Source: Colwellia sp.
Lineage (GTDB): Bacteria; Pseudomonadota; Gammaproteobacteria; Enterobacterales; Alteromonadaceae
NCBI GenBank assembly: GCA_029938115.1
Contig: JAPYOP010000003.1
Span: forward strand, 1 to 64,000
Reading direction: 5' to 3'
DNA: 64,000 bases
Below the pieces are notes generated by a model. It was not told the origin of the DNA. It ran no database searches and worked only from the letters and a program-made list of their open reading frames with translations. The translations under genes were made by a program, and so were the position numbers. This document shows, piece by piece, positions 1-64,000 of the stretch. Position 1 is the first letter of the stretch. Each line of letters begins with the position of its first letter.

Positions 1-33
1 TCCAACACGTTTACCTTTATTCCAAGCAATCAT
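1..33 (-). CDS. Partial CDS running off the left edge, N-terminus MIAWNKGKRVG; possibly a small integrase-like protein
   Basis: Reverse strand ATG at 33 with AAGG 8 nt upstream; open to window edge; third gene of the same-strand operon. Family guess rests on only 11 residues. Confidence 0.35.
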   Translation of the reverse strand, partial: MIAWNKGKRVG

Positions 34-41
34 GATCAAAT

Positions 42-77
42 CCTTAACTATTAGTTTTGTTGAACTAATAGTTAAGG
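42..77. promoter_or_regulatory. Perfect 15-bp inverted repeat (CCTTAACTATTAGTT-TTGTTG-AACTAATAGTTAAGG) just upstream of the partial CDS
   Basis: Direct reading; 15/15 complementary arms with 6-nt spacer. Confidence 0.8.
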
Positions 78-266
78 TGAAAAGATAAGATTTATAAACA
101 TAGAGGAATATACCTGCTAAAAGTTATATTAGTTGAGATTCCTTTTTAGACAAGGAGTAAAGTTTTATGAAACTCATATTGAGCGAGCTCAACTATTAAA
201 ATACAACGTGATTTAGAGACCGTTGGATTGAAACTATCTATATGAATCACACATACGATAGATGTT

Positions 267-1031
267 TTATAATGTGATTTGAAGGCGCGTTTGTGTTAAC
301 GCTTTCTTAAAGGATAGCAAAGATCCATTAATTTTTTTGCATGTTTTATCATTAATTTTTTCTTTATAACATGCTTCAATATCTAACCTTTGCTGGTCTT
401 CCATAAACCTGAAAATTTGCGCTTCTAAACCTTTATCTCCTGGGATGACAATCTCCGCTTTTAGGTTTTTCCCATCGCGAAGGCCTTCAAAAGAAGCAAC
501 TAGCGCTGACTTTTTGTTCTCAATTTTATAAATCAAGCAATTACTCATTGTGGTAGTTGCATCAACTGAAATATTGGTGTTGATTTTTGGGCTTTGGGGA
601 ATAGTCATAGCTTTACCACCTTTTTCTGGTTGGATAGTAACATCTCCTTTTGAGAGTAGTTTATTCAAAGCGAGTAAGTCTTTACCATGAGCTTCAATAA
701 TTTTTTTAGCTTCTTTTACATTTTCATTAATTACATGATTTTCAAACTCGCGTAATTTTTCAACAGATTTAATCATCTTATTACAGTGAGCTTTTTCTTT
801 ACTTTCGATAACGTCATCAAAAGCTAAGTTATCGGAGTCAGCTAGAAAAAACATCATTTCCTCTTCATCAATTGTGAAGTCTAAACTATCTTTATCAGCT
901 TTGGATTTTAGTTGTAATTTTGCTATTTTGTGTAAATGATTTAATGCCTCCATGAATTCTTCCGTGGCAAGGTAAATAATCTTTCCTTCTTTGTTTTTCT
1001 TAGCGTTTCCTATTTTCTTTTTAAAAGACAT
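267..1031 (-). CDS. Hypothetical protein (254 aa) in operon with the giant tyrosine recombinase
   Basis: ORF track; 15-bp gap to the preceding gene, same strand. Confidence 0.75.
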   Translation of the reverse strand: MSFKKKIGNAKKNKEGKIIYLATEEFMEALNHLHKIAKLQLKSKADKDSLDFTIDEEEMMFFLADSDNLAFDDVIESKEKAHCNKMIKSVEKLREFENHVINENVKEAKKIIEAHGKDLLALNKLLSKGDVTIQPEKGGKAMTIPQSPKINTNISVDATTTMSNCLIYKIENKKSALVASFEGLRDGKNLKAEIVIPGDKGLEAQIFRFMEDQQRLDIEACYKEKINDKTCKKINGSLLSFKKALTQTRLQITL

Positions 1032-1046
1032 GTACTTCTCCTTAAG

Positions 1047-4000
1047 TTAATTTATTTCTGGTTGAATCATTAAAAACATCGTTAAAAGAAACAAAGCATG
1101 ATGAACTTTATTGTCTCCATACGCCCTATCTTGAGAGTCATCTGTTATTGGGTAAAACTTCACTAAGATGCCAGTTTTATATCCATATCTACGTTTTACT
1201 CGCGCTTTTTCATCTACCTTTATTACTTGGTAACCGAATCCTGAGATAAGCAGGGTGAACTTTTCGTAATCATCAGGTGCAATAATTAAACCTCTGTTTT
1301 TTTCATACGACTCTCGCCAAACTTCACTTAAATAGTTGGCTTGAGTGATATCCTTCAAAGTTTCTACCATCTTTTGTAGAGTCACCTGAAATGATGGCAT
1401 GCGAATATACTTTGAAGCGGTTAATAACCTTCTCTGGTTTGTTTCAAATGTAAGTTCTTTTTTATCAGATGCTATATTGATTCCTGCATAAGCCATTTGT
1501 TTTTTTAAATGAATTGCAGTATTTACAACCTCTGTGACAAACTGAAAATCTAAGCTCAGTAATTGAGTTATTCTTACATTAGACAAACCACGTTCAGCAG
1601 CTCTTATGACATGTTCAATATCATAGAGAACATTTAAACGCTGCTGTGGTTTGTTAGATATTATATTACTTAGAATAAACTCTCGATTAGACCTAGACAC
1701 CGCTGTTCTTTGATAATCACCCCATTCTTTTTGGGAGTGTGAAACTAACGGCTGATAGCCTAGTGACTCTGCATTACGTGATAAAATTTTATTACAGTTA
1801 GCTTGATTGATATTGACCAAAGCGAAAATAGGGTGTTTTCGCTTTTTGATAAACTCAGGATGGTCTTCATGTTTAATATTAATATTAAATAGGCACTTTT
1901 CATTTTCGCTAGCATGAATTATATCTAAAACGTGAATATAGTGATGTAATGTCGTTGCTGGGCTGGAATGTCCCATTGCTTTTGCGATAGCATGAAGTAT
2001 TTGCCGTTTATCTTTTTCTCTCGATAAATAGCTTTGTCGTAATTGCACTGAAAATAGAGTTAAATCATCTGTATCTGCCCACAGCTTAAGTTCACTTGTA
2101 ATCGCTACTGGGTAGTAGCTGTCATGCATGCAGAGTAATAAATAGTTTGCAAAACTGTGTCTACAGTGATGTAAACGTAAAGTGTCGTCTCCTGAGACTA
2201 GCCTAAGTGTTTCTCTGACTCGACTTAAGTTGTTGTTTAAGTTTACTCGACATTGTGCGTTTGCCTTATCACTAAATAACCATAGGTTGTTTAGTCCAGT
2301 ATGATGAGATTTAACTAAATTAATTTGTTTAATCAATAATTCTTTTTCATCATCACTGAGCAATAAAGCAATGGGAATTCGTCTATTCGCTGCACTTGTT
2401 TTTAATCGATGATAGTAATATGAACGAACATGAAGTATCCAATTTTCAATATCAATATCTTGAAGCATTAAAAATAAGGCTTCACCAACTCGTAACCCAA
2501 TACGATAGCATAGCAATAGAATTATTTGATTAATTCTTCTATCATTTTCATTAAAACATTCATCGTTATTTAACACTGACATCATATTTGAATATTCTGT
2601 CATTGAAATTATATTTGCATTAACCTCGTCGTCATGGTCAATAGAGGGCTCAATCTCTTGCCAATCCAACGGATAAAAATCAAAATGATTTTCTAAAAAG
2701 TGATGAAATTGTCTAAATTCTGATGCTCTTGCTCTTTTACTCTTAACGTTTTTTGAGCTTATGGCCTTTGTGTAAACCTGCGCTAATTCATCACTGGTCA
2801 GGTCAAGGATGTTATTGGCCTCCAATTGACTAAGAAGAGGTTGGGCAACGTTAGACAAGTGAGTTTTTGGTGTTCTAACAGCACGTTCTCTGCCGCTGCC
2901 ATTCTTTTTCTTTGATGTGTCAATAGCCCAAAGTACCAGTAGGACAGTCACCTCATTTAGCATATTGGACTTTTCGATTAACTGGTTGATACTTGTTTCA
3001 TTTATACAGCCAATGAATTCTCCCCAAACTTGAATTAGTAAGTCGGTTGTGGTTGTTTTTCTCTTCTCGTTATCTTGTTTAAATAAAGCTTTTTGTATTT
3101 GTTTTAAGAATTCTTGCGATTTTTTAAAGCTCATGTCGTTACTGCTAATACCTGAAATAGAATTCAGTGCGTTAACATTTTCTTGGATTATTGGTATTTG
3201 TGCAGATAGAAGTTTAACTGGCTTTGAGCTTAGCCAACGTGTCAATACTTCTTGACTGAGCGAAGTCGTATTTAAGTGGCCATTTTGATAACTAAACGCC
3301 AAAGCGCTTTGATTCTCATCTCTACTATCTCTAATATATTTTGATAACTTATCCAGCGATTCGAATGCGTTAATCGATTTAATATCTAGAAAGGTAAAGA
3401 GGAATATTGACGATAACCCTGTTAAGTATTTGTCAGTGATGAGTTTATCAAAGGTGTTTTTTGACAGTACAGCATTTTTATAAGCTGAGCTTTTCAGTAT
3501 CAACATTAAAGTAATCGAATCAATAATGACTCGATTTTGTTTTTCAAAATCAAACCAAGCAACACCATTTTCAAATACAGGTGATGCTTGAATTACTTTT
3601 ATTGTTTTTTTGTTTACAGATATATTGGCGTTAGTATTAACGATTAGGCTGAGAACAATATTTACTAGCTGTAGCTCTGCAGAGCCATCACAAACCGTAC
3701 AAAACAATCCATTGAAAGTTTGTTCATGAAAGAATAAATCATTGATGTATGCCTTGATTCGTCTAGTTTCTTGCATTTTTAACAAGGCATCAACTTCGAG
3801 ATGCAAATTAGCTGTCTCAGTAGTAAAGCACAAAGAACCTTTTTCTAGCGTATTGAATATCTGCTGGTTTAACCAGTGCATTCGTGTTCTTTTGTTGATG
3901 CCACAACTTTCGTCTTTTTGAGCCTCTTCAATAATTATACTTTGTGTTTTTTCACGAGTTTCATTATTCAAGAAATCTTCGACATGAGGTTTGAGAATGT

Positions 4001-6263
4001 TTTTCCCCCATTTATTCAACGCTTTTAGCTCTTTATCTTCAGAGCGGTATAAAAAATCGGCTCTATATCCTTCATCAAGCCCCTTCATTTCAATAGCATA
4101 TTTAGGGCCTCTATGTGGTTTGTAAGTCACTATTGTAAAGCCAAGTTTAACGAGTAAATTGTCCAATGATGTTGTTACTGATTTTAAATCAGCAATAGAG
4201 GCACAAGAAAAGTCAGAAAGAAAATGCTCATTGTTATTGACGTGACCCATTAATGAGTTGGAAAAGCTATACTCTTCACCATCACTTAAGTGTTGGCTTA
4301 ATAAGTGGCGAAAGCAATTAATAGGGACATTGAGCTCAGCGTCAAAATATTTTGAGATATCGCTGTTACTGACCGCTCTCAAGTTAGTGTTACTTAAATG
4401 ACTAATAATGGGCCACTGGGCAGAATGAAATTCGGCTGACGTTGCTATTTTTTTTGCTAGCTCGCCATTAAATTTATCAATATGCTTTGCTGTTTCTATG
4501 CAGAAGTTTTTATAAGCCGTTAATTGTTCAATCACTAAATTGCTCAGTGGTAATAAGCGTATAGCACTTTCTTCAAAATTCACTTTGTCACTGAGTAAAA
4601 TGTAACCCGAATCTTCATTCCATATATAGGGAGTGAAACCAAACTCTGTTCGGTCTCGGTGTCCCGTAGAAGCAAGTAGCATTGTAGTAATGTAGCAAGA
4701 AAATAAATTGTGTCTTAAAATAAGTTCATCAAAGCTTAGTTTAGTACTATCAAGCTTTAACATTTGAGATAACGTTGTCGATTTTTTTGTTATGACGGTG
4801 TTGATATAACTGATATCAAGAACAAGTTCAGAGCCTACCATGGCATTAGTGTTTAATTGAGAAGGCAAGGTTTCGATACCTAACTCACCCAAGGCCAGGT
4901 GATAGTCACTGGCAAGTTTTTTCGCTTCAGCAGATATATAATACAGCGAAGTCGGATTTATAAATTCTGTATTTGCTAATAAGAGTGCGGTATACGCAGC
5001 ATCATGTTTGTGAACAATCTTGTTAAACATTAATCCACGCAAAGCGGCAGGCGTTATCTGACGGTGGATTAATAGGTTATCTCTCCAAAATGGTTTCAAA
5101 AAGCTTGAAAGTTGAGTACTGATAGAACTTTCACCACAACAAAGTTCACCAATAATTGCGCCATCACCTATCCCAGATGTTTGATGCTCTGCTTCAATTG
5201 CACCAATAAGAAAGTTCGGTAAAGACAAATGTAGCCACTGAGTGTGCTGAGATAAGCACATTTCTTGTGATTCTTTTTGAGAATAAGCATCAGGCATTTT
5301 TATGCTTTTTCTAACCCAAGTGCCACTACTTAAGTCAATATAATCATCAGAAGGACTTTCAGGTGTTTTAGAGAAAATTTTGATGTTTGAAATGTTTTCA
5401 AAGGATTTGGATGTAAGTGCTACTATCATTGCAAAAATGGCTAACTTTCTAGACTCTTCTTTTGTAAATGCATGCTTTATGAAAGTAATTAATTCACTTA
5501 CTTCGTGCTCTGCTAGGACATTTGAGCGCCAAGGCAATTGCATTAGTTCAATTGTAGTTAAACGGTTTCCATAAATATTATTAGTATTTTTATAACCTTC
5601 CTCTTCATTGTCCAAGCCAGTAAATGACTGAGATAATTCCTCCCATTTTGATGAGAAACAATCATCAATATTTAGCTCTTTAACTTGAACTATTTTATTT
5701 AAAGCGTCTTTCAAATGTTTATATTTAAATGACTCAAAAGGTATTTTGAAATTGAATACCTCATGATCCTCTTCAACTTTTTCAATCAATTTTCTCAAAG
5801 AATAAGCAATATTTTTTAGATCTCTATTTTCTTCTTCATTCTCAATATTTGAATTACTTAGTACTTGAAAAAACATTAACACTAAAAGTGATAAAACTTC
5901 TTTTTGTTCAGTAGTTACATGACGATGAAACGGTTGAGCAAAAAGCGTTGCGAAAGGAAAAAATTTTATATTTCCGACTAACGGATTAGCCCCTGTGTCA
6001 AACGTGTAAGTTTTATATACTTCTGTATTTTTTACATCTAGCAATGTATCGTAGCGCTTAAGTAAAACAAGTTGCTCAGAATTTGGCCATTCAATTCGCA
6101 AAACTACTTCATGGGCATGAAATAGCATCTCAACAATATTTTTGACACCAGTAAATTCAGGTGACATAAATTTTGGTGAAAGGATCTCAGAAAGAAGGGA
6201 TGCATCTATTGATGGGTTTTCATCAGTAATTTTTCTAATAAAACTATGTTGCTTAGCCTGCAT
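1047..6263 (-). CDS. Giant tyrosine recombinase/integrase-like protein (~1738 aa)
   Basis: C-terminal catalytic pattern GLRVGEAL...HHCRHSFANYL...MGHSSPATTLHHY. Start moved from 6281 to 6263 because GGAGG lies just upstream of that ATG. Confidence 0.88.
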   Translation of the reverse strand: MQAKQHSFIRKITDENPSIDASLLSEILSPKFMSPEFTGVKNIVEMLFHAHEVVLRIEWPNSEQLVLLKRYDTLLDVKNTEVYKTYTFDTGANPLVGNIKFFPFATLFAQPFHRHVTTEQKEVLSLLVLMFFQVLSNSNIENEEENRDLKNIAYSLRKLIEKVEEDHEVFNFKIPFESFKYKHLKDALNKIVQVKELNIDDCFSSKWEELSQSFTGLDNEEEGYKNTNNIYGNRLTTIELMQLPWRSNVLAEHEVSELITFIKHAFTKEESRKLAIFAMIVALTSKSFENISNIKIFSKTPESPSDDYIDLSSGTWVRKSIKMPDAYSQKESQEMCLSQHTQWLHLSLPNFLIGAIEAEHQTSGIGDGAIIGELCCGESSISTQLSSFLKPFWRDNLLIHRQITPAALRGLMFNKIVHKHDAAYTALLLANTEFINPTSLYYISAEAKKLASDYHLALGELGIETLPSQLNTNAMVGSELVLDISYINTVITKKSTTLSQMLKLDSTKLSFDELILRHNLFSCYITTMLLASTGHRDRTEFGFTPYIWNEDSGYILLSDKVNFEESAIRLLPLSNLVIEQLTAYKNFCIETAKHIDKFNGELAKKIATSAEFHSAQWPIISHLSNTNLRAVSNSDISKYFDAELNVPINCFRHLLSQHLSDGEEYSFSNSLMGHVNNNEHFLSDFSCASIADLKSVTTSLDNLLVKLGFTIVTYKPHRGPKYAIEMKGLDEGYRADFLYRSEDKELKALNKWGKNILKPHVEDFLNNETREKTQSIIIEEAQKDESCGINKRTRMHWLNQQIFNTLEKGSLCFTTETANLHLEVDALLKMQETRRIKAYINDLFFHEQTFNGLFCTVCDGSAELQLVNIVLSLIVNTNANISVNKKTIKVIQASPVFENGVAWFDFEKQNRVIIDSITLMLILKSSAYKNAVLSKNTFDKLITDKYLTGLSSIFLFTFLDIKSINAFESLDKLSKYIRDSRDENQSALAFSYQNGHLNTTSLSQEVLTRWLSSKPVKLLSAQIPIIQENVNALNSISGISSNDMSFKKSQEFLKQIQKALFKQDNEKRKTTTTDLLIQVWGEFIGCINETSINQLIEKSNMLNEVTVLLVLWAIDTSKKKNGSGRERAVRTPKTHLSNVAQPLLSQLEANNILDLTSDELAQVYTKAISSKNVKSKRARASEFRQFHHFLENHFDFYPLDWQEIEPSIDHDDEVNANIISMTEYSNMMSVLNNDECFNENDRRINQIILLLCYRIGLRVGEALFLMLQDIDIENWILHVRSYYYHRLKTSAANRRIPIALLLSDDEKELLIKQINLVKSHHTGLNNLWLFSDKANAQCRVNLNNNLSRVRETLRLVSGDDTLRLHHCRHSFANYLLLCMHDSYYPVAITSELKLWADTDDLTLFSVQLRQSYLSREKDKRQILHAIAKAMGHSSPATTLHHYIHVLDIIHASENEKCLFNINIKHEDHPEFIKKRKHPIFALVNINQANCNKILSRNAESLGYQPLVSHSQKEWGDYQRTAVSRSNREFILSNIISNKPQQRLNVLYDIEHVIRAAERGLSNVRITQLLSLDFQFVTEVVNTAIHLKKQMAYAGINIASDKKELTFETNQRRLLTASKYIRMPSFQVTLQKMVETLKDITQANYLSEVWRESYEKNRGLIIAPDDYEKFTLLISGFGYQVIKVDEKARVKRRYGYKTGILVKFYPITDDSQDRAYGDNKVHHALFLLTMFLMIQPEIN

Positions 6264-6512
6264 CCTTGCCTCCTTTCTCATTCTGAAAATAATTTATTAT
6301 CTTAACAAGAATAACTTATCACAAAAAAAAGCAATGTTAGGTAGATGTATAAATGAGTAGCAATAAAGTTTAACTAACTAGTTTGTTGTTTGTTTTTGGT
6401 TTTGTGTGCTGTGTTTTTCTTTATTTTTGGTTTAAATGACTGTATCTATTGGTTCTAAACTTTAAAATGATACGATAAGAAACTTAGGCTTTCTGCGAAT
6501 TTTTCAATATAA

Positions 6513-6738
6513 GAAAGATTTTACAGGCAATAGGGTATTCAGAAAGCATATGATTGATGGCTGACAAGTATTAAACTTATCATTAGATTATATGAATGCG
6601 CTCAACCTTGGGTGTGAAACAGCGGGGATGACTTCTTACGAAGAAGTAGATTGCCTTAACCAAGTAAGTAAGCATATACAGAAAAAAGCTATGCACCTAT
6701 TAGATCAAATTGATGAAGTAATCTTAGTTGAGCTGTAA
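6513..6738 (+). pseudogene. hipA remnant (copy A), internally deleted
   Basis: Nucleotide similarity to 13857-14489 (e.g. AGAAAGCATATGATTGATGGCTG; GATTGCCTTAACCAAGTAAGTAAGCATAT) with ~0.4 kb missing. Confidence 0.8.
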
Positions 6739-6996
6739 CATTCTTTGTCGCTCGAAACTTTAATATGCTCACTTGAGACCATATTATGCTATCATTATGG
6801 TGTTAATGTCTTTGATTGAATAGACCGTGAATAAAAAAGTAGTTCAATTTTGAGACATACGAAGTCTTCAGCTGAAAATTGTAATTTAAAAGGTTGTCAC
6901 AATTTTTATAATTAAATATCAGTTATAACTTACTTTTTTTGCCAAGCAATTTTTAAAGTACATTAAAGTAAGCCTAGGTAAGTTTAAAAAATCAGC

Positions 6997-7041
6997 CTCA
7001 TAACCCGAAGGTCGTCAGTTCAAATCTGGCTCCCGCAACCA
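6997..7041 (+). other. tRNA-fMet 3' fragment (anticodon loop to CCA), probable attachment site
   Basis: CTCATAACCCGAAGGTCGTCAGTTCAAATCTGGCTCCCGCAACCA; tRNA match starts at the anticodon loop and no 5' half is present. Confidence 0.85.
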
Positions 7042-7361
7042 ATTCACCTCATAAAAAGCAATAAGTTAAAGCAATCCCATTTATTGCATTACCCTACTTT
7101 TATCAAAATCAGTGTAACGTGACATATAATTACGTCACGAAAAATTGATTATTAACTTAAATGTATGAGTTAAATATTTTTTCATTTTCCTTAGTTTTAC
7201 TTATCTCTACAAACCCCCTTACAAACACCAAAAAACCAGTTTGTAACCTCAGTGAGACATTTCTTATCGTTTTGCTCTTTGCATAAATCAATAAAAAATC
7301 AGTTCACTGCTAACAAAAATCGCTTTTCAATATCATCAGCATTTTTTGTTATCTTGTATAT

Positions 7362-8885
7362 TTATAATAACGAATTGATAAACCTTGTAAAAGGTACAAT
7401 ATCTTCTTCTACACTGGCAGCTTCCAGTGCTTGCATATACTCTTCTCGTCTTTCAACGGGCACAACTGTCCAAGATAAACCACCTGATGCCATCATTAAG
7501 TTCATGATAAACCGTCCCATGCGGCCATTACCATCAAAGTAAGGATGAATATAAACAAAAATGAAATGGCCTAGGATGACTCGAACAACTGGGTTTTCTT
7601 CTGCTATCAGCAAGTCAAAAAGTGCAGGCATCATGTCGCGAACCGCTTCCCTGCTTGGTGGTGTATGCATCGATTTTCGAATAAACACTGGACCTGTTCG
7701 ATAACCTGCTAAATCAGATTGCTTAACAATACCAGCCGCGACACTTGGGCCAAACAAAGCTAAGTACCAATCACCATGAACCGCTTCAAAAACTTCACCA
7801 CAATTTTCGCCATGTAATACCCGCTCAACCGCAAGTTTTACTTGTCGAAAAGCATCCCAGTAGCCTTTCGCCGCCATCGCATCGAGATGCTTTTTACTCT
7901 CATCTGATTGCTTTGGGTGCCAATTCCCTGAACTTATCTGCTTAATAAGTTCATAGGTAACACGATAACCTTCAATGGATAATGAGTGATAAGCGTCACT
8001 GACAAACTTATCTTCAACTGCTGTTAAGTAGTCATCGACATTTATTGACTCTACGTTTACTGCTGGGAAATGTTCGATAACATCATCACGCATAGCATGC
8101 CACATCAAACGCATGCGATTCACATAGGGAGATACTTCACGGCGGTCAAAGTTGAATGACGCTTTATCTTTAAAAGGGTCGACTTCTTTAATTTTATAAT
8201 CAGCTGCATCCATCCCTTTAATAATGTTATCAGCAATCAAATCACGGCCAATATTTCTAAAAGCTCCCGTTAAACGGCCAGCTAACGTGACATGACCACC
8301 TTCAAGTAACACCACAAGTACTTCTGAAGCATCTGTTATCATAGATAATGCAGTTCGCATTTGAATGGGTCTATCAACAAAAGTATTTTTTGAACAATGC
8401 ACAATAGCAGCAGCCAAGCTGTAAACCCGTAGATTATCAACTATCAATAATTGGTTTGGGTTAGGTAATATTGAGCGAATATCAAACACCGAAGTATTAT
8501 GAATAAAGCTAGTTGGCTTATTGCGCCCTTTAGGTGAACGAACCAATAGTTGTAGTGGCACTGTTTTATCACCAATATGTAATTGGATCGATTGTTCAGG
8601 AGATAAGCACCAGTTTTGTTTTAATCGTTCATCTAAATATGCCGCACAAAAATCCCAATAGGAAGCATACCAAGATGTACTATCACCCATTTGTTCATCT
8701 GGGCTTGAGGGGATATACCAGCCACGCATTATTTCACGAATAAAGCCGTGTTTAGACAAACGCTCTCTATCACCACGCTCTAGAATTTTTGATTGTAACG
8801 CAACAATACCCTGATCTTGCAACAGTTTTAATTGCTCTAAAGAATGCGCCAATTTTTGAGATATTGTATTTATACTCATGACCAC
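7362..8885 (-). CDS. Fic family protein with AbiEi-like N-terminal domain
   Basis: HPYFDGNGRMGR Fic motif; SLSIEG inhibitory-type motif; N-terminal ILERGDRERLSKHGFIREIMRGWYIP. Start may be GTG 8885 or ATG 8879. Confidence 0.88.
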   Translation of the reverse strand: MVMSINTISQKLAHSLEQLKLLQDQGIVALQSKILERGDRERLSKHGFIREIMRGWYIPSSPDEQMGDSTSWYASYWDFCAAYLDERLKQNWCLSPEQSIQLHIGDKTVPLQLLVRSPKGRNKPTSFIHNTSVFDIRSILPNPNQLLIVDNLRVYSLAAAIVHCSKNTFVDRPIQMRTALSMITDASEVLVVLLEGGHVTLAGRLTGAFRNIGRDLIADNIIKGMDAADYKIKEVDPFKDKASFNFDRREVSPYVNRMRLMWHAMRDDVIEHFPAVNVESINVDDYLTAVEDKFVSDAYHSLSIEGYRVTYELIKQISSGNWHPKQSDESKKHLDAMAAKGYWDAFRQVKLAVERVLHGENCGEVFEAVHGDWYLALFGPSVAAGIVKQSDLAGYRTGPVFIRKSMHTPPSREAVRDMMPALFDLLIAEENPVVRVILGHFIFVYIHPYFDGNGRMGRFIMNLMMASGGLSWTVVPVERREEYMQALEAASVEEDIVPFTRFINSLL

Positions 8886-8970
8886 TAGCTTTTGATGTGA
8901 TTTTAAATTAGCTTTTAGTGTAACATATGGTTAGCTTTTATCGTAAATAAAAACTAGCTTTTAACGTAGG
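8886..8970. repeat. Four direct repeats (TAGCTTTTNNYGTRA) at exact 23-bp spacing upstream of fic
   Basis: TAGCTTTT at 8886, 8909, 8932, 8955. Confidence 0.85.
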
Positions 8971-9061
8971 GTTTAATAACTATTGCCTTTATCTAGCTGT
9001 ATTTTCATTTTAGCTAAAGTAATCAATGAATCCTAGTTAACGTAACGTCATTAAAGAATAT

Positions 9062-9994
9062 CTAAAAGTAATGATGTAAATTCTCATACCCTTGTTTGAT
9101 GTGTTCAATTAACAGCTTAACCTTATTGGGTAAATGCTTGGTAAATGGGTATACGGCATACACACCAAGCTCTCTAGTTTTATAGTCAGAAAGTAGCTCT
9201 ATTAAGTCACCTTGTTGAATATCTTCATAAACACTGCATTTGGGAATATAAGCAATACCATAACCTCCAAGTGCGGCTTTACGTAATGCTTGTGAATTAT
9301 TGGTGGCAAAGCTACCAGATATTTTAATGCTCTGCTCTTTATTGCCTTGACTAAACCGCCACTCATAACCACCTTGCCGCTGATACGTGTATGCTAAACA
9401 GTTATGCTGCAATAAATCATCAGGTATTGTAGGTTGACCATGTAACTCTATGTACTTAGGTGAGCAACATACCACCCAATGAGACGTTATTAATGGCTGT
9501 GCAATCAAACTGGAGTCATCTAGAATGCCAGTTCTAATGGCAAGATCAATCCCTTCTTTTACTAAGTCAACAAAGTCATTCTCTAAACGTACCTCTACTG
9601 AAATACCTGGGTTACGCTGACTAAATTCAGCAATACATTGCGCTAAAAATAATTCACCAGAAATGGTAGGTACTGTCATACGAATATGGCCCGTCATTTT
9701 CTCACCAAAATCCGATACCGAGTCGATAGCCTCTGAAGTTATTTGACTAACCATCTTGGCGCGTTGCGCAAGTATTTTACCTGCCTCAGTCAATGTTAAA
9801 CTGCGTGTGGTTCTATACAATAATTGCACACCGAGCTCTTTTTCTAATCGCGCTATATGTTTGCTAATAACCGAATTAGTTAAATTATTAACCTCCGCAA
9901 CCTTACTAAAGCTACCGAGGTTTACCACCTGTGAAAACAAAATCAAATCATTTGCCAGCATAATTATTGAACTTTTGGAAATAATGTTCTTCAT
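9062..9994 (-). CDS. LysR family transcriptional regulator
   Basis: N-terminal HTH LILFSQVVNLGSFSKVAEVNNLTNSVISKHIARLEKELGVQLLYRTTRSLTLTEAG. Confidence 0.93.
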   Translation of the reverse strand: MKNIISKSSIIMLANDLILFSQVVNLGSFSKVAEVNNLTNSVISKHIARLEKELGVQLLYRTTRSLTLTEAGKILAQRAKMVSQITSEAIDSVSDFGEKMTGHIRMTVPTISGELFLAQCIAEFSQRNPGISVEVRLENDFVDLVKEGIDLAIRTGILDDSSLIAQPLITSHWVVCCSPKYIELHGQPTIPDDLLQHNCLAYTYQRQGGYEWRFSQGNKEQSIKISGSFATNNSQALRKAALGGYGIAYIPKCSVYEDIQQGDLIELLSDYKTRELGVYAVYPFTKHLPNKVKLLIEHIKQGYENLHHYF

Positions 9995-10095
9995 TATCTC
10001 TATTTATCACGGAAACATAAAGAGTAAAATAGCGATAGTTTTAAAATATAAATACTGTAAAAGCCACTTTTACTATACCAAACAGGATTAGCACT

Positions 10096-11247
10096 ATGAT
10101 TATCTCAGCACCAACGGATTACCGAAAGGCAGCAAAAGCTAAACTGCCTCCCTTTTTATTTCACTATATTGATGGCGGCTCATATGGTGAGCATACCCTG
10201 AGAAAAAATACAGAAGATTTAGCTGAATTAGCGTTAAGACAACGTGTTTTAAATAATATGTCTGAGCTAGACTTAAGCACGGAACTTTTTGGTGAAAAAA
10301 TGGCGTTACCTATCGCCCTTGCACCAGTGGGACTTACTGGCATGTATGCACGTCGTGGCGAAGTTCAAGCGGCGAAAGCTGCTGACAATAAGGGCTTGCC
10401 ATTTGTCATGTCAACCGTTTCTGTTTGTCCCATAGAAGAAGTTGTGCCAGCAATTAAACGTCCTATGTGGTTTCAACTTTATGTACTTAAAGATCGTGGT
10501 TTTATGAAAAACGTGCTTGAGCGTGCAAAAGCCGCAGGAGTTACCACCCTAGTTTTTACTGTAGATATGCCTGTACCTGGCGCCCGTTATCGTGACATGC
10601 ACTCTGGCATGAGTGGCTCTAACTCCGCCGCTCGACGAGTATTTCAGGCGATGCGCCACCCACACTGGGCATTTAATGTCGGCGTTTTTGGTAAGCCCCA
10701 TGATCTAGGCAATATTTCAACATACCTAGGAGAGCCAACTAAGCTAGCAGATTACATTGGCTGGTTAGGCGAAAACTTTGATCAATCTATTTCTTGGAAA
10801 GATCTTGAATGGGTTAGAGATTTTTGGGATGGACCCATAGTTATTAAAGGCATTCTTGATCAACAAGATGCTAAAGATGCGGTAAGTTTTGGTGCTGACG
10901 GTATTGTTGTCTCTAATCACGGTGGCCGTCAACTTGATGGAGTTTTATCATCAGCTAAAGCACTGCCTAGTATTGCTGATGCCGTAAAAGGAGATATAAA
11001 AATATTTGCCGACTCTGGTATTCGTTCGGGCTTAGACGTAGTAAGAATGTTGGCTTTAGGTGCAGACTGTACTTTACTTGGTCGTTCATATATTTATGCG
11101 CTAGCTGCGCAAGGACAGCAAGGCGTTGAAAATTTGCTAGACCTATACGAACAAGAAATGCGTGTCGCCATGACGTTAACAGGCGCTAAATGTATTAAGG
11201 ACTTAACGATAGATTCTCTTGCGAATATATCGTTGATTAACCGTTAA
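10096..11247 (+). CDS. lldD: FMN-dependent alpha-hydroxy-acid/L-lactate dehydrogenase (LldD-like)
   Basis: [55 protein letters not shown]; divergent from LysR. Confidence 0.9.
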
Positions 11248-11258
11248 AACAGAATACT

Positions 11259-11290
11259 AGCGGCAGTTAAATCAACGGCCGCTTATTTTC
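11259..11290 (+). terminator. Weak stem-loop terminator after lldD
   Basis: AGCGGC...GCCGCT followed by TTATTTTC. Confidence 0.45.
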
Positions 11291-11304
11291 AAAGTTCAAT
11301 ACTG

Positions 11305-12569
11305 CATGTTAAACATTAACCCTCGAACTAAAGCAGGAGTTATGCAGCGGTGAATTGATAAGTTATTTTTCCAAAAGGTTTTTAGGAAACTTATAAGCTG
11401 AGTTTCAATAGACTGCTTCTCACAACAAAGCTCGCTAAGTGTTTTCCCCTCAATAATATTTAATGAAGTAAGCTCTTGTTGAATTGCATCGATGAGGAAC
11501 GTGGGCAGAAATAAGATACAGCCACTTAGTATATTTGGATAAATAGACTACTTGCTTTTCTTTTTGACAAAATGATGCTGGCATTTTCACGCTTTCTCTA
11601 ACCCATACGCCGCTGCTTAAATCAATATAATCACCTGAGGGAGTTTTTGGCTTTTTAGAGAAAAGTTTAAGAGTTGAAATATTGCTAAACGGTTTGGATG
11701 TTAAAGCCACTATCATCGCAATAATGGCTGGTTTTCTTGACTCTTCGTTTATCAATGCTTGTTGGATGAAAGTAAGCAATTCAATGGCTTCGTGCTCAGC
11801 CAGAATATTTGAACGCCATGGTATATGCATCAACTCCTCTGTAGTTAAACGATTACCGTAAAGCTGGGAGTTATCGGCATCTGTTTGCTTTTCGTCATTT
11901 TCTAACTCAATAAATGATAGTGATACTTCTTTCCACATAGTTGAAAATGTGTCAGGAATATTCAATTCACTTACTTGAATTATTTTCTCTAATGCATTTT
12001 GTAAACGCTGATATTTAAATGATTCAAAATTAATTGCAAATGGAAAACGACTATTGTCTTTTTTAATATTTGCAATAAGTCCCCTCAAAGCGTTTGCAAT
12101 ACCTATAAGGGGATTTTTACTGGATGAACTATTAATATTTGAGTTCAATAATATTTGAAAAAACACTAGTACCAATAAGGATAAAACGTCTTTTTGATCA
12201 GTAGATACCTTTAGGTTAAATGATTGAGAAAATAACGCTGCAAAGGGTAGGCTTCAATAAGGTTTAATAATGGATCAATAAACTCAATTAAGTAATCATT
12301 CTTGTATACGTTAGTATTTTTAACATCGAGTAATGTATCGTATCGCTTAAGTAAAGCTACTTGCTCAGACGTTGGCCACTCAAACCTTAATGCAACTTCA
12401 TGGCATGGAATAACATCTCAACAAGATTTTTCACACCACTAAACTCTGGCGACATACATTTTGGGGAAAGGATCTCAGAAAGAAGAACAGCATCGATTGA
12501 TGGGTTTTCATCCGTAACTTTTTGTATAAAAATATGCTGATTAATTTGCATCCTTGCCTCCCTTTTCAA
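11305..12569 (-). pseudogene. Truncated, frameshifted copy (B) of the giant recombinase, matching residues ~1-420 of copy A
   Basis: MQINQHIFIQKVTDENPSIDA..., ELMHIPWRSNILAEHEAIELLTFIQQA, ITPALVRGLMFN spread across frames on the reverse strand. Confidence 0.88.
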
Positions 12570-12756
12570 AAATAACCGTTTTTCATTAACTAGAAGGTAT
12601 CACAAACGAAGAGTGGATTTTCAAAACGACATAAAATTCTTATAAACTCTGTTATTTTTAATTGTTTGTGCTGTATTTGTTCTATTTGGTGGTTATTTAT
12701 TCTGGTGGATTTGGTTTTTACATGTGGGTATAGGTAATTGCAATTTGCTAAATAAT

Positions 12757-12822
12757 AACCGTTATCGGGGATTAAATTAACTTTACATACATGGTTTGTT
12801 TATTTCACCGTTATCGGTGATT
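12757..12822. promoter_or_regulatory. Two candidate HipB operators
   Basis: AACCGTTATCGGGGATT (12757) and palindromic TCACCGTTATCGGTGA (12805), 49 bp apart, upstream of hipB. Confidence 0.6.
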
Positions 12823-12888
12823 TATTGTTGATATGTTTACTTTTTCATTTATAATCATTTTTATAGGTGATTAATTTAGAGGGGACTT

Positions 12889-13170
12889 ATGGCAAAGCAA
12901 GTCATTCCAACAGAAATGCCGAGTGAGTCATTGATAACAGACCCTGTTCTTTTAGGCGCTTTGATTAAGGCTAAGCGAACGGCTATTAGAATGAAACTAA
13001 GTGATTGCGCTGCGCTTTGTGGTATTGGCATTAATACGCTTTCACGTATTGAAAATGGCAACCCCAATAGTACACTTGGAGCTGTTTTTTCTGTTCTGAA
13101 TGGATTGGGGATAAAGCTATCTACTTTGGAGCAGATAGACAAAGCCGCAATTAAAAATGATTGGGTATAA
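12889..13170 (+). CDS. hipB: HipB-like antitoxin, XRE family HTH
   Basis: HTH LGALIKAKRTAIRMKLSDCAALCGIGINTLSRIENGN; directly precedes hipA. Confidence 0.85.
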   Translation: MAKQVIPTEMPSESLITDPVLLGALIKAKRTAIRMKLSDCAALCGIGINTLSRIENGNPNSTLGAVFSVLNGLGIKLSTLEQIDKAAIKNDWV

Positions 13171-13172
13171 AA

Positions 13173-14489
13173 ATGGCATATTCTTTAGATGTTATTTATG
13201 GTCAACAAGTTATCGGCCAATTAACTCAGCGCATAGATACAGGCTTGCTCGAATTATCATATAGTCAGCAGTGGCAAGAAACAGGCTTTGCAATTTCACC
13301 GGCTTTAATGTTTGAAAAGCAGCATGGTAAAGCGGCAGCTTATAATTTTTTAGATAACTTACTTCCTGAAGGTGAAGCGCGAAAATTACTTGCCCAAGAT
13401 CTTGGTGTAAATGAAAAGCAGGTGTTTCCCCAAATAAAAGCTATTGGTAGTGACCTTTGTGGCTCCTTCTCTTTTCTATCAGAGCAAGTATCGCCATCAG
13501 ATGAGCCTATTTTTAGGGTAATTAAAGAAGAAGAGCTTATTCATCGGCTAAATAATAAAGAGGATATTGGGCTTTTACAGTGGGATGAAAAGCCAAGATT
13601 AAGTGTTGCAGGTGTTCAGGATAAATTAAATGTTTTTGTGAATGAGCATGACGAAATTGGTCTAGCTGATGGCACACTAAGCTCTACTTATATTCTTAAG
13701 TTTGAGCGTAAAGACTGTGTTAATTTAGTTATTAATGAATATTTTTGCATGAGGTTATCAGAACTTGTTGGCTTACCAACATCAGAAGTAACATTGAAAC
13801 GATTCGGCAAGCATCCTGCTCTTTTAGTAAAACGCTTTGACAGAAAATATGATGTCACAAGCAATAGAGTATTAAGAAAGCATGTGATTGATGGCTGCCA
13901 AGCGTTGAACTTACCAAGAGACTATAAGTATGAGCGCAACCTAGGTGATGGGAGGGATGTAAAGCATATTCGAGATGGTGCTAGTCTAGAAAAATCATTT
14001 AGTTTTTGTCGCCAATCATCAGAGCCAATTGCAAATATGCAATGGTTAATTAATTGGCAACTGTTTAATTTACTGATCAGTAATTATGACAGCCATGGTA
14101 AAAATATTTCTTTTTTCTTTGGTGCTGGTGAAAGCGTTTTTACACCCGCGTACGATTTAGTCAACGTTGCGATGTTTGATCAATTTAAGCACACTTTAGC
14201 AATGGGCATGGGAGATGAATTTGAGCCTGACACCATCAATGCTTATCAACTGGCGGATTTTGCTGATAGTTGTCAGCTTGATAGAAAGATAGTCAGTAGT
14301 ATGCTCAATGAGCTAGCCACAAAAGTATTAAAAGTACTCGCTGAAAATAATATAGCACCCGAGTTAGAAGCAGCGGGAATAATTTCTGACGAAGAAGCCG
14401 ATTACCTTAATCAAGTAAGTAAGCATATTAGGAAAAGGGCTAGGCACCTATTAGGCCAAACTGATGAAATAACTTTGATTGAACTGTAA
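13173..14489 (+). CDS. hipA: HipA-like serine/threonine kinase toxin
   Basis: SVAGVQDKLNVF, NYDSHGKNISFFF, YDLVNVAMF; start adjusted from 13161 to ATG 13173. Confidence 0.9.
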   Translation: MAYSLDVIYGQQVIGQLTQRIDTGLLELSYSQQWQETGFAISPALMFEKQHGKAAAYNFLDNLLPEGEARKLLAQDLGVNEKQVFPQIKAIGSDLCGSFSFLSEQVSPSDEPIFRVIKEEELIHRLNNKEDIGLLQWDEKPRLSVAGVQDKLNVFVNEHDEIGLADGTLSSTYILKFERKDCVNLVINEYFCMRLSELVGLPTSEVTLKRFGKHPALLVKRFDRKYDVTSNRVLRKHVIDGCQALNLPRDYKYERNLGDGRDVKHIRDGASLEKSFSFCRQSSEPIANMQWLINWQLFNLLISNYDSHGKNISFFFGAGESVFTPAYDLVNVAMFDQFKHTLAMGMGDEFEPDTINAYQLADFADSCQLDRKIVSSMLNELATKVLKVLAENNIAPELEAAGIISDEEADYLNQVSKHIRKRARHLLGQTDEITLIEL

Positions 14490-14724
14490 CGTTCTTTGTC
14501 GCAGCAGACCTTTATTATGCTACAATTATGGTGTTAATGTCATCGGTTGAATAAACTATACATATGACAGTAGTTTAATTTTGTGGCATATAAAAATTTT
14601 GTCTTAATATTGAAAATTAAAACGTTGTCACAACTTTGATAATTAAATGTCTTTAAAATAACACTTTTTTTGCCGAGTGATTTTTAAGGTACATTAAAGT
14701 AAGCTTAGATGATGCAAAAAAATA

Positions 14725-14741
14725 AGCCTCATAACCCGAAG
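14725..14741 (+). other. Eroded tRNA-fMet-derived att-like sequence (copy B)
   Basis: AGCCTCATAACCCGAAG identical to 6994-7010, with homologous upstream flank (ATTTTTAAGGTACATTAAAGTAAGC). Confidence 0.7.
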
Positions 14742-15111
14742 TTCCTATTTAAAAATAATAGCCTCAGTAATCAATTCAACAAATAATATAAATATGTTCG
14801 AAAGAGTACTTTACGTTTGGGAACCAATATATCAATTTCAACTCAGTCCTGATCTACTGGACTTCCTGCGTAAATTACAATATCTGTTAGCAAAACTTTA
14901 GCCCCACTTCTAACGCTCTCATAACTGACGGTGATCTCACATGCAGGTAGCCGTTCTTCAATATTTAAAAACTCAAAGTGAATAGGTGATAAAAGCAAAC
15001 TGCGAGACTGATAATCTAAGCCGAATAATGAGAACAAGCGTAAATGTTAATAATTTTTTTGCTTGAATTATCTCATACTTTCCATAGCTATAGATAAGTT
15101 GACAGCACCTT

Positions 15112-15127
15112 CTACCCTTATGGGTAG
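15112..15127. promoter_or_regulatory. Palindromic operator candidate CTACCC-TTAT-GGGTAG
   Basis: Perfect 6-bp arms, 65 bp upstream of the SDR gene. Confidence 0.6.
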
Positions 15128-15192
15128 CTTAACTAAATTAAAAGTCCTTTATCCTAAAATTTAACAATTAAATTATTATAGATGGGAATGTT

Positions 15193-15960
15193 ATGGGATT
15201 ACTCAAAAATAAAGTCGCTATTATCACGGGCGCATCAACGGGTATTGGTCGTGCAACGGCTATAGAGTTTGCTAAGCAGGGCGCAAAAGTTGCACTTGCT
15301 GATATTAATAATGAAGCAATTAAAGAAACAGCTAAATTAGTAAAAGAAGTAGGTGGAGAAGCAATTACAATTAGTACTAATGTAACCATCTATGACGACT
15401 GTGAAAACATGGTTGCAAAAACAATTGAAGCGTTTGGAAAGCTCGATATTATATTCAATAATGCCGGTATAGCAGGAGATCGTGCTCTTGCTACAGATAC
15501 CACCATCGATATGTGGCAAAAAGTAATTGATGTCAATTTGTCAGGGGTATTTTACTGTATTAAAGCAGCACTGCCAAAAATGATTGATAATGGTAGTGGT
15601 GTAATTATCAACACTGCTTCTGTTGATGGCTTAGTTGGTATGAGTACAATCTCTCCTTATGTTGCCTCAAAGCATGGTGTAATAGGCTTAACAAAATCAA
15701 TTGCGTTAGAATATAGTCGAAAAGGCATACGTAGTCTCGCTATTTGTCCTGGTTTTGTGAAAACACCAATGACTGAAACAGGTTTTTCCGAAGAAGAAAT
15801 AGCCATATTCTCTAGCATTACACCTGTTGGTGATGGGGCAACACCTGAACAAATTGCCGACTTTGTTACTTATTTATCTTCAGACAAAGCGGCATTTATC
15901 AATGGCTCTGCACATCAAATAGATGGTGGCTTATTAGCTGGTATTGGCATTATTGATTAA
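15193..15960 (+). CDS. Short-chain dehydrogenase/reductase
   Basis: TGASTGIGRA, NNAG, YVASKHGVIGLTKS. Confidence 0.93.
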   Translation: MGLLKNKVAIITGASTGIGRATAIEFAKQGAKVALADINNEAIKETAKLVKEVGGEAITISTNVTIYDDCENMVAKTIEAFGKLDIIFNNAGIAGDRALATDTTIDMWQKVIDVNLSGVFYCIKAALPKMIDNGSGVIINTASVDGLVGMSTISPYVASKHGVIGLTKSIALEYSRKGIRSLAICPGFVKTPMTETGFSEEEIAIFSSITPVGDGATPEQIADFVTYLSSDKAAFINGSAHQIDGGLLAGIGIID

Positions 15961-15984
15961 TTATACAACTGAAAATATCAAATT

Positions 15985-16011
15985 AAAACGAGCTTCTTGA
16001 GCTCGTTTTTT
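15985..16011 (+). terminator. Rho-independent terminator
   Basis: AAAACGAGCT-TCTTG-AGCTCGTTTTTT. Confidence 0.85.
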
Positions 16012-16213
16012 ATGAAAAATCATCTTGATAACAGCACTCACCATTCCACGAAACTATTTTAACTCAGACAAGTCAATCTCCAGATAATAACTACACTTTG
16101 CATATATGAAGTGTAATTTAAATGTAGTCAAGTGTATTGAAATCGCACAAGTGAAAGTTTTATTTAGTTGTAATTCAATGGGTTAGATGTTTTATTTTAT
16201 TTTTTTTATTTAC

Positions 16214-16229
16214 CTACCCATTAGGGTGG
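16214..16229. promoter_or_regulatory. Second copy of the operator candidate CTACCC-ATTA-GGGTGG
   Basis: Near match to 15112-15127, upstream of the acyl-CoA dehydrogenase. Confidence 0.5.
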
Positions 16230-16329
16230 CAGTGAAATTAAAACAAAAAGATAAGGTATAGATATTACAAAAGTTGCTTACATGAAAGTTTTCATGAAGC
16301 AATACAATGAATTTTACAACAGGTGAATT

Positions 16330-17607
16330 ATGTTTGAATTTAATGAAGTCCCATTACCTAAACTAGGTATAACAGGTTTAGAAGGTGCCATGAGCGAAGA
16401 AGAGTTAGCTATTCAAGACATGGCTCATCGCTTTGCAGAAGAAGTGATGCGACCTATCGCTGAAAAGTTGGACAAAATGGATCATGAGGCGGCTATAGCT
16501 GAAGATTCACCAATTTGGGAATTTCTAGAAAAAATTGAAGCATCTGGTTTACTAGATTTAGCGGCCATTGCTGGCATGAGTAATGAAGAAAAAGCGCGTA
16601 TTATTCCTATTATTTTTGAAGAAATGGCTTGGGGCGACTCTGGCTTAGCCATGGGTTATTTGGTCAGTAAATTCCCTGCATTTGTTGCTTATGGAACAGG
16701 CGATGCTGAATTAATTGAACGTTTTGGCAATTTACGTGGCTGTTGGGCTGCAACACAACCAGATCGCGGTAGTGACATGGTTGATCTTGAGAAAACGGAA
16801 GGTCACCCTGGAGAAAAACACAGTCGTGGAAACTTAGTCGCTCGCATTGATGGTGATGAAATTGTTATTACCGGGCAAACCTCAGCATGGGTTTCGGGTG
16901 CGCCAATTGCTCAATCAGCATTACTTTATTGCCAGTTTGACGATGGTGATGGCATTTACTATAAAGATGGCAGTCAAAAATATATTGCTGTGCTAGTACC
17001 CTTTGATATTGCAGGAATAAGCAAGGGTAAACCACTTGATAAAATGGGCATGCGCCCTTTATGTCAAGGAGAAATATTTTTTGACGAAGCACGTATCCCG
17101 CTTAAATATATGGTGGCAGATGTTGATAAAGGTTTACCTTCATTTTTTGGCGCACTGACTTTCGCTAACATGGAAATGGGGATTTCATTTACCGGTGTTG
17201 CGCGCGCAGCCTTAGATCACGCACTTGCTTATGTTCATGAACGTAAACAAGGCGGCACTGAGTTAATTAATCACCAAACCGTTCGTTTGCGTTTATTCAA
17301 AATGCATCAAAAAGTTGAAGCCTGTCGAGCTATGGCAAAGCGCGTATTTGACTACAACTATGGACCAAATGGGCCACACCTACTCGCCTCTGCAACATCA
17401 AAAACTTTCGTTACTGATACCTGTGTTGAAGTATGTAGTGAAGCGCTACAACTTTTCGGCGGCAACGGTTTAACCAGAGAATATCCACTAGAAAAATTAT
17501 TTAGAGATGCACGTGCGTCACAAATTGCTGATGGCGAAAATAACATGTTAGGGCTAAAAGCCGCAACGTGGTTAAGCAAAGCCTATAAAGATAAACATGA
17601 CTTGTAA
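16330..17607 (+). CDS. Acyl-CoA dehydrogenase
   Basis: EALQLFGGNGLTREYPLEKLFRDARASQIADGENN. Confidence 0.92.
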   Translation: MFEFNEVPLPKLGITGLEGAMSEEELAIQDMAHRFAEEVMRPIAEKLDKMDHEAAIAEDSPIWEFLEKIEASGLLDLAAIAGMSNEEKARIIPIIFEEMAWGDSGLAMGYLVSKFPAFVAYGTGDAELIERFGNLRGCWAATQPDRGSDMVDLEKTEGHPGEKHSRGNLVARIDGDEIVITGQTSAWVSGAPIAQSALLYCQFDDGDGIYYKDGSQKYIAVLVPFDIAGISKGKPLDKMGMRPLCQGEIFFDEARIPLKYMVADVDKGLPSFFGALTFANMEMGISFTGVARAALDHALAYVHERKQGGTELINHQTVRLRLFKMHQKVEACRAMAKRVFDYNYGPNGPHLLASATSKTFVTDTCVEVCSEALQLFGGNGLTREYPLEKLFRDARASQIADGENNMLGLKAATWLSKAYKDKHDL

Positions 17608-17650
17608 AATCAATAATAAAGTCATTATTACAACAGTTTAAGGAATTAAA

Positions 17651-18769
17651 ATGAATAACAAACAAGTAATCGTATATGGTGCAAGTGGCTATACTGGCCG
17701 TTTGATTTGTGAATTTTTACGTGAATATCAAATTCCATTTGTTGCTGCAGGTCGTAACAAAGAAAAGTTAGAAGCTGCGATGGCAAAAGTTCCAGGTATT
17801 GAAACGGCTGACTATGAAGTTGCAACAGTTGAACACTCAGTTGAAGCATTAACTGAGTTTTTCAAAGGTGCAAAAGTTGTGTGTAATACCGTTGGTCCTT
17901 TCTCTCGTTTCGGTGGAACTGTCGTTGAAGCATGTTTAAATGCTGATTGTCATTATTTAGATACAACAGGCGAGCAAGAATGGATGATGCAAATGCGCGA
18001 CATTTATTCAGACTCGTTTGCAGATAAAGGTTTAGTGTTAGCACCTTCAACAGCTTATATGCACGCTGTAGGTAACATTGCAGCAGAATTTTGTTTAGAA
18101 GATACCACTATTGACTCTATCAATGCCGCTTGCATTCCTACAGGTGTTCCAACCGTTGGCTCTACCCAAACCGTTATGGACATGTGCCGTAACAAACAAC
18201 ATTGGTTAGAAAATAACGATTTAGTTGAAATTGTAGACCCTATGGTGCACGGCCATGAAGTAACAGTGCCAGGTTTTAATGCTTCAATTATGGCACTTCC
18301 TTGGGGCGGTGGTTCGCTACCATTATGGTACGCCAATGATCACCGTGTTCATACTGCATCATCGTTAACTGGTTTTACTAATCGCCCGTTAATGCGCGCA
18401 ATTATGGATATTGCAGCAAATTACAATGCCAATATCAAAGATTTACCAGAAGCAGAGCAAAAAGCACAACTAGATGCTATTGCGGCAAGTATTACTCCGG
18501 GTATGCCTCCGCGTGAAAACAGAACGATTCACCGTTTAGTTGACCGTGTTTACGGTATCGGTCCAAAATCTCAAGTGTGCTGTACCATTATTGGACATAG
18601 TGCTTATATACAAACGGGTTTAATTCAAGCTTTTATCGTTAAAGAGCTACTCACCAAAGGGCCTGATCATGTTGGCTTCCAGTCACCATGTAAAGTTGTT
18701 GGCCATCGTGAACTATATGGTGCGCTAGAAGGTTTTGGTTTTTGTGATATGAAAATTGAAGAGTTTTAA
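17651..18769 (+). CDS. Saccharopine dehydrogenase-like NAD(P)-binding protein
   Basis: VYGASGYTGRLICEFL...NTVGPFSRFGGTVVEACLNADCHYLDTTGE. Confidence 0.82.
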   Translation: MNNKQVIVYGASGYTGRLICEFLREYQIPFVAAGRNKEKLEAAMAKVPGIETADYEVATVEHSVEALTEFFKGAKVVCNTVGPFSRFGGTVVEACLNADCHYLDTTGEQEWMMQMRDIYSDSFADKGLVLAPSTAYMHAVGNIAAEFCLEDTTIDSINAACIPTGVPTVGSTQTVMDMCRNKQHWLENNDLVEIVDPMVHGHEVTVPGFNASIMALPWGGGSLPLWYANDHRVHTASSLTGFTNRPLMRAIMDIAANYNANIKDLPEAEQKAQLDAIAASITPGMPPRENRTIHRLVDRVYGIGPKSQVCCTIIGHSAYIQTGLIQAFIVKELLTKGPDHVGFQSPCKVVGHRELYGALEGFGFCDMKIEEF

Positions 18770-18779
18770 AGAAACAAAA

Positions 18780-18813
18780 CGAGTTGACGTGTGTTAACTC
18801 GCTTTTCTTTTAA
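18780..18813 (+). terminator. Intra-operon stem-loop with T-rich tail (attenuator or weak terminator)
   Basis: CGAGTTGAC-GTGT-GTTAACTCG-CTTTTCTTTT. Confidence 0.5.
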
Positions 18814-18826
18814 GGAAATAAATTAG

Positions 18827-20386
18827 ATGCGTGTTATAGATTTTTTTGACCAAGGTGCAGCGTTATATCCTAACAATGTTGCGTTCCACGATTTAGCTGA
18901 TGGTGCCAACACCACCTATGCAGAAGCGCTTGGTATTTCACATAAAGTTGCCAGTGCTTTACATAAAAAAGGCTTTGGTAAAGGGGCTAAAGTTGCCATT
19001 TTAGGGCCAAACTCAAATATTGCTTTTGAAGTATTATTAGGCGCTTTTAGAGCTGAAGCCGTTTGGTTACCAATTAATCCTCGTAACCCCATCGATATCA
19101 ACGTTGACTTACTGACTCGTTTTGATGGTGACTTATTACTCTACCATTCAGATTACGAAAAAGAAGCACGTGCTATTGCTGCTAGCACACCAAATTTGCA
19201 ACATATAGTTTGCATCAACCGAACCGATGTAGAAGGCGAAAAGTTAGCTGACTGGATGGCTGATGCTGATGAGTTTCATCAAATAGGCGACGAACTAGCC
19301 GATGATATTGCAGCTATATTCCCAACAGGTGGTACAACGGGTAAATCAAAAGGTGTGATCATGTCACACAAAGCCATTGAAGCTATGTTTACCAATTTCT
19401 ATAGTCATTTTAATTATTATGACAATACCTGTCATTTAGTGGTTGCTCCTATGACCCACTCTGCGGGTCTAATTGGTGCATTACATTTTGCCCGCGGGGG
19501 TAAAAATGTGATGATGGCAGCAGCTAATCCTGAAGCTATTTTAAAAACAATAGAAGCCCAAAAAATCACTCACTTTTTCTTACCGCCAACTGTTATGTAC
19601 ATGATGTTAGCCCATGAAAATGTTGGTAAATATGACTACTCATCGTTACAACACTTTCTTGTAGGTGCTGCCCCCACATCACTTTCTAAGTTAAAAGAGG
19701 CGATAGAAGTCTTTGGTCCAGTAATGACAGAAGCCTTTGGCCAATCAGAAGCGCCTGCGGCTATTTGTGCTAAAGCGCCATGGGATTATATCAACGCCGA
19801 TGGCACGATTAACGAGTCACGTTTAGCCAGTGTTGGCCGCCCTTGTGTGATGAATCAAGTAGTGATTATGGACGATAACAATCAGCCATTACCAAAAGGC
19901 GAAGCTGGTGAAATCTGCGTTAAAGGTAACTTGGTTAATCCTGGATACTACAAAAATGAAGCTGCCACACACGAAGCGCAAATTGATGGTTGGTTACACA
20001 CAGGTGATGTTGGTGTCATGGATAACGATGGTTATATCACTATAGTTGATCGTAAAAAAGACATGATTATCACCGGTGGCTTTAACGTTTTCCCTAATGA
20101 AATAGAACAAATAATTACCGCTCAAACGGCGGTTCAAGACTGTGCAGTTGTTGGTATTCCAGACGAAAAATGGGGGGAGGCGGTTAAAGCGGTAATTCAA
20201 CTTAAGCCCAATGGATCTTTAACAGAAAATGAAGTTATTTTAATTGTAAAGTCTGCATTAGGTAGTGTTAAGGCGCCTAAGTCTGTGGATTTTGTTGATA
20301 ACTTACCACGTAGCCCTGTTGGCAAAGTATTAAAAGCGGACATTCGAAAAAAGTATTGGTCTGCTACTGGCCGTAACGTTAACTAA
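18827..20386 (+). CDS. AMP-dependent acyl-CoA synthetase/ligase
   Basis: IFPTGGTTGKSKGV, GWLHTGDVG, DRKKDMIITGGFNVFP. Confidence 0.94.
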   Translation: MRVIDFFDQGAALYPNNVAFHDLADGANTTYAEALGISHKVASALHKKGFGKGAKVAILGPNSNIAFEVLLGAFRAEAVWLPINPRNPIDINVDLLTRFDGDLLLYHSDYEKEARAIAASTPNLQHIVCINRTDVEGEKLADWMADADEFHQIGDELADDIAAIFPTGGTTGKSKGVIMSHKAIEAMFTNFYSHFNYYDNTCHLVVAPMTHSAGLIGALHFARGGKNVMMAAANPEAILKTIEAQKITHFFLPPTVMYMMLAHENVGKYDYSSLQHFLVGAAPTSLSKLKEAIEVFGPVMTEAFGQSEAPAAICAKAPWDYINADGTINESRLASVGRPCVMNQVVIMDDNNQPLPKGEAGEICVKGNLVNPGYYKNEAATHEAQIDGWLHTGDVGVMDNDGYITIVDRKKDMIITGGFNVFPNEIEQIITAQTAVQDCAVVGIPDEKWGEAVKAVIQLKPNGSLTENEVILIVKSALGSVKAPKSVDFVDNLPRSPVGKVLKADIRKKYWSATGRNVN

Positions 20387-20406
20387 TAACTATTAGAAAG
20401 GTATAA

Positions 20407-21603
20407 ATGATGACTAGAAGAGTTGTGATATGTGGCGTCGGTATGGTGCCATTTAAAAAGCCCGGCCAAAGTGACACTTATGATGTGATGGGTGCAAATG
20501 CCGCTCAAGCAGCGTTAACTGATGCTGGTCTTGGTTATGACAAAGTTGAACAAGCATTTGCTTCTTATGTTTATGGTGATAGCTGTGCCGGTCAAGCCGC
20601 TCTTTATCGAGTAGGTATTACGGGCATCCCAATTACCAATGTTAACAATAACTGTGCTAGTGGCTCTACAGCTTTTGCATTAGCGGCAAAAGCTGTTAAG
20701 TACGGTGAATCTGAATGCGTTATGGCGGTTGGTTTTGAGCAAATGAATCGCGGTGCCATTGAAATGGTTTTCCCCGACCGCCCTAGTCCGTTAGATCGAC
20801 ATAGCACTTCATTAGCTAATTTAATGAACTTACCGCAAGAAGAACGAGACCTTCCTCCTGCTGTGCAAATGTTTGGCTGCCAAGCGGAGTTGTTGATGAA
20901 TAACTATAACGTCAGCGAACAAGCACTAGCACGTATTGCCATGAAGTCTAGAGTTCATGCCGAGCATAACCCAATGGCAATTTTTCGATCGCCATTAACC
21001 GAAGACGATATATTAAGTCAGCCACCACTTTACCGTGGTTTACGTAAATTATTTGCTTGTCCACCAAGCTGTGGCGCGGCATCTGTCATTGTTTGTAGTG
21101 AAGAGTTTGCTAAAAAGCACAATTTACCAATTCAAGTTGTTGTTAAGGGCATGGGCTGGTGCAGCGATAAAGCCAATTACTTTACTGGCGACCCACTTGA
21201 TATCACCTTTAAAGCGCTGAGCAAACAAGCAGCAAATTTAGCTTACGCAGACGCAGGTGTTTCACCAGAAGATATCGATGTTATTGAATTACATGACTGT
21301 TTCACTAGCAATGAAGCAATCACTTATGCTGCATTAGGGTTATGCAAAGATGATGAAATAGAGAAATTTATTTTTGAAGGAAATAATACCTATAGTGGCA
21401 AAGTTGTTGTTTGTCCATCAGGCGGTTTACTGGCGAAAGGGCATCCGCTAGGTGCTACAGGATTAGCACAAATTACTGAGTTGGTTCAACAACTACGTGG
21501 TCAATCAGGTGTTCGTCAAGTTGAAGGAGCAAGGCTTGCTCTACAACATAATGGCGGCCTTGGCAGTGCGGGTTTTGTCAATATTTTAGAAAAAATGGGT
21601 TAA
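20407..21603 (+). CDS. Thiolase family protein (SCP-x/lipid-transfer type)
   Basis: NNNCASGSTAF, ELHDCFTSNEAI, GGLLAKGHPLGATG. Confidence 0.9.
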   Translation: MMTRRVVICGVGMVPFKKPGQSDTYDVMGANAAQAALTDAGLGYDKVEQAFASYVYGDSCAGQAALYRVGITGIPITNVNNNCASGSTAFALAAKAVKYGESECVMAVGFEQMNRGAIEMVFPDRPSPLDRHSTSLANLMNLPQEERDLPPAVQMFGCQAELLMNNYNVSEQALARIAMKSRVHAEHNPMAIFRSPLTEDDILSQPPLYRGLRKLFACPPSCGAASVIVCSEEFAKKHNLPIQVVVKGMGWCSDKANYFTGDPLDITFKALSKQAANLAYADAGVSPEDIDVIELHDCFTSNEAITYAALGLCKDDEIEKFIFEGNNTYSGKVVVCPSGGLLAKGHPLGATGLAQITELVQQLRGQSGVRQVEGARLALQHNGGLGSAGFVNILEKMG

Positions 21604-21678
21604 GCAATACGCTTAGAATTTTTAAACATTAATTTATAACAATAAAAATAGAATAAACAACGTTCAATGAGGATTATT

Positions 21679-24114
21679 ATGAAAACTATTACGAATAAAA
21701 CAGGTTTCTCAAAAAATAAATTGGCTTTAGCTATTGGTACGTCTTTGTTTTTAAGCACAGTAACGCTGGCTGAAGAATCACCAAAAGAAACTAAAGAGTT
21801 AAAAATTGAAGTGATAGAAGTAACCGCGACAAAGCGTGTTGAAAGTATTCAAGATGTGCCAATGTCTATTACCGCAGTTAGTGGCAGTGATATCGAAGAA
21901 GCTGGCATTCAAGATTTATCTGAATTGTCAGGCTATATTCCTAACTTAACTATCTCTGAAGGGGCAATTAACACGAACATTTATATGCGTGGTGTTGGCT
22001 CAGGTATTAACAGAGCGTTTGAACAATCAGTTGGTATGTTTATTGATGGCATTTATATGGGCCGTGGTAAACAGTTTAGAGCACCCTTTATGGATGTAGA
22101 ACGAGCGGAGGTATTACGAGGCCCACAAGGACTGTTATTTGGTAAAAACACCATTGCAGGAACAATTAATATTTCAACAGTAAAAGCTGAGGCAGGCGGT
22201 GATTTTGAGGGCAGAATTACTGCAGATTATGAATCAGAATATGGCGGGCAAAGTATAACAGCAGTTTTAGCCAGTGGCTTAACCGATGAATTTGGTGTCC
22301 GCTTGGCGGTTAAATCATCAAAAACAGATGGTTACATGGAAAACACAAATACTAATCGTGATGAACAATCAACAGAAGAAGATATTTTTCGACTATCAGC
22401 TCATTGGGAACCAAGTGCTGACTTAGATGTACATTTCAAAGTTGAAACTGCAGAAATCAGCTCTAAAGGAACCACAGCACAAATTATTGGTTTAACGCCT
22501 CTTGATGGTCTTGCTGGTTTTGTTGGTGGTTTATTAGCACCAGCTTTAGATCCTGAATTTAGTGATAAAAGAGACTTGAAAACCTCTACTGATCAAGTAT
22601 TAAATCCAGAAAAAAGAAGTGTTGAAACTGACAATATTGCTGTAAATATCAATTACGCACTGGGTGATGGCACATTAACTTTCGTTACTGGTTACTCAGC
22701 TTATGAATCTGCATTACTTCAAGATGTTGATTTTATGCCAGTAACCTTTATTAATACCAATGACATCGAAGATTTTTCACAAAGCAGTTATGAACTGCGT
22801 TATGCAACATCAGGTGATAATACGTTTGATTTCATCACCGGTGTTTATTATCAAGAGAATGAGTTAGATTTTGATTTTTATTCTCATGTAGACGTAACTC
22901 AAATTATGCCCGCATTAATACCTGCGTTTGAGGCTGTACCTTTAGCCCTTCTAACGGGTAACCCTGATCATTTAGAAATTCCGGTAACGGCTATTGGCGT
23001 TATGCCTGAAAGTTTTACTCGTACTACTAATTTTTACCAAGAAACAGAAACCATGTCGGCCTTTTTTCAAGGAACGTATAACGTCACTGACGATTTCCGT
23101 TTAATCTTTGGTGGTCGTTATACAGAAGAAACAAAGGATGTAAAACGTAATAGCGCAAATGCTACTCTGGCTTCTACATTTATCGATTCTGCTACAGGTG
23201 TTGGGCCAGGTCATATTCCAGGTTCACCTGAGTTTAATGCATGGTTTACTGCCTTTGCTTTGAAAGTATCAGTTACAGACCCTGTTGGCGGCGGTAGCAT
23301 TGATGAAAGTAAATTTATACCATCGGTTAAATTTCAGTATGATTTAAGTGATGACATCATGATTTATGGTGGCGTTGAAGAAGGCTTTAAAGGTGGCGGT
23401 TTTAATGCCAATGCTGATGCGACTGATGACAACAACCAATTCGGCGAAGAAGAAGCTATAGGTTTTGAATTTGGTATGAAATCTGATTTGCTTGATGGCC
23501 GTGCTCGCTTAAACGTTGCTATATTTAGAACTAACTTTGATAACTTACAAGTAACCACATGGAATGGTTTTGGTTTTGAAGTGGGTAACGCTGCTGAATC
23601 GGTTTCTCAAGGTCTTGAAATTGATGGTACTTACATACTCTCAGAAAGCTTTACTTTAAGTGGTTCTGTTTCATATTTAGACTCGTATTATGAAAGCTAT
23701 GAAGCAGGCCCATGTACAGCAGTAAAACAATCTGAAGGTATGGAAACGTGTGATTTAACCGGTGAGTCAACTGCATTCGCACCAGAATATTCAGCATCTT
23801 TATTCCTTGATTATTACACTGAAATAGGTGAATCAATGGAGTTTAAGGCACAGTTAAATGTTAACTACAAAGATGACTTTTTCTACGACACAGATTTAGA
23901 TCCTAACTTGATGCAAGCAGCACATACCAAAGTTAATATGCGCATAGCAATCGCTGATATTGACGAAACATGGGAAGTTGCATTAATTGCTAAAAACTTA
24001 ACCGATGAGTTAACTTTCTCTGCTGGCTTAGATGTACCATTAGTTAAAGGTGGTTACATGGGTTATACCGATGCACCACGGATGATTTCTTTGCAGGGTA
24101 CTTATCGCTTTTAA
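21679..24114 (+). CDS. TonB-dependent receptor
   Basis: Signal peptide, TonB box-like IEVIEVTATKR, plug domain (VERAEVLRGPQGLLFGKNTIAG), C-terminal aromatic TYRF. Confidence 0.94.
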   Translation: MKTITNKTGFSKNKLALAIGTSLFLSTVTLAEESPKETKELKIEVIEVTATKRVESIQDVPMSITAVSGSDIEEAGIQDLSELSGYIPNLTISEGAINTNIYMRGVGSGINRAFEQSVGMFIDGIYMGRGKQFRAPFMDVERAEVLRGPQGLLFGKNTIAGTINISTVKAEAGGDFEGRITADYESEYGGQSITAVLASGLTDEFGVRLAVKSSKTDGYMENTNTNRDEQSTEEDIFRLSAHWEPSADLDVHFKVETAEISSKGTTAQIIGLTPLDGLAGFVGGLLAPALDPEFSDKRDLKTSTDQVLNPEKRSVETDNIAVNINYALGDGTLTFVTGYSAYESALLQDVDFMPVTFINTNDIEDFSQSSYELRYATSGDNTFDFITGVYYQENELDFDFYSHVDVTQIMPALIPAFEAVPLALLTGNPDHLEIPVTAIGVMPESFTRTTNFYQETETMSAFFQGTYNVTDDFRLIFGGRYTEETKDVKRNSANATLASTFIDSATGVGPGHIPGSPEFNAWFTAFALKVSVTDPVGGGSIDESKFIPSVKFQYDLSDDIMIYGGVEEGFKGGGFNANADATDDNNQFGEEEAIGFEFGMKSDLLDGRARLNVAIFRTNFDNLQVTTWNGFGFEVGNAAESVSQGLEIDGTYILSESFTLSGSVSYLDSYYESYEAGPCTAVKQSEGMETCDLTGESTAFAPEYSASLFLDYYTEIGESMEFKAQLNVNYKDDFFYDTDLDPNLMQAAHTKVNMRIAIADIDETWEVALIAKNLTDELTFSAGLDVPLVKGGYMGYTDAPRMISLQGTYRF

Positions 24115-24128
24115 TTAAAATATCCAAT

Positions 24129-24155
24129 AAAAGGCTTGGCAATGCCAAGCCTTTT
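24129..24155 (+). terminator. Rho-independent terminator
   Basis: AAAAGGCTTGGCAATGCCAAGCCTTTT. Confidence 0.85.
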
Positions 24156-24205
24156 AAATTTTTAGCTATTACATTTTAATTAATAAGTCCCCAAGAGGTA
24201 GAATT

Positions 24206-25036
24206 ATGTTTGGTCAATTATTCCCTAGAAAAAGAGCCTTTATTACGGGTGCTGCCAGTGGGTTTGGTTTAGAAATTGCGAATAAATTAGCACAAGATAA
24301 ATGGCATTTAGCTATTGCTGATATTAATGTTGAACGTTTAGCTTCTGCTAAAAATGAATTAGAAATGCTAGGCGCAACAGTTATTGCCATTGAACTTGAT
24401 GTTACGGACTGGTCTGCAATTGAAAAAGCAGCAAGTCAGATAAAGCAAGCTTGGGGAGGTGTTGATCTGGTGTTTAACAATGCCGGTGTTGCCGGAGCGG
24501 GAAAAATGGAAGAAATCCCTCAAAATGAATGGGAACGAATATTAAATATTGATTTATGGAGCGTTATTTATGGTTGCCGCGCTTTTATCCCTATGCTTAA
24601 ACATCAAGGTAGTGGTCATATAATTAATACAGCGTCAAGCGCAGGCACATTATCGGCAGCTGAAATGGCAAATTATAACGTTGCTAAAGCAGGTGTGGTT
24701 TCATTATCAGAAACTATTAAAGTTGAACTAGCGCCCCATAATATTGGCGTTACGGTTATTTGTCCTACCGTATTTAAAACAAATTTAGGTGAGTCAATGT
24801 CTGGTGAAACAGCTAACGAACGTAACTTACAAGCGCAGTTGGATGAATCAAAAGTTACCAGTGCAGATATAGTAAAAGATACTTTTAAGGCGATACGAAA
24901 AAACAAACTTTATGTAATGACCCAAATAGATGCAAAGTTAGGTTGGAGGATAAAACGTTGGATGCCTGAACTTTACGCAAAACTCATGGCACATTGTTAT
25001 AAAAAGCGTATCTGGATTTACAAACACCTTAAATAA
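24206..25036 (+). CDS. SDR family oxidoreductase
   Basis: ITGAASGFGLEIA, NNAGVAG, YNVAKAGVVSLSE. Confidence 0.92.
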   Translation: MFGQLFPRKRAFITGAASGFGLEIANKLAQDKWHLAIADINVERLASAKNELEMLGATVIAIELDVTDWSAIEKAASQIKQAWGGVDLVFNNAGVAGAGKMEEIPQNEWERILNIDLWSVIYGCRAFIPMLKHQGSGHIINTASSAGTLSAAEMANYNVAKAGVVSLSETIKVELAPHNIGVTVICPTVFKTNLGESMSGETANERNLQAQLDESKVTSADIVKDTFKAIRKNKLYVMTQIDAKLGWRIKRWMPELYAKLMAHCYKKRIWIYKHLK

Positions 25037-25061
25037 AAATTTACGTTTATACAGGCAAAGC

Positions 25062-26246
25062 ATGTCACTACCGCTTAAAAAATTAAAAGTACTCGACTTT
25101 TCTACTTTGTTACCCGGCCCTTATGCAACAATGCTAATGGCTGATATGGGCGCTGATATTTTACGAATTGAAGCTATTGGTCGACATGATTTAGTCAAAG
25201 CATTCCAACCATCCCTTGATGGCTGTTCATACGCCTATTTAACGCTTAATCGAAATAAAAAAGCCATTGCATTAGATTTAAAGCAACAACAAGCAATTGA
25301 AGTTGTCAAAAGACTAGTGTCTGAATACGATGTGGTATTTGAGCAATTTCGCCCCGGTGTAATGAAAAAGCTTGGTTTAGACTACCAAGCTTTAAAAGCG
25401 ATAAACCCAAAGTTAATTTATTGCTCTATAACAGGTTATGGTCAAAATGGTTGCTATAAAAACCGTGCCGGACACGATATTAACTACCTAGCCTTAAGTG
25501 GTTTATCTAGCTTTAGTGGTACACAAGCCACAGGACCAACATTAAGTGGTACACAAATAGCCGATATTGCCGGAGGCTCTCATCATGCAGTAATGGGGGG
25601 TTTGGCCGCTTTGATCTCTCGCGCTAGTACAGGCAAAGGGCAACATTTAGATATCAGCATGACAGATGCAGCTTTTAGTTTAACTGGCATGTTTGGTGCT
25701 GGCGCTGTTGCCATTGGAAAATCAGGTGATCCAAAACTAAGCAGTACAGTGTTAAACGGCGGTCACTTTTATGGTTACTATCAAACTTTAGATGATAAGT
25801 ATCTTTCTATCGGCAGTTTAGAGCCCAAATTTGCAAGCGCATTTTTTGACAGCATAGAGCGTCCTAATTGGTTAAATAGGAGCTACTCGGCCCTTACTTT
25901 AGATCAGCAACTACTAATTGATGATATCACTAAAATTATTAAGCAAAAGAGCTTGAGCTATTGGCTAGAAAAATTTGCTCCCTTAGATGCCTGTATTGAA
26001 CCCGTTTTAACGGTATCTCAAGCAGCAAGTTCACAATTAATGAAAGATCGAAACATGGTTGTACAAATAAAAACACCGACAGGTAAAAGCATCAAGCAAA
26101 TTGCGCCAGCAGTTAAATTTACTACTACTTACGATAAAATGTTTATTACTGAACCTAATATTAAAGAAACAACACAGGTATTGACTGATTTAGGCTATGG
26201 TCAAACGTATATCGAACAAATGATTGCTAGTAAAGTGCTTAAATAG
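25062..26246 (+). CDS. CaiB/BaiF family CoA transferase
   Basis: LKVLDFSTLLPGPYATMLMADMGADILRIE; NRNKKAIALDLK. Confidence 0.93.
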   Translation: MSLPLKKLKVLDFSTLLPGPYATMLMADMGADILRIEAIGRHDLVKAFQPSLDGCSYAYLTLNRNKKAIALDLKQQQAIEVVKRLVSEYDVVFEQFRPGVMKKLGLDYQALKAINPKLIYCSITGYGQNGCYKNRAGHDINYLALSGLSSFSGTQATGPTLSGTQIADIAGGSHHAVMGGLAALISRASTGKGQHLDISMTDAAFSLTGMFGAGAVAIGKSGDPKLSSTVLNGGHFYGYYQTLDDKYLSIGSLEPKFASAFFDSIERPNWLNRSYSALTLDQQLLIDDITKIIKQKSLSYWLEKFAPLDACIEPVLTVSQAASSQLMKDRNMVVQIKTPTGKSIKQIAPAVKFTTTYDKMFITEPNIKETTQVLTDLGYGQTYIEQMIASKVLK

Positions 26247-26295
26247 CTGCTTTGATTCAATATAAAATCAGAGTAATCGACAAGAGGACAATAAA

Positions 26296-27447
26296 ATGAA
26301 ATCAGAATTACAAGAAGAGCTAAACATTTTTAAAGAAAGCGTTGTTCGTTTTATCGAAAACGAAATTGCGCCACATTACGAACAATGGGAAAAAGATAAA
26401 ATAATTCCTAAGTCTGTATGGCATCACATGGGTGAGCAAGGCTTTTTATGTTGTGATATCCCAGAGGAATACGGCGGATTTGGTGTAAGTGTTGATTTCA
26501 ACTTTTTAGTCACTGAAGAATTAGCCAAAGCAGGTTTTTTCTCGTTAGCCTGTAATATTTTAGTACACGCTGACATTGCAGCTCATTATGTATTAAATAT
26601 GGGCACAGAAGAGCAAAAACAAAAATACCTACCAGACATGGTGTCTGGTCATTGTATTGGCGCAATTTGCATGACTGAACCTGGCGCGGGTAGTGACTTA
26701 CAAGGTATGAAAACTACCGCCTCTAAAACTGATGATGGTTGGAGTATCAGTGGCTCAAAAACCTTTATCACTAATGGCCAAAACTCTTCACTTTATATAG
26801 TAGCCGCTAAAACAAACTTAGACGTTGCTGGCTCTAAAGGTACCTCATTATTTTTAGTTGATGACGATAGCGATGGCTTTGAACGTGGTCAAAACCTTCA
26901 TAAAATGGGACAACATGCTGCTGATACTTCAGAAATATTTTTTGAAAGTGTGCAAGTTACCGAAGCAGATCTACTCGGTGAACTCGACCAAGGATTTTTA
27001 GGGCTAATGCACGAACTACCACGTGAGCGTTTAGGTTGTGCAGCTATCGGAGTTGCTCATGCAGAAGGCGCATTAAACTTAGCGGTAGAATACGTAAAAG
27101 AACGGCAGGCTTTTGGTGCTCCACTGGCAAAACTACAAGATATTCGCCAAAAAATAGCAGATATGGCAACTCAAACTGAATTACACCGGGTAATGCTTGA
27201 GCATTACAAGGAATTATTAACAATGAAGAAGTTAACACCTGTGCAAGCAAGTATGGCGAAATACAGTTCATGCGAAATGGAAGGTAAAGTCATCGATCAA
27301 GCATTGCAAATGTTTGGTGGTTACGGCTATATGCAAGAGTACCCAATTTCACGTTTCTATGTTGATGCCCGAGTGCAACGTATTTACGGTGGTACGTCAG
27401 AGATAATGAAAGAAATTATCGGGAAAGGGATTATTGGTCGACTTTAA
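26296..27447 (+). CDS. Acyl-CoA dehydrogenase
   Basis: ICMTEPGAGSDLQGMKTTA, QMFGGYGYMQEYPISRFYVDARVQRIYGGTSEIMKEIIG. Confidence 0.95.
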   Translation: MKSELQEELNIFKESVVRFIENEIAPHYEQWEKDKIIPKSVWHHMGEQGFLCCDIPEEYGGFGVSVDFNFLVTEELAKAGFFSLACNILVHADIAAHYVLNMGTEEQKQKYLPDMVSGHCIGAICMTEPGAGSDLQGMKTTASKTDDGWSISGSKTFITNGQNSSLYIVAAKTNLDVAGSKGTSLFLVDDDSDGFERGQNLHKMGQHAADTSEIFFESVQVTEADLLGELDQGFLGLMHELPRERLGCAAIGVAHAEGALNLAVEYVKERQAFGAPLAKLQDIRQKIADMATQTELHRVMLEHYKELLTMKKLTPVQASMAKYSSCEMEGKVIDQALQMFGGYGYMQEYPISRFYVDARVQRIYGGTSEIMKEIIGKGIIGRL

Positions 27448-27615
27448 TAACTAAACTAAACCTCAGCTATATAAACTATTGGTGACGATCATCGTGCATT
27501 TAATATGCTTAAAGCGCAAAAGACAAAGTAATATGGATAGATCAAGCTTTAGAATCGACTCAAAAAACTCAAGCAAATTCAAAGCATTAAACCAATCTTA
27601 TTAAAAGACATAAAG

Positions 27616-28050
27616 ATGATAAATTTTGATAACTGTGCCATAGGCCAAACATGGCAAGGTGGCAACTTTACGTTGATAGAAAAAAATATAGTTGAGTTTG
27701 CTATAACATGGGATCCACAGCCCTTTCATGCCGATCCTGTTGCGGCTAAAGACAGTTATTATGGCGGTATAACAGCGCCTAGCGCTTATTTGTTTTGTAT
27801 CGCTTCAAAGTTGTTTAATGACACCAATGATTATGCGGGTATTGGTGCAATGAAACATGAATTTGAAATACCAAACCCTGCTCGAGCGGGAGATACACTT
27901 TCTTTCACGCTAACCTGTATTGAAAAGCGTCTGTCAAAAAGTAAAAAAGATCGCGGTATTGTGATTTTTGAACTAAAACTCATCACTCAAAAAAATGAGG
28001 TTGTCTTAATACAAAACTCTACCATAATGCTATATCGAGAAAAAAGTTAA
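27616..28050 (+). CDS. MaoC-like (R)-hydratase
   Basis: WDPQPFHADPVAAKDSYYGGITAPSAY hot-dog hydratase motif. Confidence 0.85.
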   Translation: MINFDNCAIGQTWQGGNFTLIEKNIVEFAITWDPQPFHADPVAAKDSYYGGITAPSAYLFCIASKLFNDTNDYAGIGAMKHEFEIPNPARAGDTLSFTLTCIEKRLSKSKKDRGIVIFELKLITQKNEVVLIQNSTIMLYREKS

Positions 28051-28061
28051 GAACAAAGATA

Positions 28062-28730
28062 TCAATCATTTAAAAAAATTAATACGGCTTGTTGGTCATT
28101 AATGTTAGCAATTAAATTTATCCTTAAAACCTCACTAAGCTGTTCCGTTTTATAGCGTTGTTCATCAATACCTAATGTTATAGGTACCGCGATAGATATC
28201 GCTTGTCCAACTAAGATTGAAAAAATTAAATTGACGATAAATATTTGCCAATTTATCTCTCTCCACAAAGGGTCAATTGGTGAGCCTTGTAAAAAAAGAA
28301 TCGCTTGCTCAAAATGTTTACCGATATTCTGATAAATAAAACTATCGGCACTGTGTAACTGTTTATTCATGGTTTCTTGAACAATTATAGATGCAAATGT
28401 TTGCTCTACTCCACACCATCTTTGTAGTTCAAAGCAAAATACTTTAAACCTTTCCATCACAGGCAAGCAGCTATGGTGCTTAACAATTCGTTCAACAAAG
28501 TCACTTAAACTTTGTTCTAAATGTTTAGTTACGGCTAAATAAAGTCCCTGCTTAGACTTAAAATGATACATGATAGTTGAGTTTTTTACCCCTACTTGCT
28601 CTCGTATTTTACTTAACGATGCCCCTTCAAAACCATGGAGTGCAAATTGACTTGCCGCTGCTTGAATAAGTTTTTCTTTGGTCCAGTCAACATTTCCTTT
28701 ACCTTCGCCAGCTTTTATAGGCCTTACCAT
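28062..28730 (-). CDS. TetR/AcrR family transcriptional regulator
   Basis: N-terminal HTH AAASQFALHGFEGASLSKIREQVGVKNSTIMYHFKSKQGLY. Confidence 0.93.
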   Translation of the reverse strand: MVRPIKAGEGKGNVDWTKEKLIQAAASQFALHGFEGASLSKIREQVGVKNSTIMYHFKSKQGLYLAVTKHLEQSLSDFVERIVKHHSCLPVMERFKVFCFELQRWCGVEQTFASIIVQETMNKQLHSADSFIYQNIGKHFEQAILFLQGSPIDPLWREINWQIFIVNLIFSILVGQAISIAVPITLGIDEQRYKTEQLSEVLRINLIANINDQQAVLIFLND

Positions 28731-28881
28731 AAAAATCCTTATTCGTTATAAATCATATTAATAAACAGTTAGTTGTTGATAATCATTTTATTTTAAACCC
28801 TTGCAAAATCATACAGCATAAAACAATTTAAGTTCTTTTTTATAAGTTTTTCTTTACTTAGAGCTAAATGAACTATAAATT

Positions 28882-28899
28882 ATGTACCAATCGGTACAT
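28882..28899. promoter_or_regulatory. TetR-type operator candidate ATGTACC-AATC-GGTACAT
   Basis: Perfect 7-bp arms between divergent tetR and the desaturase-fusion gene. Confidence 0.75.
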
Positions 28900-28917
28900 T
28901 AAGTAAAGAGTAGTCAA

Positions 28918-30849
28918 ATGAATTCAATAGTGCAAAATTTATCCTCTGAGAGCTCTATAACAAAAAGTATAATTCCTGAAAATTCAATGCAGCAGTTAGC
29001 GGAGCTAGCTCAACGACCTGACTTTAAAAAGCTACTTTATGTGCCAAACATTAACTGGGTGATATTAACTTCTTGTTTTCTATCATTAGTGGCTTGGCTA
29101 ATTTTAGGACATTTGTGGCTTAATGACCAAGTATCCGTTGGTTGGTTAGTATTGTTGAGTACTTATACCTTCTTTATTTTTATATTAACGGTGCATGAAG
29201 GTTCGCATTTTACCATGGCGCGTAATAAAACTGTTAATGACATAGTTACCTCAATGTTAACCTTTATTCCATACCCACAAATGCCAGTGCTTTTATTTAG
29301 GCATCAGCATTTAACTCACCATAGAGATACTTGTGGTAAAGAAGATCCCGATGATTACTTATATCAAGGTAACTTTTTGGTACGTACGTTTAGAGTGTTC
29401 ACCCATGACTTTTATTGGTCGTATTGGTCAATAAAGAATCGTAATACTGCCTCTAAAATAACGTCTGTAGCCAATATACTCGGCATGATCACATACTTAG
29501 CTATTTTAACTATTGGCTTAACGTCAAGTTACTGGTATGAATTCACCATGCTGTACATCATTCCACAGCGTATCGGTATTGCGGTTGCTATCTATATGTT
29601 TGCTTATGTACAACATCCTCCAGAAAAATGTGAAGTTAAAGAAGTCAGCCCATTTAAAACAACATCAGTCATCCGAGGCTTTGACAGTGCCTTTGCCAAA
29701 GTTTATTTTGGTCAAAATCGTCATATTATTCATCACTTATACCCAAACATGCCGATATATCGTAACTGGAAGGCATGGGTTATTGGTAAAGATATTTTGG
29801 AGAAACAAGAATTAGTGAATGTTGGCCTTGGTGCCGAATCTTTCAATAAAGCACAAAAGCAATACACTGAAGATAATAAAGCTGTAGTACAAAACTCAGG
29901 CTCAATGAAAGTGCGCATTGATAAAATTGAAACAGTTGCCGATGGCATTAATGCTTATACGTTTAAACCGATTAGTTCAAATACTATATTGCCATACTTC
30001 ACTCCAGGAGCGCATATTGATGTTGAAGTTACATCAGGTTTAATTCGCCAATATTCATTATGTAATAACCCTCATGGTGATAATGTTTATGTAATTGCCG
30101 TGCAAAAAGAAATTAATGGCCGTGGAGGCTCACAGCAACTACATGACAACTTCAAAAAAGGCGATACTATTTGTATAAGCAAACCTCGAAATTTGTTTAG
30201 TTTAAAGCCCGCGGAAAAAGTGCTTTTATTTGCCGGTGGTATAGGCATAACGCCTATGCTTTCAATGGCGTGGTCATTACATATGTCGAATACACCATTT
30301 GAGTTTCACTATTGTATTGGCACACGCTCTAAGTGGGTATTTAAAGATCACTGGGCTCATTTACCATTTTCTGAAAATATTAACGTTTATATTGATGATG
30401 AATCGCACGATCCGGTTAATGCTGTACAAATCATGAAGGATAATAATTCTGCTGATGTGTATGTTTGTGGTCCTGATGGATTTATGAACTTTATTGAAAA
30501 ATCATCATCGCTGGCAGGTTTAAAAGATGAACAATTTAATAAAGAAAGTTTTAGTAACTCAAATGCCATTGATAAGCACACTAAGCCTTTTACTCTTACC
30601 ATTAAAGGTCGTGATAAAAGCTATGACATACCAATTGATAAATCAATTGTTGAAGTATTAAAAGAGGATGGGGTTTTTATTCCTATATCATGTGAAAATG
30701 GCATTTGTGGTACCTGTAAGTGCAAAGTAGCAAGCGGTAACATTGATCATAAAGACTTAGTATTAAACGATGATGAAAAAGTGAATCAGAAACTATTTAC
30801 CCCATGTGTATCACGTGCATCAGGTGAAAGTATTGAAATTATATTATAA
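28918..30849 (+). CDS. Fusion: membrane fatty acid desaturase, FNR-like reductase and C-terminal [2Fe-2S] ferredoxin
   Basis: His boxes HEGSH, HQHLTHH, HIIHH; RQYSLCN; GGIGITPML; CENGICGTCKC...C. Confidence 0.92.
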   Translation: MNSIVQNLSSESSITKSIIPENSMQQLAELAQRPDFKKLLYVPNINWVILTSCFLSLVAWLILGHLWLNDQVSVGWLVLLSTYTFFIFILTVHEGSHFTMARNKTVNDIVTSMLTFIPYPQMPVLLFRHQHLTHHRDTCGKEDPDDYLYQGNFLVRTFRVFTHDFYWSYWSIKNRNTASKITSVANILGMITYLAILTIGLTSSYWYEFTMLYIIPQRIGIAVAIYMFAYVQHPPEKCEVKEVSPFKTTSVIRGFDSAFAKVYFGQNRHIIHHLYPNMPIYRNWKAWVIGKDILEKQELVNVGLGAESFNKAQKQYTEDNKAVVQNSGSMKVRIDKIETVADGINAYTFKPISSNTILPYFTPGAHIDVEVTSGLIRQYSLCNNPHGDNVYVIAVQKEINGRGGSQQLHDNFKKGDTICISKPRNLFSLKPAEKVLLFAGGIGITPMLSMAWSLHMSNTPFEFHYCIGTRSKWVFKDHWAHLPFSENINVYIDDESHDPVNAVQIMKDNNSADVYVCGPDGFMNFIEKSSSLAGLKDEQFNKESFSNSNAIDKHTKPFTLTIKGRDKSYDIPIDKSIVEVLKEDGVFIPISCENGICGTCKCKVASGNIDHKDLVLNDDEKVNQKLFTPCVSRASGESIEIIL

Positions 30850-30876
30850 GCATCAGAATAATATTTAGGAGTAAAA

Positions 30877-31260
30877 ATGTTAATTAAAAATATTGGTCTA
30901 GCGTTTAGCTTAATTGGTGCACTCGCTTTTAGTAGTTTATTTCTATTTGGTGTATTTGGGCTAAGCATAATTCCTTCAGCAAGTGCCTTAACCTATTACT
31001 TTATTAGTTTTAGCGGAGCACTATTATTTGCTTGGGGTATACTTTTATCAGTTCTGCCAACGACAAGTGAATTCAAACCTGTCGTGGTTAAAGTCACGGT
31101 TATTATGCTAATACTTTTTGCCTTTATGAGAGCAATGGCGTTTTTTATTGCTGATGAAGTGTTCACCTTTTTACCTGTGTTTATTGCAAAAATACTAACT
31201 GTCAGTGAAGTTGCTTTGTTTTTATTTCTTGCTTATTTACTTAAAAAACAACAGGACTGA
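30877..31260 (+). CDS. Small integral membrane protein
   Basis: ORF track; several hydrophobic segments. Confidence 0.7.
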   Translation: MLIKNIGLAFSLIGALAFSSLFLFGVFGLSIIPSASALTYYFISFSGALLFAWGILLSVLPTTSEFKPVVVKVTVIMLILFAFMRAMAFFIADEVFTFLPVFIAKILTVSEVALFLFLAYLLKKQQD

Positions 31261-31281
31261 TTCTTTTTTAGTGTCATAACA

Positions 31282-32262
31282 TTATTTATCAAACTGCCGC
31301 CGATAACTTATTGGCGGCATTCCTACCAATTTATGAAACAGCTTTGAAAAACCACTTCGGTCTTGATATCCGACCTGTTCAATTATTTGTTCTAAACTAA
31401 AATCACTGCTTTCTAATAAGTACTTAGCCGTATTTATTCGTAGATTTTGCATATATTTCATTGGCGTTATTGCTAACGTGTCTTTGAATTGTCGGTTTAA
31501 TGTTCGTTCAGTACACGCTATATTGTTAACTAATTTAGTGATAGTAAACATCTCACTTAAGTGGTTTTGCATCCATTCTTGAGCTTTTTGAACCAAGTCA
31601 TTATTATGCTCTCGAGATACCGATATTAATTGTTCAGGTGATATTTTTACCTTACGAGTATCAATTAACATCGTTTTTGCAGTTTGTTGTACGATAATTT
31701 CTGGTGTAAATTTTTTTAACAATAATAATCCCAGTTGAAAATGTGATGTTGCAGCACCCGCGGTAATAATCCGCCCCTCTTCCACTAAAATATCTTCAAA
31801 AGTTAATGAGATATTGGTATAGCGCTGTTTAAATAAGTGCTCTAACCACCATACCGTTGTTGCTTTTTTACCCGTTAATAAACCTGACTCAGCTAGGAAG
31901 AAAGTCGCAGTACAGTTGGCGCAGATAATAGCACCGGCTGCATATTGTTTATTTAACCATTGATAAAGAGCCTTATGTAATTGCAATTTTTGGTTAAATG
32001 CATCAGCACCTTCATATAAAACACCTGGAATAAAAACCACATCAAAATGCTCCTGTGATTCTTCAGCTAAATCATGGTTCATAGCAAGACCATTACTGGT
32101 GGAAATAATGTGCTTAGCACTGGTGAAAAACTGCCATTTAAAAAACGGCACACTGTTAGCAGAAAGTTTTTTTATATGAGCATTAGCCACGACAAACACG
32201 TCAACTAGCCCATGTAGGCTTGAGCCATAACAACCATCAATTGAAATTATTGCTACTTTCAC
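31282..32262 (-). CDS. GlxA family transcriptional regulator (DJ-1/PfpI-like plus AraC HTH)
   Basis: GAIICANCTATFFLAESGLL; C-terminal AraC HTH TERTLNRQFKDTLAITPMKYMQNLRINTAKYLLE. Confidence 0.92.
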   Translation of the reverse strand: MKVAIISIDGCYGSSLHGLVDVFVVANAHIKKLSANSVPFFKWQFFTSAKHIISTSNGLAMNHDLAEESQEHFDVVFIPGVLYEGADAFNQKLQLHKALYQWLNKQYAAGAIICANCTATFFLAESGLLTGKKATTVWWLEHLFKQRYTNISLTFEDILVEEGRIITAGAATSHFQLGLLLLKKFTPEIIVQQTAKTMLIDTRKVKISPEQLISVSREHNNDLVQKAQEWMQNHLSEMFTITKLVNNIACTERTLNRQFKDTLAITPMKYMQNLRINTAKYLLESSDFSLEQIIEQVGYQDRSGFSKLFHKLVGMPPISYRRQFDK

Positions 32263-32279
32263 TTATCTGTACTCCGTAT

Positions 32280-32316
32280 TTGTCATTAATGTCCACAAAG
32301 TTGTCATTAACGTCAA
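32280..32316. promoter_or_regulatory. AraC-type direct repeat operator candidate
   Basis: TTGTCATTAATGTCCA / TTGTCATTAACGTCAA, 21 bp apart, 14/16 identical. Confidence 0.65.
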
Positions 32317-32377
32317 TATTAACGGCTATTAAATTTTTCTACAATAGATATTATTGTTATCTAATAGAGTATTTATT

Positions 32378-33355
32378 ATGCCAATTCCTAAGTTGTTTGA
32401 AGGCTGTTTATCACTACCTGTAATTAGCGCACCGATGTTTTTAGCATCAACGCCCACCATGGTGATAGAAAACTGTAAAGCTGGCATTGTTGGTACTTTT
32501 CCTGCGGCAAATCAACGTACCAGCGAAGGTTTAGAAGCATGGATCATTGAAATAAAGTCCGCACTTAAAGCTTATGAACAATCAACAGGGGGAAAAGTAG
32601 CTCCCTTTGGCGTTAACTTAATTGTTCATAAAACAAACCCTAGAGTCAATGCTGACTTAGACATTTTAATTAAGCATAAAGTGCCCCTATTAATTACCTC
32701 ACTTGGTGCGATTAGTGATGTGGTAGACGCTATTCATTCATACGGGGGTGTTGTTTTTCATGATGTAGTTAATGCTCGTCATGGTAAAAAAGCCATGCAA
32801 GCAGGAGTTGATGGTTTGATTGCGGTATCAACTGGTGCTGGTGGGCATGCAGGATCATTGCATCCTTTCGCGCTTATTCAAGAGCTTCGTGCATTCTTTG
32901 ATAAAACACTTATTTTATCTGGTTGTATTTCCACCGGAGCAGAAGTCGCTGCAGCTCGATGCTTAGGGGCTGATTTTGCCTATATGGGCACACGTTTTCT
33001 CGCCACTAAAGAATGTCAAATCAATGAAAAATATAAAAACATGGTGGTTTCATCAAGTGCTGAAGACATCATTTACACCAATGCAATTTCAGGTATTCCA
33101 GCCAATTTTATAAAACAAAGTGTAACTGAGGCAGGTTTTGATTTAGCCAATTTACCCACACCCGATGGTTTTGATATTGGCGCAGAAATGACAGATGAAG
33201 AAGAAAGAGATCAAAATAACAAAATAATAGCCAAACCTTGGAAGGATATATGGTCGGCAGGACAAGGCGTTAGTGGTGTGAATGAGATAATAAGCATTGC
33301 TGATTTAGTAAAAAAACTAATAACTGAATACCAACAAGCACTTTCAATTAAATAG
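32378..33355 (+). CDS. Nitronate monooxygenase (2-nitropropane dioxygenase family)
   Basis: LPVISAPMFLAST, GVDGLIAVSTGAGGHAG, GADFAYMGTRFLAT; start adjusted to MPIPKLF. Confidence 0.9.
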   Translation: MPIPKLFEGCLSLPVISAPMFLASTPTMVIENCKAGIVGTFPAANQRTSEGLEAWIIEIKSALKAYEQSTGGKVAPFGVNLIVHKTNPRVNADLDILIKHKVPLLITSLGAISDVVDAIHSYGGVVFHDVVNARHGKKAMQAGVDGLIAVSTGAGGHAGSLHPFALIQELRAFFDKTLILSGCISTGAEVAAARCLGADFAYMGTRFLATKECQINEKYKNMVVSSSAEDIIYTNAISGIPANFIKQSVTEAGFDLANLPTPDGFDIGAEMTDEEERDQNNKIIAKPWKDIWSAGQGVSGVNEIISIADLVKKLITEYQQALSIK

Positions 33356-33365
33356 AGAGCCTCCA

Positions 33366-34592
33366 ATGACGATATGTTCTAATAAAAACCCCACAAGATT
33401 AGCTGATACTTTATATGACGATATGTGGCTACCAGAAGAAACCATTAAAGTTCGCCAGCAAGTAAGAAAGTTTGCCGATGAAGTATTACGACCAATCGCC
33501 CATGAATTAAACACGACCCCTGAAGACGTTGAAAAATTTCCTTGGGAATTAACTAAAAAAATGGGTGAAGCCGGATTGTTCGCCATACCATTTGAAAAAG
33601 AAGTCGGTGGCGCAGGATTAGAATTCCCAACACTTGCCACTATGGTAATGCTAGAAGAAATTGCCTATGTCAGCTCTGGTGTTGCTGCCGCATTAATTGA
33701 TGTTCAATTGATCCTTTTTGGCAACACCTTAAAACATGCTCAAGAGTCGGTGAAAAAAGAGTTATTTCCTAAATTAATTTCTGGCGATATAGTCGGCTCT
33801 TTTGCCACATCTGAACCCGCTGCCAGTACCGACTTAAGCGTGCGCGCCTTACAAACTATTGCCACTAAAGTGGATGGTGGTTATAAAATTAACGGTCGCA
33901 AACGTTGGATCACTAATTCGCCCGTTGCTCACCATATGTTTGTTTTATGCAAACAGGGCGATGCCATGAGCATGTTATTAGTTGATATGAATAGTGATGG
34001 CGCAAGCGTTGGTGAGCCTGATAAAAAAATGGGTAATTACTGCCAATTAACGGCTGATGTTTATTTTGAGGATGTATTTGTTCCGGACTCAAACTTAGTA
34101 GGTATTGAAGGTAAGGGATTAAAGGCCGCTTTAACATCCTTAACATTAGGCCGTGTAGGTATTGGCGCTTGTGGTGTAGGCATGGCGCAAGCAGCCTTTG
34201 ATTTTTCTGCTGACTATATGAAACAACGTGAAGTCTTTGGTAAACCGTTATCACAATTTCAATACTGGCAATTTAAATGGGCGGGCTATGCAAGCGAGTT
34301 AGAAAATGCACGTAATTTATATATTAAAGCCGCGTTAATAAATGATAAAAGACGACCTAATGTACAAGGGATGTGCGCCATGGCAAAACTTATTGGTAGT
34401 ACCTTACCTGGCGATATAGCACGTGATGCTATTCAAGTTTGTGGTGGTTATGGTTTTGTTAAAGAGCTGGCAGGTGATGGTCGCCAATTCCCATTAGAAG
34501 CTATTTATCGTGACTGTAAAATAGGGGAGATTTATGAAGGCGCTAATGAAGTACAACGCATGGTAATAGCACGTCAGATATTTGGAAGATAG
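33366..34592 (+). CDS. Acyl-CoA dehydrogenase
   Basis: FATSEPAASTDLSVRALQT; GGYGF...YRDCKIGEIYEGANEVQRMVIARQIFGR. Confidence 0.94.
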   Translation: MTICSNKNPTRLADTLYDDMWLPEETIKVRQQVRKFADEVLRPIAHELNTTPEDVEKFPWELTKKMGEAGLFAIPFEKEVGGAGLEFPTLATMVMLEEIAYVSSGVAAALIDVQLILFGNTLKHAQESVKKELFPKLISGDIVGSFATSEPAASTDLSVRALQTIATKVDGGYKINGRKRWITNSPVAHHMFVLCKQGDAMSMLLVDMNSDGASVGEPDKKMGNYCQLTADVYFEDVFVPDSNLVGIEGKGLKAALTSLTLGRVGIGACGVGMAQAAFDFSADYMKQREVFGKPLSQFQYWQFKWAGYASELENARNLYIKAALINDKRRPNVQGMCAMAKLIGSTLPGDIARDAIQVCGGYGFVKELAGDGRQFPLEAIYRDCKIGEIYEGANEVQRMVIARQIFGR

Positions 34593-34700
34593 GCACTTTA
34601 TCAACAAAGAAAAACTACTCTAATAAGAAGGTGATCGGCTATGTTACTATTATTTGCATTAATTTAGCCGGTTATCTAAAAATAACAAAGGATCATTGAT

Positions 34701-35321
34701 ATGCAATTATACACGTTTTCTGTGGCACCTAACCCACAACGAATAAAGATTTTTCTAAAAATGAAAGGTATTGATATTCCAACCACTGAAGTTGATATAC
34801 GTGCAGGTGAACATTTTAATGATGAGTTTACATCAATAAACCCAGCATCAACATTACCAACTTTACAACTTGATAATGGCACTGTGCTAACCGACAGTGT
34901 TGCTATTTGTGTTTATTTAGAACACCTATATCCTGGAAAACCATTATTTGGCACTACTCCTTCAGAGTATGCTCAAGTTATTGGTTGGATGCATAAACTC
35001 TATACAGAAGGGTTAATGCCGATTGCTGAGATACTACGAAACCAAGGTGATTTCTTCAAAAATAGAGCCATGCCAGGTAAAATTGACATGCCGCAAATTC
35101 CAGCATTGATAGAACGCGGCAAACTTCGTTTAGATGGTTTTTGGCAAGCTATGGAAGAACATTTAACTGAACGTGAATTCATTGTAGGTAAACAACTTAC
35201 CCAAGCAGACATTGATTGCTTTGTTGTTTGTGGTTTTGCTGGTTGGGCAAAGGAAACTATTCCTGCAGATTATTCGTCACTACTGTCTTGGTATAATAAA
35301 ATCGAATCCATTCTACTATAG
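34701..35321 (+). CDS. Glutathione S-transferase family protein
   Basis: Thioredoxin-fold N-terminus, NPASTLPTLQLDNGTVLTDSVAICVYLE. Confidence 0.92.
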   Translation: MQLYTFSVAPNPQRIKIFLKMKGIDIPTTEVDIRAGEHFNDEFTSINPASTLPTLQLDNGTVLTDSVAICVYLEHLYPGKPLFGTTPSEYAQVIGWMHKLYTEGLMPIAEILRNQGDFFKNRAMPGKIDMPQIPALIERGKLRLDGFWQAMEEHLTEREFIVGKQLTQADIDCFVVCGFAGWAKETIPADYSSLLSWYNKIESILL

Positions 35322-35324
35322 CCT

Positions 35325-37973
35325 TCAATCAATAAATTGGCCTTTATTTTGCGAGTAGACTAAATTTGCTTGGATGCGATTACTGACACCTAATTTTGAA
35401 AAGATCACTTTTAAATGAAATTTAATGGTATTAATTGAAACGTCTAACTTTCCGGCAATCACCTTATTGGAGTAACCTAAAGCTAGCAATTCCATCACAT
35501 TTTTTTCACTGTGTGTTAAGGGTTCAATTTGAAAGCTGGAAAGAGGTAAATCAGATGATTCTTGACTAAACCGACGACAAACTTCTGACATAAATAATTT
35601 TCGCTTAGGAGACCACTCAGAAAGTGCCCATTCTGTAAGAAACTCTAACGCTTCAGGCCTTAATTTAGCAAACATTTGAATTAAATTGCTGCTCGAAGCA
35701 ATGGTGACGACTTTTTTTAATTTTTGTTTTGCTAAAGAGCTATTTTTAGATGCTATGGCTGAGTTTATTAAAGGGATCAAACAATTAAGTTGTTGAATGA
35801 TTCGCCCTGAAGCCTCATAAGACGCAGCTAAATCGAATAACAACGTCTGTTGCTGCTCTAACTGTCCTTCATAGTTTAATATTAAACTATGCAACATTGC
35901 CTCATTCGACAATAAGTGAAAATTATCTCCGTAATCAGCTAATGTTAACTCATGTTTATACTGATTAAACACTGCCAAAGCATCATCAGCATGATTAACA
36001 GAGAAATGACAATTCATTACTTCATATATTAATGGGCATTTACTGATACTAATTTGCCTAGAGTTAGCTAATGACATAATATCATCAATCAACTCTTCTT
36101 GTTGTACTTGTAAGCCTAAATCAGCTAGTAACCTAATATGAAGTGGATAATACCACGCGAGTAATAAAGGATCAGACACATAACTTGCTATTTTCCCTGA
36201 AGTTTCAAAAAGTGATTTTGCTAATGTTAAATCACCTGTTATATATGCCACCATCCCCCTAACAACTTTAACAATATGGCCTAAACGAGTTTCATTACAC
36301 CAGCTTTCAATAAAAATATCAGTTTCATCACAAATTTTTAAACACTCATCAAGTTTTCCTTGAGTAAACTCTTTCATAGCAAAAGCAACAAAAGAGTAAA
36401 TAGTGCTAAAAAATAAACTACCTCCCTTAGAGAAATAATGAGCTTCATTTTTTAATTTTTCAAAGGGTGAAAATTGATCCGTTTGTAAATAAAAAATGGC
36501 TAATTGAGCCCTAATGGAGTTTTCCATATATTCAGAATTTAAAGGGCTCTTTGATAAAGCATATTCTGCTTTTTCTATAGATAAATGAAATTTATCTGAA
36601 AACAGATCTATAGCACCCTCAACACCAATAAGATGAAATTCCAATGCGATTTTCAATTCATCATTTTCAGCCATCATTATTTTTATCTGTTCTGCAATCG
36701 CAATAGCACTGCTGTGCTGATAATTTAAGGTGTAATACCAACCTTGTAATATCAGCAGCGAAACATTAGAAAAAACGTGTTTGTAAGGTATTTTTTTTAT
36801 CAGCCTTTTAAAGCGAATAAAGTTTCCACTAGCAACAATATTGATTCCGTTGTTCTCAAGAATACCTATCGCTTGAACGTACTGTTCTGCTTTAATTAAA
36901 TGCTCTACTGCTTCAACATAAACCTCTTGTGATAAGTACCAATTAGCGGCTTTTTTGTGTAAATGGACGTACTGATTCTTATCATTGTTTTTAAAATTAA
37001 ATTCTAAATATTCCCTTAATAAGGGCTGAATGATAAACCACTCAAACTTAGGTGGTAATAAAGGGGTGTCAATTTGTAATAAAGGAATGTGCTCAAGTCC
37101 AATTAAGTTAATATTGGTATCATCAAGCAGCTCTTGTATTAAAGGCTCACAAAGAAATTGACTCACTGACAAAACTGACAATTGAATATTTTGCTCATCA
37201 GTAAAGTTAGTAATAATTTCTTGGTATAAAAACTCAGATAAATTAGAGTTAGCTTTATTAAATAAAAGCTCTTGGTAATCAGCATCAAAGTTAATATTTT
37301 TCTTGTTTAAAGATAGTAACGCTGGCCAGCCACCCGTTTGTTCTACTATTGTTTCTGATTCGACTAAACTATATGAATTTAAATGAAATAAGTCTGAATA
37401 TTGCTTTATTTCATTGCAAGTAAATGCCAGTTCTAGGTGAGATATTTTAACTATTTGATCATTTATGTAAGCTTTAGCTGTTGAGAAAGGCAATTCGACA
37501 CGACTTGTTAATAGAATTTTAATCGATGGGTTATTGTTTAAGAAAAACTGCTTCAGTGCATCACTAACTTCTGTTCCTTTAAGCTGATGAAAGTCATCGA
37601 TAAAGAAATAAATAATTTGACGGCAACTTTCTAATTCATCAAGAATAGCATCCACTAGTTTAAATAATGAGATATTTTCATCGTAAAAGAAACTTGAGCT
37701 TAATACATTTGCAGATGTTAATACGCCTATAAAGGATGAAAAATAATCTTCGTTCGAGTCATATTCTTCATTAAAGTTTAGCCAAATTGCAATTCCATCG
37801 ACTTCGGATAGATGCTGAGCATAATCTAACATTAAATAAGTCTTACCATACCCTGACGGTGCTTTGATAAAGACTAAATTCGCCTCACGTTCAAAGGCCT
37901 CGTCAATTTGCTCAATTAAGGCTGACTTTCTAAATAAATTATTAGGTATTGATGGAACTAAATACTTTTTCAT
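35325..37973 (-). CDS. MalT-like LuxR family regulator (P-loop ATPase, TPR-like region, LuxR HTH)
   Basis: IKAPSGYGKTYLMLDYA; C-terminal LTHSEKNVMELLALGYSNKVIAGKLDVSINTIKFHLKVIFSKLGVSNR. Confidence 0.93.
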   Translation of the reverse strand: MKKYLVPSIPNNLFRKSALIEQIDEAFEREANLVFIKAPSGYGKTYLMLDYAQHLSEVDGIAIWLNFNEEYDSNEDYFSSFIGVLTSANVLSSSFFYDENISLFKLVDAILDELESCRQIIYFFIDDFHQLKGTEVSDALKQFFLNNNPSIKILLTSRVELPFSTAKAYINDQIVKISHLELAFTCNEIKQYSDLFHLNSYSLVESETIVEQTGGWPALLSLNKKNINFDADYQELLFNKANSNLSEFLYQEIITNFTDEQNIQLSVLSVSQFLCEPLIQELLDDTNINLIGLEHIPLLQIDTPLLPPKFEWFIIQPLLREYLEFNFKNNDKNQYVHLHKKAANWYLSQEVYVEAVEHLIKAEQYVQAIGILENNGINIVASGNFIRFKRLIKKIPYKHVFSNVSLLILQGWYYTLNYQHSSAIAIAEQIKIMMAENDELKIALEFHLIGVEGAIDLFSDKFHLSIEKAEYALSKSPLNSEYMENSIRAQLAIFYLQTDQFSPFEKLKNEAHYFSKGGSLFFSTIYSFVAFAMKEFTQGKLDECLKICDETDIFIESWCNETRLGHIVKVVRGMVAYITGDLTLAKSLFETSGKIASYVSDPLLLAWYYPLHIRLLADLGLQVQQEELIDDIMSLANSRQISISKCPLIYEVMNCHFSVNHADDALAVFNQYKHELTLADYGDNFHLLSNEAMLHSLILNYEGQLEQQQTLLFDLAASYEASGRIIQQLNCLIPLINSAIASKNSSLAKQKLKKVVTIASSSNLIQMFAKLRPEALEFLTEWALSEWSPKRKLFMSEVCRRFSQESSDLPLSSFQIEPLTHSEKNVMELLALGYSNKVIAGKLDVSINTIKFHLKVIFSKLGVSNRIQANLVYSQNKGQFID

Positions 37974-38136
37974 TAGCTAAGACCATATCCAAGTGACTGT
38001 TTACGATAAAAGGCATTAGTTACAAACATAACAAATTAGCTTCAAAGTAAATATCTTAATTGATAAAAAACTAAAAAAAACATTGTATTACTGTGTGATT
38101 AATTAAGAGGTTTCCACCTAATTCCAACCCACTTAT

Positions 38137-38769
38137 TTAATTATTAGATTCTCTCTCTTCTATTTCTATTTCGACAAGCGCTTGTTCGATCTTCTTAATT
38201 AGAAATATTTCCTGACTAACCACTTCATTAAAAGCATTTCTTAACAAAATAATTGTGCTTCTCTGATTTTCTCTCTTTAAAGATTCTCGCGCCGAAAGAA
38301 TGGCTAAAATATTATTTAAAGTAGACTCAACACCTTGAGCCTGATGTTTATATAATTTAGAGAGGGTCAGCATTGTATTTAAACCAACAGTTGAAAGTAC
38401 ATTTGAAGATTTTAGCGTTTGCCATGAGCCATTATCAATTACTCGCTGTACAACACCTTTAGGCATTAAACTCCATATTAAAACACCATTTTCGGTGAAT
38501 AATTTACTACTACTATCATTAAGGTTCAGTGCATCGTTAAGGTTTTTTAATACCTTTTGATGATATGGACGCCATTCATTGAGTGCCTCTAAGTTTGATT
38601 GAAGTTCAACTTTAAGCATCTGCATGGCAACTTTTTTATGCTGTTCTTCTTTAAGTTGACCTCTATATTCATTAAGAAACAAAGCGAGCAAAACACTAAA
38701 AATGATTAATGCTGATTCGAAAAACAGTTTTAGAGTATTTTGTTTTGTGAAAAAAATTTTAGATTTCAT
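38137..38769 (-). CDS. Hypothetical membrane-anchored protein
   Basis: Single N-terminal TM segment. Confidence 0.65.
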   Translation of the reverse strand: MKSKIFFTKQNTLKLFFESALIIFSVLLALFLNEYRGQLKEEQHKKVAMQMLKVELQSNLEALNEWRPYHQKVLKNLNDALNLNDSSSKLFTENGVLIWSLMPKGVVQRVIDNGSWQTLKSSNVLSTVGLNTMLTLSKLYKHQAQGVESTLNNILAILSARESLKRENQRSTIILLRNAFNEVVSQEIFLIKKIEQALVEIEIEERESNN

Positions 38770-38833
38770 TTATATTCCTAAAGTTCATAGACCTTGCTAA
38801 GCTGAAAATAAGCGATGAACACTGTTATTTGTT

Positions 38834-39436
38834 CTAATCGAGAGACTTATATTTCGATGGCACATACCTATAATGCCCTGTAATCGTATAGTTAAACAGC
38901 ATATCTTCTATTTTTGGACCACGACCAATATTATGCACAATCATAGGGTTACCTGTTTTAGGGTTAACTCGATTGATTACTATGCCAATATGAGGAAGTC
39001 TACCATCAAGCATCCAAGTGACAATATCACCCGCCTTATAATCAATTGGATGGTTTGATTTATTTAATACCGTACCGTGTCTTGTAAAAAAGGTTTGTAG
39101 ATTAGGAACTCTTCGGTGATCTATATTTTTATCGGTATTATTTAAGCCCCAAATTCGTTTAGATGGATACAATGAAAAATTATCACGCATATCCTCATGA
39201 ACAAGCTGCTGCAAATCTGTTCCTAGTATTCGGTATGAACGAATAACAACATCCGTGCAAACTCCAATATTGCTAGGTACGTCCCCGTTGGGGTATGGAA
39301 TAGATAAATATGAACCATCATAAGTAACTTGATGGGTTGTTCTCTCTATTAATGCCGCAACAATTTCTTTTTCAAATGTTGCCGCATTACTTGCTACAGA
39401 AAGAGTTAATAAAAAACAAACGATAAAATTTTTCAC
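38834..39436 (-). CDS. DUF1287 family secreted protein
   Basis: Signal peptide; GVCTDVVIRSYR..DMR; GDIVTWML..LPHIGIVIN. Confidence 0.85.
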   Translation of the reverse strand: MKNFIVCFLLTLSVASNAATFEKEIVAALIERTTHQVTYDGSYLSIPYPNGDVPSNIGVCTDVVIRSYRILGTDLQQLVHEDMRDNFSLYPSKRIWGLNNTDKNIDHRRVPNLQTFFTRHGTVLNKSNHPIDYKAGDIVTWMLDGRLPHIGIVINRVNPKTGNPMIVHNIGRGPKIEDMLFNYTITGHYRYVPSKYKSLD

Positions 39437-39650
39437 AAGACCTCCTTAAAGATATCGTCACAATGGCTCCCCGCGAGGTACTAGCCTCTGTGAGTGGGTT
39501 AGTTGTACAAATCAGCGCCAAAAATGTGAGTAAACAATATTATGAATTAACAATATAAAGCACAGACTAGATGAATAACATAGCATATAGGCCAGTTCAA
39601 AAATGAGTCAGGGCATAAAATTGACAATGTGATCATATTTTGGGATTTTA

Positions 39651-40289
39651 TTACTGATAATCAGCAAGGCTCAAATTTTCTTTATTACACACGTTAATAA
39701 TTGCGTCTCGTTGGGCTAATTTACGAAGGTACTTAGATAAATTATTAAATGATAAAGGTGGTTTTTTTAATTCATCGGCCCAAACGGCTAGCATAAACAA
39801 AAAATAATCACAGGAGCTGATAGTTGTTCCAATGAGGAAGTCTTTATTTTCAAACGCTCGGTTAAGCAGATCAAACATTTCTGTTACCCTAATTTCTTGT
39901 GCCTCGATAATGCTCTTTGCAGCTTTAACATTGGTGGTATGTTTTTGAGGATAAAAATACATCATTAGCTCTGCTTGCACTGTATTTGATAAATACATCA
40001 TCCATTGAAAAAATAGTGCTCTGTTTTTATCTCCGACCTTAGGTATTAAATTTGAAGAAGGGTGCGCCTCGGCTAAATATATACAGATCGCTGGGCTTTC
40101 AAAAATAGCAAAACCATTATCTACTAATGTGGGAATTCGTCCAGCGGGGTTTAACGCTAAATAATCATGTGATTTCTGTGCATTGCTTTCTCTATCTACA
40201 AAAACTAATTCAAAGTCTACTCTCAGTTCTTCGAGGATGAAGTGTGGAGCCATGCTAGCGTTCAACGGGTAATAATATAATTGGTACAA
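39651..40289 (-). CDS. Glutathione S-transferase family protein
   Basis: LNPAGRIPTLVDNGFAIFESPAICIYLAE. Confidence 0.92.
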   Translation of the reverse strand: MYQLYYYPLNASMAPHFILEELRVDFELVFVDRESNAQKSHDYLALNPAGRIPTLVDNGFAIFESPAICIYLAEAHPSSNLIPKVGDKNRALFFQWMMYLSNTVQAELMMYFYPQKHTTNVKAAKSIIEAQEIRVTEMFDLLNRAFENKDFLIGTTISSCDYFLFMLAVWADELKKPPLSFNNLSKYLRKLAQRDAIINVCNKENLSLADYQ

Positions 40290-40424
40290 AGAATATTCCT
40301 TTTTGATGTACAGCGTTTAAATTGACAAAGATTGTTTCGTATATGAAAATAAAATCTCTTATATGAGTACAGTGTTTGTGTTTATAAAATTAACAGAACG
40401 ATAAATTAGTAGTCGAGGGATAAG

Positions 40425-40853
40425 ATGTTTATCAATGGCGTTTCGGTTATATTGACTGGAGAAAAAGATAACCCATTAGGCATGTCGTTAGCATGGGTTT
40501 CTCAAGTAGAAAAAGAGCATATCGTTATTTCAGCACCTAAAGAAAGTCTTGTGACAAGTAGAGTTCTGGAAAATGGGATATTTTCCATTAACCAACTTGG
40601 TGTCGGACAAGAAGATGTTGCAAGGCTATTCGGTGGCCGGAATGTTGATAAAAGTAATATTGAAAAAAAAGTGGATATTGGCCAAGCCAGTAAAGGCACT
40701 CCTATTTTAAATCAATGCTGTTTCACCGTCGTTTGTAAAGTTACCAATAGTTTTGATATTAATAAGCAAACAGTGATTATTGGTCAATTATTAGAGACGA
40801 TTGAACACAGTTTTGTACAGCCTTTAATATTTAAAAAAACAGACTTTTTTTAA
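40425..40853 (+). CDS. Flavin reductase-like domain protein
   Basis: GMSLAWVSQVEKEHIVISAPKES...FSINQLGVGQEDVARLFGG. Confidence 0.75.
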   Translation: MFINGVSVILTGEKDNPLGMSLAWVSQVEKEHIVISAPKESLVTSRVLENGIFSINQLGVGQEDVARLFGGRNVDKSNIEKKVDIGQASKGTPILNQCCFTVVCKVTNSFDINKQTVIIGQLLETIEHSFVQPLIFKKTDFF

Positions 40854-40922
40854 TGATTAAAGAAGAAAGAACTTATCTTAGTCGTATTGAACTAGCATTC
40901 ATCAGCAGTTGAAGGATCTTGT

Positions 40923-41489
40923 ATGTCAGAAAAACACATAACTGATTTTGAAAAGTCTTTAGCTCTCAGGTTGAAAGCCTTGCGAAATGAAAACGGCTTA
41001 ACATTAGATGAATTAGCTAAAAAATCAGGTGTAAGTAAGGCGACACTTCATCGAATTGAAAAATGTGATGTTAGTCCTACTACCAGTGTCTTAGGTAAAT
41101 TGTGTGCTAGCTATAATCTGCCATTGTCATTTTTAATGATGCAAGCTGAAAAGAAAGTTAGGCCATTAATTAGTAGGGAAGAACAATCTGTTTGGGTAGA
41201 TCCTAGTACTGGTTATAAGCGAACTTCCGTTTCGCCCCCTAGCGAATATTTAGGTTGTGAAGTCGTTGAATGTGAATTACCAGCACATACGTTCATGAGC
41301 TCTGAAAAAGCACCAGTACTTAACTTAGAACATCATGTATACCTATTAAATGGAGAATTAGAAATAACCATTGGCTCTGATGTTTATCAATTATCTGAAG
41401 GTGATTGCCTTCGTTATAAGCTATCAGGGAGTCATGCTTTTAAAGTACTTTCAGCGTATCCCGCTATATTTATAATGGTTATTTTGTAG
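40923..41489 (+). CDS. XRE family regulator with cupin domain
   Basis: LKALRNENGLTLDELAKKSGVSKATLHRIEKCDVSPTTSVLGKL plus C-terminal cupin. Confidence 0.9.
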   Translation: MSEKHITDFEKSLALRLKALRNENGLTLDELAKKSGVSKATLHRIEKCDVSPTTSVLGKLCASYNLPLSFLMMQAEKKVRPLISREEQSVWVDPSTGYKRTSVSPPSEYLGCEVVECELPAHTFMSSEKAPVLNLEHHVYLLNGELEITIGSDVYQLSEGDCLRYKLSGSHAFKVLSAYPAIFIMVIL

Positions 41490-41633
41490 CACTAAGTAAT
41501 ATTCAACTTACAACGTTACATTATACCTTATACCTTTTCACGTTTTTCAGAAAAAATTCCCTTTTTCGGTACAACCAATATATAACATGCAACTCTGTTT
41601 TTATTTATTCCTTTTAAATCATTCGCTTACGGG

Positions 41634-41650
41634 TTGGCACGTCTCTGGCT
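41634..41650 (+). promoter_or_regulatory. Sigma-54 promoter candidate TTGGCACG-TCTC-TGGCT
   Basis: Matches -24/-12 consensus YTGGCACGN4TTGCW except one position; 51 nt before ATG 41701. Confidence 0.7.
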
Positions 41651-41700
41651 ATATAGACATTAAGTTAATTAGCATATTTCACACTCGTGTAGGGAACATA

Positions 41701-42948
41701 ATGGATATAAAGAAAAAGCCTCAAGTTAAACAAGTACCATGGTTAAAGCGTTCAGCCTTTATTGCTTGTGCACTAGCCTTTGTTGGTTGGCAATTTAATA
41801 GCCCCAGTTCAGATGTGAAAATCGTCAGAAGCGACATTCGAGTTGCCTCAGTGCAACAAAGTGACTTACCTTTTACTATTTCAGGATTCGGCAAACTTAT
41901 TTCGAAGCACAAGCGATTACTTACTGCGCCCACGATAGCGACAATAGAAGAAATATTAGTATTGCCAGGCACTCAGGTTGAGGCCGATACTGTTATTATG
42001 AAATTAAGTAACCCCGATCTTTTATTGCAAGTTAATAATGCTCAAATGGAATTAGTTAGACATAATGCCAGTTTACGTGAATTGATAATTAATCAAAAAA
42101 GTGAGTATTTGGCGCACCAAGCTAATTTAGTGAAAATTAACTCTGATTTAGCGGCAGCGAAGTTGAAAGTTGAAGCTCAAACTAGTTTAGCGGCCAAAGG
42201 TATAGTATCGGCAATAGAGTTTAAACGTTCAAAATTAACCGAAAACCAATTTGAAAAGCAGCTGAAAATAGAGCAGAAAAGATTGTCTCATTTAGAAAAA
42301 GCACACCAAGAAAAAATTGCGGTACAAGGTCAGTTTGCTAAACAACTTGAAGCAAACTTGGCATTGAAACTATCTTTACAAGCGGGCTTGGTGATTCGTG
42401 CAGATATTGAAGGGGTATTGCAATCATTACCTGTAACGTTAGGGCAAAGTGTCGCCGCCGGAGAGCAATTGGCGTTAGTTGCCAGTAGTAAAACGATGAT
42501 GGCACAACTTAAAATTCCACAAGGTGAGGCACAAGACATTGCCATTGGTCATCAAGCAGAAATAAATACCAGAAGCGCGTTGATTAGAGGCGTAGTGAAC
42601 CGTATTGACCCAGTCATTACCAATGGCAGTGTGCTTATTGATATTGATATAACCCAAGCACTGCCTGCAAATGCAAGACCTGAACTAAAAGTTGAAGGGA
42701 AAATTGAAATAGGCATGCTTAACGATGCGCTTTATGTAAAACATCCCGTTGGCGTTAAAGCTAACTCAAGTCAGCAGGTATTTACCTTAGATGCTGACAA
42801 ACAAACGGCAATACAGCGAACGATGAAATTCGGCCGAATTATTGGCAATAATATCGAACTACTTTCAGGCGCTAGCAAAGGAGAACAATTTATTGTTTCA
42901 GATACTTCTAGCTGGCTACAAAACCACACGATGACTATCACAGATTAA
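41701..42948 (+). CDS. HlyD/RND-type periplasmic adaptor of an ABC exporter
   Basis: Adaptor architecture; start moved from 41587 to 41701 (MDIKKKPQ) since the upstream extension overlaps the promoter. Confidence 0.88.
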   Translation: MDIKKKPQVKQVPWLKRSAFIACALAFVGWQFNSPSSDVKIVRSDIRVASVQQSDLPFTISGFGKLISKHKRLLTAPTIATIEEILVLPGTQVEADTVIMKLSNPDLLLQVNNAQMELVRHNASLRELIINQKSEYLAHQANLVKINSDLAAAKLKVEAQTSLAAKGIVSAIEFKRSKLTENQFEKQLKIEQKRLSHLEKAHQEKIAVQGQFAKQLEANLALKLSLQAGLVIRADIEGVLQSLPVTLGQSVAAGEQLALVASSKTMMAQLKIPQGEAQDIAIGHQAEINTRSALIRGVVNRIDPVITNGSVLIDIDITQALPANARPELKVEGKIEIGMLNDALYVKHPVGVKANSSQQVFTLDADKQTAIQRTMKFGRIIGNNIELLSGASKGEQFIVSDTSSWLQNHTMTITD

Positions 42949-42961
42949 CAAGGACAAAATT

Positions 42962-43669
42962 ATGAACAAACAAGCACTTATCGAATTAAAGAATATTAGT
43001 AAAGTTTACTCAAAAATAGACATGGAAACACATGCACTTCGTGACATTAATATGGCCATATATGAAGGGGATTATATTTCAATTTCGGGCCCTTCCGGTT
43101 GTGGTAAATCAACTCTGTTATCCATTTTAGGTTTGTTGGACACACCAACCGACGGCAGTTATTTGATTAAAGATCAGCAAGTAGCCAACTTAACCAATGA
43201 TGAAAGAGCTGAAATTAGAAATTTACATATAGGTTTTATTTTTCAAGCGTTTAACTTAATTGATGAAATCAGTGTTTATGACAATGTAGCCTTACCGTTA
43301 AAATATCGTGAGCCTAAATTGTCTGCTAAAGAAGTCAATGAGCAAGTGATGAGCAGTTTAGAAAAGGTAGAAATGCAGCATCGATGTTCACATAAGCCTA
43401 ATCAGCTTTCTGGTGGGCAACAACAGCGTATTGCTATCGCCCGCGCCTTAGTTGGTAAGCCAAATATACTACTGGTCGATGAGCCGACAGGTAACTTAGA
43501 TTCAAAAAATGGTGACTTGGTGATGGCATTATTAGATAACTTAAATAAAGAAGGTACCACCATTTGTATGGTTACGCATGATCCAAGATATGCGGATCAC
43601 GCTAGCATCAAGCTTAATTTATTAGACGGTGTTATTTTAGACAATATTGCTTTACAGGAGGCTGTATGA
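42962..43669 (+). CDS. MacB/LolD-like ABC transporter ATPase
   Basis: GPSGCGKST, LSGGQQQRIAIARAL, LLVDEPTGNLD. Confidence 0.96.
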   Translation: MNKQALIELKNISKVYSKIDMETHALRDINMAIYEGDYISISGPSGCGKSTLLSILGLLDTPTDGSYLIKDQQVANLTNDERAEIRNLHIGFIFQAFNLIDEISVYDNVALPLKYREPKLSAKEVNEQVMSSLEKVEMQHRCSHKPNQLSGGQQQRIAIARALVGKPNILLVDEPTGNLDSKNGDLVMALLDNLNKEGTTICMVTHDPRYADHASIKLNLLDGVILDNIALQEAV

Positions 43670-46101
43670 GCACATTATTCAACGAGATAAAAACAACCAC
43701 GGTTAGCTTGTCTCGTGTACCTGGTTTTGTAATAACCACCGTTTTCACTTTGTCATTAACTTTAGGTGTTTTGTTGGCTGCTTTTAGTCTTAACCATTTA
43801 TTACTGTTTAAAGCATTACCTTATCCAGATGCCCAACGTCTCATTTTAATGGAGCAAGAATTACAAGAAGGTGAAAGAAAGTTTTCCGGTTCACAATACT
43901 TTGTTGCCCAAAAATTAATGTATCAACAACAAAAAAGCTTAGAGGCCATGGCTTTGGTATTTCGCAGCGACGCAATATTAGCAAGCTTACGCGACAAACC
44001 ATTAATAGAGCTCAGTTATGTTACTCCTGAATATTTCGACCTGTTGGGTACACCTATTCTTATAGGTCGCGCTTTTACCGAGCAAGAAAGCATTGATAAC
44101 AACAAGGCAAGCGCGCTAATTAGCGAACAATTATGGCGTGAAGAATATGGTGCAGATGGCAATATTGTTGGTCAAAATATTACCCTAGGTGAACAGCAAT
44201 ATAAAGTCGTCGGTGTTATTGCTTCCAGTTTTGCTGAGCCGGGTAATTTTGCTGACGATGCTAACTCACAAATCTGGTTACCGTGGGATTTTCATGGTCA
44301 AGATGAAGAAACATGGAACTATATCTACAGTCAAACAGCTGCCATTGGTAAGTTAGCGCCAGCAACAACTATTACCCAAGTAAGCGACGAGTTTAATAGC
44401 CTTGTTGATCCTATATTTCAACAAAATGGCAGAGTTGGCAATGCGAAACATCAAGCAATTATTGCCCAATTCCAAGACTTACAAATTGCCATCATAGGTG
44501 ATAATAAATATATCGTATTATTAATTTTACTGGGTGCAGGGGTGTTGCTACTTATTGCTTGTGCCAATATTACTAACTTATTCTTTTCTAGAGCAGCACA
44601 AAGACAACGAGCATTAGTGATTCAAGCAACGCTAGGGGCAAAGCTCAAACATCTATTTTTTAATATTTGGTTAGAAAGCTTATTACTCTGTGCTGCTTCA
44701 ATGATCATCGGTCTAGTTCTTGCCGGCTGGATTATAAAACTATTGCGTATTACAGCAGGTAACGTTTTGCCACGTTTAGCGGAGTTATCATTAGACATAA
44801 CGTCAGTAGCCTTTGCTTGTATCCTCACCTTAACGTTGTCGTTGATCTTTGCTCTTATTACCTTAAAACTGATTAATTACAAACAGCTAATTTTACAGTT
44901 ACAGTCAAGTGGTAAGGGCACTGGCGCACAGATAAATAGCAAAGTTCGTAATATTTTAATTGCCAGTCAAATTTGTTTAGCAACGCTACTATTAGTAATC
45001 ACCACTTTGGTAATGAATAACGCGCTTAATGTGCTTAATCATCCACTAGGCTTTGAAGATGAAAACCTATATCATCTGGAGCTTGATATTGGTGAAGGTT
45101 ACCCAGAAAAAGAAAGTGAAAGACAGCTTTCTCGTGATTTACTTGCGCAATTACAAAACTTCGACGGTGTTACAGAGATATCACGTACTAGTAATGCTCC
45201 TATCAGGCATGGCAGTAGTAATACTGGCATTTTTAATAGCGACAATGTCAAGTTAGGTCACTTATCTTTTGTAAACATTGATAACAATTATTTTAATACG
45301 GTTGGTTTAACCATGCTTGCTGGCCGAGGTTTTAATCAGCAAGAAGCCAGGGAAGCAAGTGACACTATCATTTTAAGTAAAACTGCTGCGACAAAAATTA
45401 TTGCTAGTATTGGTGATGGTAGCGGAAAAGTTGAAGATATTATTGGTAAGGTAGTTTATTCAGCTGGTGGTGATACTTGGACAGTGGTTGGCGTAGTAGA
45501 CAACATTTATAATCCTTACAACGATGATAAAACGCAGGGGGCGATGATGTATTTCCCCCACTCTCGCACAAATTTCATCATCAGAATGCAAGATGGTAAA
45601 GCTTTAGCGAAAACGGATATTATTAATTTACTTGATGAACACTTTGCTGATATCAAAGTATGGAGTTTCAGCTCAGTCTCAGACATTCATGAGCAGTTGG
45701 TTTACCAGAAAAAACTCACTTTGTGGTTAAGCTTAGTATTAGGTGTTTTTGCTTTGCTCTTGGCGGCGATAGGTATCTATGGTGTTATTAGTTATAACAG
45801 TCAAATGCGACGTTATGAGCTAGGTATTCGTATGGCGTTAGGTGCTAAAAGTCGACGAATGTTATTTGAATTTATTAGCGATTCATTTACGCCTATCGCG
45901 ACAGGTTTTGTATTAAGTTTGGTATTAGCCGTGGTACTTTATAGTTGGGCACAGCAGTATATTAATCAATGGTTGAGTTTTGATTGGTTGATGACTTCTA
46001 GCTGTATACTGGCGTTAATTATCATCGCATTAGCGGCTTGTTATTTTCCTGCGAAAAAGATCATTGCGACAGACCCGATAAAGGCCTTGAGAAATGAATA
46101 A
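43666..46101 (+). CDS. FtsX/MacB-type ABC transporter permease
   Basis: Two FtsX-like halves; GIYGVISYNSQMRRYELGIRMALGA; overlaps ATPase gene. Confidence 0.94.
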   Translation: MSTLFNEIKTTTVSLSRVPGFVITTVFTLSLTLGVLLAAFSLNHLLLFKALPYPDAQRLILMEQELQEGERKFSGSQYFVAQKLMYQQQKSLEAMALVFRSDAILASLRDKPLIELSYVTPEYFDLLGTPILIGRAFTEQESIDNNKASALISEQLWREEYGADGNIVGQNITLGEQQYKVVGVIASSFAEPGNFADDANSQIWLPWDFHGQDEETWNYIYSQTAAIGKLAPATTITQVSDEFNSLVDPIFQQNGRVGNAKHQAIIAQFQDLQIAIIGDNKYIVLLILLGAGVLLLIACANITNLFFSRAAQRQRALVIQATLGAKLKHLFFNIWLESLLLCAASMIIGLVLAGWIIKLLRITAGNVLPRLAELSLDITSVAFACILTLTLSLIFALITLKLINYKQLILQLQSSGKGTGAQINSKVRNILIASQICLATLLLVITTLVMNNALNVLNHPLGFEDENLYHLELDIGEGYPEKESERQLSRDLLAQLQNFDGVTEISRTSNAPIRHGSSNTGIFNSDNVKLGHLSFVNIDNNYFNTVGLTMLAGRGFNQQEAREASDTIILSKTAATKIIASIGDGSGKVEDIIGKVVYSAGGDTWTVVGVVDNIYNPYNDDKTQGAMMYFPHSRTNFIIRMQDGKALAKTDIINLLDEHFADIKVWSFSSVSDIHEQLVYQKKLTLWLSLVLGVFALLLAAIGIYGVISYNSQMRRYELGIRMALGAKSRRMLFEFISDSFTPIATGFVLSLVLAVVLYSWAQQYINQWLSFDWLMTSSCILALIIIALAACYFPAKKIIATDPIKALRNE

Positions 46102-46239
46102 GTACTAACTAAATGTTAAATAAGTCATGTTAAAGTGCGCAGTAGGCATGTGGCTACTGCGTCTATTTATAAATGTTATTTTAAGCCCGTAAGCTTAGTG
46201 CCAATAAATAAAAAACAATTAACAGAAGATAAAGATAAA

Positions 46240-47592
46240 ATGAAAAAAACAATCATTGTTGTTGATGATCAAAGTGACCTGCGCTTATCCGCTAGATTTG
46301 TGCTCGAAAATTACGGCTTTAACGTCATTGAAGCGGACTCTCCATTACAAGCATTAGATAAAATAGCCGAACAACAAGTTGATTTAATGTTGCTAGATAT
46401 GAATTTTCAATACGATACCACGTCTGGCCAAGAAGGCTTGGACATGTTGAAAACCTTAAAAGACAAAAACTATAGTTTTCCCGTTATTGTTATGACAGCC
46501 TGGTCTACCGTAGAAATTGCCGTTGAAGCTATTAAGCTTGGCGCTAAAGATTTTATTGAAAAACCTTGGAAAAATCAGCGCTTAATTCGTTTAATAGAGC
46601 AACAATTTCAATTAGGATCTGTGCAACTAGAAAACAAACGTCTTAAAGCGCAGCGACCAACGAAAGATATATTCATGTTGGGAGAATCTGCTGCCATGCA
46701 GTTAGTACTTACTCAAGCTAAAAAGCTTGCAGTAACAGACACGCCAATTCTAATAACAGGTGAAAATGGCACAGGTAAAAGTTTGCTAGCCAGTTATATT
46801 CATCAACATTCAGCTCGACATAGTGAAAGTTACGTTACGGTGAACATGGGCGCGATCCCTGAAACATTGTTTGAAAGTGAGCTGTTTGGCCACACTAAAG
46901 GTGCTTTTACCGATGCAAAAAAAGATCGCATGGGGCGCTTTGAAGCAGCACAATCAGGCAGTTTATTTCTCGATGAAATTGGTACTATTCCACTAAATTT
47001 ACAACCTAAACTATTACGTGTGCTTGAGTCAGGTGAGTTTGAAGCGGTCGGCTCAAGTAAAACTTTGCAGGCAGAGGTTCGGCTAATTGCCGCTAGTAAT
47101 ATCGACTTTCAACAGGCCATTGCTAACGGTGAGTTTCGTCAAGACTTGTATTATCGTATCAATACCATCGTGCTCGATATCCCGCCATTACGACAAAGAA
47201 AAGAAGATATATTACCGTTAGCCGAGCATTTTTTGGTGGAGAAAAGTCATAAGTACAATAAAAAGGGACTCTTTTTGTCAAAACAAGCAAAGACGGCCTT
47301 ATGCCAATATGACTGGCCCGGAAACATTCGTGAACTCAGCCATGTGGTTGAGCGCGCTGTTTTATTAAGTGACTCAAATGAGATTCAAGTCAGCGGCTTA
47401 AATGAGCCGTTGACGATAAGTTCGAGTGAGGACATGCCCTTTATGACCATTGATGAGGCTGAGCAGCGATTAATTAAACAAGCCTTAGAAAAAACGAAAG
47501 GAAGAGTGATAGAAGCAGGTGAGTTATTGGGTTTAGGAAAAAATGCAATTTATAGACGATTAGAGAAATATCAAATTGACCAAAAATCTTAG
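46240..47592 (+). CDS. NtrC-type sigma-54-dependent response regulator
   Basis: Receiver VVDDQSDLR..LLDM; GENGTGKSLLA, GAFTDAKKDRMGRFE; Fis-type HTH; start moved from 46135. Confidence 0.95.
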   Translation: MKKTIIVVDDQSDLRLSARFVLENYGFNVIEADSPLQALDKIAEQQVDLMLLDMNFQYDTTSGQEGLDMLKTLKDKNYSFPVIVMTAWSTVEIAVEAIKLGAKDFIEKPWKNQRLIRLIEQQFQLGSVQLENKRLKAQRPTKDIFMLGESAAMQLVLTQAKKLAVTDTPILITGENGTGKSLLASYIHQHSARHSESYVTVNMGAIPETLFESELFGHTKGAFTDAKKDRMGRFEAAQSGSLFLDEIGTIPLNLQPKLLRVLESGEFEAVGSSKTLQAEVRLIAASNIDFQQAIANGEFRQDLYYRINTIVLDIPPLRQRKEDILPLAEHFLVEKSHKYNKKGLFLSKQAKTALCQYDWPGNIRELSHVVERAVLLSDSNEIQVSGLNEPLTISSSEDMPFMTIDEAEQRLIKQALEKTKGRVIEAGELLGLGKNAIYRRLEKYQIDQKS

Positions 47593-48967
47593 CCTAGAGC
47601 AGCGACATAGCCCAGAGCAACAGCCTAGCCTAGAACAACGGCTTGGCTGGCTGCTTATAGCAATTATATCACCAACAATAGCCATCTTTATTGCCTCTGG
47701 ATTTGCTCTTGAGTTTGATTGGGTTCTTTGGTTAACACTCAGTTTGTTGCTTATCGTTATATATTGCAGCTTAGTTGTCGCGATATATCGATTAACTATC
47801 GCGCCTTATTACAGTTTAACAAGCTTAGTTGACGCACTAAAAATGGAAGACTACAGTCTCCGAGCTAAGTCACCTTACTCTCAGGGCATTGTCGCGACAT
47901 TGTTTGATGAACTATCATCTTTAAGTCAAAACTTGCAAGTAAGTAAAAATCGTTACGATCAGCAGATGTTTTTATTGTATGGTCTTATCGAGCAATTAGA
48001 CTCACCAGTCCTTATTCTTAATCAAAAAAATCAGCTGCAGCATGCTAATCCGGCAGTAGGGCTTTTATTTTCAGTGCCATGGCAAACGTTAAAGCAAAGT
48101 CCGGCTGAAAAGTTAGGCTTAGAAAAACATGACGGTTTATGGCGTTTTTCTGAAAACAATGCCTTCAATATGACAAGTAACTGGCAGATAAGACAAAGTG
48201 AATTCAAAGACAATAGCAATAATTATCACTTACTGATGTTGAATAATATTACGCTAGAGCTGCAAAAAAATGAGCAGCAGGCTTGGCAAGATATTATCCG
48301 AATTCTTAATCATGAGGTGCGAAATTCTTTAACACCTATCTCAACACTAAGCCAAAACTTACTTGAAATGCCTAATTTAACGGCTGAAAAATGTCAGCAA
48401 GCTATTAAGATTATAGATAGTCGAAGCAATAACTTGTTGCAGTTTATCGACAGTTATTCAGACTTAGCTAAACTGCCATCACCCAATTATCAGAATTTTG
48501 ATTTAGCCGAACTGTTAAACGATATTACTAGCCTAGTGCAACAAGTAACCGTGAATTTATCTAGCGCCTTATTTATCAACGCAGATAAGGGACAGCTTGA
48601 GCAAGTACTATTAAACCTGATTAAAAATGCTAAAGAAGCGCAGAACGCAAACAAAACTCCAAACAATAACTTAAGCAATGATTTAAACAGCCAAAATATA
48701 AACAAGAATATAAACAAGAGTATAGAAATACAGGTTTGTAAAACAGCGCAGCAGATTGTCATTAAAGTATTAGATCAAGGATGTGGTATTGCCAACACCG
48801 CAAACTTATTTGTTCCGTTTTACACTACCAAAGCTACGGGCTCAGGCATCGGTTTAGCCTTAAGTAGACAAATAATAAGAAACCATAAAGGTGAGCTGTC
48901 ATTAGTAAACCGAACCAACTCACAAGGTGCTGTTGCGACCATTAGTTTTCCTGTTTATCTTTGCTAA
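47576..48967 (+). CDS. Sensor histidine kinase
   Basis: ILNHEVRNSLTPISTLSQN, NLIKNAKEA, GSGIGLALSRQI. Confidence 0.95.
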   Translation: MTKNLSLEQRHSPEQQPSLEQRLGWLLIAIISPTIAIFIASGFALEFDWVLWLTLSLLLIVIYCSLVVAIYRLTIAPYYSLTSLVDALKMEDYSLRAKSPYSQGIVATLFDELSSLSQNLQVSKNRYDQQMFLLYGLIEQLDSPVLILNQKNQLQHANPAVGLLFSVPWQTLKQSPAEKLGLEKHDGLWRFSENNAFNMTSNWQIRQSEFKDNSNNYHLLMLNNITLELQKNEQQAWQDIIRILNHEVRNSLTPISTLSQNLLEMPNLTAEKCQQAIKIIDSRSNNLLQFIDSYSDLAKLPSPNYQNFDLAELLNDITSLVQQVTVNLSSALFINADKGQLEQVLLNLIKNAKEAQNANKTPNNNLSNDLNSQNINKNINKSIEIQVCKTAQQIVIKVLDQGCGIANTANLFVPFYTTKATGSGIGLALSRQIIRNHKGELSLVNRTNSQGAVATISFPVYLC

Positions 48968-49543
48968 GACAGGAAAGCTAATGATTTCACTAGAAAGAGC
49001 CCTGTTTTAATGTCTACTTTTGAGGAACCAAATTTTTAAAGCTTTTAATACGCTCAGATTCTTTGGGGCACACTTTGTTGAAATTGAAGCAGATCTAGCC
49101 ACTGAACAAACAAGATTCTTGATTATTTAGCGACTCAATACTGTGGCACTATTATTAATCCGCCAGTGATGAAAAATAAAATCATTGACGCAGCTATCTG
49201 TTGCATGGGCTTTCATTCTTTGAGTAAATGATATTTGATGAACAAACATGTGAAAACATTAATGCAAATCTGTTAGATTATAAACTTCTTAGTACTGCTA
49301 ATTTTTTTTGGTAAGCACAAGTATTGTTTGAAGCGTTTTATGACAGTGTTGGTCCTTTTTTACGCTCGTGGGACCGGTAAGTCGCTCATAGGTGCTGCTG
49401 TTGTTGCTCAAACCATGTATAACGCTACTGGTGCTCGTATGGGTTTTTTGATGACGCCAGAGCGAGTATTGAATGCGTTAGGGAAAATTTAAAGGTTTTA
49501 GTTGAAGCTTTAGTGAAGGTTAGGATAAAGGTAAGATAGAACA

Positions 49544-50608
49544 ATGAATCATTTATACCATTTACTTGAAAAGTATTTATCACAACATAGCGAAGAGCAA
49601 TGGTCGTGCGCTTCCGTAGTGACTAAATCTGGCTCAAGCTATCGCTGGCCAGGCGCGATGATGATGATCAGTCCATGGGGTAAAAGCTATGGTTTGGTCA
49701 GTGGAGGCTGCCTTGAGTCTGATGTGATTCGTCGTGCGCAAAAAGTATGGCAAATGGGACAAACCGACTATGTTATCTACGATACTGCGGATGAAGAGAG
49801 TTTTGCCGCCAGTTTAGGTTTAGGTTGTAACGGTAAAGTTGGTGTATTGATTCAAGCTATTTCGCCTCAACATCATGAATTATTAACCACGCTTTATCAC
49901 CGTATGCAAAACAAGCAAGCCAGTTATTTGCTGCAATGTTTTCAAGCAAACATTAGCGACCATATCAATCACTGGGTTTTATTTGATGAGTCAGGTGAAC
50001 TTGTTATTTCTACCTTGAATGAAAGTACTGCTGATGATAATGCTAAACTTCAACTAATTGACGGTTTTGATAGACTAAAAGAGCAATTACCCGATAGGCA
50101 ATCAGTACACGTTGCAGGAGATAATCACTGGGCAATAGCTAAAATTACGCCACCTAAACACCTATGGGTGCTTGGTGGAGGACTTGATGCAGAGCCTGTG
50201 GTTGAACTGGCATCAACGCTGGGTTGGCTAGTGACTGTGGTTGATCACCGTGTTGGTTATGCCCGCGAAGCTAATTTTTCTAAAGCTAAAAATGTGTTGA
50301 ATTTAATGCCAGGAAAAGCAGCACAACAAGGTGGTTTTCAATTATCTGATGCTTTCATTTGTATGACTCATAATAAAAATATTGATGCAGACTGGATGAA
50401 AGAGCTTGCTGGCGCATCTCAGGCTAAATATATCGCTCTATTAGGGCCTACTTCACGTAAAGATGAAGTGATGGCTATGGCACAAGTGTCTCACTCATTT
50501 AGTAAAAAGGTTAATGGTCCTGCAGGTAGCGAGTATATTCGTGGAGATTTGCCAGAATCAATTGCTTTATCTATGATTACTCAGTGTCATATTGCACTGC
50601 AGCAATAG
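49544..50608 (+). CDS. XdhC/CoxI family protein
   Basis: VVTKSGSSYRWPGAMMMI...GLVSGGCLESDV; GGGLDAEPVVELASTLGW; IALLGPTSRKDE. Confidence 0.9.
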   Translation: MNHLYHLLEKYLSQHSEEQWSCASVVTKSGSSYRWPGAMMMISPWGKSYGLVSGGCLESDVIRRAQKVWQMGQTDYVIYDTADEESFAASLGLGCNGKVGVLIQAISPQHHELLTTLYHRMQNKQASYLLQCFQANISDHINHWVLFDESGELVISTLNESTADDNAKLQLIDGFDRLKEQLPDRQSVHVAGDNHWAIAKITPPKHLWVLGGGLDAEPVVELASTLGWLVTVVDHRVGYAREANFSKAKNVLNLMPGKAAQQGGFQLSDAFICMTHNKNIDADWMKELAGASQAKYIALLGPTSRKDEVMAMAQVSHSFSKKVNGPAGSEYIRGDLPESIALSMITQCHIALQQ

Positions 50609-50657
50609 CTTAGTATGAAATTATAATAAACAATAAATTGAAAAAATAGGAAGGTAA

Positions 50658-51479
50658 ATGCTAGAACTGCACAGTTTTCATCGGATTTGGTGTTTAGCGA
50701 AGTTTGAATTAATTCGAATGTTTTTAACTAAACGGGGAGGCATAGCTATAGCGGCTTTTGCAACGGCTTGGTTATTTATTTTTTATTACGCCATCAGCAC
50801 TGCTCAAGAACTAGTCTCTTCTGATATTTTTGTAACCATCGCCTATCAAATTTTTAGTGGCGCAAGCATGAGAGAGCTACTTAGCTGGCCAGTGCCTGAA
50901 CTCTCGGTATTTTGGGTAGTGGCAGTTTATTCCTTTCCTATTTTTTCTTTAATCGCGGCAAGTGATCAAACTTGTGCAGATCGTAGTAGAGGCACTTTAA
51001 GATTTATTGCTTTACGGGCGACAAGGTCTGAAATTTTATTCGGTCGATTTTTGGGGCAAGTGTTAATTTTGTCTGTATTAATCGCATGTACACTTATTGC
51101 TACTGTATTAATGGCAAGCTATAGAGATGCAAGCCTATTTTTTGTTGGGTTAATAAAATCATTGGATATATTCAAAAGTATCCTTATTGCAGTAATGCCG
51201 TTTATTGCTTTAATGGCTTTTTTTAATAGTTTCATCCGTTCAGCTCGTTTAGCCATAATTGTCAGTTTTTTGTTTTTTGGATTAATTCCTATTGGTATCG
51301 CCTTTATTGAATATAAGTTAGGCATGAGTATTTATTTAACTTATCTTATTCCCGGTGTGCAGCTAAGTGACGTAATTAACCAAAAGAATGTGTTTCTTAG
51401 TGGTTATTACATTCCATTAGCTCAGGTGTGCGGGTACTTACTGGTAGGAAATATTATTATGAAAAGGAGTTCACTATGA
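50658..51479 (+). CDS. ABC-2 type transporter permease
   Basis: Hydrophobic protein; DRSRGTLRFIALRATRSEILFGRFLGQ; adjacent ATPase. Confidence 0.88.
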   Translation: MLELHSFHRIWCLAKFELIRMFLTKRGGIAIAAFATAWLFIFYYAISTAQELVSSDIFVTIAYQIFSGASMRELLSWPVPELSVFWVVAVYSFPIFSLIAASDQTCADRSRGTLRFIALRATRSEILFGRFLGQVLILSVLIACTLIATVLMASYRDASLFFVGLIKSLDIFKSILIAVMPFIALMAFFNSFIRSARLAIIVSFLFFGLIPIGIAFIEYKLGMSIYLTYLIPGVQLSDVINQKNVFLSGYYIPLAQVCGYLLVGNIIMKRSSL

Positions 51480-52375
51480 GTTCTTTGATTCAAGTAACGG
51501 GACTGAATAAATTTTTTGGTGAGAAACAAGCGCTTAATAATGTCGATTTTGAAATTGAAAAAGGGGCGCCTGTTGCACTCGTTGGCCCTAATGGGGCAGG
51601 TAAAACAACGTTATTTAGTGTTTTATGTGGTTATATTCAACCAAGTTCGGGTAGTGTTGAGATATTTGGTGCGCGACCTGGTAGTAAGGCTACATTTGGC
51701 CGATTAGCCGCTTTACCACAAGATGCACAATTAGACCCTCGTTTTTCTATTGCTCATCAACTAAGTTTTTATGGACAACTACAAGGTTTTAATAAAAAGA
51801 AAAGTAAGTTTGAAGTTGAACGAACCCTTGATTTAGTGGGCCTGTCTGATGCCTTAAATGAAAAACCTGATGCATTATCACATGGTATGAGAAAGCGGGT
51901 GACCATAGCGCAAGCTTTAATGGGAACACCTGATATTGTAATGCTTGACGAAGCAACTTCAGGACTTGACCCACTACACGCGAGAGAAGTACGACAATTA
52001 GTCGCCTCTTTAGCTAGCGAAGTTACCTTTATTTTAAGTTCTCACGATTTAAATGAACTTGAGCGTCTATGCCAACAAGTACTTTATTTAGATAAAGGCA
52101 TATTGCAGCGTCATAAAACCCTAGCGAATGATATTGATTATAGCTACTTTACTTTGCGTATGGAGAAACAAGAGTCTGGTTTAATTGAGGGCTTAAAATC
52201 AATGAAACAAGTCGTTGACGTGGTGAATTCTCAAGATAGAGAATACCTGATCAGTGTTCAAAAAAATGGTGGTAAAACGCCTTTAGATATTCAGATTTTA
52301 CAAATGTGTCATCAACAAAAATGGTCATATCGACAATTAATAAACGGTAAAACTTTGGAAAACCAGCTATTTTAA
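51476..52375 (+). CDS. ABC transporter ATP-binding protein
   Basis: GPNGAGKTTLF, LSHGMRKRVTIAQALMG, MLDEATSGLDP; start adjusted from 51428. Confidence 0.94.
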   Translation: MSSLIQVTGLNKFFGEKQALNNVDFEIEKGAPVALVGPNGAGKTTLFSVLCGYIQPSSGSVEIFGARPGSKATFGRLAALPQDAQLDPRFSIAHQLSFYGQLQGFNKKKSKFEVERTLDLVGLSDALNEKPDALSHGMRKRVTIAQALMGTPDIVMLDEATSGLDPLHAREVRQLVASLASEVTFILSSHDLNELERLCQQVLYLDKGILQRHKTLANDIDYSYFTLRMEKQESGLIEGLKSMKQVVDVVNSQDREYLISVQKNGGKTPLDIQILQMCHQQKWSYRQLINGKTLENQLF

Positions 52376-52624
52376 TAGTGGATTAAGCTTCTTCCAATAC
52401 CAGGTTAAGAATGACTGTTCTATAGCGTCTGAAAATATGTTCGTCTACAAAAACCATCCTTTGGTCTATAATTGCTAGAGCTTCAACGCACAGCTCTTTT
52501 GGTGACGAGTTTTGTCTGGTAACCTGATTTTTCATTGGCCAAAAGTAGCACATATCATGCATTCTGTTTATCTATCAATAACAAATGTATCTATTGTAAA
52601 CTCATAAATGACGAGTACATAAAA

Positions 52625-53536
52625 ATGATAAAAAAATTATTAACTTCTTCTGTATTTATTTGCTTAGTCGTATTTTCTCAATCTAGCTACGCCAAGGGCA
52701 ACTCTTCAGAAATTCATTATAAAAATATAAAAATATCACCCGATGGCACATATTTAGCCATATCTCTCATCTTAGATGGAATATCATCTTTAGTTTTTCG
52801 TGACAGAGAAACAGATGAAATACTTGGTTTAACTAACTTTCCAAAAACATTGCTACTTGGTGATTACTATTGGGTGAATAATGAGCGTGTGGTATTTAAA
52901 GTTAATGATAAGGTTAAATGGAGTGATAAACCTCAGTTTTATGGTGAGCTATTTGCAATAAATTTTGATAGCTCTAAAGCTGATGTGATTTATGGTTATA
53001 GTAATGGTGAAAAGAAAATCGGCAGTCGTGCTAAAAAAAAGAAGGCAACTTTTGGTTGGGGTGATATTATCGACACTTTACCTAATGACAGAAAGCACAT
53101 ATTGATCAGTTCTACATCAATGAATTCACTTCCAGATAGTTTAGCGACTGTATATAAACTTAACGTATACACAGGATTAATAAAAAACAGACTGAAATCA
53201 TCACTGTCATTGTCAACACCTATAACCAATACTTTTGATGACTTAGTTGCAGTTGTAGGTAAAACAGTTAACGAGCAACTTATCAGCACCTTTCCAAATA
53301 AAAAAATCAGCATCAGCAGTAAAACCCGTAAAGGCAACTTACTTATTGTTGCCGCATATAAAAGCGAGTCCTCAGGAGCGCTCTATTTATTTAACATAGA
53401 GAAAAATCAGCTAAAATATTTGAATAACTTTGAAAAGGATTTAATTGAAGCTGAATTTTCATCTGTAGATAACAAAAAACAGGTGAGCTTCAACTATAAT
53501 ACAAACCGTTTATATCCAAGTGGATATAAAGGTTAA
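52625..53536 (+). CDS. Secreted beta-propeller-like protein resembling the N-terminal part of an S9-type peptidase, without catalytic domain
   Basis: Signal peptide; IHYKNIKISPDGTYLAISLILDG...VFRDRETDE; start adjusted from 52535. Confidence 0.6.
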   Translation: MIKKLLTSSVFICLVVFSQSSYAKGNSSEIHYKNIKISPDGTYLAISLILDGISSLVFRDRETDEILGLTNFPKTLLLGDYYWVNNERVVFKVNDKVKWSDKPQFYGELFAINFDSSKADVIYGYSNGEKKIGSRAKKKKATFGWGDIIDTLPNDRKHILISSTSMNSLPDSLATVYKLNVYTGLIKNRLKSSLSLSTPITNTFDDLVAVVGKTVNEQLISTFPNKKISISSKTRKGNLLIVAAYKSESSGALYLFNIEKNQLKYLNNFEKDLIEAEFSSVDNKKQVSFNYNTNRLYPSGYKG

Positions 53537-53650
53537 AGCCTTACATAATTATTTGTAGCTCGATAACCGTATTGTACATAATAGGCTTGCGTACATTATG
53601 CGAATTTACACATGAAATGCCCCCTATAAATAAAAAAAGAAGATCAATTT

Positions 53651-54790
53651 ATGGGTTTTATAAAAGAGAAAAAAATGAGAAAAACTTTTGCCACTAGAGA
53701 TGTAGTTTTATTGTTGTTTGTTATTTGGCTTGGTTTAATCTTTTTTGCCGCATTATCACAAGCATCAAGCTGGCTAACTAGCCATCATTTTGAGATGAAC
53801 TTTTTCTCCCATGTAAAGTTTTTTACCTTGAGAGTCTGGTTGCCTTGGATAGTTTTAACACCCATTGTTTTATATTTAGCGATGCTATTCCCGATTAAAC
53901 CAAATAACTGGCTTAAAGCGCTGTTATTACATGCATTCTTTTTACTTTTACTGTCGCTTTCTTCAGGGTTGTTAATTAGTTTGCACTACCATTTTTTTGC
54001 TGACATGGCGCCAGGTATGGAAACTTATCAGCCTTGGCAACACATAGGACACTTTTTGTTTGGTGATAATCTATTTCTATTTAACACCATTATTTACACC
54101 ATTTTGGTCACCAATATTAATATTAAAAACTTCTCACAAATAGCTAAGCAAAAAGAACTGATTGCGAGCCAGCTAAACCATCAGTTAATAGAATCTCAGT
54201 TGCAAACATTAAAGATGCAAATCAATCCCCATTTTTTATTTAATACATTGAATGTAATTTCTGTTCTGGTAATGAAATCAGAAAAAGAGCAAGCCACAGA
54301 AATGATTAATCGTTTGAGTAGTTTTTTTAGAAACACCCTTGACGATAAAACGCAGCAATGGATACCACTGCAAAAAGAATTGCATCATGTAGAGCAATAC
54401 CTTGGTATAGAGCAGGTTCGGTTTGGCGATAAAATTAGTATTAAAAAAAATTATGATGATGAAGCTATGTTGACGCTAGTACCGGCAATGTTATTGCAGC
54501 CTATAATTGAAAATGCCATGCAACATGGTCTTGAAGAAAAAGAAGGTCAAGGAGAGCTCACCATCAGCTGTACTATTGAAAATGAGTGGTTAATTATCAA
54601 TATTACTGATGATGGTGCAGGTTGTGATTTTGAAGGGCGATACTTCAAAGAAGGTGTTGGTTTAACTAATGTTAAGTCAAGGTTGCAGCAACTCTATGGC
54701 ACGCAGTATGAGTTTTCTATCAATAACAATGACCTTGGTGGTGTGACGGTATTGATGAAATTATCAATAAATATTGGGGAGCAAAAATGA
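53651..54790 (+). CDS. LytS/YehU-type sensor histidine kinase
   Basis: LQTLKMQINPHFLFNTLNVISVL; LQPIIENAMQHGLE. Confidence 0.95.
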   Translation: MGFIKEKKMRKTFATRDVVLLLFVIWLGLIFFAALSQASSWLTSHHFEMNFFSHVKFFTLRVWLPWIVLTPIVLYLAMLFPIKPNNWLKALLLHAFFLLLLSLSSGLLISLHYHFFADMAPGMETYQPWQHIGHFLFGDNLFLFNTIIYTILVTNINIKNFSQIAKQKELIASQLNHQLIESQLQTLKMQINPHFLFNTLNVISVLVMKSEKEQATEMINRLSSFFRNTLDDKTQQWIPLQKELHHVEQYLGIEQVRFGDKISIKKNYDDEAMLTLVPAMLLQPIIENAMQHGLEEKEGQGELTISCTIENEWLIINITDDGAGCDFEGRYFKEGVGLTNVKSRLQQLYGTQYEFSINNNDLGGVTVLMKLSINIGEQK

Positions 54791-55596
54791 CCATTCGCGT
54801 ATTGATTGTTGATGATGAGCCATTAGCTAGAGAGGGCGTTTCTCTTCGTCTTGCAGAAGAAGAAGAAGAAGATATCGACATTGTCGGCGAGTGTGCCAAT
54901 GGCAGTGATGCCATCAGAGCAATACTATCGCTGCAACCTGATTTAGTTTTTCTTGATATAAAAATGCCAAAGGTAAACGGTTTTGATGTGGTTCATGCCG
55001 TAGGTCTTGAACATATGCCGCCAGTGATATTTTTAACGGCCTATGATGAATATGCCATTGAAGCCTTTAATACCCATGCCGTAGATTACCTGTTGAAGCC
55101 GATAGACAATGCTCGTTTTAAAGAAAGTTTGCAGCATGCCCGTGAGCAAATTTTAAAAAATTCTATTGCCGAGCGTAGTGAGCAACTCACCGATTTATTA
55201 ACGCAAACAAAAGGGCTAAGCAAGGTATCACTGCAAAAAAATCAAGGCACAACACAGTTAAGTAATGAACGCTTAGTTATACGCTCAAATGGCCATGTAT
55301 ATTTACTTGAATCAAGTGATATTTACTGGGTTGAAGCAGAAGGAGACTACATTAGTGTGCATACGCCAGAGAAGTCTCATTTGGTACGAGAAACCATGAA
55401 AAATATGGAAGCACGTTTGCACGACCAAGGTTTTCAACGCGTACACCGCTCTAGCATTGTTAATTTATTTTATGTAAGAGAGCTTATAAGTTTGGACAGT
55501 GGCGATTATAAGATTATTTTACGTGATAATACCAGTGTGAAACTTAGTCGGAATTATCGTGATATTTTGTATAAAAGACTCAATGCAACGCCTTAG
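54787..55596 (+). CDS. LytTR family response regulator
   Basis: Receiver LIVDDEPLAREG; C-terminal LytTR domain IYWVEAEGDYISVHT..FQRVHRSSIVNL. Confidence 0.96.
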   Translation: MTIRVLIVDDEPLAREGVSLRLAEEEEEDIDIVGECANGSDAIRAILSLQPDLVFLDIKMPKVNGFDVVHAVGLEHMPPVIFLTAYDEYAIEAFNTHAVDYLLKPIDNARFKESLQHAREQILKNSIAERSEQLTDLLTQTKGLSKVSLQKNQGTTQLSNERLVIRSNGHVYLLESSDIYWVEAEGDYISVHTPEKSHLVRETMKNMEARLHDQGFQRVHRSSIVNLFYVRELISLDSGDYKIILRDNTSVKLSRNYRDILYKRLNATP

Positions 55597-55696
55597 TTTT
55601 TTAGCCGTAATTTGCTGCGTATTCTCATTATCAATATAAACATCACCAGCATTATTGGTTTCAATATTAGCATCAACATAAATACTAAAGGTCAAC

Positions 55697-56269
55697 ATGA
55701 ACAAACATTTTAAGACAATCATCTTGTTACTCACCCTAATTTCTTCTAACAGTCAAAGCTTAGTGACAACAATCCCACCAGCTAAAAGCAGTGCAGTCAA
55801 AGATGAATCTTCTCAAAACTCGGCGGTTTTGTTGTCTGAAATTAGAAATTACAGACAACTATCACCCGTGTTTTCCAGTGCAGGCATGCCGAAGCTAAAT
55901 GAGCTAACTTCCTTAAAACTAAATGGTTTTCAACATATCATCAATCTTATTCCCGGTAACTTTGATGATGAACAGGAAAAAAGTATTGCGTTAAACATGT
56001 CTTTTGAGCAAATTGAGGTGGATTGGCATGAGCCGAAACTGGCCGATTTTCAACAATTTGTTGAGTTAATAAAAACATATCAGCAAGAAAAAGTGTTAGT
56101 GCATTGTCGTTTAAATTATCGAGCATCAGCCTTTGCTTACCTTTATCAAACTACACAGTTGGGCGTTGATGAATCAACAGCTAGACAAGAGATGCACTCT
56201 GTATGGCAACCAGAAGGAACATGGTTGGAATTTATCAACACGGTTAAGCATCATTATCAAGGTAAGTGA
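55697..56269 (+). CDS. Protein tyrosine/dual-specificity phosphatase-like protein
   Basis: VLVHCRLNYRASAFAYLY active-site-like loop. Confidence 0.75.
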   Translation: MNKHFKTIILLLTLISSNSQSLVTTIPPAKSSAVKDESSQNSAVLLSEIRNYRQLSPVFSSAGMPKLNELTSLKLNGFQHIINLIPGNFDDEQEKSIALNMSFEQIEVDWHEPKLADFQQFVELIKTYQQEKVLVHCRLNYRASAFAYLYQTTQLGVDESTARQEMHSVWQPEGTWLEFINTVKHHYQGK

Positions 56270-56411
56270 TCTATTAATTTTAGGTCACTTTTGTTAATGA
56301 TAAGTCATCGATATTATTTTGATGATTTATCATCCCTACTTTTGTCGTTGAAAACTGCAACTCATCCACAACATGCTGAAGCTCACCGATTGCCTCTGAA
56401 AACACAATAGA

Positions 56412-56479
56412 ACACCGTTAAAGTTACCTTATCTATAAAGTAACAGTGGTCGATACAAGCAATATCGATTAAACGGTGT
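56412..56479. promoter_or_regulatory. Nested inverted repeats in the leader of the second exporter module
   Basis: ACACCGTT(56412)...AACGGTGT(56472) enclosing GTTAC(56423)...GTAAC(56440). Confidence 0.6.
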
Positions 56480-56482
56480 CTT

Positions 56483-57742
56483 ATGCAAACCATTTTAGAA
56501 TCTCAACAAGATGATGATAAATCGATAAAATTCTATGCTCTCTCTTTTTTGGCGGCAGTTACATTACTTTCTCTTATTAGTGCTTTTTTTTGGTCTAGTG
56601 ATGAAAACTCAGCGGCAGAGCTTTCCCTTGAAGAAATAATAATTGCTACGGTTAAATCAGGCAGCTTAGTTCAAGATGTCAGAGCTCCGGGGAATCTTAT
56701 CTCTAATCATAGGCAGTGGTTATCGGCTAGAGTCAGTGCCAAAGTCATTAAACGTGAACTTGAGCCCGGTGCAATAGTTACCCCTGAAAGTATTATTCTT
56801 CGTTTATCTTCTCCTGAATTATTACAGCAATATGAGCGCGTAAAAATTGATTATAAAGTGGCACAAGCTCAGCTTAAAGCGTTAAAGGAAACACACATAA
56901 CCGCAAAGCAAAAAAAACATGCTGATGTCCAACTCTTGGAAATTGAAAAGCAACAAGCAATAGAAGATGCTGCAGTAAAGAAACTCCTTCGAGTGAAAAA
57001 AATCATTCCAACATATCAGTATAACGAAGCAATTCTTCGGGAGAAAAAACTGACCTTAGAGTTAGAAATAGCCATCTTTGAATTAAAACAATTGCCTAGA
57101 TTACAAGCCAGTTTACTCAATGTTGAGTTGGCTAAAGTAGAGCAGCAATTACTACAAGTTTCTTTATTAGAACAACAAGTTGAATTGTTGAATGTACGGG
57201 CAGAAATTCATGGTGTTTTACAAAGTATCTCTGTTGAAGAAGGCCAAGAAATATCGCAAGGAACAGCATTAGCACGCGTGGCAGACCAAACGAGTTTAAA
57301 AGCGCAACTACGTGTGCAAGAAAGCCAAGCGAAAGATATTCAAATAGGCCAACGAGTAGAAATTGATACGCGTCGAAGCAAAATTAGCGGTGTGGTTTCT
57401 CGTATAGACCCCGCCGTAGTTAATGGCACAGTAACTGTTGATGTTGAACTAGCCAAAGAACTGCCTAGTGAAGTGCGACCTGATTTAAGGGTTAATGGCA
57501 TTATTGAAGTGACACGTTTAGACAACGTACTGTTAGTTGATAAACCAGCGCATTGGAAAAATAGCAAAACCGCCTACTTTTATAAGATTGCCGATGATTC
57601 AACCGCTTTTAAAACTAAAGTGGCCATTGGGGCAACTTCAACCAACTCGATACAGCTGCTTAGTGGTCTCAATAATGGCGATAAAGTCATTATGTCTGAT
57701 ACCTCAGCATTACAAAAACATTCAACCATAACACTCTACTAG
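56483..57742 (+). CDS. HlyD/RND-type periplasmic adaptor
   Basis: Collinear with 41701-42948: IRADIEGVLQSLPVTLGQ vs VRAEIHGVLQSISVEEGQ; RSKISGVVSRIDPAVVNGTVTVDVEL. Confidence 0.9.
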   Translation: MQTILESQQDDDKSIKFYALSFLAAVTLLSLISAFFWSSDENSAAELSLEEIIIATVKSGSLVQDVRAPGNLISNHRQWLSARVSAKVIKRELEPGAIVTPESIILRLSSPELLQQYERVKIDYKVAQAQLKALKETHITAKQKKHADVQLLEIEKQQAIEDAAVKKLLRVKKIIPTYQYNEAILREKKLTLELEIAIFELKQLPRLQASLLNVELAKVEQQLLQVSLLEQQVELLNVRAEIHGVLQSISVEEGQEISQGTALARVADQTSLKAQLRVQESQAKDIQIGQRVEIDTRRSKISGVVSRIDPAVVNGTVTVDVELAKELPSEVRPDLRVNGIIEVTRLDNVLLVDKPAHWKNSKTAYFYKIADDSTAFKTKVAIGATSTNSIQLLSGLNNGDKVIMSDTSALQKHSTITLY

Positions 57743-57833
57743 CATGTTGACGGAAGTTATCTATTGGCACGATATCAACCTGTCTTGTTAACTCACTATT
57801 GCTAACCAAAAAATAATAGAAGGTAAATATTCC

Positions 57834-58598
57834 ATGTCTAATTCAAAAACACTGATTAACATTAATAATCTCAGCAAAATATATCATACAGATGGCACTC
57901 AAACTCATGCCTTAAAAGCAATCTCTTTAACTATTAGTCAAGGGGATTATGTCACGATACAAGGGCCATCTGGCGGTGGTAAATCAACCTTGCTTTCCAT
58001 TATTGGTCTACTGGATAAAGCAACGAGCGGTGAGTATAAAATTAGCGATGTGTCGGTGGCTAAACTATCTCAGTCGCAGATGGCAAAAGTAAGAAATAAA
58101 GAAATAGGTTTTATCTTCCAAGATTTTAACTTAATTGGAGACATGACAGTAAGCCAAAATGTTGAACTGCCGCTTATTTATCGTGGTGTGAAGAAAAGCG
58201 CAAGAAAAGCCAAAGTTGATGAAGTACTTGCACGAGTCAATATGACCGAGCGAGCGCACCATTTACCGAATCAGTTATCAGGCGGACAACAACAACGTGT
58301 GGCAGTTGCACGCGCGCTAGTCGGTAATCCAACATTATTGCTGGCGGATGAACCGACCGGTAATTTAGATTCAGTTAATGGCGATTCGGTCATGCAGTTG
58401 TTATCTGAACTTAATGAACAAGGCGTTACTATTTGCATGGTAACTCATGACAGCCGTTATGCTCATTTTTCTAACAGAACTATTAATTTATTTGATGGCG
58501 AAATTGTTAGTCATTCTAGCGGTGTTACACCAGATGACGCCAAGTCAGTTCAAGAGCATGTAAAAATCGTTGCAAGTCAAATTGCAGTTGAGGCTTAA
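57834..58598 (+). CDS. MacB/LolD-like ABC transporter ATPase
   Basis: GPSGGGKST, LSGGQQQRVAVARAL, LLADEPTGNLD. Confidence 0.96.
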   Translation: MSNSKTLININNLSKIYHTDGTQTHALKAISLTISQGDYVTIQGPSGGGKSTLLSIIGLLDKATSGEYKISDVSVAKLSQSQMAKVRNKEIGFIFQDFNLIGDMTVSQNVELPLIYRGVKKSARKAKVDEVLARVNMTERAHHLPNQLSGGQQQRVAVARALVGNPTLLLADEPTGNLDSVNGDSVMQLLSELNEQGVTICMVTHDSRYAHFSNRTINLFDGEIVSHSSGVTPDDAKSVQEHVKIVASQIAVEA

Positions 58599-58600
58599 TC

Positions 58601-61108
58601 ATGTCAAAAACAACTGTTTCTTCTAACATAAATGATGTTGATAAAGTTCAGCATAACTTTATAGAAAATGTTGCTATAGATATTAGTTACGCGTTTTCTC
58701 GGTTCATTTCGCAACCGATGACCACCTTAATTATAGTGCTGACCCTTGCGTTGAGTATTGGTGCAACTACGGCGATATTTTCAGTGGTCAATGGACTCTT
58801 GTTTCAAGCTACGCCGTTTAAAGACAGTGACAAGCTTGTTATTTTACAGCAGCAAGATTTATCAAGGCAGCAAAATTATGGTTTCTCTGCTACTGAAATA
58901 ATTGATTTTTCTGCACAGTCACAAACGTTTGAGGAAATGTCTGAATACCACAATATGACCTTTACCATGTATGGTAATGGCGATCCGGTCAGAGTGAGGA
59001 CGGGCGTTGTTTCATCTAACTTTTTTAATATGTTAAATCTTACCCCGATACACGGAAGAGTCTTTACCGAAAGCGAAGACGATATTGGCGCTGAACCGTT
59101 GGTGGTATTAACTTACGAGTTTTGGCAAAAAGAATTTAACGGTAAGACCGACATTATTGATCAAAGTGTAGAGTTTAATAATCGTAGCCACAAAATTATT
59201 GGTGTTTTGCCCCATTTCCCCCAATTCCCTGATGTTAATGATGTTTATATGGCTATTCCATCTTGCCCATGGCGCAGTAGTGAAAATGCATTATCAAACA
59301 GAGGGATGCGAATGATGTCTGGTTTTGCCAGAATAAAAGAAAATTATAGCCTAGCTGATGTAAACACCGATGTGGCAAATATCGCTAAACAATTAGGTGG
59401 TACATACCCTGAAGCCTATGCAGAAAATGCTAATGTCAGTGCCTCGGCTTTATCATTACATGATGAGTTGGTAAGAAGTAGTCGACCTTATTTATACACC
59501 TTATTAGCAACTACATTACTTTTGTTTTTAATCGCAGTTGCTAACGTGACTAACTTAACTTTATCACAACATGCTAAGCGAAAACGTGAATTTGCAGTAC
59601 GTTCATCACTTGGGGCAAGCAAAGCAAGGTTAGCGCAATTATTGCTAACAGAGAGCATTTTACTCTCTCTTTTTGGTGGTTTGATCGGTTTGCTTTTCGC
59701 CTTTTTAGGGCTAGGTTTCCTAAAAGATTTAGCGAGTAACTTTAGCTCACTTGCCAGTGAAATTAGCATTGATAGTACGGTTATGCTTTTTGCTTTATTT
59801 ATTTCTACCTTTTCTGGAATCATCGCGGGCATAGTGCCAAGTTTTGGTAAAATTGATTTAGTGAGCTCGTTAAAAGAAGGCGGTAAATCATCATATTCTA
59901 CCGACCATGGTTTTTTAAGGAATACATTGCTAGTTGGTCAGTTTGCGTTGTCATTAACCTTACTTATCGCCGCAGGGTTAACCATTAAAAGCTTGAATAA
60001 TTTGCAAAGTGTCGATGTTGGCTTTAGTGCTAAGCATGTGGAAATTTCACAAGTTGATTTAAACTGGACTGTTTATAATAACGCTCAACAGCGATGGCAG
60101 ATATCACAGCAAATATTGCAAGAAGTTCGTAAACTGCCTAATGTAACTTCATCAGCGCTGAGTATGACTTATCCTAACGATACGGTTGGCGTTAATTATA
60201 ATAAAGTACGTCAAGCAGTACAGTTAGATGATAGAGACTTTAATGCTGATGATAGGCTCCCCGAGACTTTTATTCGTCCAATAACTGATGGCTATTTTGA
60301 CTTGCTTGAAAGTAACCTACTGATGGGAAGGGATTTTACTGCGGATGATGACGATAACGGCGCTTTAGTCGCTATTATTAATAAAAAGTTGGCAAACCAA
60401 TGGTGGCCTAATGAATCAGCCATTAATCACAATATTTCATTCGATCAAGGGCAAACTTGGCTAACTATTGTTGGCGTTGTTGAAAATATTCGAGAAGGCG
60501 GAGCCGCAGTTGAATCTAGCTTTCAAATTTATCGACCTATGGCACAAGCAAGCGCTGCTCATATTGCAATATTAGCAAAGTATGAGGGCAGTCAAGCAAG
60601 TAACTTCACAGCAACATTTACTCAGGATATCAAAGATATTGTTGCACGATTAGATAGTCGACAACCTTTATCTAAATTTGAAACCTTGCAAAAAGCCGCA
60701 GATAACTCCGTAGCCCTACAGCGATTCTTAGCGCAACTATTAACAATGTTTTCTGTTATTGCTCTAGTTATCACTATTAGTGGTGTCAGTGGTGTGATGG
60801 GTTATATGGTAAATCTTAGAACGCGTGAAATAGGTATCAGAATGGCCATTGGTGCAGATAAAGCGAAAGTGCTACTTTTAATACTTTCATACGGTATTAA
60901 ATTAACCTTTATTGGTTTAGTTGTCGGTATCACAGGCGCCTATTTTAGTGGCAATTGGTTAGCGAGTCAGTTGTTTGGTATTAATGGTTTTGATGCAATA
61001 ATTTATGGCAGTGCATTAATGAGTTTATTATTTATTTCCATTGCGGCTTGTTTCATACCTGCATGGCGAGCTAGCTCAATTCCGCCCATGGTAGCATTAA
61101 AGCAATAA
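58601..61108 (+). CDS. FtsX/MacB-type ABC transporter permease
   Basis: GVSGVMGYMVNLRTREIGIRMAIGA; collinear with 43666-46101. Confidence 0.94.
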   Translation: MSKTTVSSNINDVDKVQHNFIENVAIDISYAFSRFISQPMTTLIIVLTLALSIGATTAIFSVVNGLLFQATPFKDSDKLVILQQQDLSRQQNYGFSATEIIDFSAQSQTFEEMSEYHNMTFTMYGNGDPVRVRTGVVSSNFFNMLNLTPIHGRVFTESEDDIGAEPLVVLTYEFWQKEFNGKTDIIDQSVEFNNRSHKIIGVLPHFPQFPDVNDVYMAIPSCPWRSSENALSNRGMRMMSGFARIKENYSLADVNTDVANIAKQLGGTYPEAYAENANVSASALSLHDELVRSSRPYLYTLLATTLLLFLIAVANVTNLTLSQHAKRKREFAVRSSLGASKARLAQLLLTESILLSLFGGLIGLLFAFLGLGFLKDLASNFSSLASEISIDSTVMLFALFISTFSGIIAGIVPSFGKIDLVSSLKEGGKSSYSTDHGFLRNTLLVGQFALSLTLLIAAGLTIKSLNNLQSVDVGFSAKHVEISQVDLNWTVYNNAQQRWQISQQILQEVRKLPNVTSSALSMTYPNDTVGVNYNKVRQAVQLDDRDFNADDRLPETFIRPITDGYFDLLESNLLMGRDFTADDDDNGALVAIINKKLANQWWPNESAINHNISFDQGQTWLTIVGVVENIREGGAAVESSFQIYRPMAQASAAHIAILAKYEGSQASNFTATFTQDIKDIVARLDSRQPLSKFETLQKAADNSVALQRFLAQLLTMFSVIALVITISGVSGVMGYMVNLRTREIGIRMAIGADKAKVLLLILSYGIKLTFIGLVVGITGAYFSGNWLASQLFGINGFDAIIYGSALMSLLFISIAACFIPAWRASSIPPMVALKQ

Positions 61109-61306
61109 GCTGAGATCTGCTCGCTGACTACGATAAGCTTATAAAAAAGTAATTGGGTAACCATCGCCTTAGTTAATTTATTTGGCATTGATAAAACGAT
61201 AGTAGCAGCTTGTTTTACAAGTGGTTACTAAAAGTAGATATCAAGTAGTCGGCTGTTTTGATAAAGTGTTAAGAGCTGTTATTTGCAGAGCCTTAAGGAG
61301 ATTAAT

Positions 61307-62350
61307 TTGGAGTACAGTTATTTTACATTGAATGGAGGACAGGTTGGTAATTTAGCTTGTGAACATTGTAATTTTGATCAATTTAACATCAAAGGAAAAA
61401 TTAAATATGCATTTTTGTTTTTAGAATCAATTCCTTTTTTTCCGCTAAAGAAAAAAATCATATTGAGTTGTGTAAAATGTCATAATATTCTAAATAATAG
61501 TTCTATTGATTCAGGTTTATATAAATCAATTAAGAAGAACACATTCAAATTCCACTTCATGTTTCCAATGTATACAGGGCTGTTTTTATCTGTGCTTGCA
61601 TTAGTCTATTGGCAATATGTAAAATACCAAGAAAATCTTCTTACACAAGCGCATATTCAGTCACCACGGAAACATGATTTTTACTTTATTAATTATCATA
61701 AAATCAATAAAAATACTCGACCGAATCAGCACTATCGTTTAGGCAAGGTTGTCAGTGTAAATAATGGATTAGTATCTTTAATTTATGGTGGCTTTACTTA
61801 TACAAAATCATCTTCATTGATCAGAGATGTTCAAGGCGGAATGACATATGATTCAAGGTACTTTAATGCCGATGAACATAGCTTCACTATTGAGCAATTG
61901 CAAAACCTTTATAATGATGATGCTATTTTAGCGGTTAGGCGTCCTATAAATAACAGGCTATATGGCAATGTTGTCATTGATAGCATTTCAATTAATAAAA
62001 GCTACAGAACACTAGCTGAAATGTACAATGATAAAGGTCTTGCTTTTATGACCTACTCACATATTGAATCAAATTTAGATAATGCCTACAAATACTTTAT
62101 AAAATCATCTGAAAATGGCTTTTCAAAAGGGCAAGTTAATTTATCAAAGCTATACTTAGGCGCTGGAGAAATAAATAAAGCACTGTACTGGTTAGATAAA
62201 GCATCTATACAAGGAAACGCGGTAGCTATAAAGCTCTACATTGAAAACTGCAAAACAGTTAATGGCTGTGAAAAATCTATATTTATAAATAAGTTAACAG
62301 AAATTGGTTATGACGTTTCTTCTAATGAGGTTAATTTTAATAAAAAGTAA
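61307..62350 (+). CDS. Zinc-ribbon, transmembrane and Sel1-like repeat protein
   Basis: CEHC..CVKC, one TM segment, Sel1-like repeats (KYFIKSSENGFSKGQVNLSKLYLGAGEINKALYWLDKASIQGNAVA); AAGGAG before TTG start (ORF track starts 61283). Confidence 0.65.
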   Translation: MEYSYFTLNGGQVGNLACEHCNFDQFNIKGKIKYAFLFLESIPFFPLKKKIILSCVKCHNILNNSSIDSGLYKSIKKNTFKFHFMFPMYTGLFLSVLALVYWQYVKYQENLLTQAHIQSPRKHDFYFINYHKINKNTRPNQHYRLGKVVSVNNGLVSLIYGGFTYTKSSSLIRDVQGGMTYDSRYFNADEHSFTIEQLQNLYNDDAILAVRRPINNRLYGNVVIDSISINKSYRTLAEMYNDKGLAFMTYSHIESNLDNAYKYFIKSSENGFSKGQVNLSKLYLGAGEINKALYWLDKASIQGNAVAIKLYIENCKTVNGCEKSIFINKLTEIGYDVSSNEVNFNKK

Positions 62351-62370
62351 AATTTACATGGGATATTAAA

Positions 62371-62541
62371 ATGAGATATGCAGAAAAATGGACTAAGGTA
62401 AGCCTTGTAAACTTAGATTTTGAAAAAGTACTAATCTGGTGCAGTGTGAACCTCAAAGGAAATCAATTCATCGATGGTGATAGTATTAAATTTGAGAACA
62501 AAGATGAAGCGATTAAGTTTAAATTAGAATATCAAGAATGA
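62371..62541 (+). CDS. Small hypothetical protein (56 aa), below ORF-track cutoff
   Basis: ATG 62371 to TGA 62541: MRYAEKWTKVSLVNLDFEKVLIWCSVNLKGNQFIDGDSIKFENKDEAIKFKLEYQE. Confidence 0.5.
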   Translation: MRYAEKWTKVSLVNLDFEKVLIWCSVNLKGNQFIDGDSIKFENKDEAIKFKLEYQE

Positions 62542-62701
62542 TGTTTAAGTCACTAACGGGTAACAAAAAACTATAGTTAACTGTCACAGCTTAAAATGAG
62601 GAGGGGTCTCGTTTTGAGTGAGATTTCGCCATAGGGTATCAATTCTAAATAAACTTTCATCTCATAAGTTTCTAGCACGCTTTAGGACATAAATTGAGAT
62701 A

Positions 62702-62926
62702 GTGATTATGCAACATTACTTTCAATACACCTGCCAAAATGGATTAAGCGGCGAGTGGCTCAAAGAAAGCACTTTTACAAAAGTTTTACATGGGCATACT
62801 TTAACAACAGCTATCATATCGCCTCATTGTTCTTCTACTGAAAGAGGCGTACACCATGCGATCGATTTATTTAATCAAAGTGAAAAAGGGAGTGTGGAAT
62901 GGCGCTCTTGGCAAGTTAAGAAATAA
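62702..62926 (+). CDS. Hypothetical protein
   Basis: ORF track only. Confidence 0.4.
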   Translation: MIMQHYFQYTCQNGLSGEWLKESTFTKVLHGHTLTTAIISPHCSSTERGVHHAIDLFNQSEKGSVEWRSWQVKK

Positions 62927-62942
62927 AGGTGTGAAGGGGGAA

Positions 62943-63104
62943 ATGAAAGTGAGTATCAAAGCACACCATCATGGTTCAAAAATCAACTTGGAATATACCG
63001 TAAACAGTGATTCACTCATTGAGCATAAAACTTGGTCAAGTTATATCGATGGTATGTTAGCTGCTCAAATGAGCAGCCTTAAAAACTCGTTGAATGAAAG
63101 GTAA
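62943..63104 (+). CDS. Hypothetical small protein
   Basis: ORF 62856-63104 with likely later start MKVSIKAHHHGSK. Confidence 0.35.
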   Translation: MKVSIKAHHHGSKINLEYTVNSDSLIEHKTWSSYIDGMLAAQMSSLKNSLNER

Positions 63105-63166
63105 AACCTACGTCGGATTATCCATCAAACGTAGCATTAATAAACTTTAATAACTTAGGTATTAAT

Positions 63167-63955
63167 ATGAATACACTCAATCAATTATTAAAATACTGCA
63201 GCTTCTGTATTTGTGCTTTGGTATTTAATCAGGCAAATTCCGCTGCCTTTGTAAACCAGAAAGGGACCCTATCGGATAACATTATAATAAAAAGTGAGGT
63301 CTTTAATTACTCACTTCAATACCGCGTCTATACGCCAGCCAAGATGAAAGCAGATGCTAAGCTTCCAACAATTTATTTAGCTGATGGTCAGTGGTATATT
63401 GGCTCAGGTAATATGGTTGATGTTTTAGACTGGGAAATTTCAGAAGGCAATATTGAGCCAGTAATTGCTGTTTTTGTTGATAACAGAGACCCAGAAAACT
63501 TGGATAATAACCGCCGTAATTCACAGTTTTTCTGCAATCAAAATTATGTCGATTTTTATAAGACAGAGTTACTCCCAACAATTGAAGCAAATTATCCTGC
63601 CAGTAATAAGCGAGAAAACCGGGTCATTCAAGGGCTTTCCTTTGGTGGTTATAACGCAGCATGTTTTGGTTTAATGGCACACCAAGAGTTTGGTGGGATT
63701 TCAATGCAATCACCAGCGAACAGCAAGATGCTTAAACAAATTTCTGCCCGTTATAAAGCAGCAGAAAAATTACCTGTTAAGATATTTTTAAGTTTTGGTA
63801 AGAAAAATGATAATCAAATTGAAGGTAGAAAGTTTAAAAATATATTATTAGAAAAGGGATATGAGCTTGAATATAAAGAAGTAAATTTTGGTCACGAATG
63901 GCGAAACTGGGGCCCATTACTTGATGATAGTTTAAGGCACTTTTTTGCTAATTAA
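63167..63955 (+). CDS. Secreted esterase-like alpha/beta hydrolase
   Basis: Signal peptide; GLSFGGYNAACFGL nucleophile elbow; FGHEWRNWG. Confidence 0.88.
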   Translation: MNTLNQLLKYCSFCICALVFNQANSAAFVNQKGTLSDNIIIKSEVFNYSLQYRVYTPAKMKADAKLPTIYLADGQWYIGSGNMVDVLDWEISEGNIEPVIAVFVDNRDPENLDNNRRNSQFFCNQNYVDFYKTELLPTIEANYPASNKRENRVIQGLSFGGYNAACFGLMAHQEFGGISMQSPANSKMLKQISARYKAAEKLPVKIFLSFGKKNDNQIEGRKFKNILLEKGYELEYKEVNFGHEWRNWGPLLDDSLRHFFAN

Positions 63956-64000
63956 CCGTTTACAAATGTTTGACAGTGCTATCCATTAAACTCGTTATAT

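Follow-up and report, generated by a model that had tools for sequence, protein, structure and literature searches.

A single open reading frame near the start of a Colwellia sp. contig (JAPYOP010000003.1, positions 1 to 64,000, hereafter the window) encodes a protein far larger than the one recombinase recognizable in it, which raises the question of what the remainder of the chain is and what it does for the enzyme. The original prediction, made from the sequence alone, described a giant of ~1740 aa with perhaps two or three tyrosine recombinase (TR)-like domains, only one of them complete, and proposed an in-cis array of pseudo-recombinase domains that could serve an active one in synapsis or DNA-end recognition.

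Layout of the giant recombinase gene

The giant occupies positions 1050..6263 of the minus strand and has 1738 aa, with its stop codon at 1047-1049. Its start was assigned to the ATG at 6263, which has a GGAGG ribosome-binding site just 5′ of it, and an in-frame ATG at 6281 is a less likely start; no interruption was found between ATG 6263 and the stop codon. Fused homologues in a single ORF (L036-L044) have 1762-1834 aa. On the same strand, the chain was divided into an N-terminal helical region (residues 1-224, 5592..6263), D1 (residues 225-475, 4839..5591), D2 (residues 476-725, 4089..4838), a linker (residues 726-1105, 2949..4088), D3, which comprises a core-binding and a complete catalytic domain (residues 1106-1470, 1854..2948), and a C-terminal tail (residues 1471-1738, 1050..1853). 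Comparison with the B ORFs of unfused relatives, described below, assigns the linker to the N-terminal part of an ancestral gene B. Gene C (267..1031, minus strand) starts 15 bp after the stop codon of the giant, has its own AAGGAG site and encodes an accessory protein of 254 aa without known family, and its homologues are found directly 3′ of the giant in seven fused relatives.

Three tyrosine recombinase folds in one chain

D3 was matched by Pfam PF00589 at residues 1223-1375 (E 6.7e-12) and by the profile of ordinary TRs with an hhalign E of 5e-15. Its catalytic residues are R1258, K1288, H1365, R1368, H1432 and Y1442; all are kept in 22/22 homologues except the His-II residue H1365, which is kept in 15/22. 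A complete recombinase at the C-terminal end had been predicted, and the sequence motifs quoted in that prediction are all present in the ORF.

Searches with the single sequence of the N half against Pfam, NCBIfam, PHROGs, PADLOC and PDB sequences gave nothing meaningful. We compared 29-sequence profiles of the segments of the giant with a profile of 29 ordinary TRs, with 20 column-shuffled profiles per domain, reversed profiles and the other segments of the giant as controls. D1 matched ordinary TRs over 173 columns with an E of 3.9e-6 (score 46.7, shuffled maximum 16.8), and D2 over 134 columns with an E of 6.6e-9 (score 65.7, shuffled maximum 16.0); both matches stand well clear of the shuffled and the reversed profiles. 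The same comparison found no TR domain in residues 1-221, 726-1105 and 1471-1738, that is, in the N-terminal helical region, the linker and the tail. The similarity of D1 reaches significance with deep profiles only: 10-sequence profiles, which are too shallow, gave no significant match for D1 and a borderline one for D2, and the E of D1 weakened to 6e-5 once columns were restricted to the residues of the window. D2 and D3 have hardly any direct similarity to one another by profile comparison. AlphaFold (AF2) models built from 5 sequences were poor (pLDDT 48.6 and 55.8), and their Foldseek matches serve only as supporting evidence for a TR fold in the N half; the best PDB matches of the N-half model were TRs, XerA (probability 0.80, E 0.31) and an MRSA integrase, and the C-half model, used as positive control, found XerD first (probability 0.97, E 0.023).

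These comparisons confirm, at the level of sequence profiles, a single chain of three TR folds in which D3 alone is complete, as neither D1 nor D2 holds the full catalytic set within one domain. The in-cis array thus takes the form of two pseudo-domains and one complete domain, and it is common to the full-length homologues. The two outcomes named beforehand as counting against it did not occur, since the N-terminal segments match the TR fold and the homologues extend beyond the C-terminal domain.

Conserved residues of D1 and D2

Profile alignment placed in D2 an Arg-I (R536), Lys (K560), Arg-II (R652) and His-III (H674), with N649 at the His-II position and no Tyr, in agreement with the degenerate second region of the original prediction, in which Asn replaced the first His and Tyr was missing. 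The third, weaker region of that prediction proved to be a real TR fold, D1, but its description needs correction because D1 retains the Tyr position. In D1 the Arg-I position is S287, Lys is Q339, His-II is A406, Arg-II is the variable R409, His-III is N431 and Tyr is Y442. D1 therefore has no Arg-I, Lys or either His, its Arg-II is usually gone outside the fused clade, and Tyr442 (nt 4938-4940) is its sole invariant catalytic residue.

In an alignment of 33 A sequences (A is the N half of the giant and a separate gene in unfused relatives), 8 of 426 columns were invariant, namely Y442, G477, R536, K560, R569, N649, R652 and H674. According to the mapping of D1 and D2 by profile, the invariant residues at catalytic positions make up one set, with Asn for His-II, spread over two domains; judged by these alignments, the two degenerate domains together retain almost exactly the parts of one further cutting site. 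Type IB topoisomerases have RKRH and Y and lack His-II, and the R, K, R and H of D2 are the topoisomerase IB set; Asn in place of His-II may be tolerated in D2. A phylum-wide search added 18 A homologues with <=34% identity to any training sequence. Among them Y442 was found in 13/13, R536 in 16/16, K560 in 15/15, R652 in 16/16, H674 in 16/16 and N649 in 14/15, and column 685, near the position of the absent Tyr of D2, was free to vary. This conservation is strong, but it is not independent proof, because the same residues help to anchor the HMM alignment.

The best-surviving alternative, to which we give roughly one chance in three, is that D1 and D2 are inert, that is, non-cleaving DNA-binding TR folds that provide nothing but synapsis or end recognition for D3, as in the original prediction and as has been proposed for Tfp of SE elements. 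The losses in D1 and the missing Tyr of D2 fit this explanation, and there is precedent in Tfp and in GinC of GInt islands, TR-fold proteins without all or some of the catalytic residues. It is opposed by the presence of the Arg-I, Lys, Arg-II and His-III of D2 and the Tyr of D1 among the eight invariant columns, and by their fixation in the additional homologues; as far as conservation can tell, the pocket of D2 and the Tyr of D1 are kept beyond the needs of a passive scaffold. At the other extreme, D1 and D2 could form a second, split active site, for which D2 would give the Arg-Lys-Arg-His pocket and D1 the nucleophilic Tyr442. This is possible because the complementary invariant residues persist in the additional homologues, yet we regard it as rather unlikely, and a chain with two active sites built from three TR folds remains a tentative picture.

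Two-gene origin and distribution of the family

A homologue search of 197 related genomes returned seven nearly full-length matches plus partial ones. In other genomes the N half of the giant corresponds to a gene A of about 620-840 aa and the C half to an adjacent gene B of about 910-1,210 aa; A and B usually overlap by 4-16 bp, with ATGA in several. Since A and B are separate, adjacent and usually overlapping in these relatives, the giant arose by fusion of a co-translated gene pair. In a tree of the B domain the fused proteins formed one clade with support 1.0, of which one member (L045) is split, and an independent fusion (L053) was found in G107; by this tree, the A-B fusion arose at least twice. 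Acinetobacter plasmids carry additional fused forms of 1680-1800 aa. The A profile failed to reach three of the Acinetobacter fused proteins at E 1, and their motif match therefore rests on the multiple alignment.

Members of the family occur in Alpha- and Gammaproteobacteria and are present in more than 200 Acinetobacter plasmid records; there the proteins bear the names 'hypothetical protein' and 'site-specific integrase'. A pattern search of genome contigs found only four relatives, all from Colwellia. A phage origin was considered and dropped, as no match was found among phage records or viral contigs. On a Ketogulonicigenium plasmid (L248), a 248-aa gene follows B in the same position as gene C. 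The region 5078-13278 of this alphaproteobacterial plasmid holds a likely four-gene operon of 142 aa, A (738 aa), B (1014 aa) and 248 aa, with HTH and HipA genes after it; HipA is also found near the Colwellia copies and some Acinetobacter copies.

Islands, attachment sites and a second integrase

Next to the giant lies the displaced 3′ half of a tRNA-fMet gene, beginning in the anticodon loop (6997..7043, plus strand, 47 bp, CTCATAA...CCA), which is the right attachment site of an island. It is 100% identical over 47 bp to the start of contig C153 of G000, which lies inside a tRNA-fMet gene. The sequence GTACATTAAAGTAAG (6958..6972, plus strand), a candidate arm-type recombinase site, recurs at other tRNA-fMet island ends, and TGTCAC (6895..6900, plus strand) is a conserved sequence some 95 bp inward from the island end, of which GTCAC is common to 10/10 aligned island ends. 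Equivalent junctions of a displaced half with GTACATTAAAGTAAG-like and GTCAC end sequences were found in other genomes. The contig of the window starts inside this young island, so that one island end is in the window and the other is off-contig. Both ends were seen in G103 (91 kb), G160 (66 kb), G152 (54 kb) and G020 (40 kb), and each of these four islands has a tRNA fragment and an intact tRNA at opposite ends, as in a tRNA-targeted island. These alignments establish the island context of the giant.

An older tRNA-fMet island remnant (7044-14741) stands in tandem with the young island and contains a Fic protein (7362-8885), LysR, an FMN dehydrogenase, a decayed giant and a HipA toxin (13161-14489). 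The decayed giant is a second copy of the N-terminal part (11305..12551, minus strand, 42-77% identity by segment), and the degenerate attachment site CTCATAACCCGAAG (14728..14741, plus strand) marks the end of the remnant. The 40-kb tRNA-fMet island of G020 (contig C23, L160-L162) carries type I restriction-modification, LeoABC-like and RtcR-CARF defence genes. In two genomes with unfused relatives, 17-nt matches to the tmRNA 3′ end were found.

INT392, a conventional integrase with Arm-DNA-bind_2, is likewise encoded on the A-B islands, and next to it is a small HTH gene whose size and position make it Xis-like. INT392 was present in 23/24 A-B genomes, compared with 27/197 overall (hypergeometric P 7e-25, uncorrected for phylogeny), and occurred without detected A-B in four of these 197 genomes. 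A conserved module beside the giant (L168 3118-7839, L039, L065-L067) consists of an AAA ATPase, an HD-domain protein, INT392, the Xis-like HTH and an XRE repressor; AAA and XRE are absent from some copies.

On plasmids, a DNA-level search found A-B in 221 Acinetobacter records, and INT392 was found in just four plasmid records, one of them from Acinetobacter. One plasmid-borne fused form is located near parA/parB and rep. On several of these Acinetobacter plasmids, whose 221 records include L034, A and B lie together with a 154-aa upstream gene beside a Y-family polymerase/umuD region, with A annotated as 'hypothetical protein'. No DNA site specific to A-B was found, Acinetobacter plasmids included; a 230-bp Acinetobacter plasmid sequence is shared with plasmids that have no close match to A-B, and on one of these a distant fused A-B lies in its vicinity.

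The co-occurrence of A-B and INT392 leaves either enzyme as a possible tRNA-fMet integrase. That the giant is the integrase of the island, with INT392 redundant or in another role, seems doubtful to us, at about one chance in four. Fused relatives do lie in tRNA-fMet islands, in several of which the giant is close to the displaced half of the tRNA, and unfused A-B was found near tRNA-Val in five genomes. Because the INT392 tree parallels that of A-B, however, either could track the attachment site, and nearly all A-B genomes also carry the arm-binding INT392, which stands beside an Xis-like gene. The positions also disagree with the giant as integrase, as both genes are mid-island in G020 and the giant is at the opposite end in G152. 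Since INT392 co-occurs with A-B in islands and plasmid A-B is mostly without INT392, it is likelier that A-B is a second recombination system carried along by the element, on whose circular form it may act, than that it is the tRNA-fMet integrase. Finally, the idea that the N half is a relic, made of pseudo-domains that arose by duplication and drift without function, draws on the loss of canonical catalytic residues from D1 and D2, but is contradicted by the conservation pattern, with selected residues strictly invariant at 20-34% identity, by uninterrupted frames of 1738-1834 aa in ten genomes and by repeated fusion to B, and we consider it very improbable.

Proposed mechanism

The explanation that we favor, and hold to be moderately probable, is that the giant is a two-gene fusion with three TR folds in which D1-D2 is a built-in partner of D3, forming a trio or heterodimer pre-assembled in cis. 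D3, as the complete catalytic domain, would cut and rejoin DNA, and D1-D2 would act as a partner subunit carried in the same chain. The pocket of D2 (R536, K560, R652, H674, and N649 for His-II) may grip the scissile or an equivalent phosphate, and D1 would add its invariant Tyr442; both this phosphate contact and the partnership with D3 are inferred. Such a pre-assembled trio or heterodimer would give an asymmetric synapse. Its substrate would be the element in circular or plasmid form, and integration at tRNA-fMet would more likely fall to the conventional Int and Xis pair found in these islands.

The sequence confirms a tyrosine recombinase in the form of a three-fold fusion protein. Recombinase trios that include a catalytically dead partner occur in several mobile elements; in the giant the partner is covalently attached, which fixes its stoichiometry and position, and its conserved residues point to mutants worth making. 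If the split site were true, it would show a recombinase active site partitioned between duplicated domains.

Comparison with known systems

In Flp, Tyr is donated in trans by identical protomers. A split site in the giant would similarly pair a Tyr with a pocket from a different domain, except that two diverged tandem domains would take the place of identical protomers. Gamma-mobile-trio islands are likewise described as defence-rich mobile islands with a recombinase. An identity with them was rejected, since NCBIfam NF040693 GmtY (441 positions) has no match at the locus of the giant; other TRs of G000 and relatives match GmtY weakly.

Tn554 has two TRs and a small accessory, TnpC, in one operon, and both TnpA and TnpB have the RHRY motif (PMC10214605); it differs from the giant in having no tandem pseudo-domains. 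SE elements, which are strand-biased circularizing integrative elements, encode intA, tfp, intB and srap, and their Tfp contains a single TR fold, at residues 193-403, without RHRY; no tfp deletion mutant could be obtained (PMC10214605). The likeness lies in a TR-fold partner without catalytic residues, in an operon with recombinases and the small Srap. Unlike Tfp, gene A has two TR folds, with the pocket and the Tyr kept in different domains, and the A-B elements sit in tRNA-fMet. Defining features of SE elements also include a 6-bp footprint and a strand-biased circularization that leaves no empty site. GInt islands (ginABCD) encode three TR-related proteins, of which GinC is degenerate, and a small accessory, and the gin genes, ginC included, were reported to be essential for recombination (PMC5385486). 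The giant shares with them three TR-related units and a small accessory, degeneracy among the units, and a location in genomic islands with cargo. In GInt the units are separate genes, two of which have typical TR catalytic features, whereas the giant is one chain with one complete and two degenerate domains and has a separate conventional integrase in its island; A-B comes as two genes or one fusion, not as separate ginA, ginB and ginC plus ginD. Because the operon differs, membership in GInt or SE is not established and the likeness is one of architecture, by which the giant resembles a GInt- or SE-type recombinase trio joined in cis.
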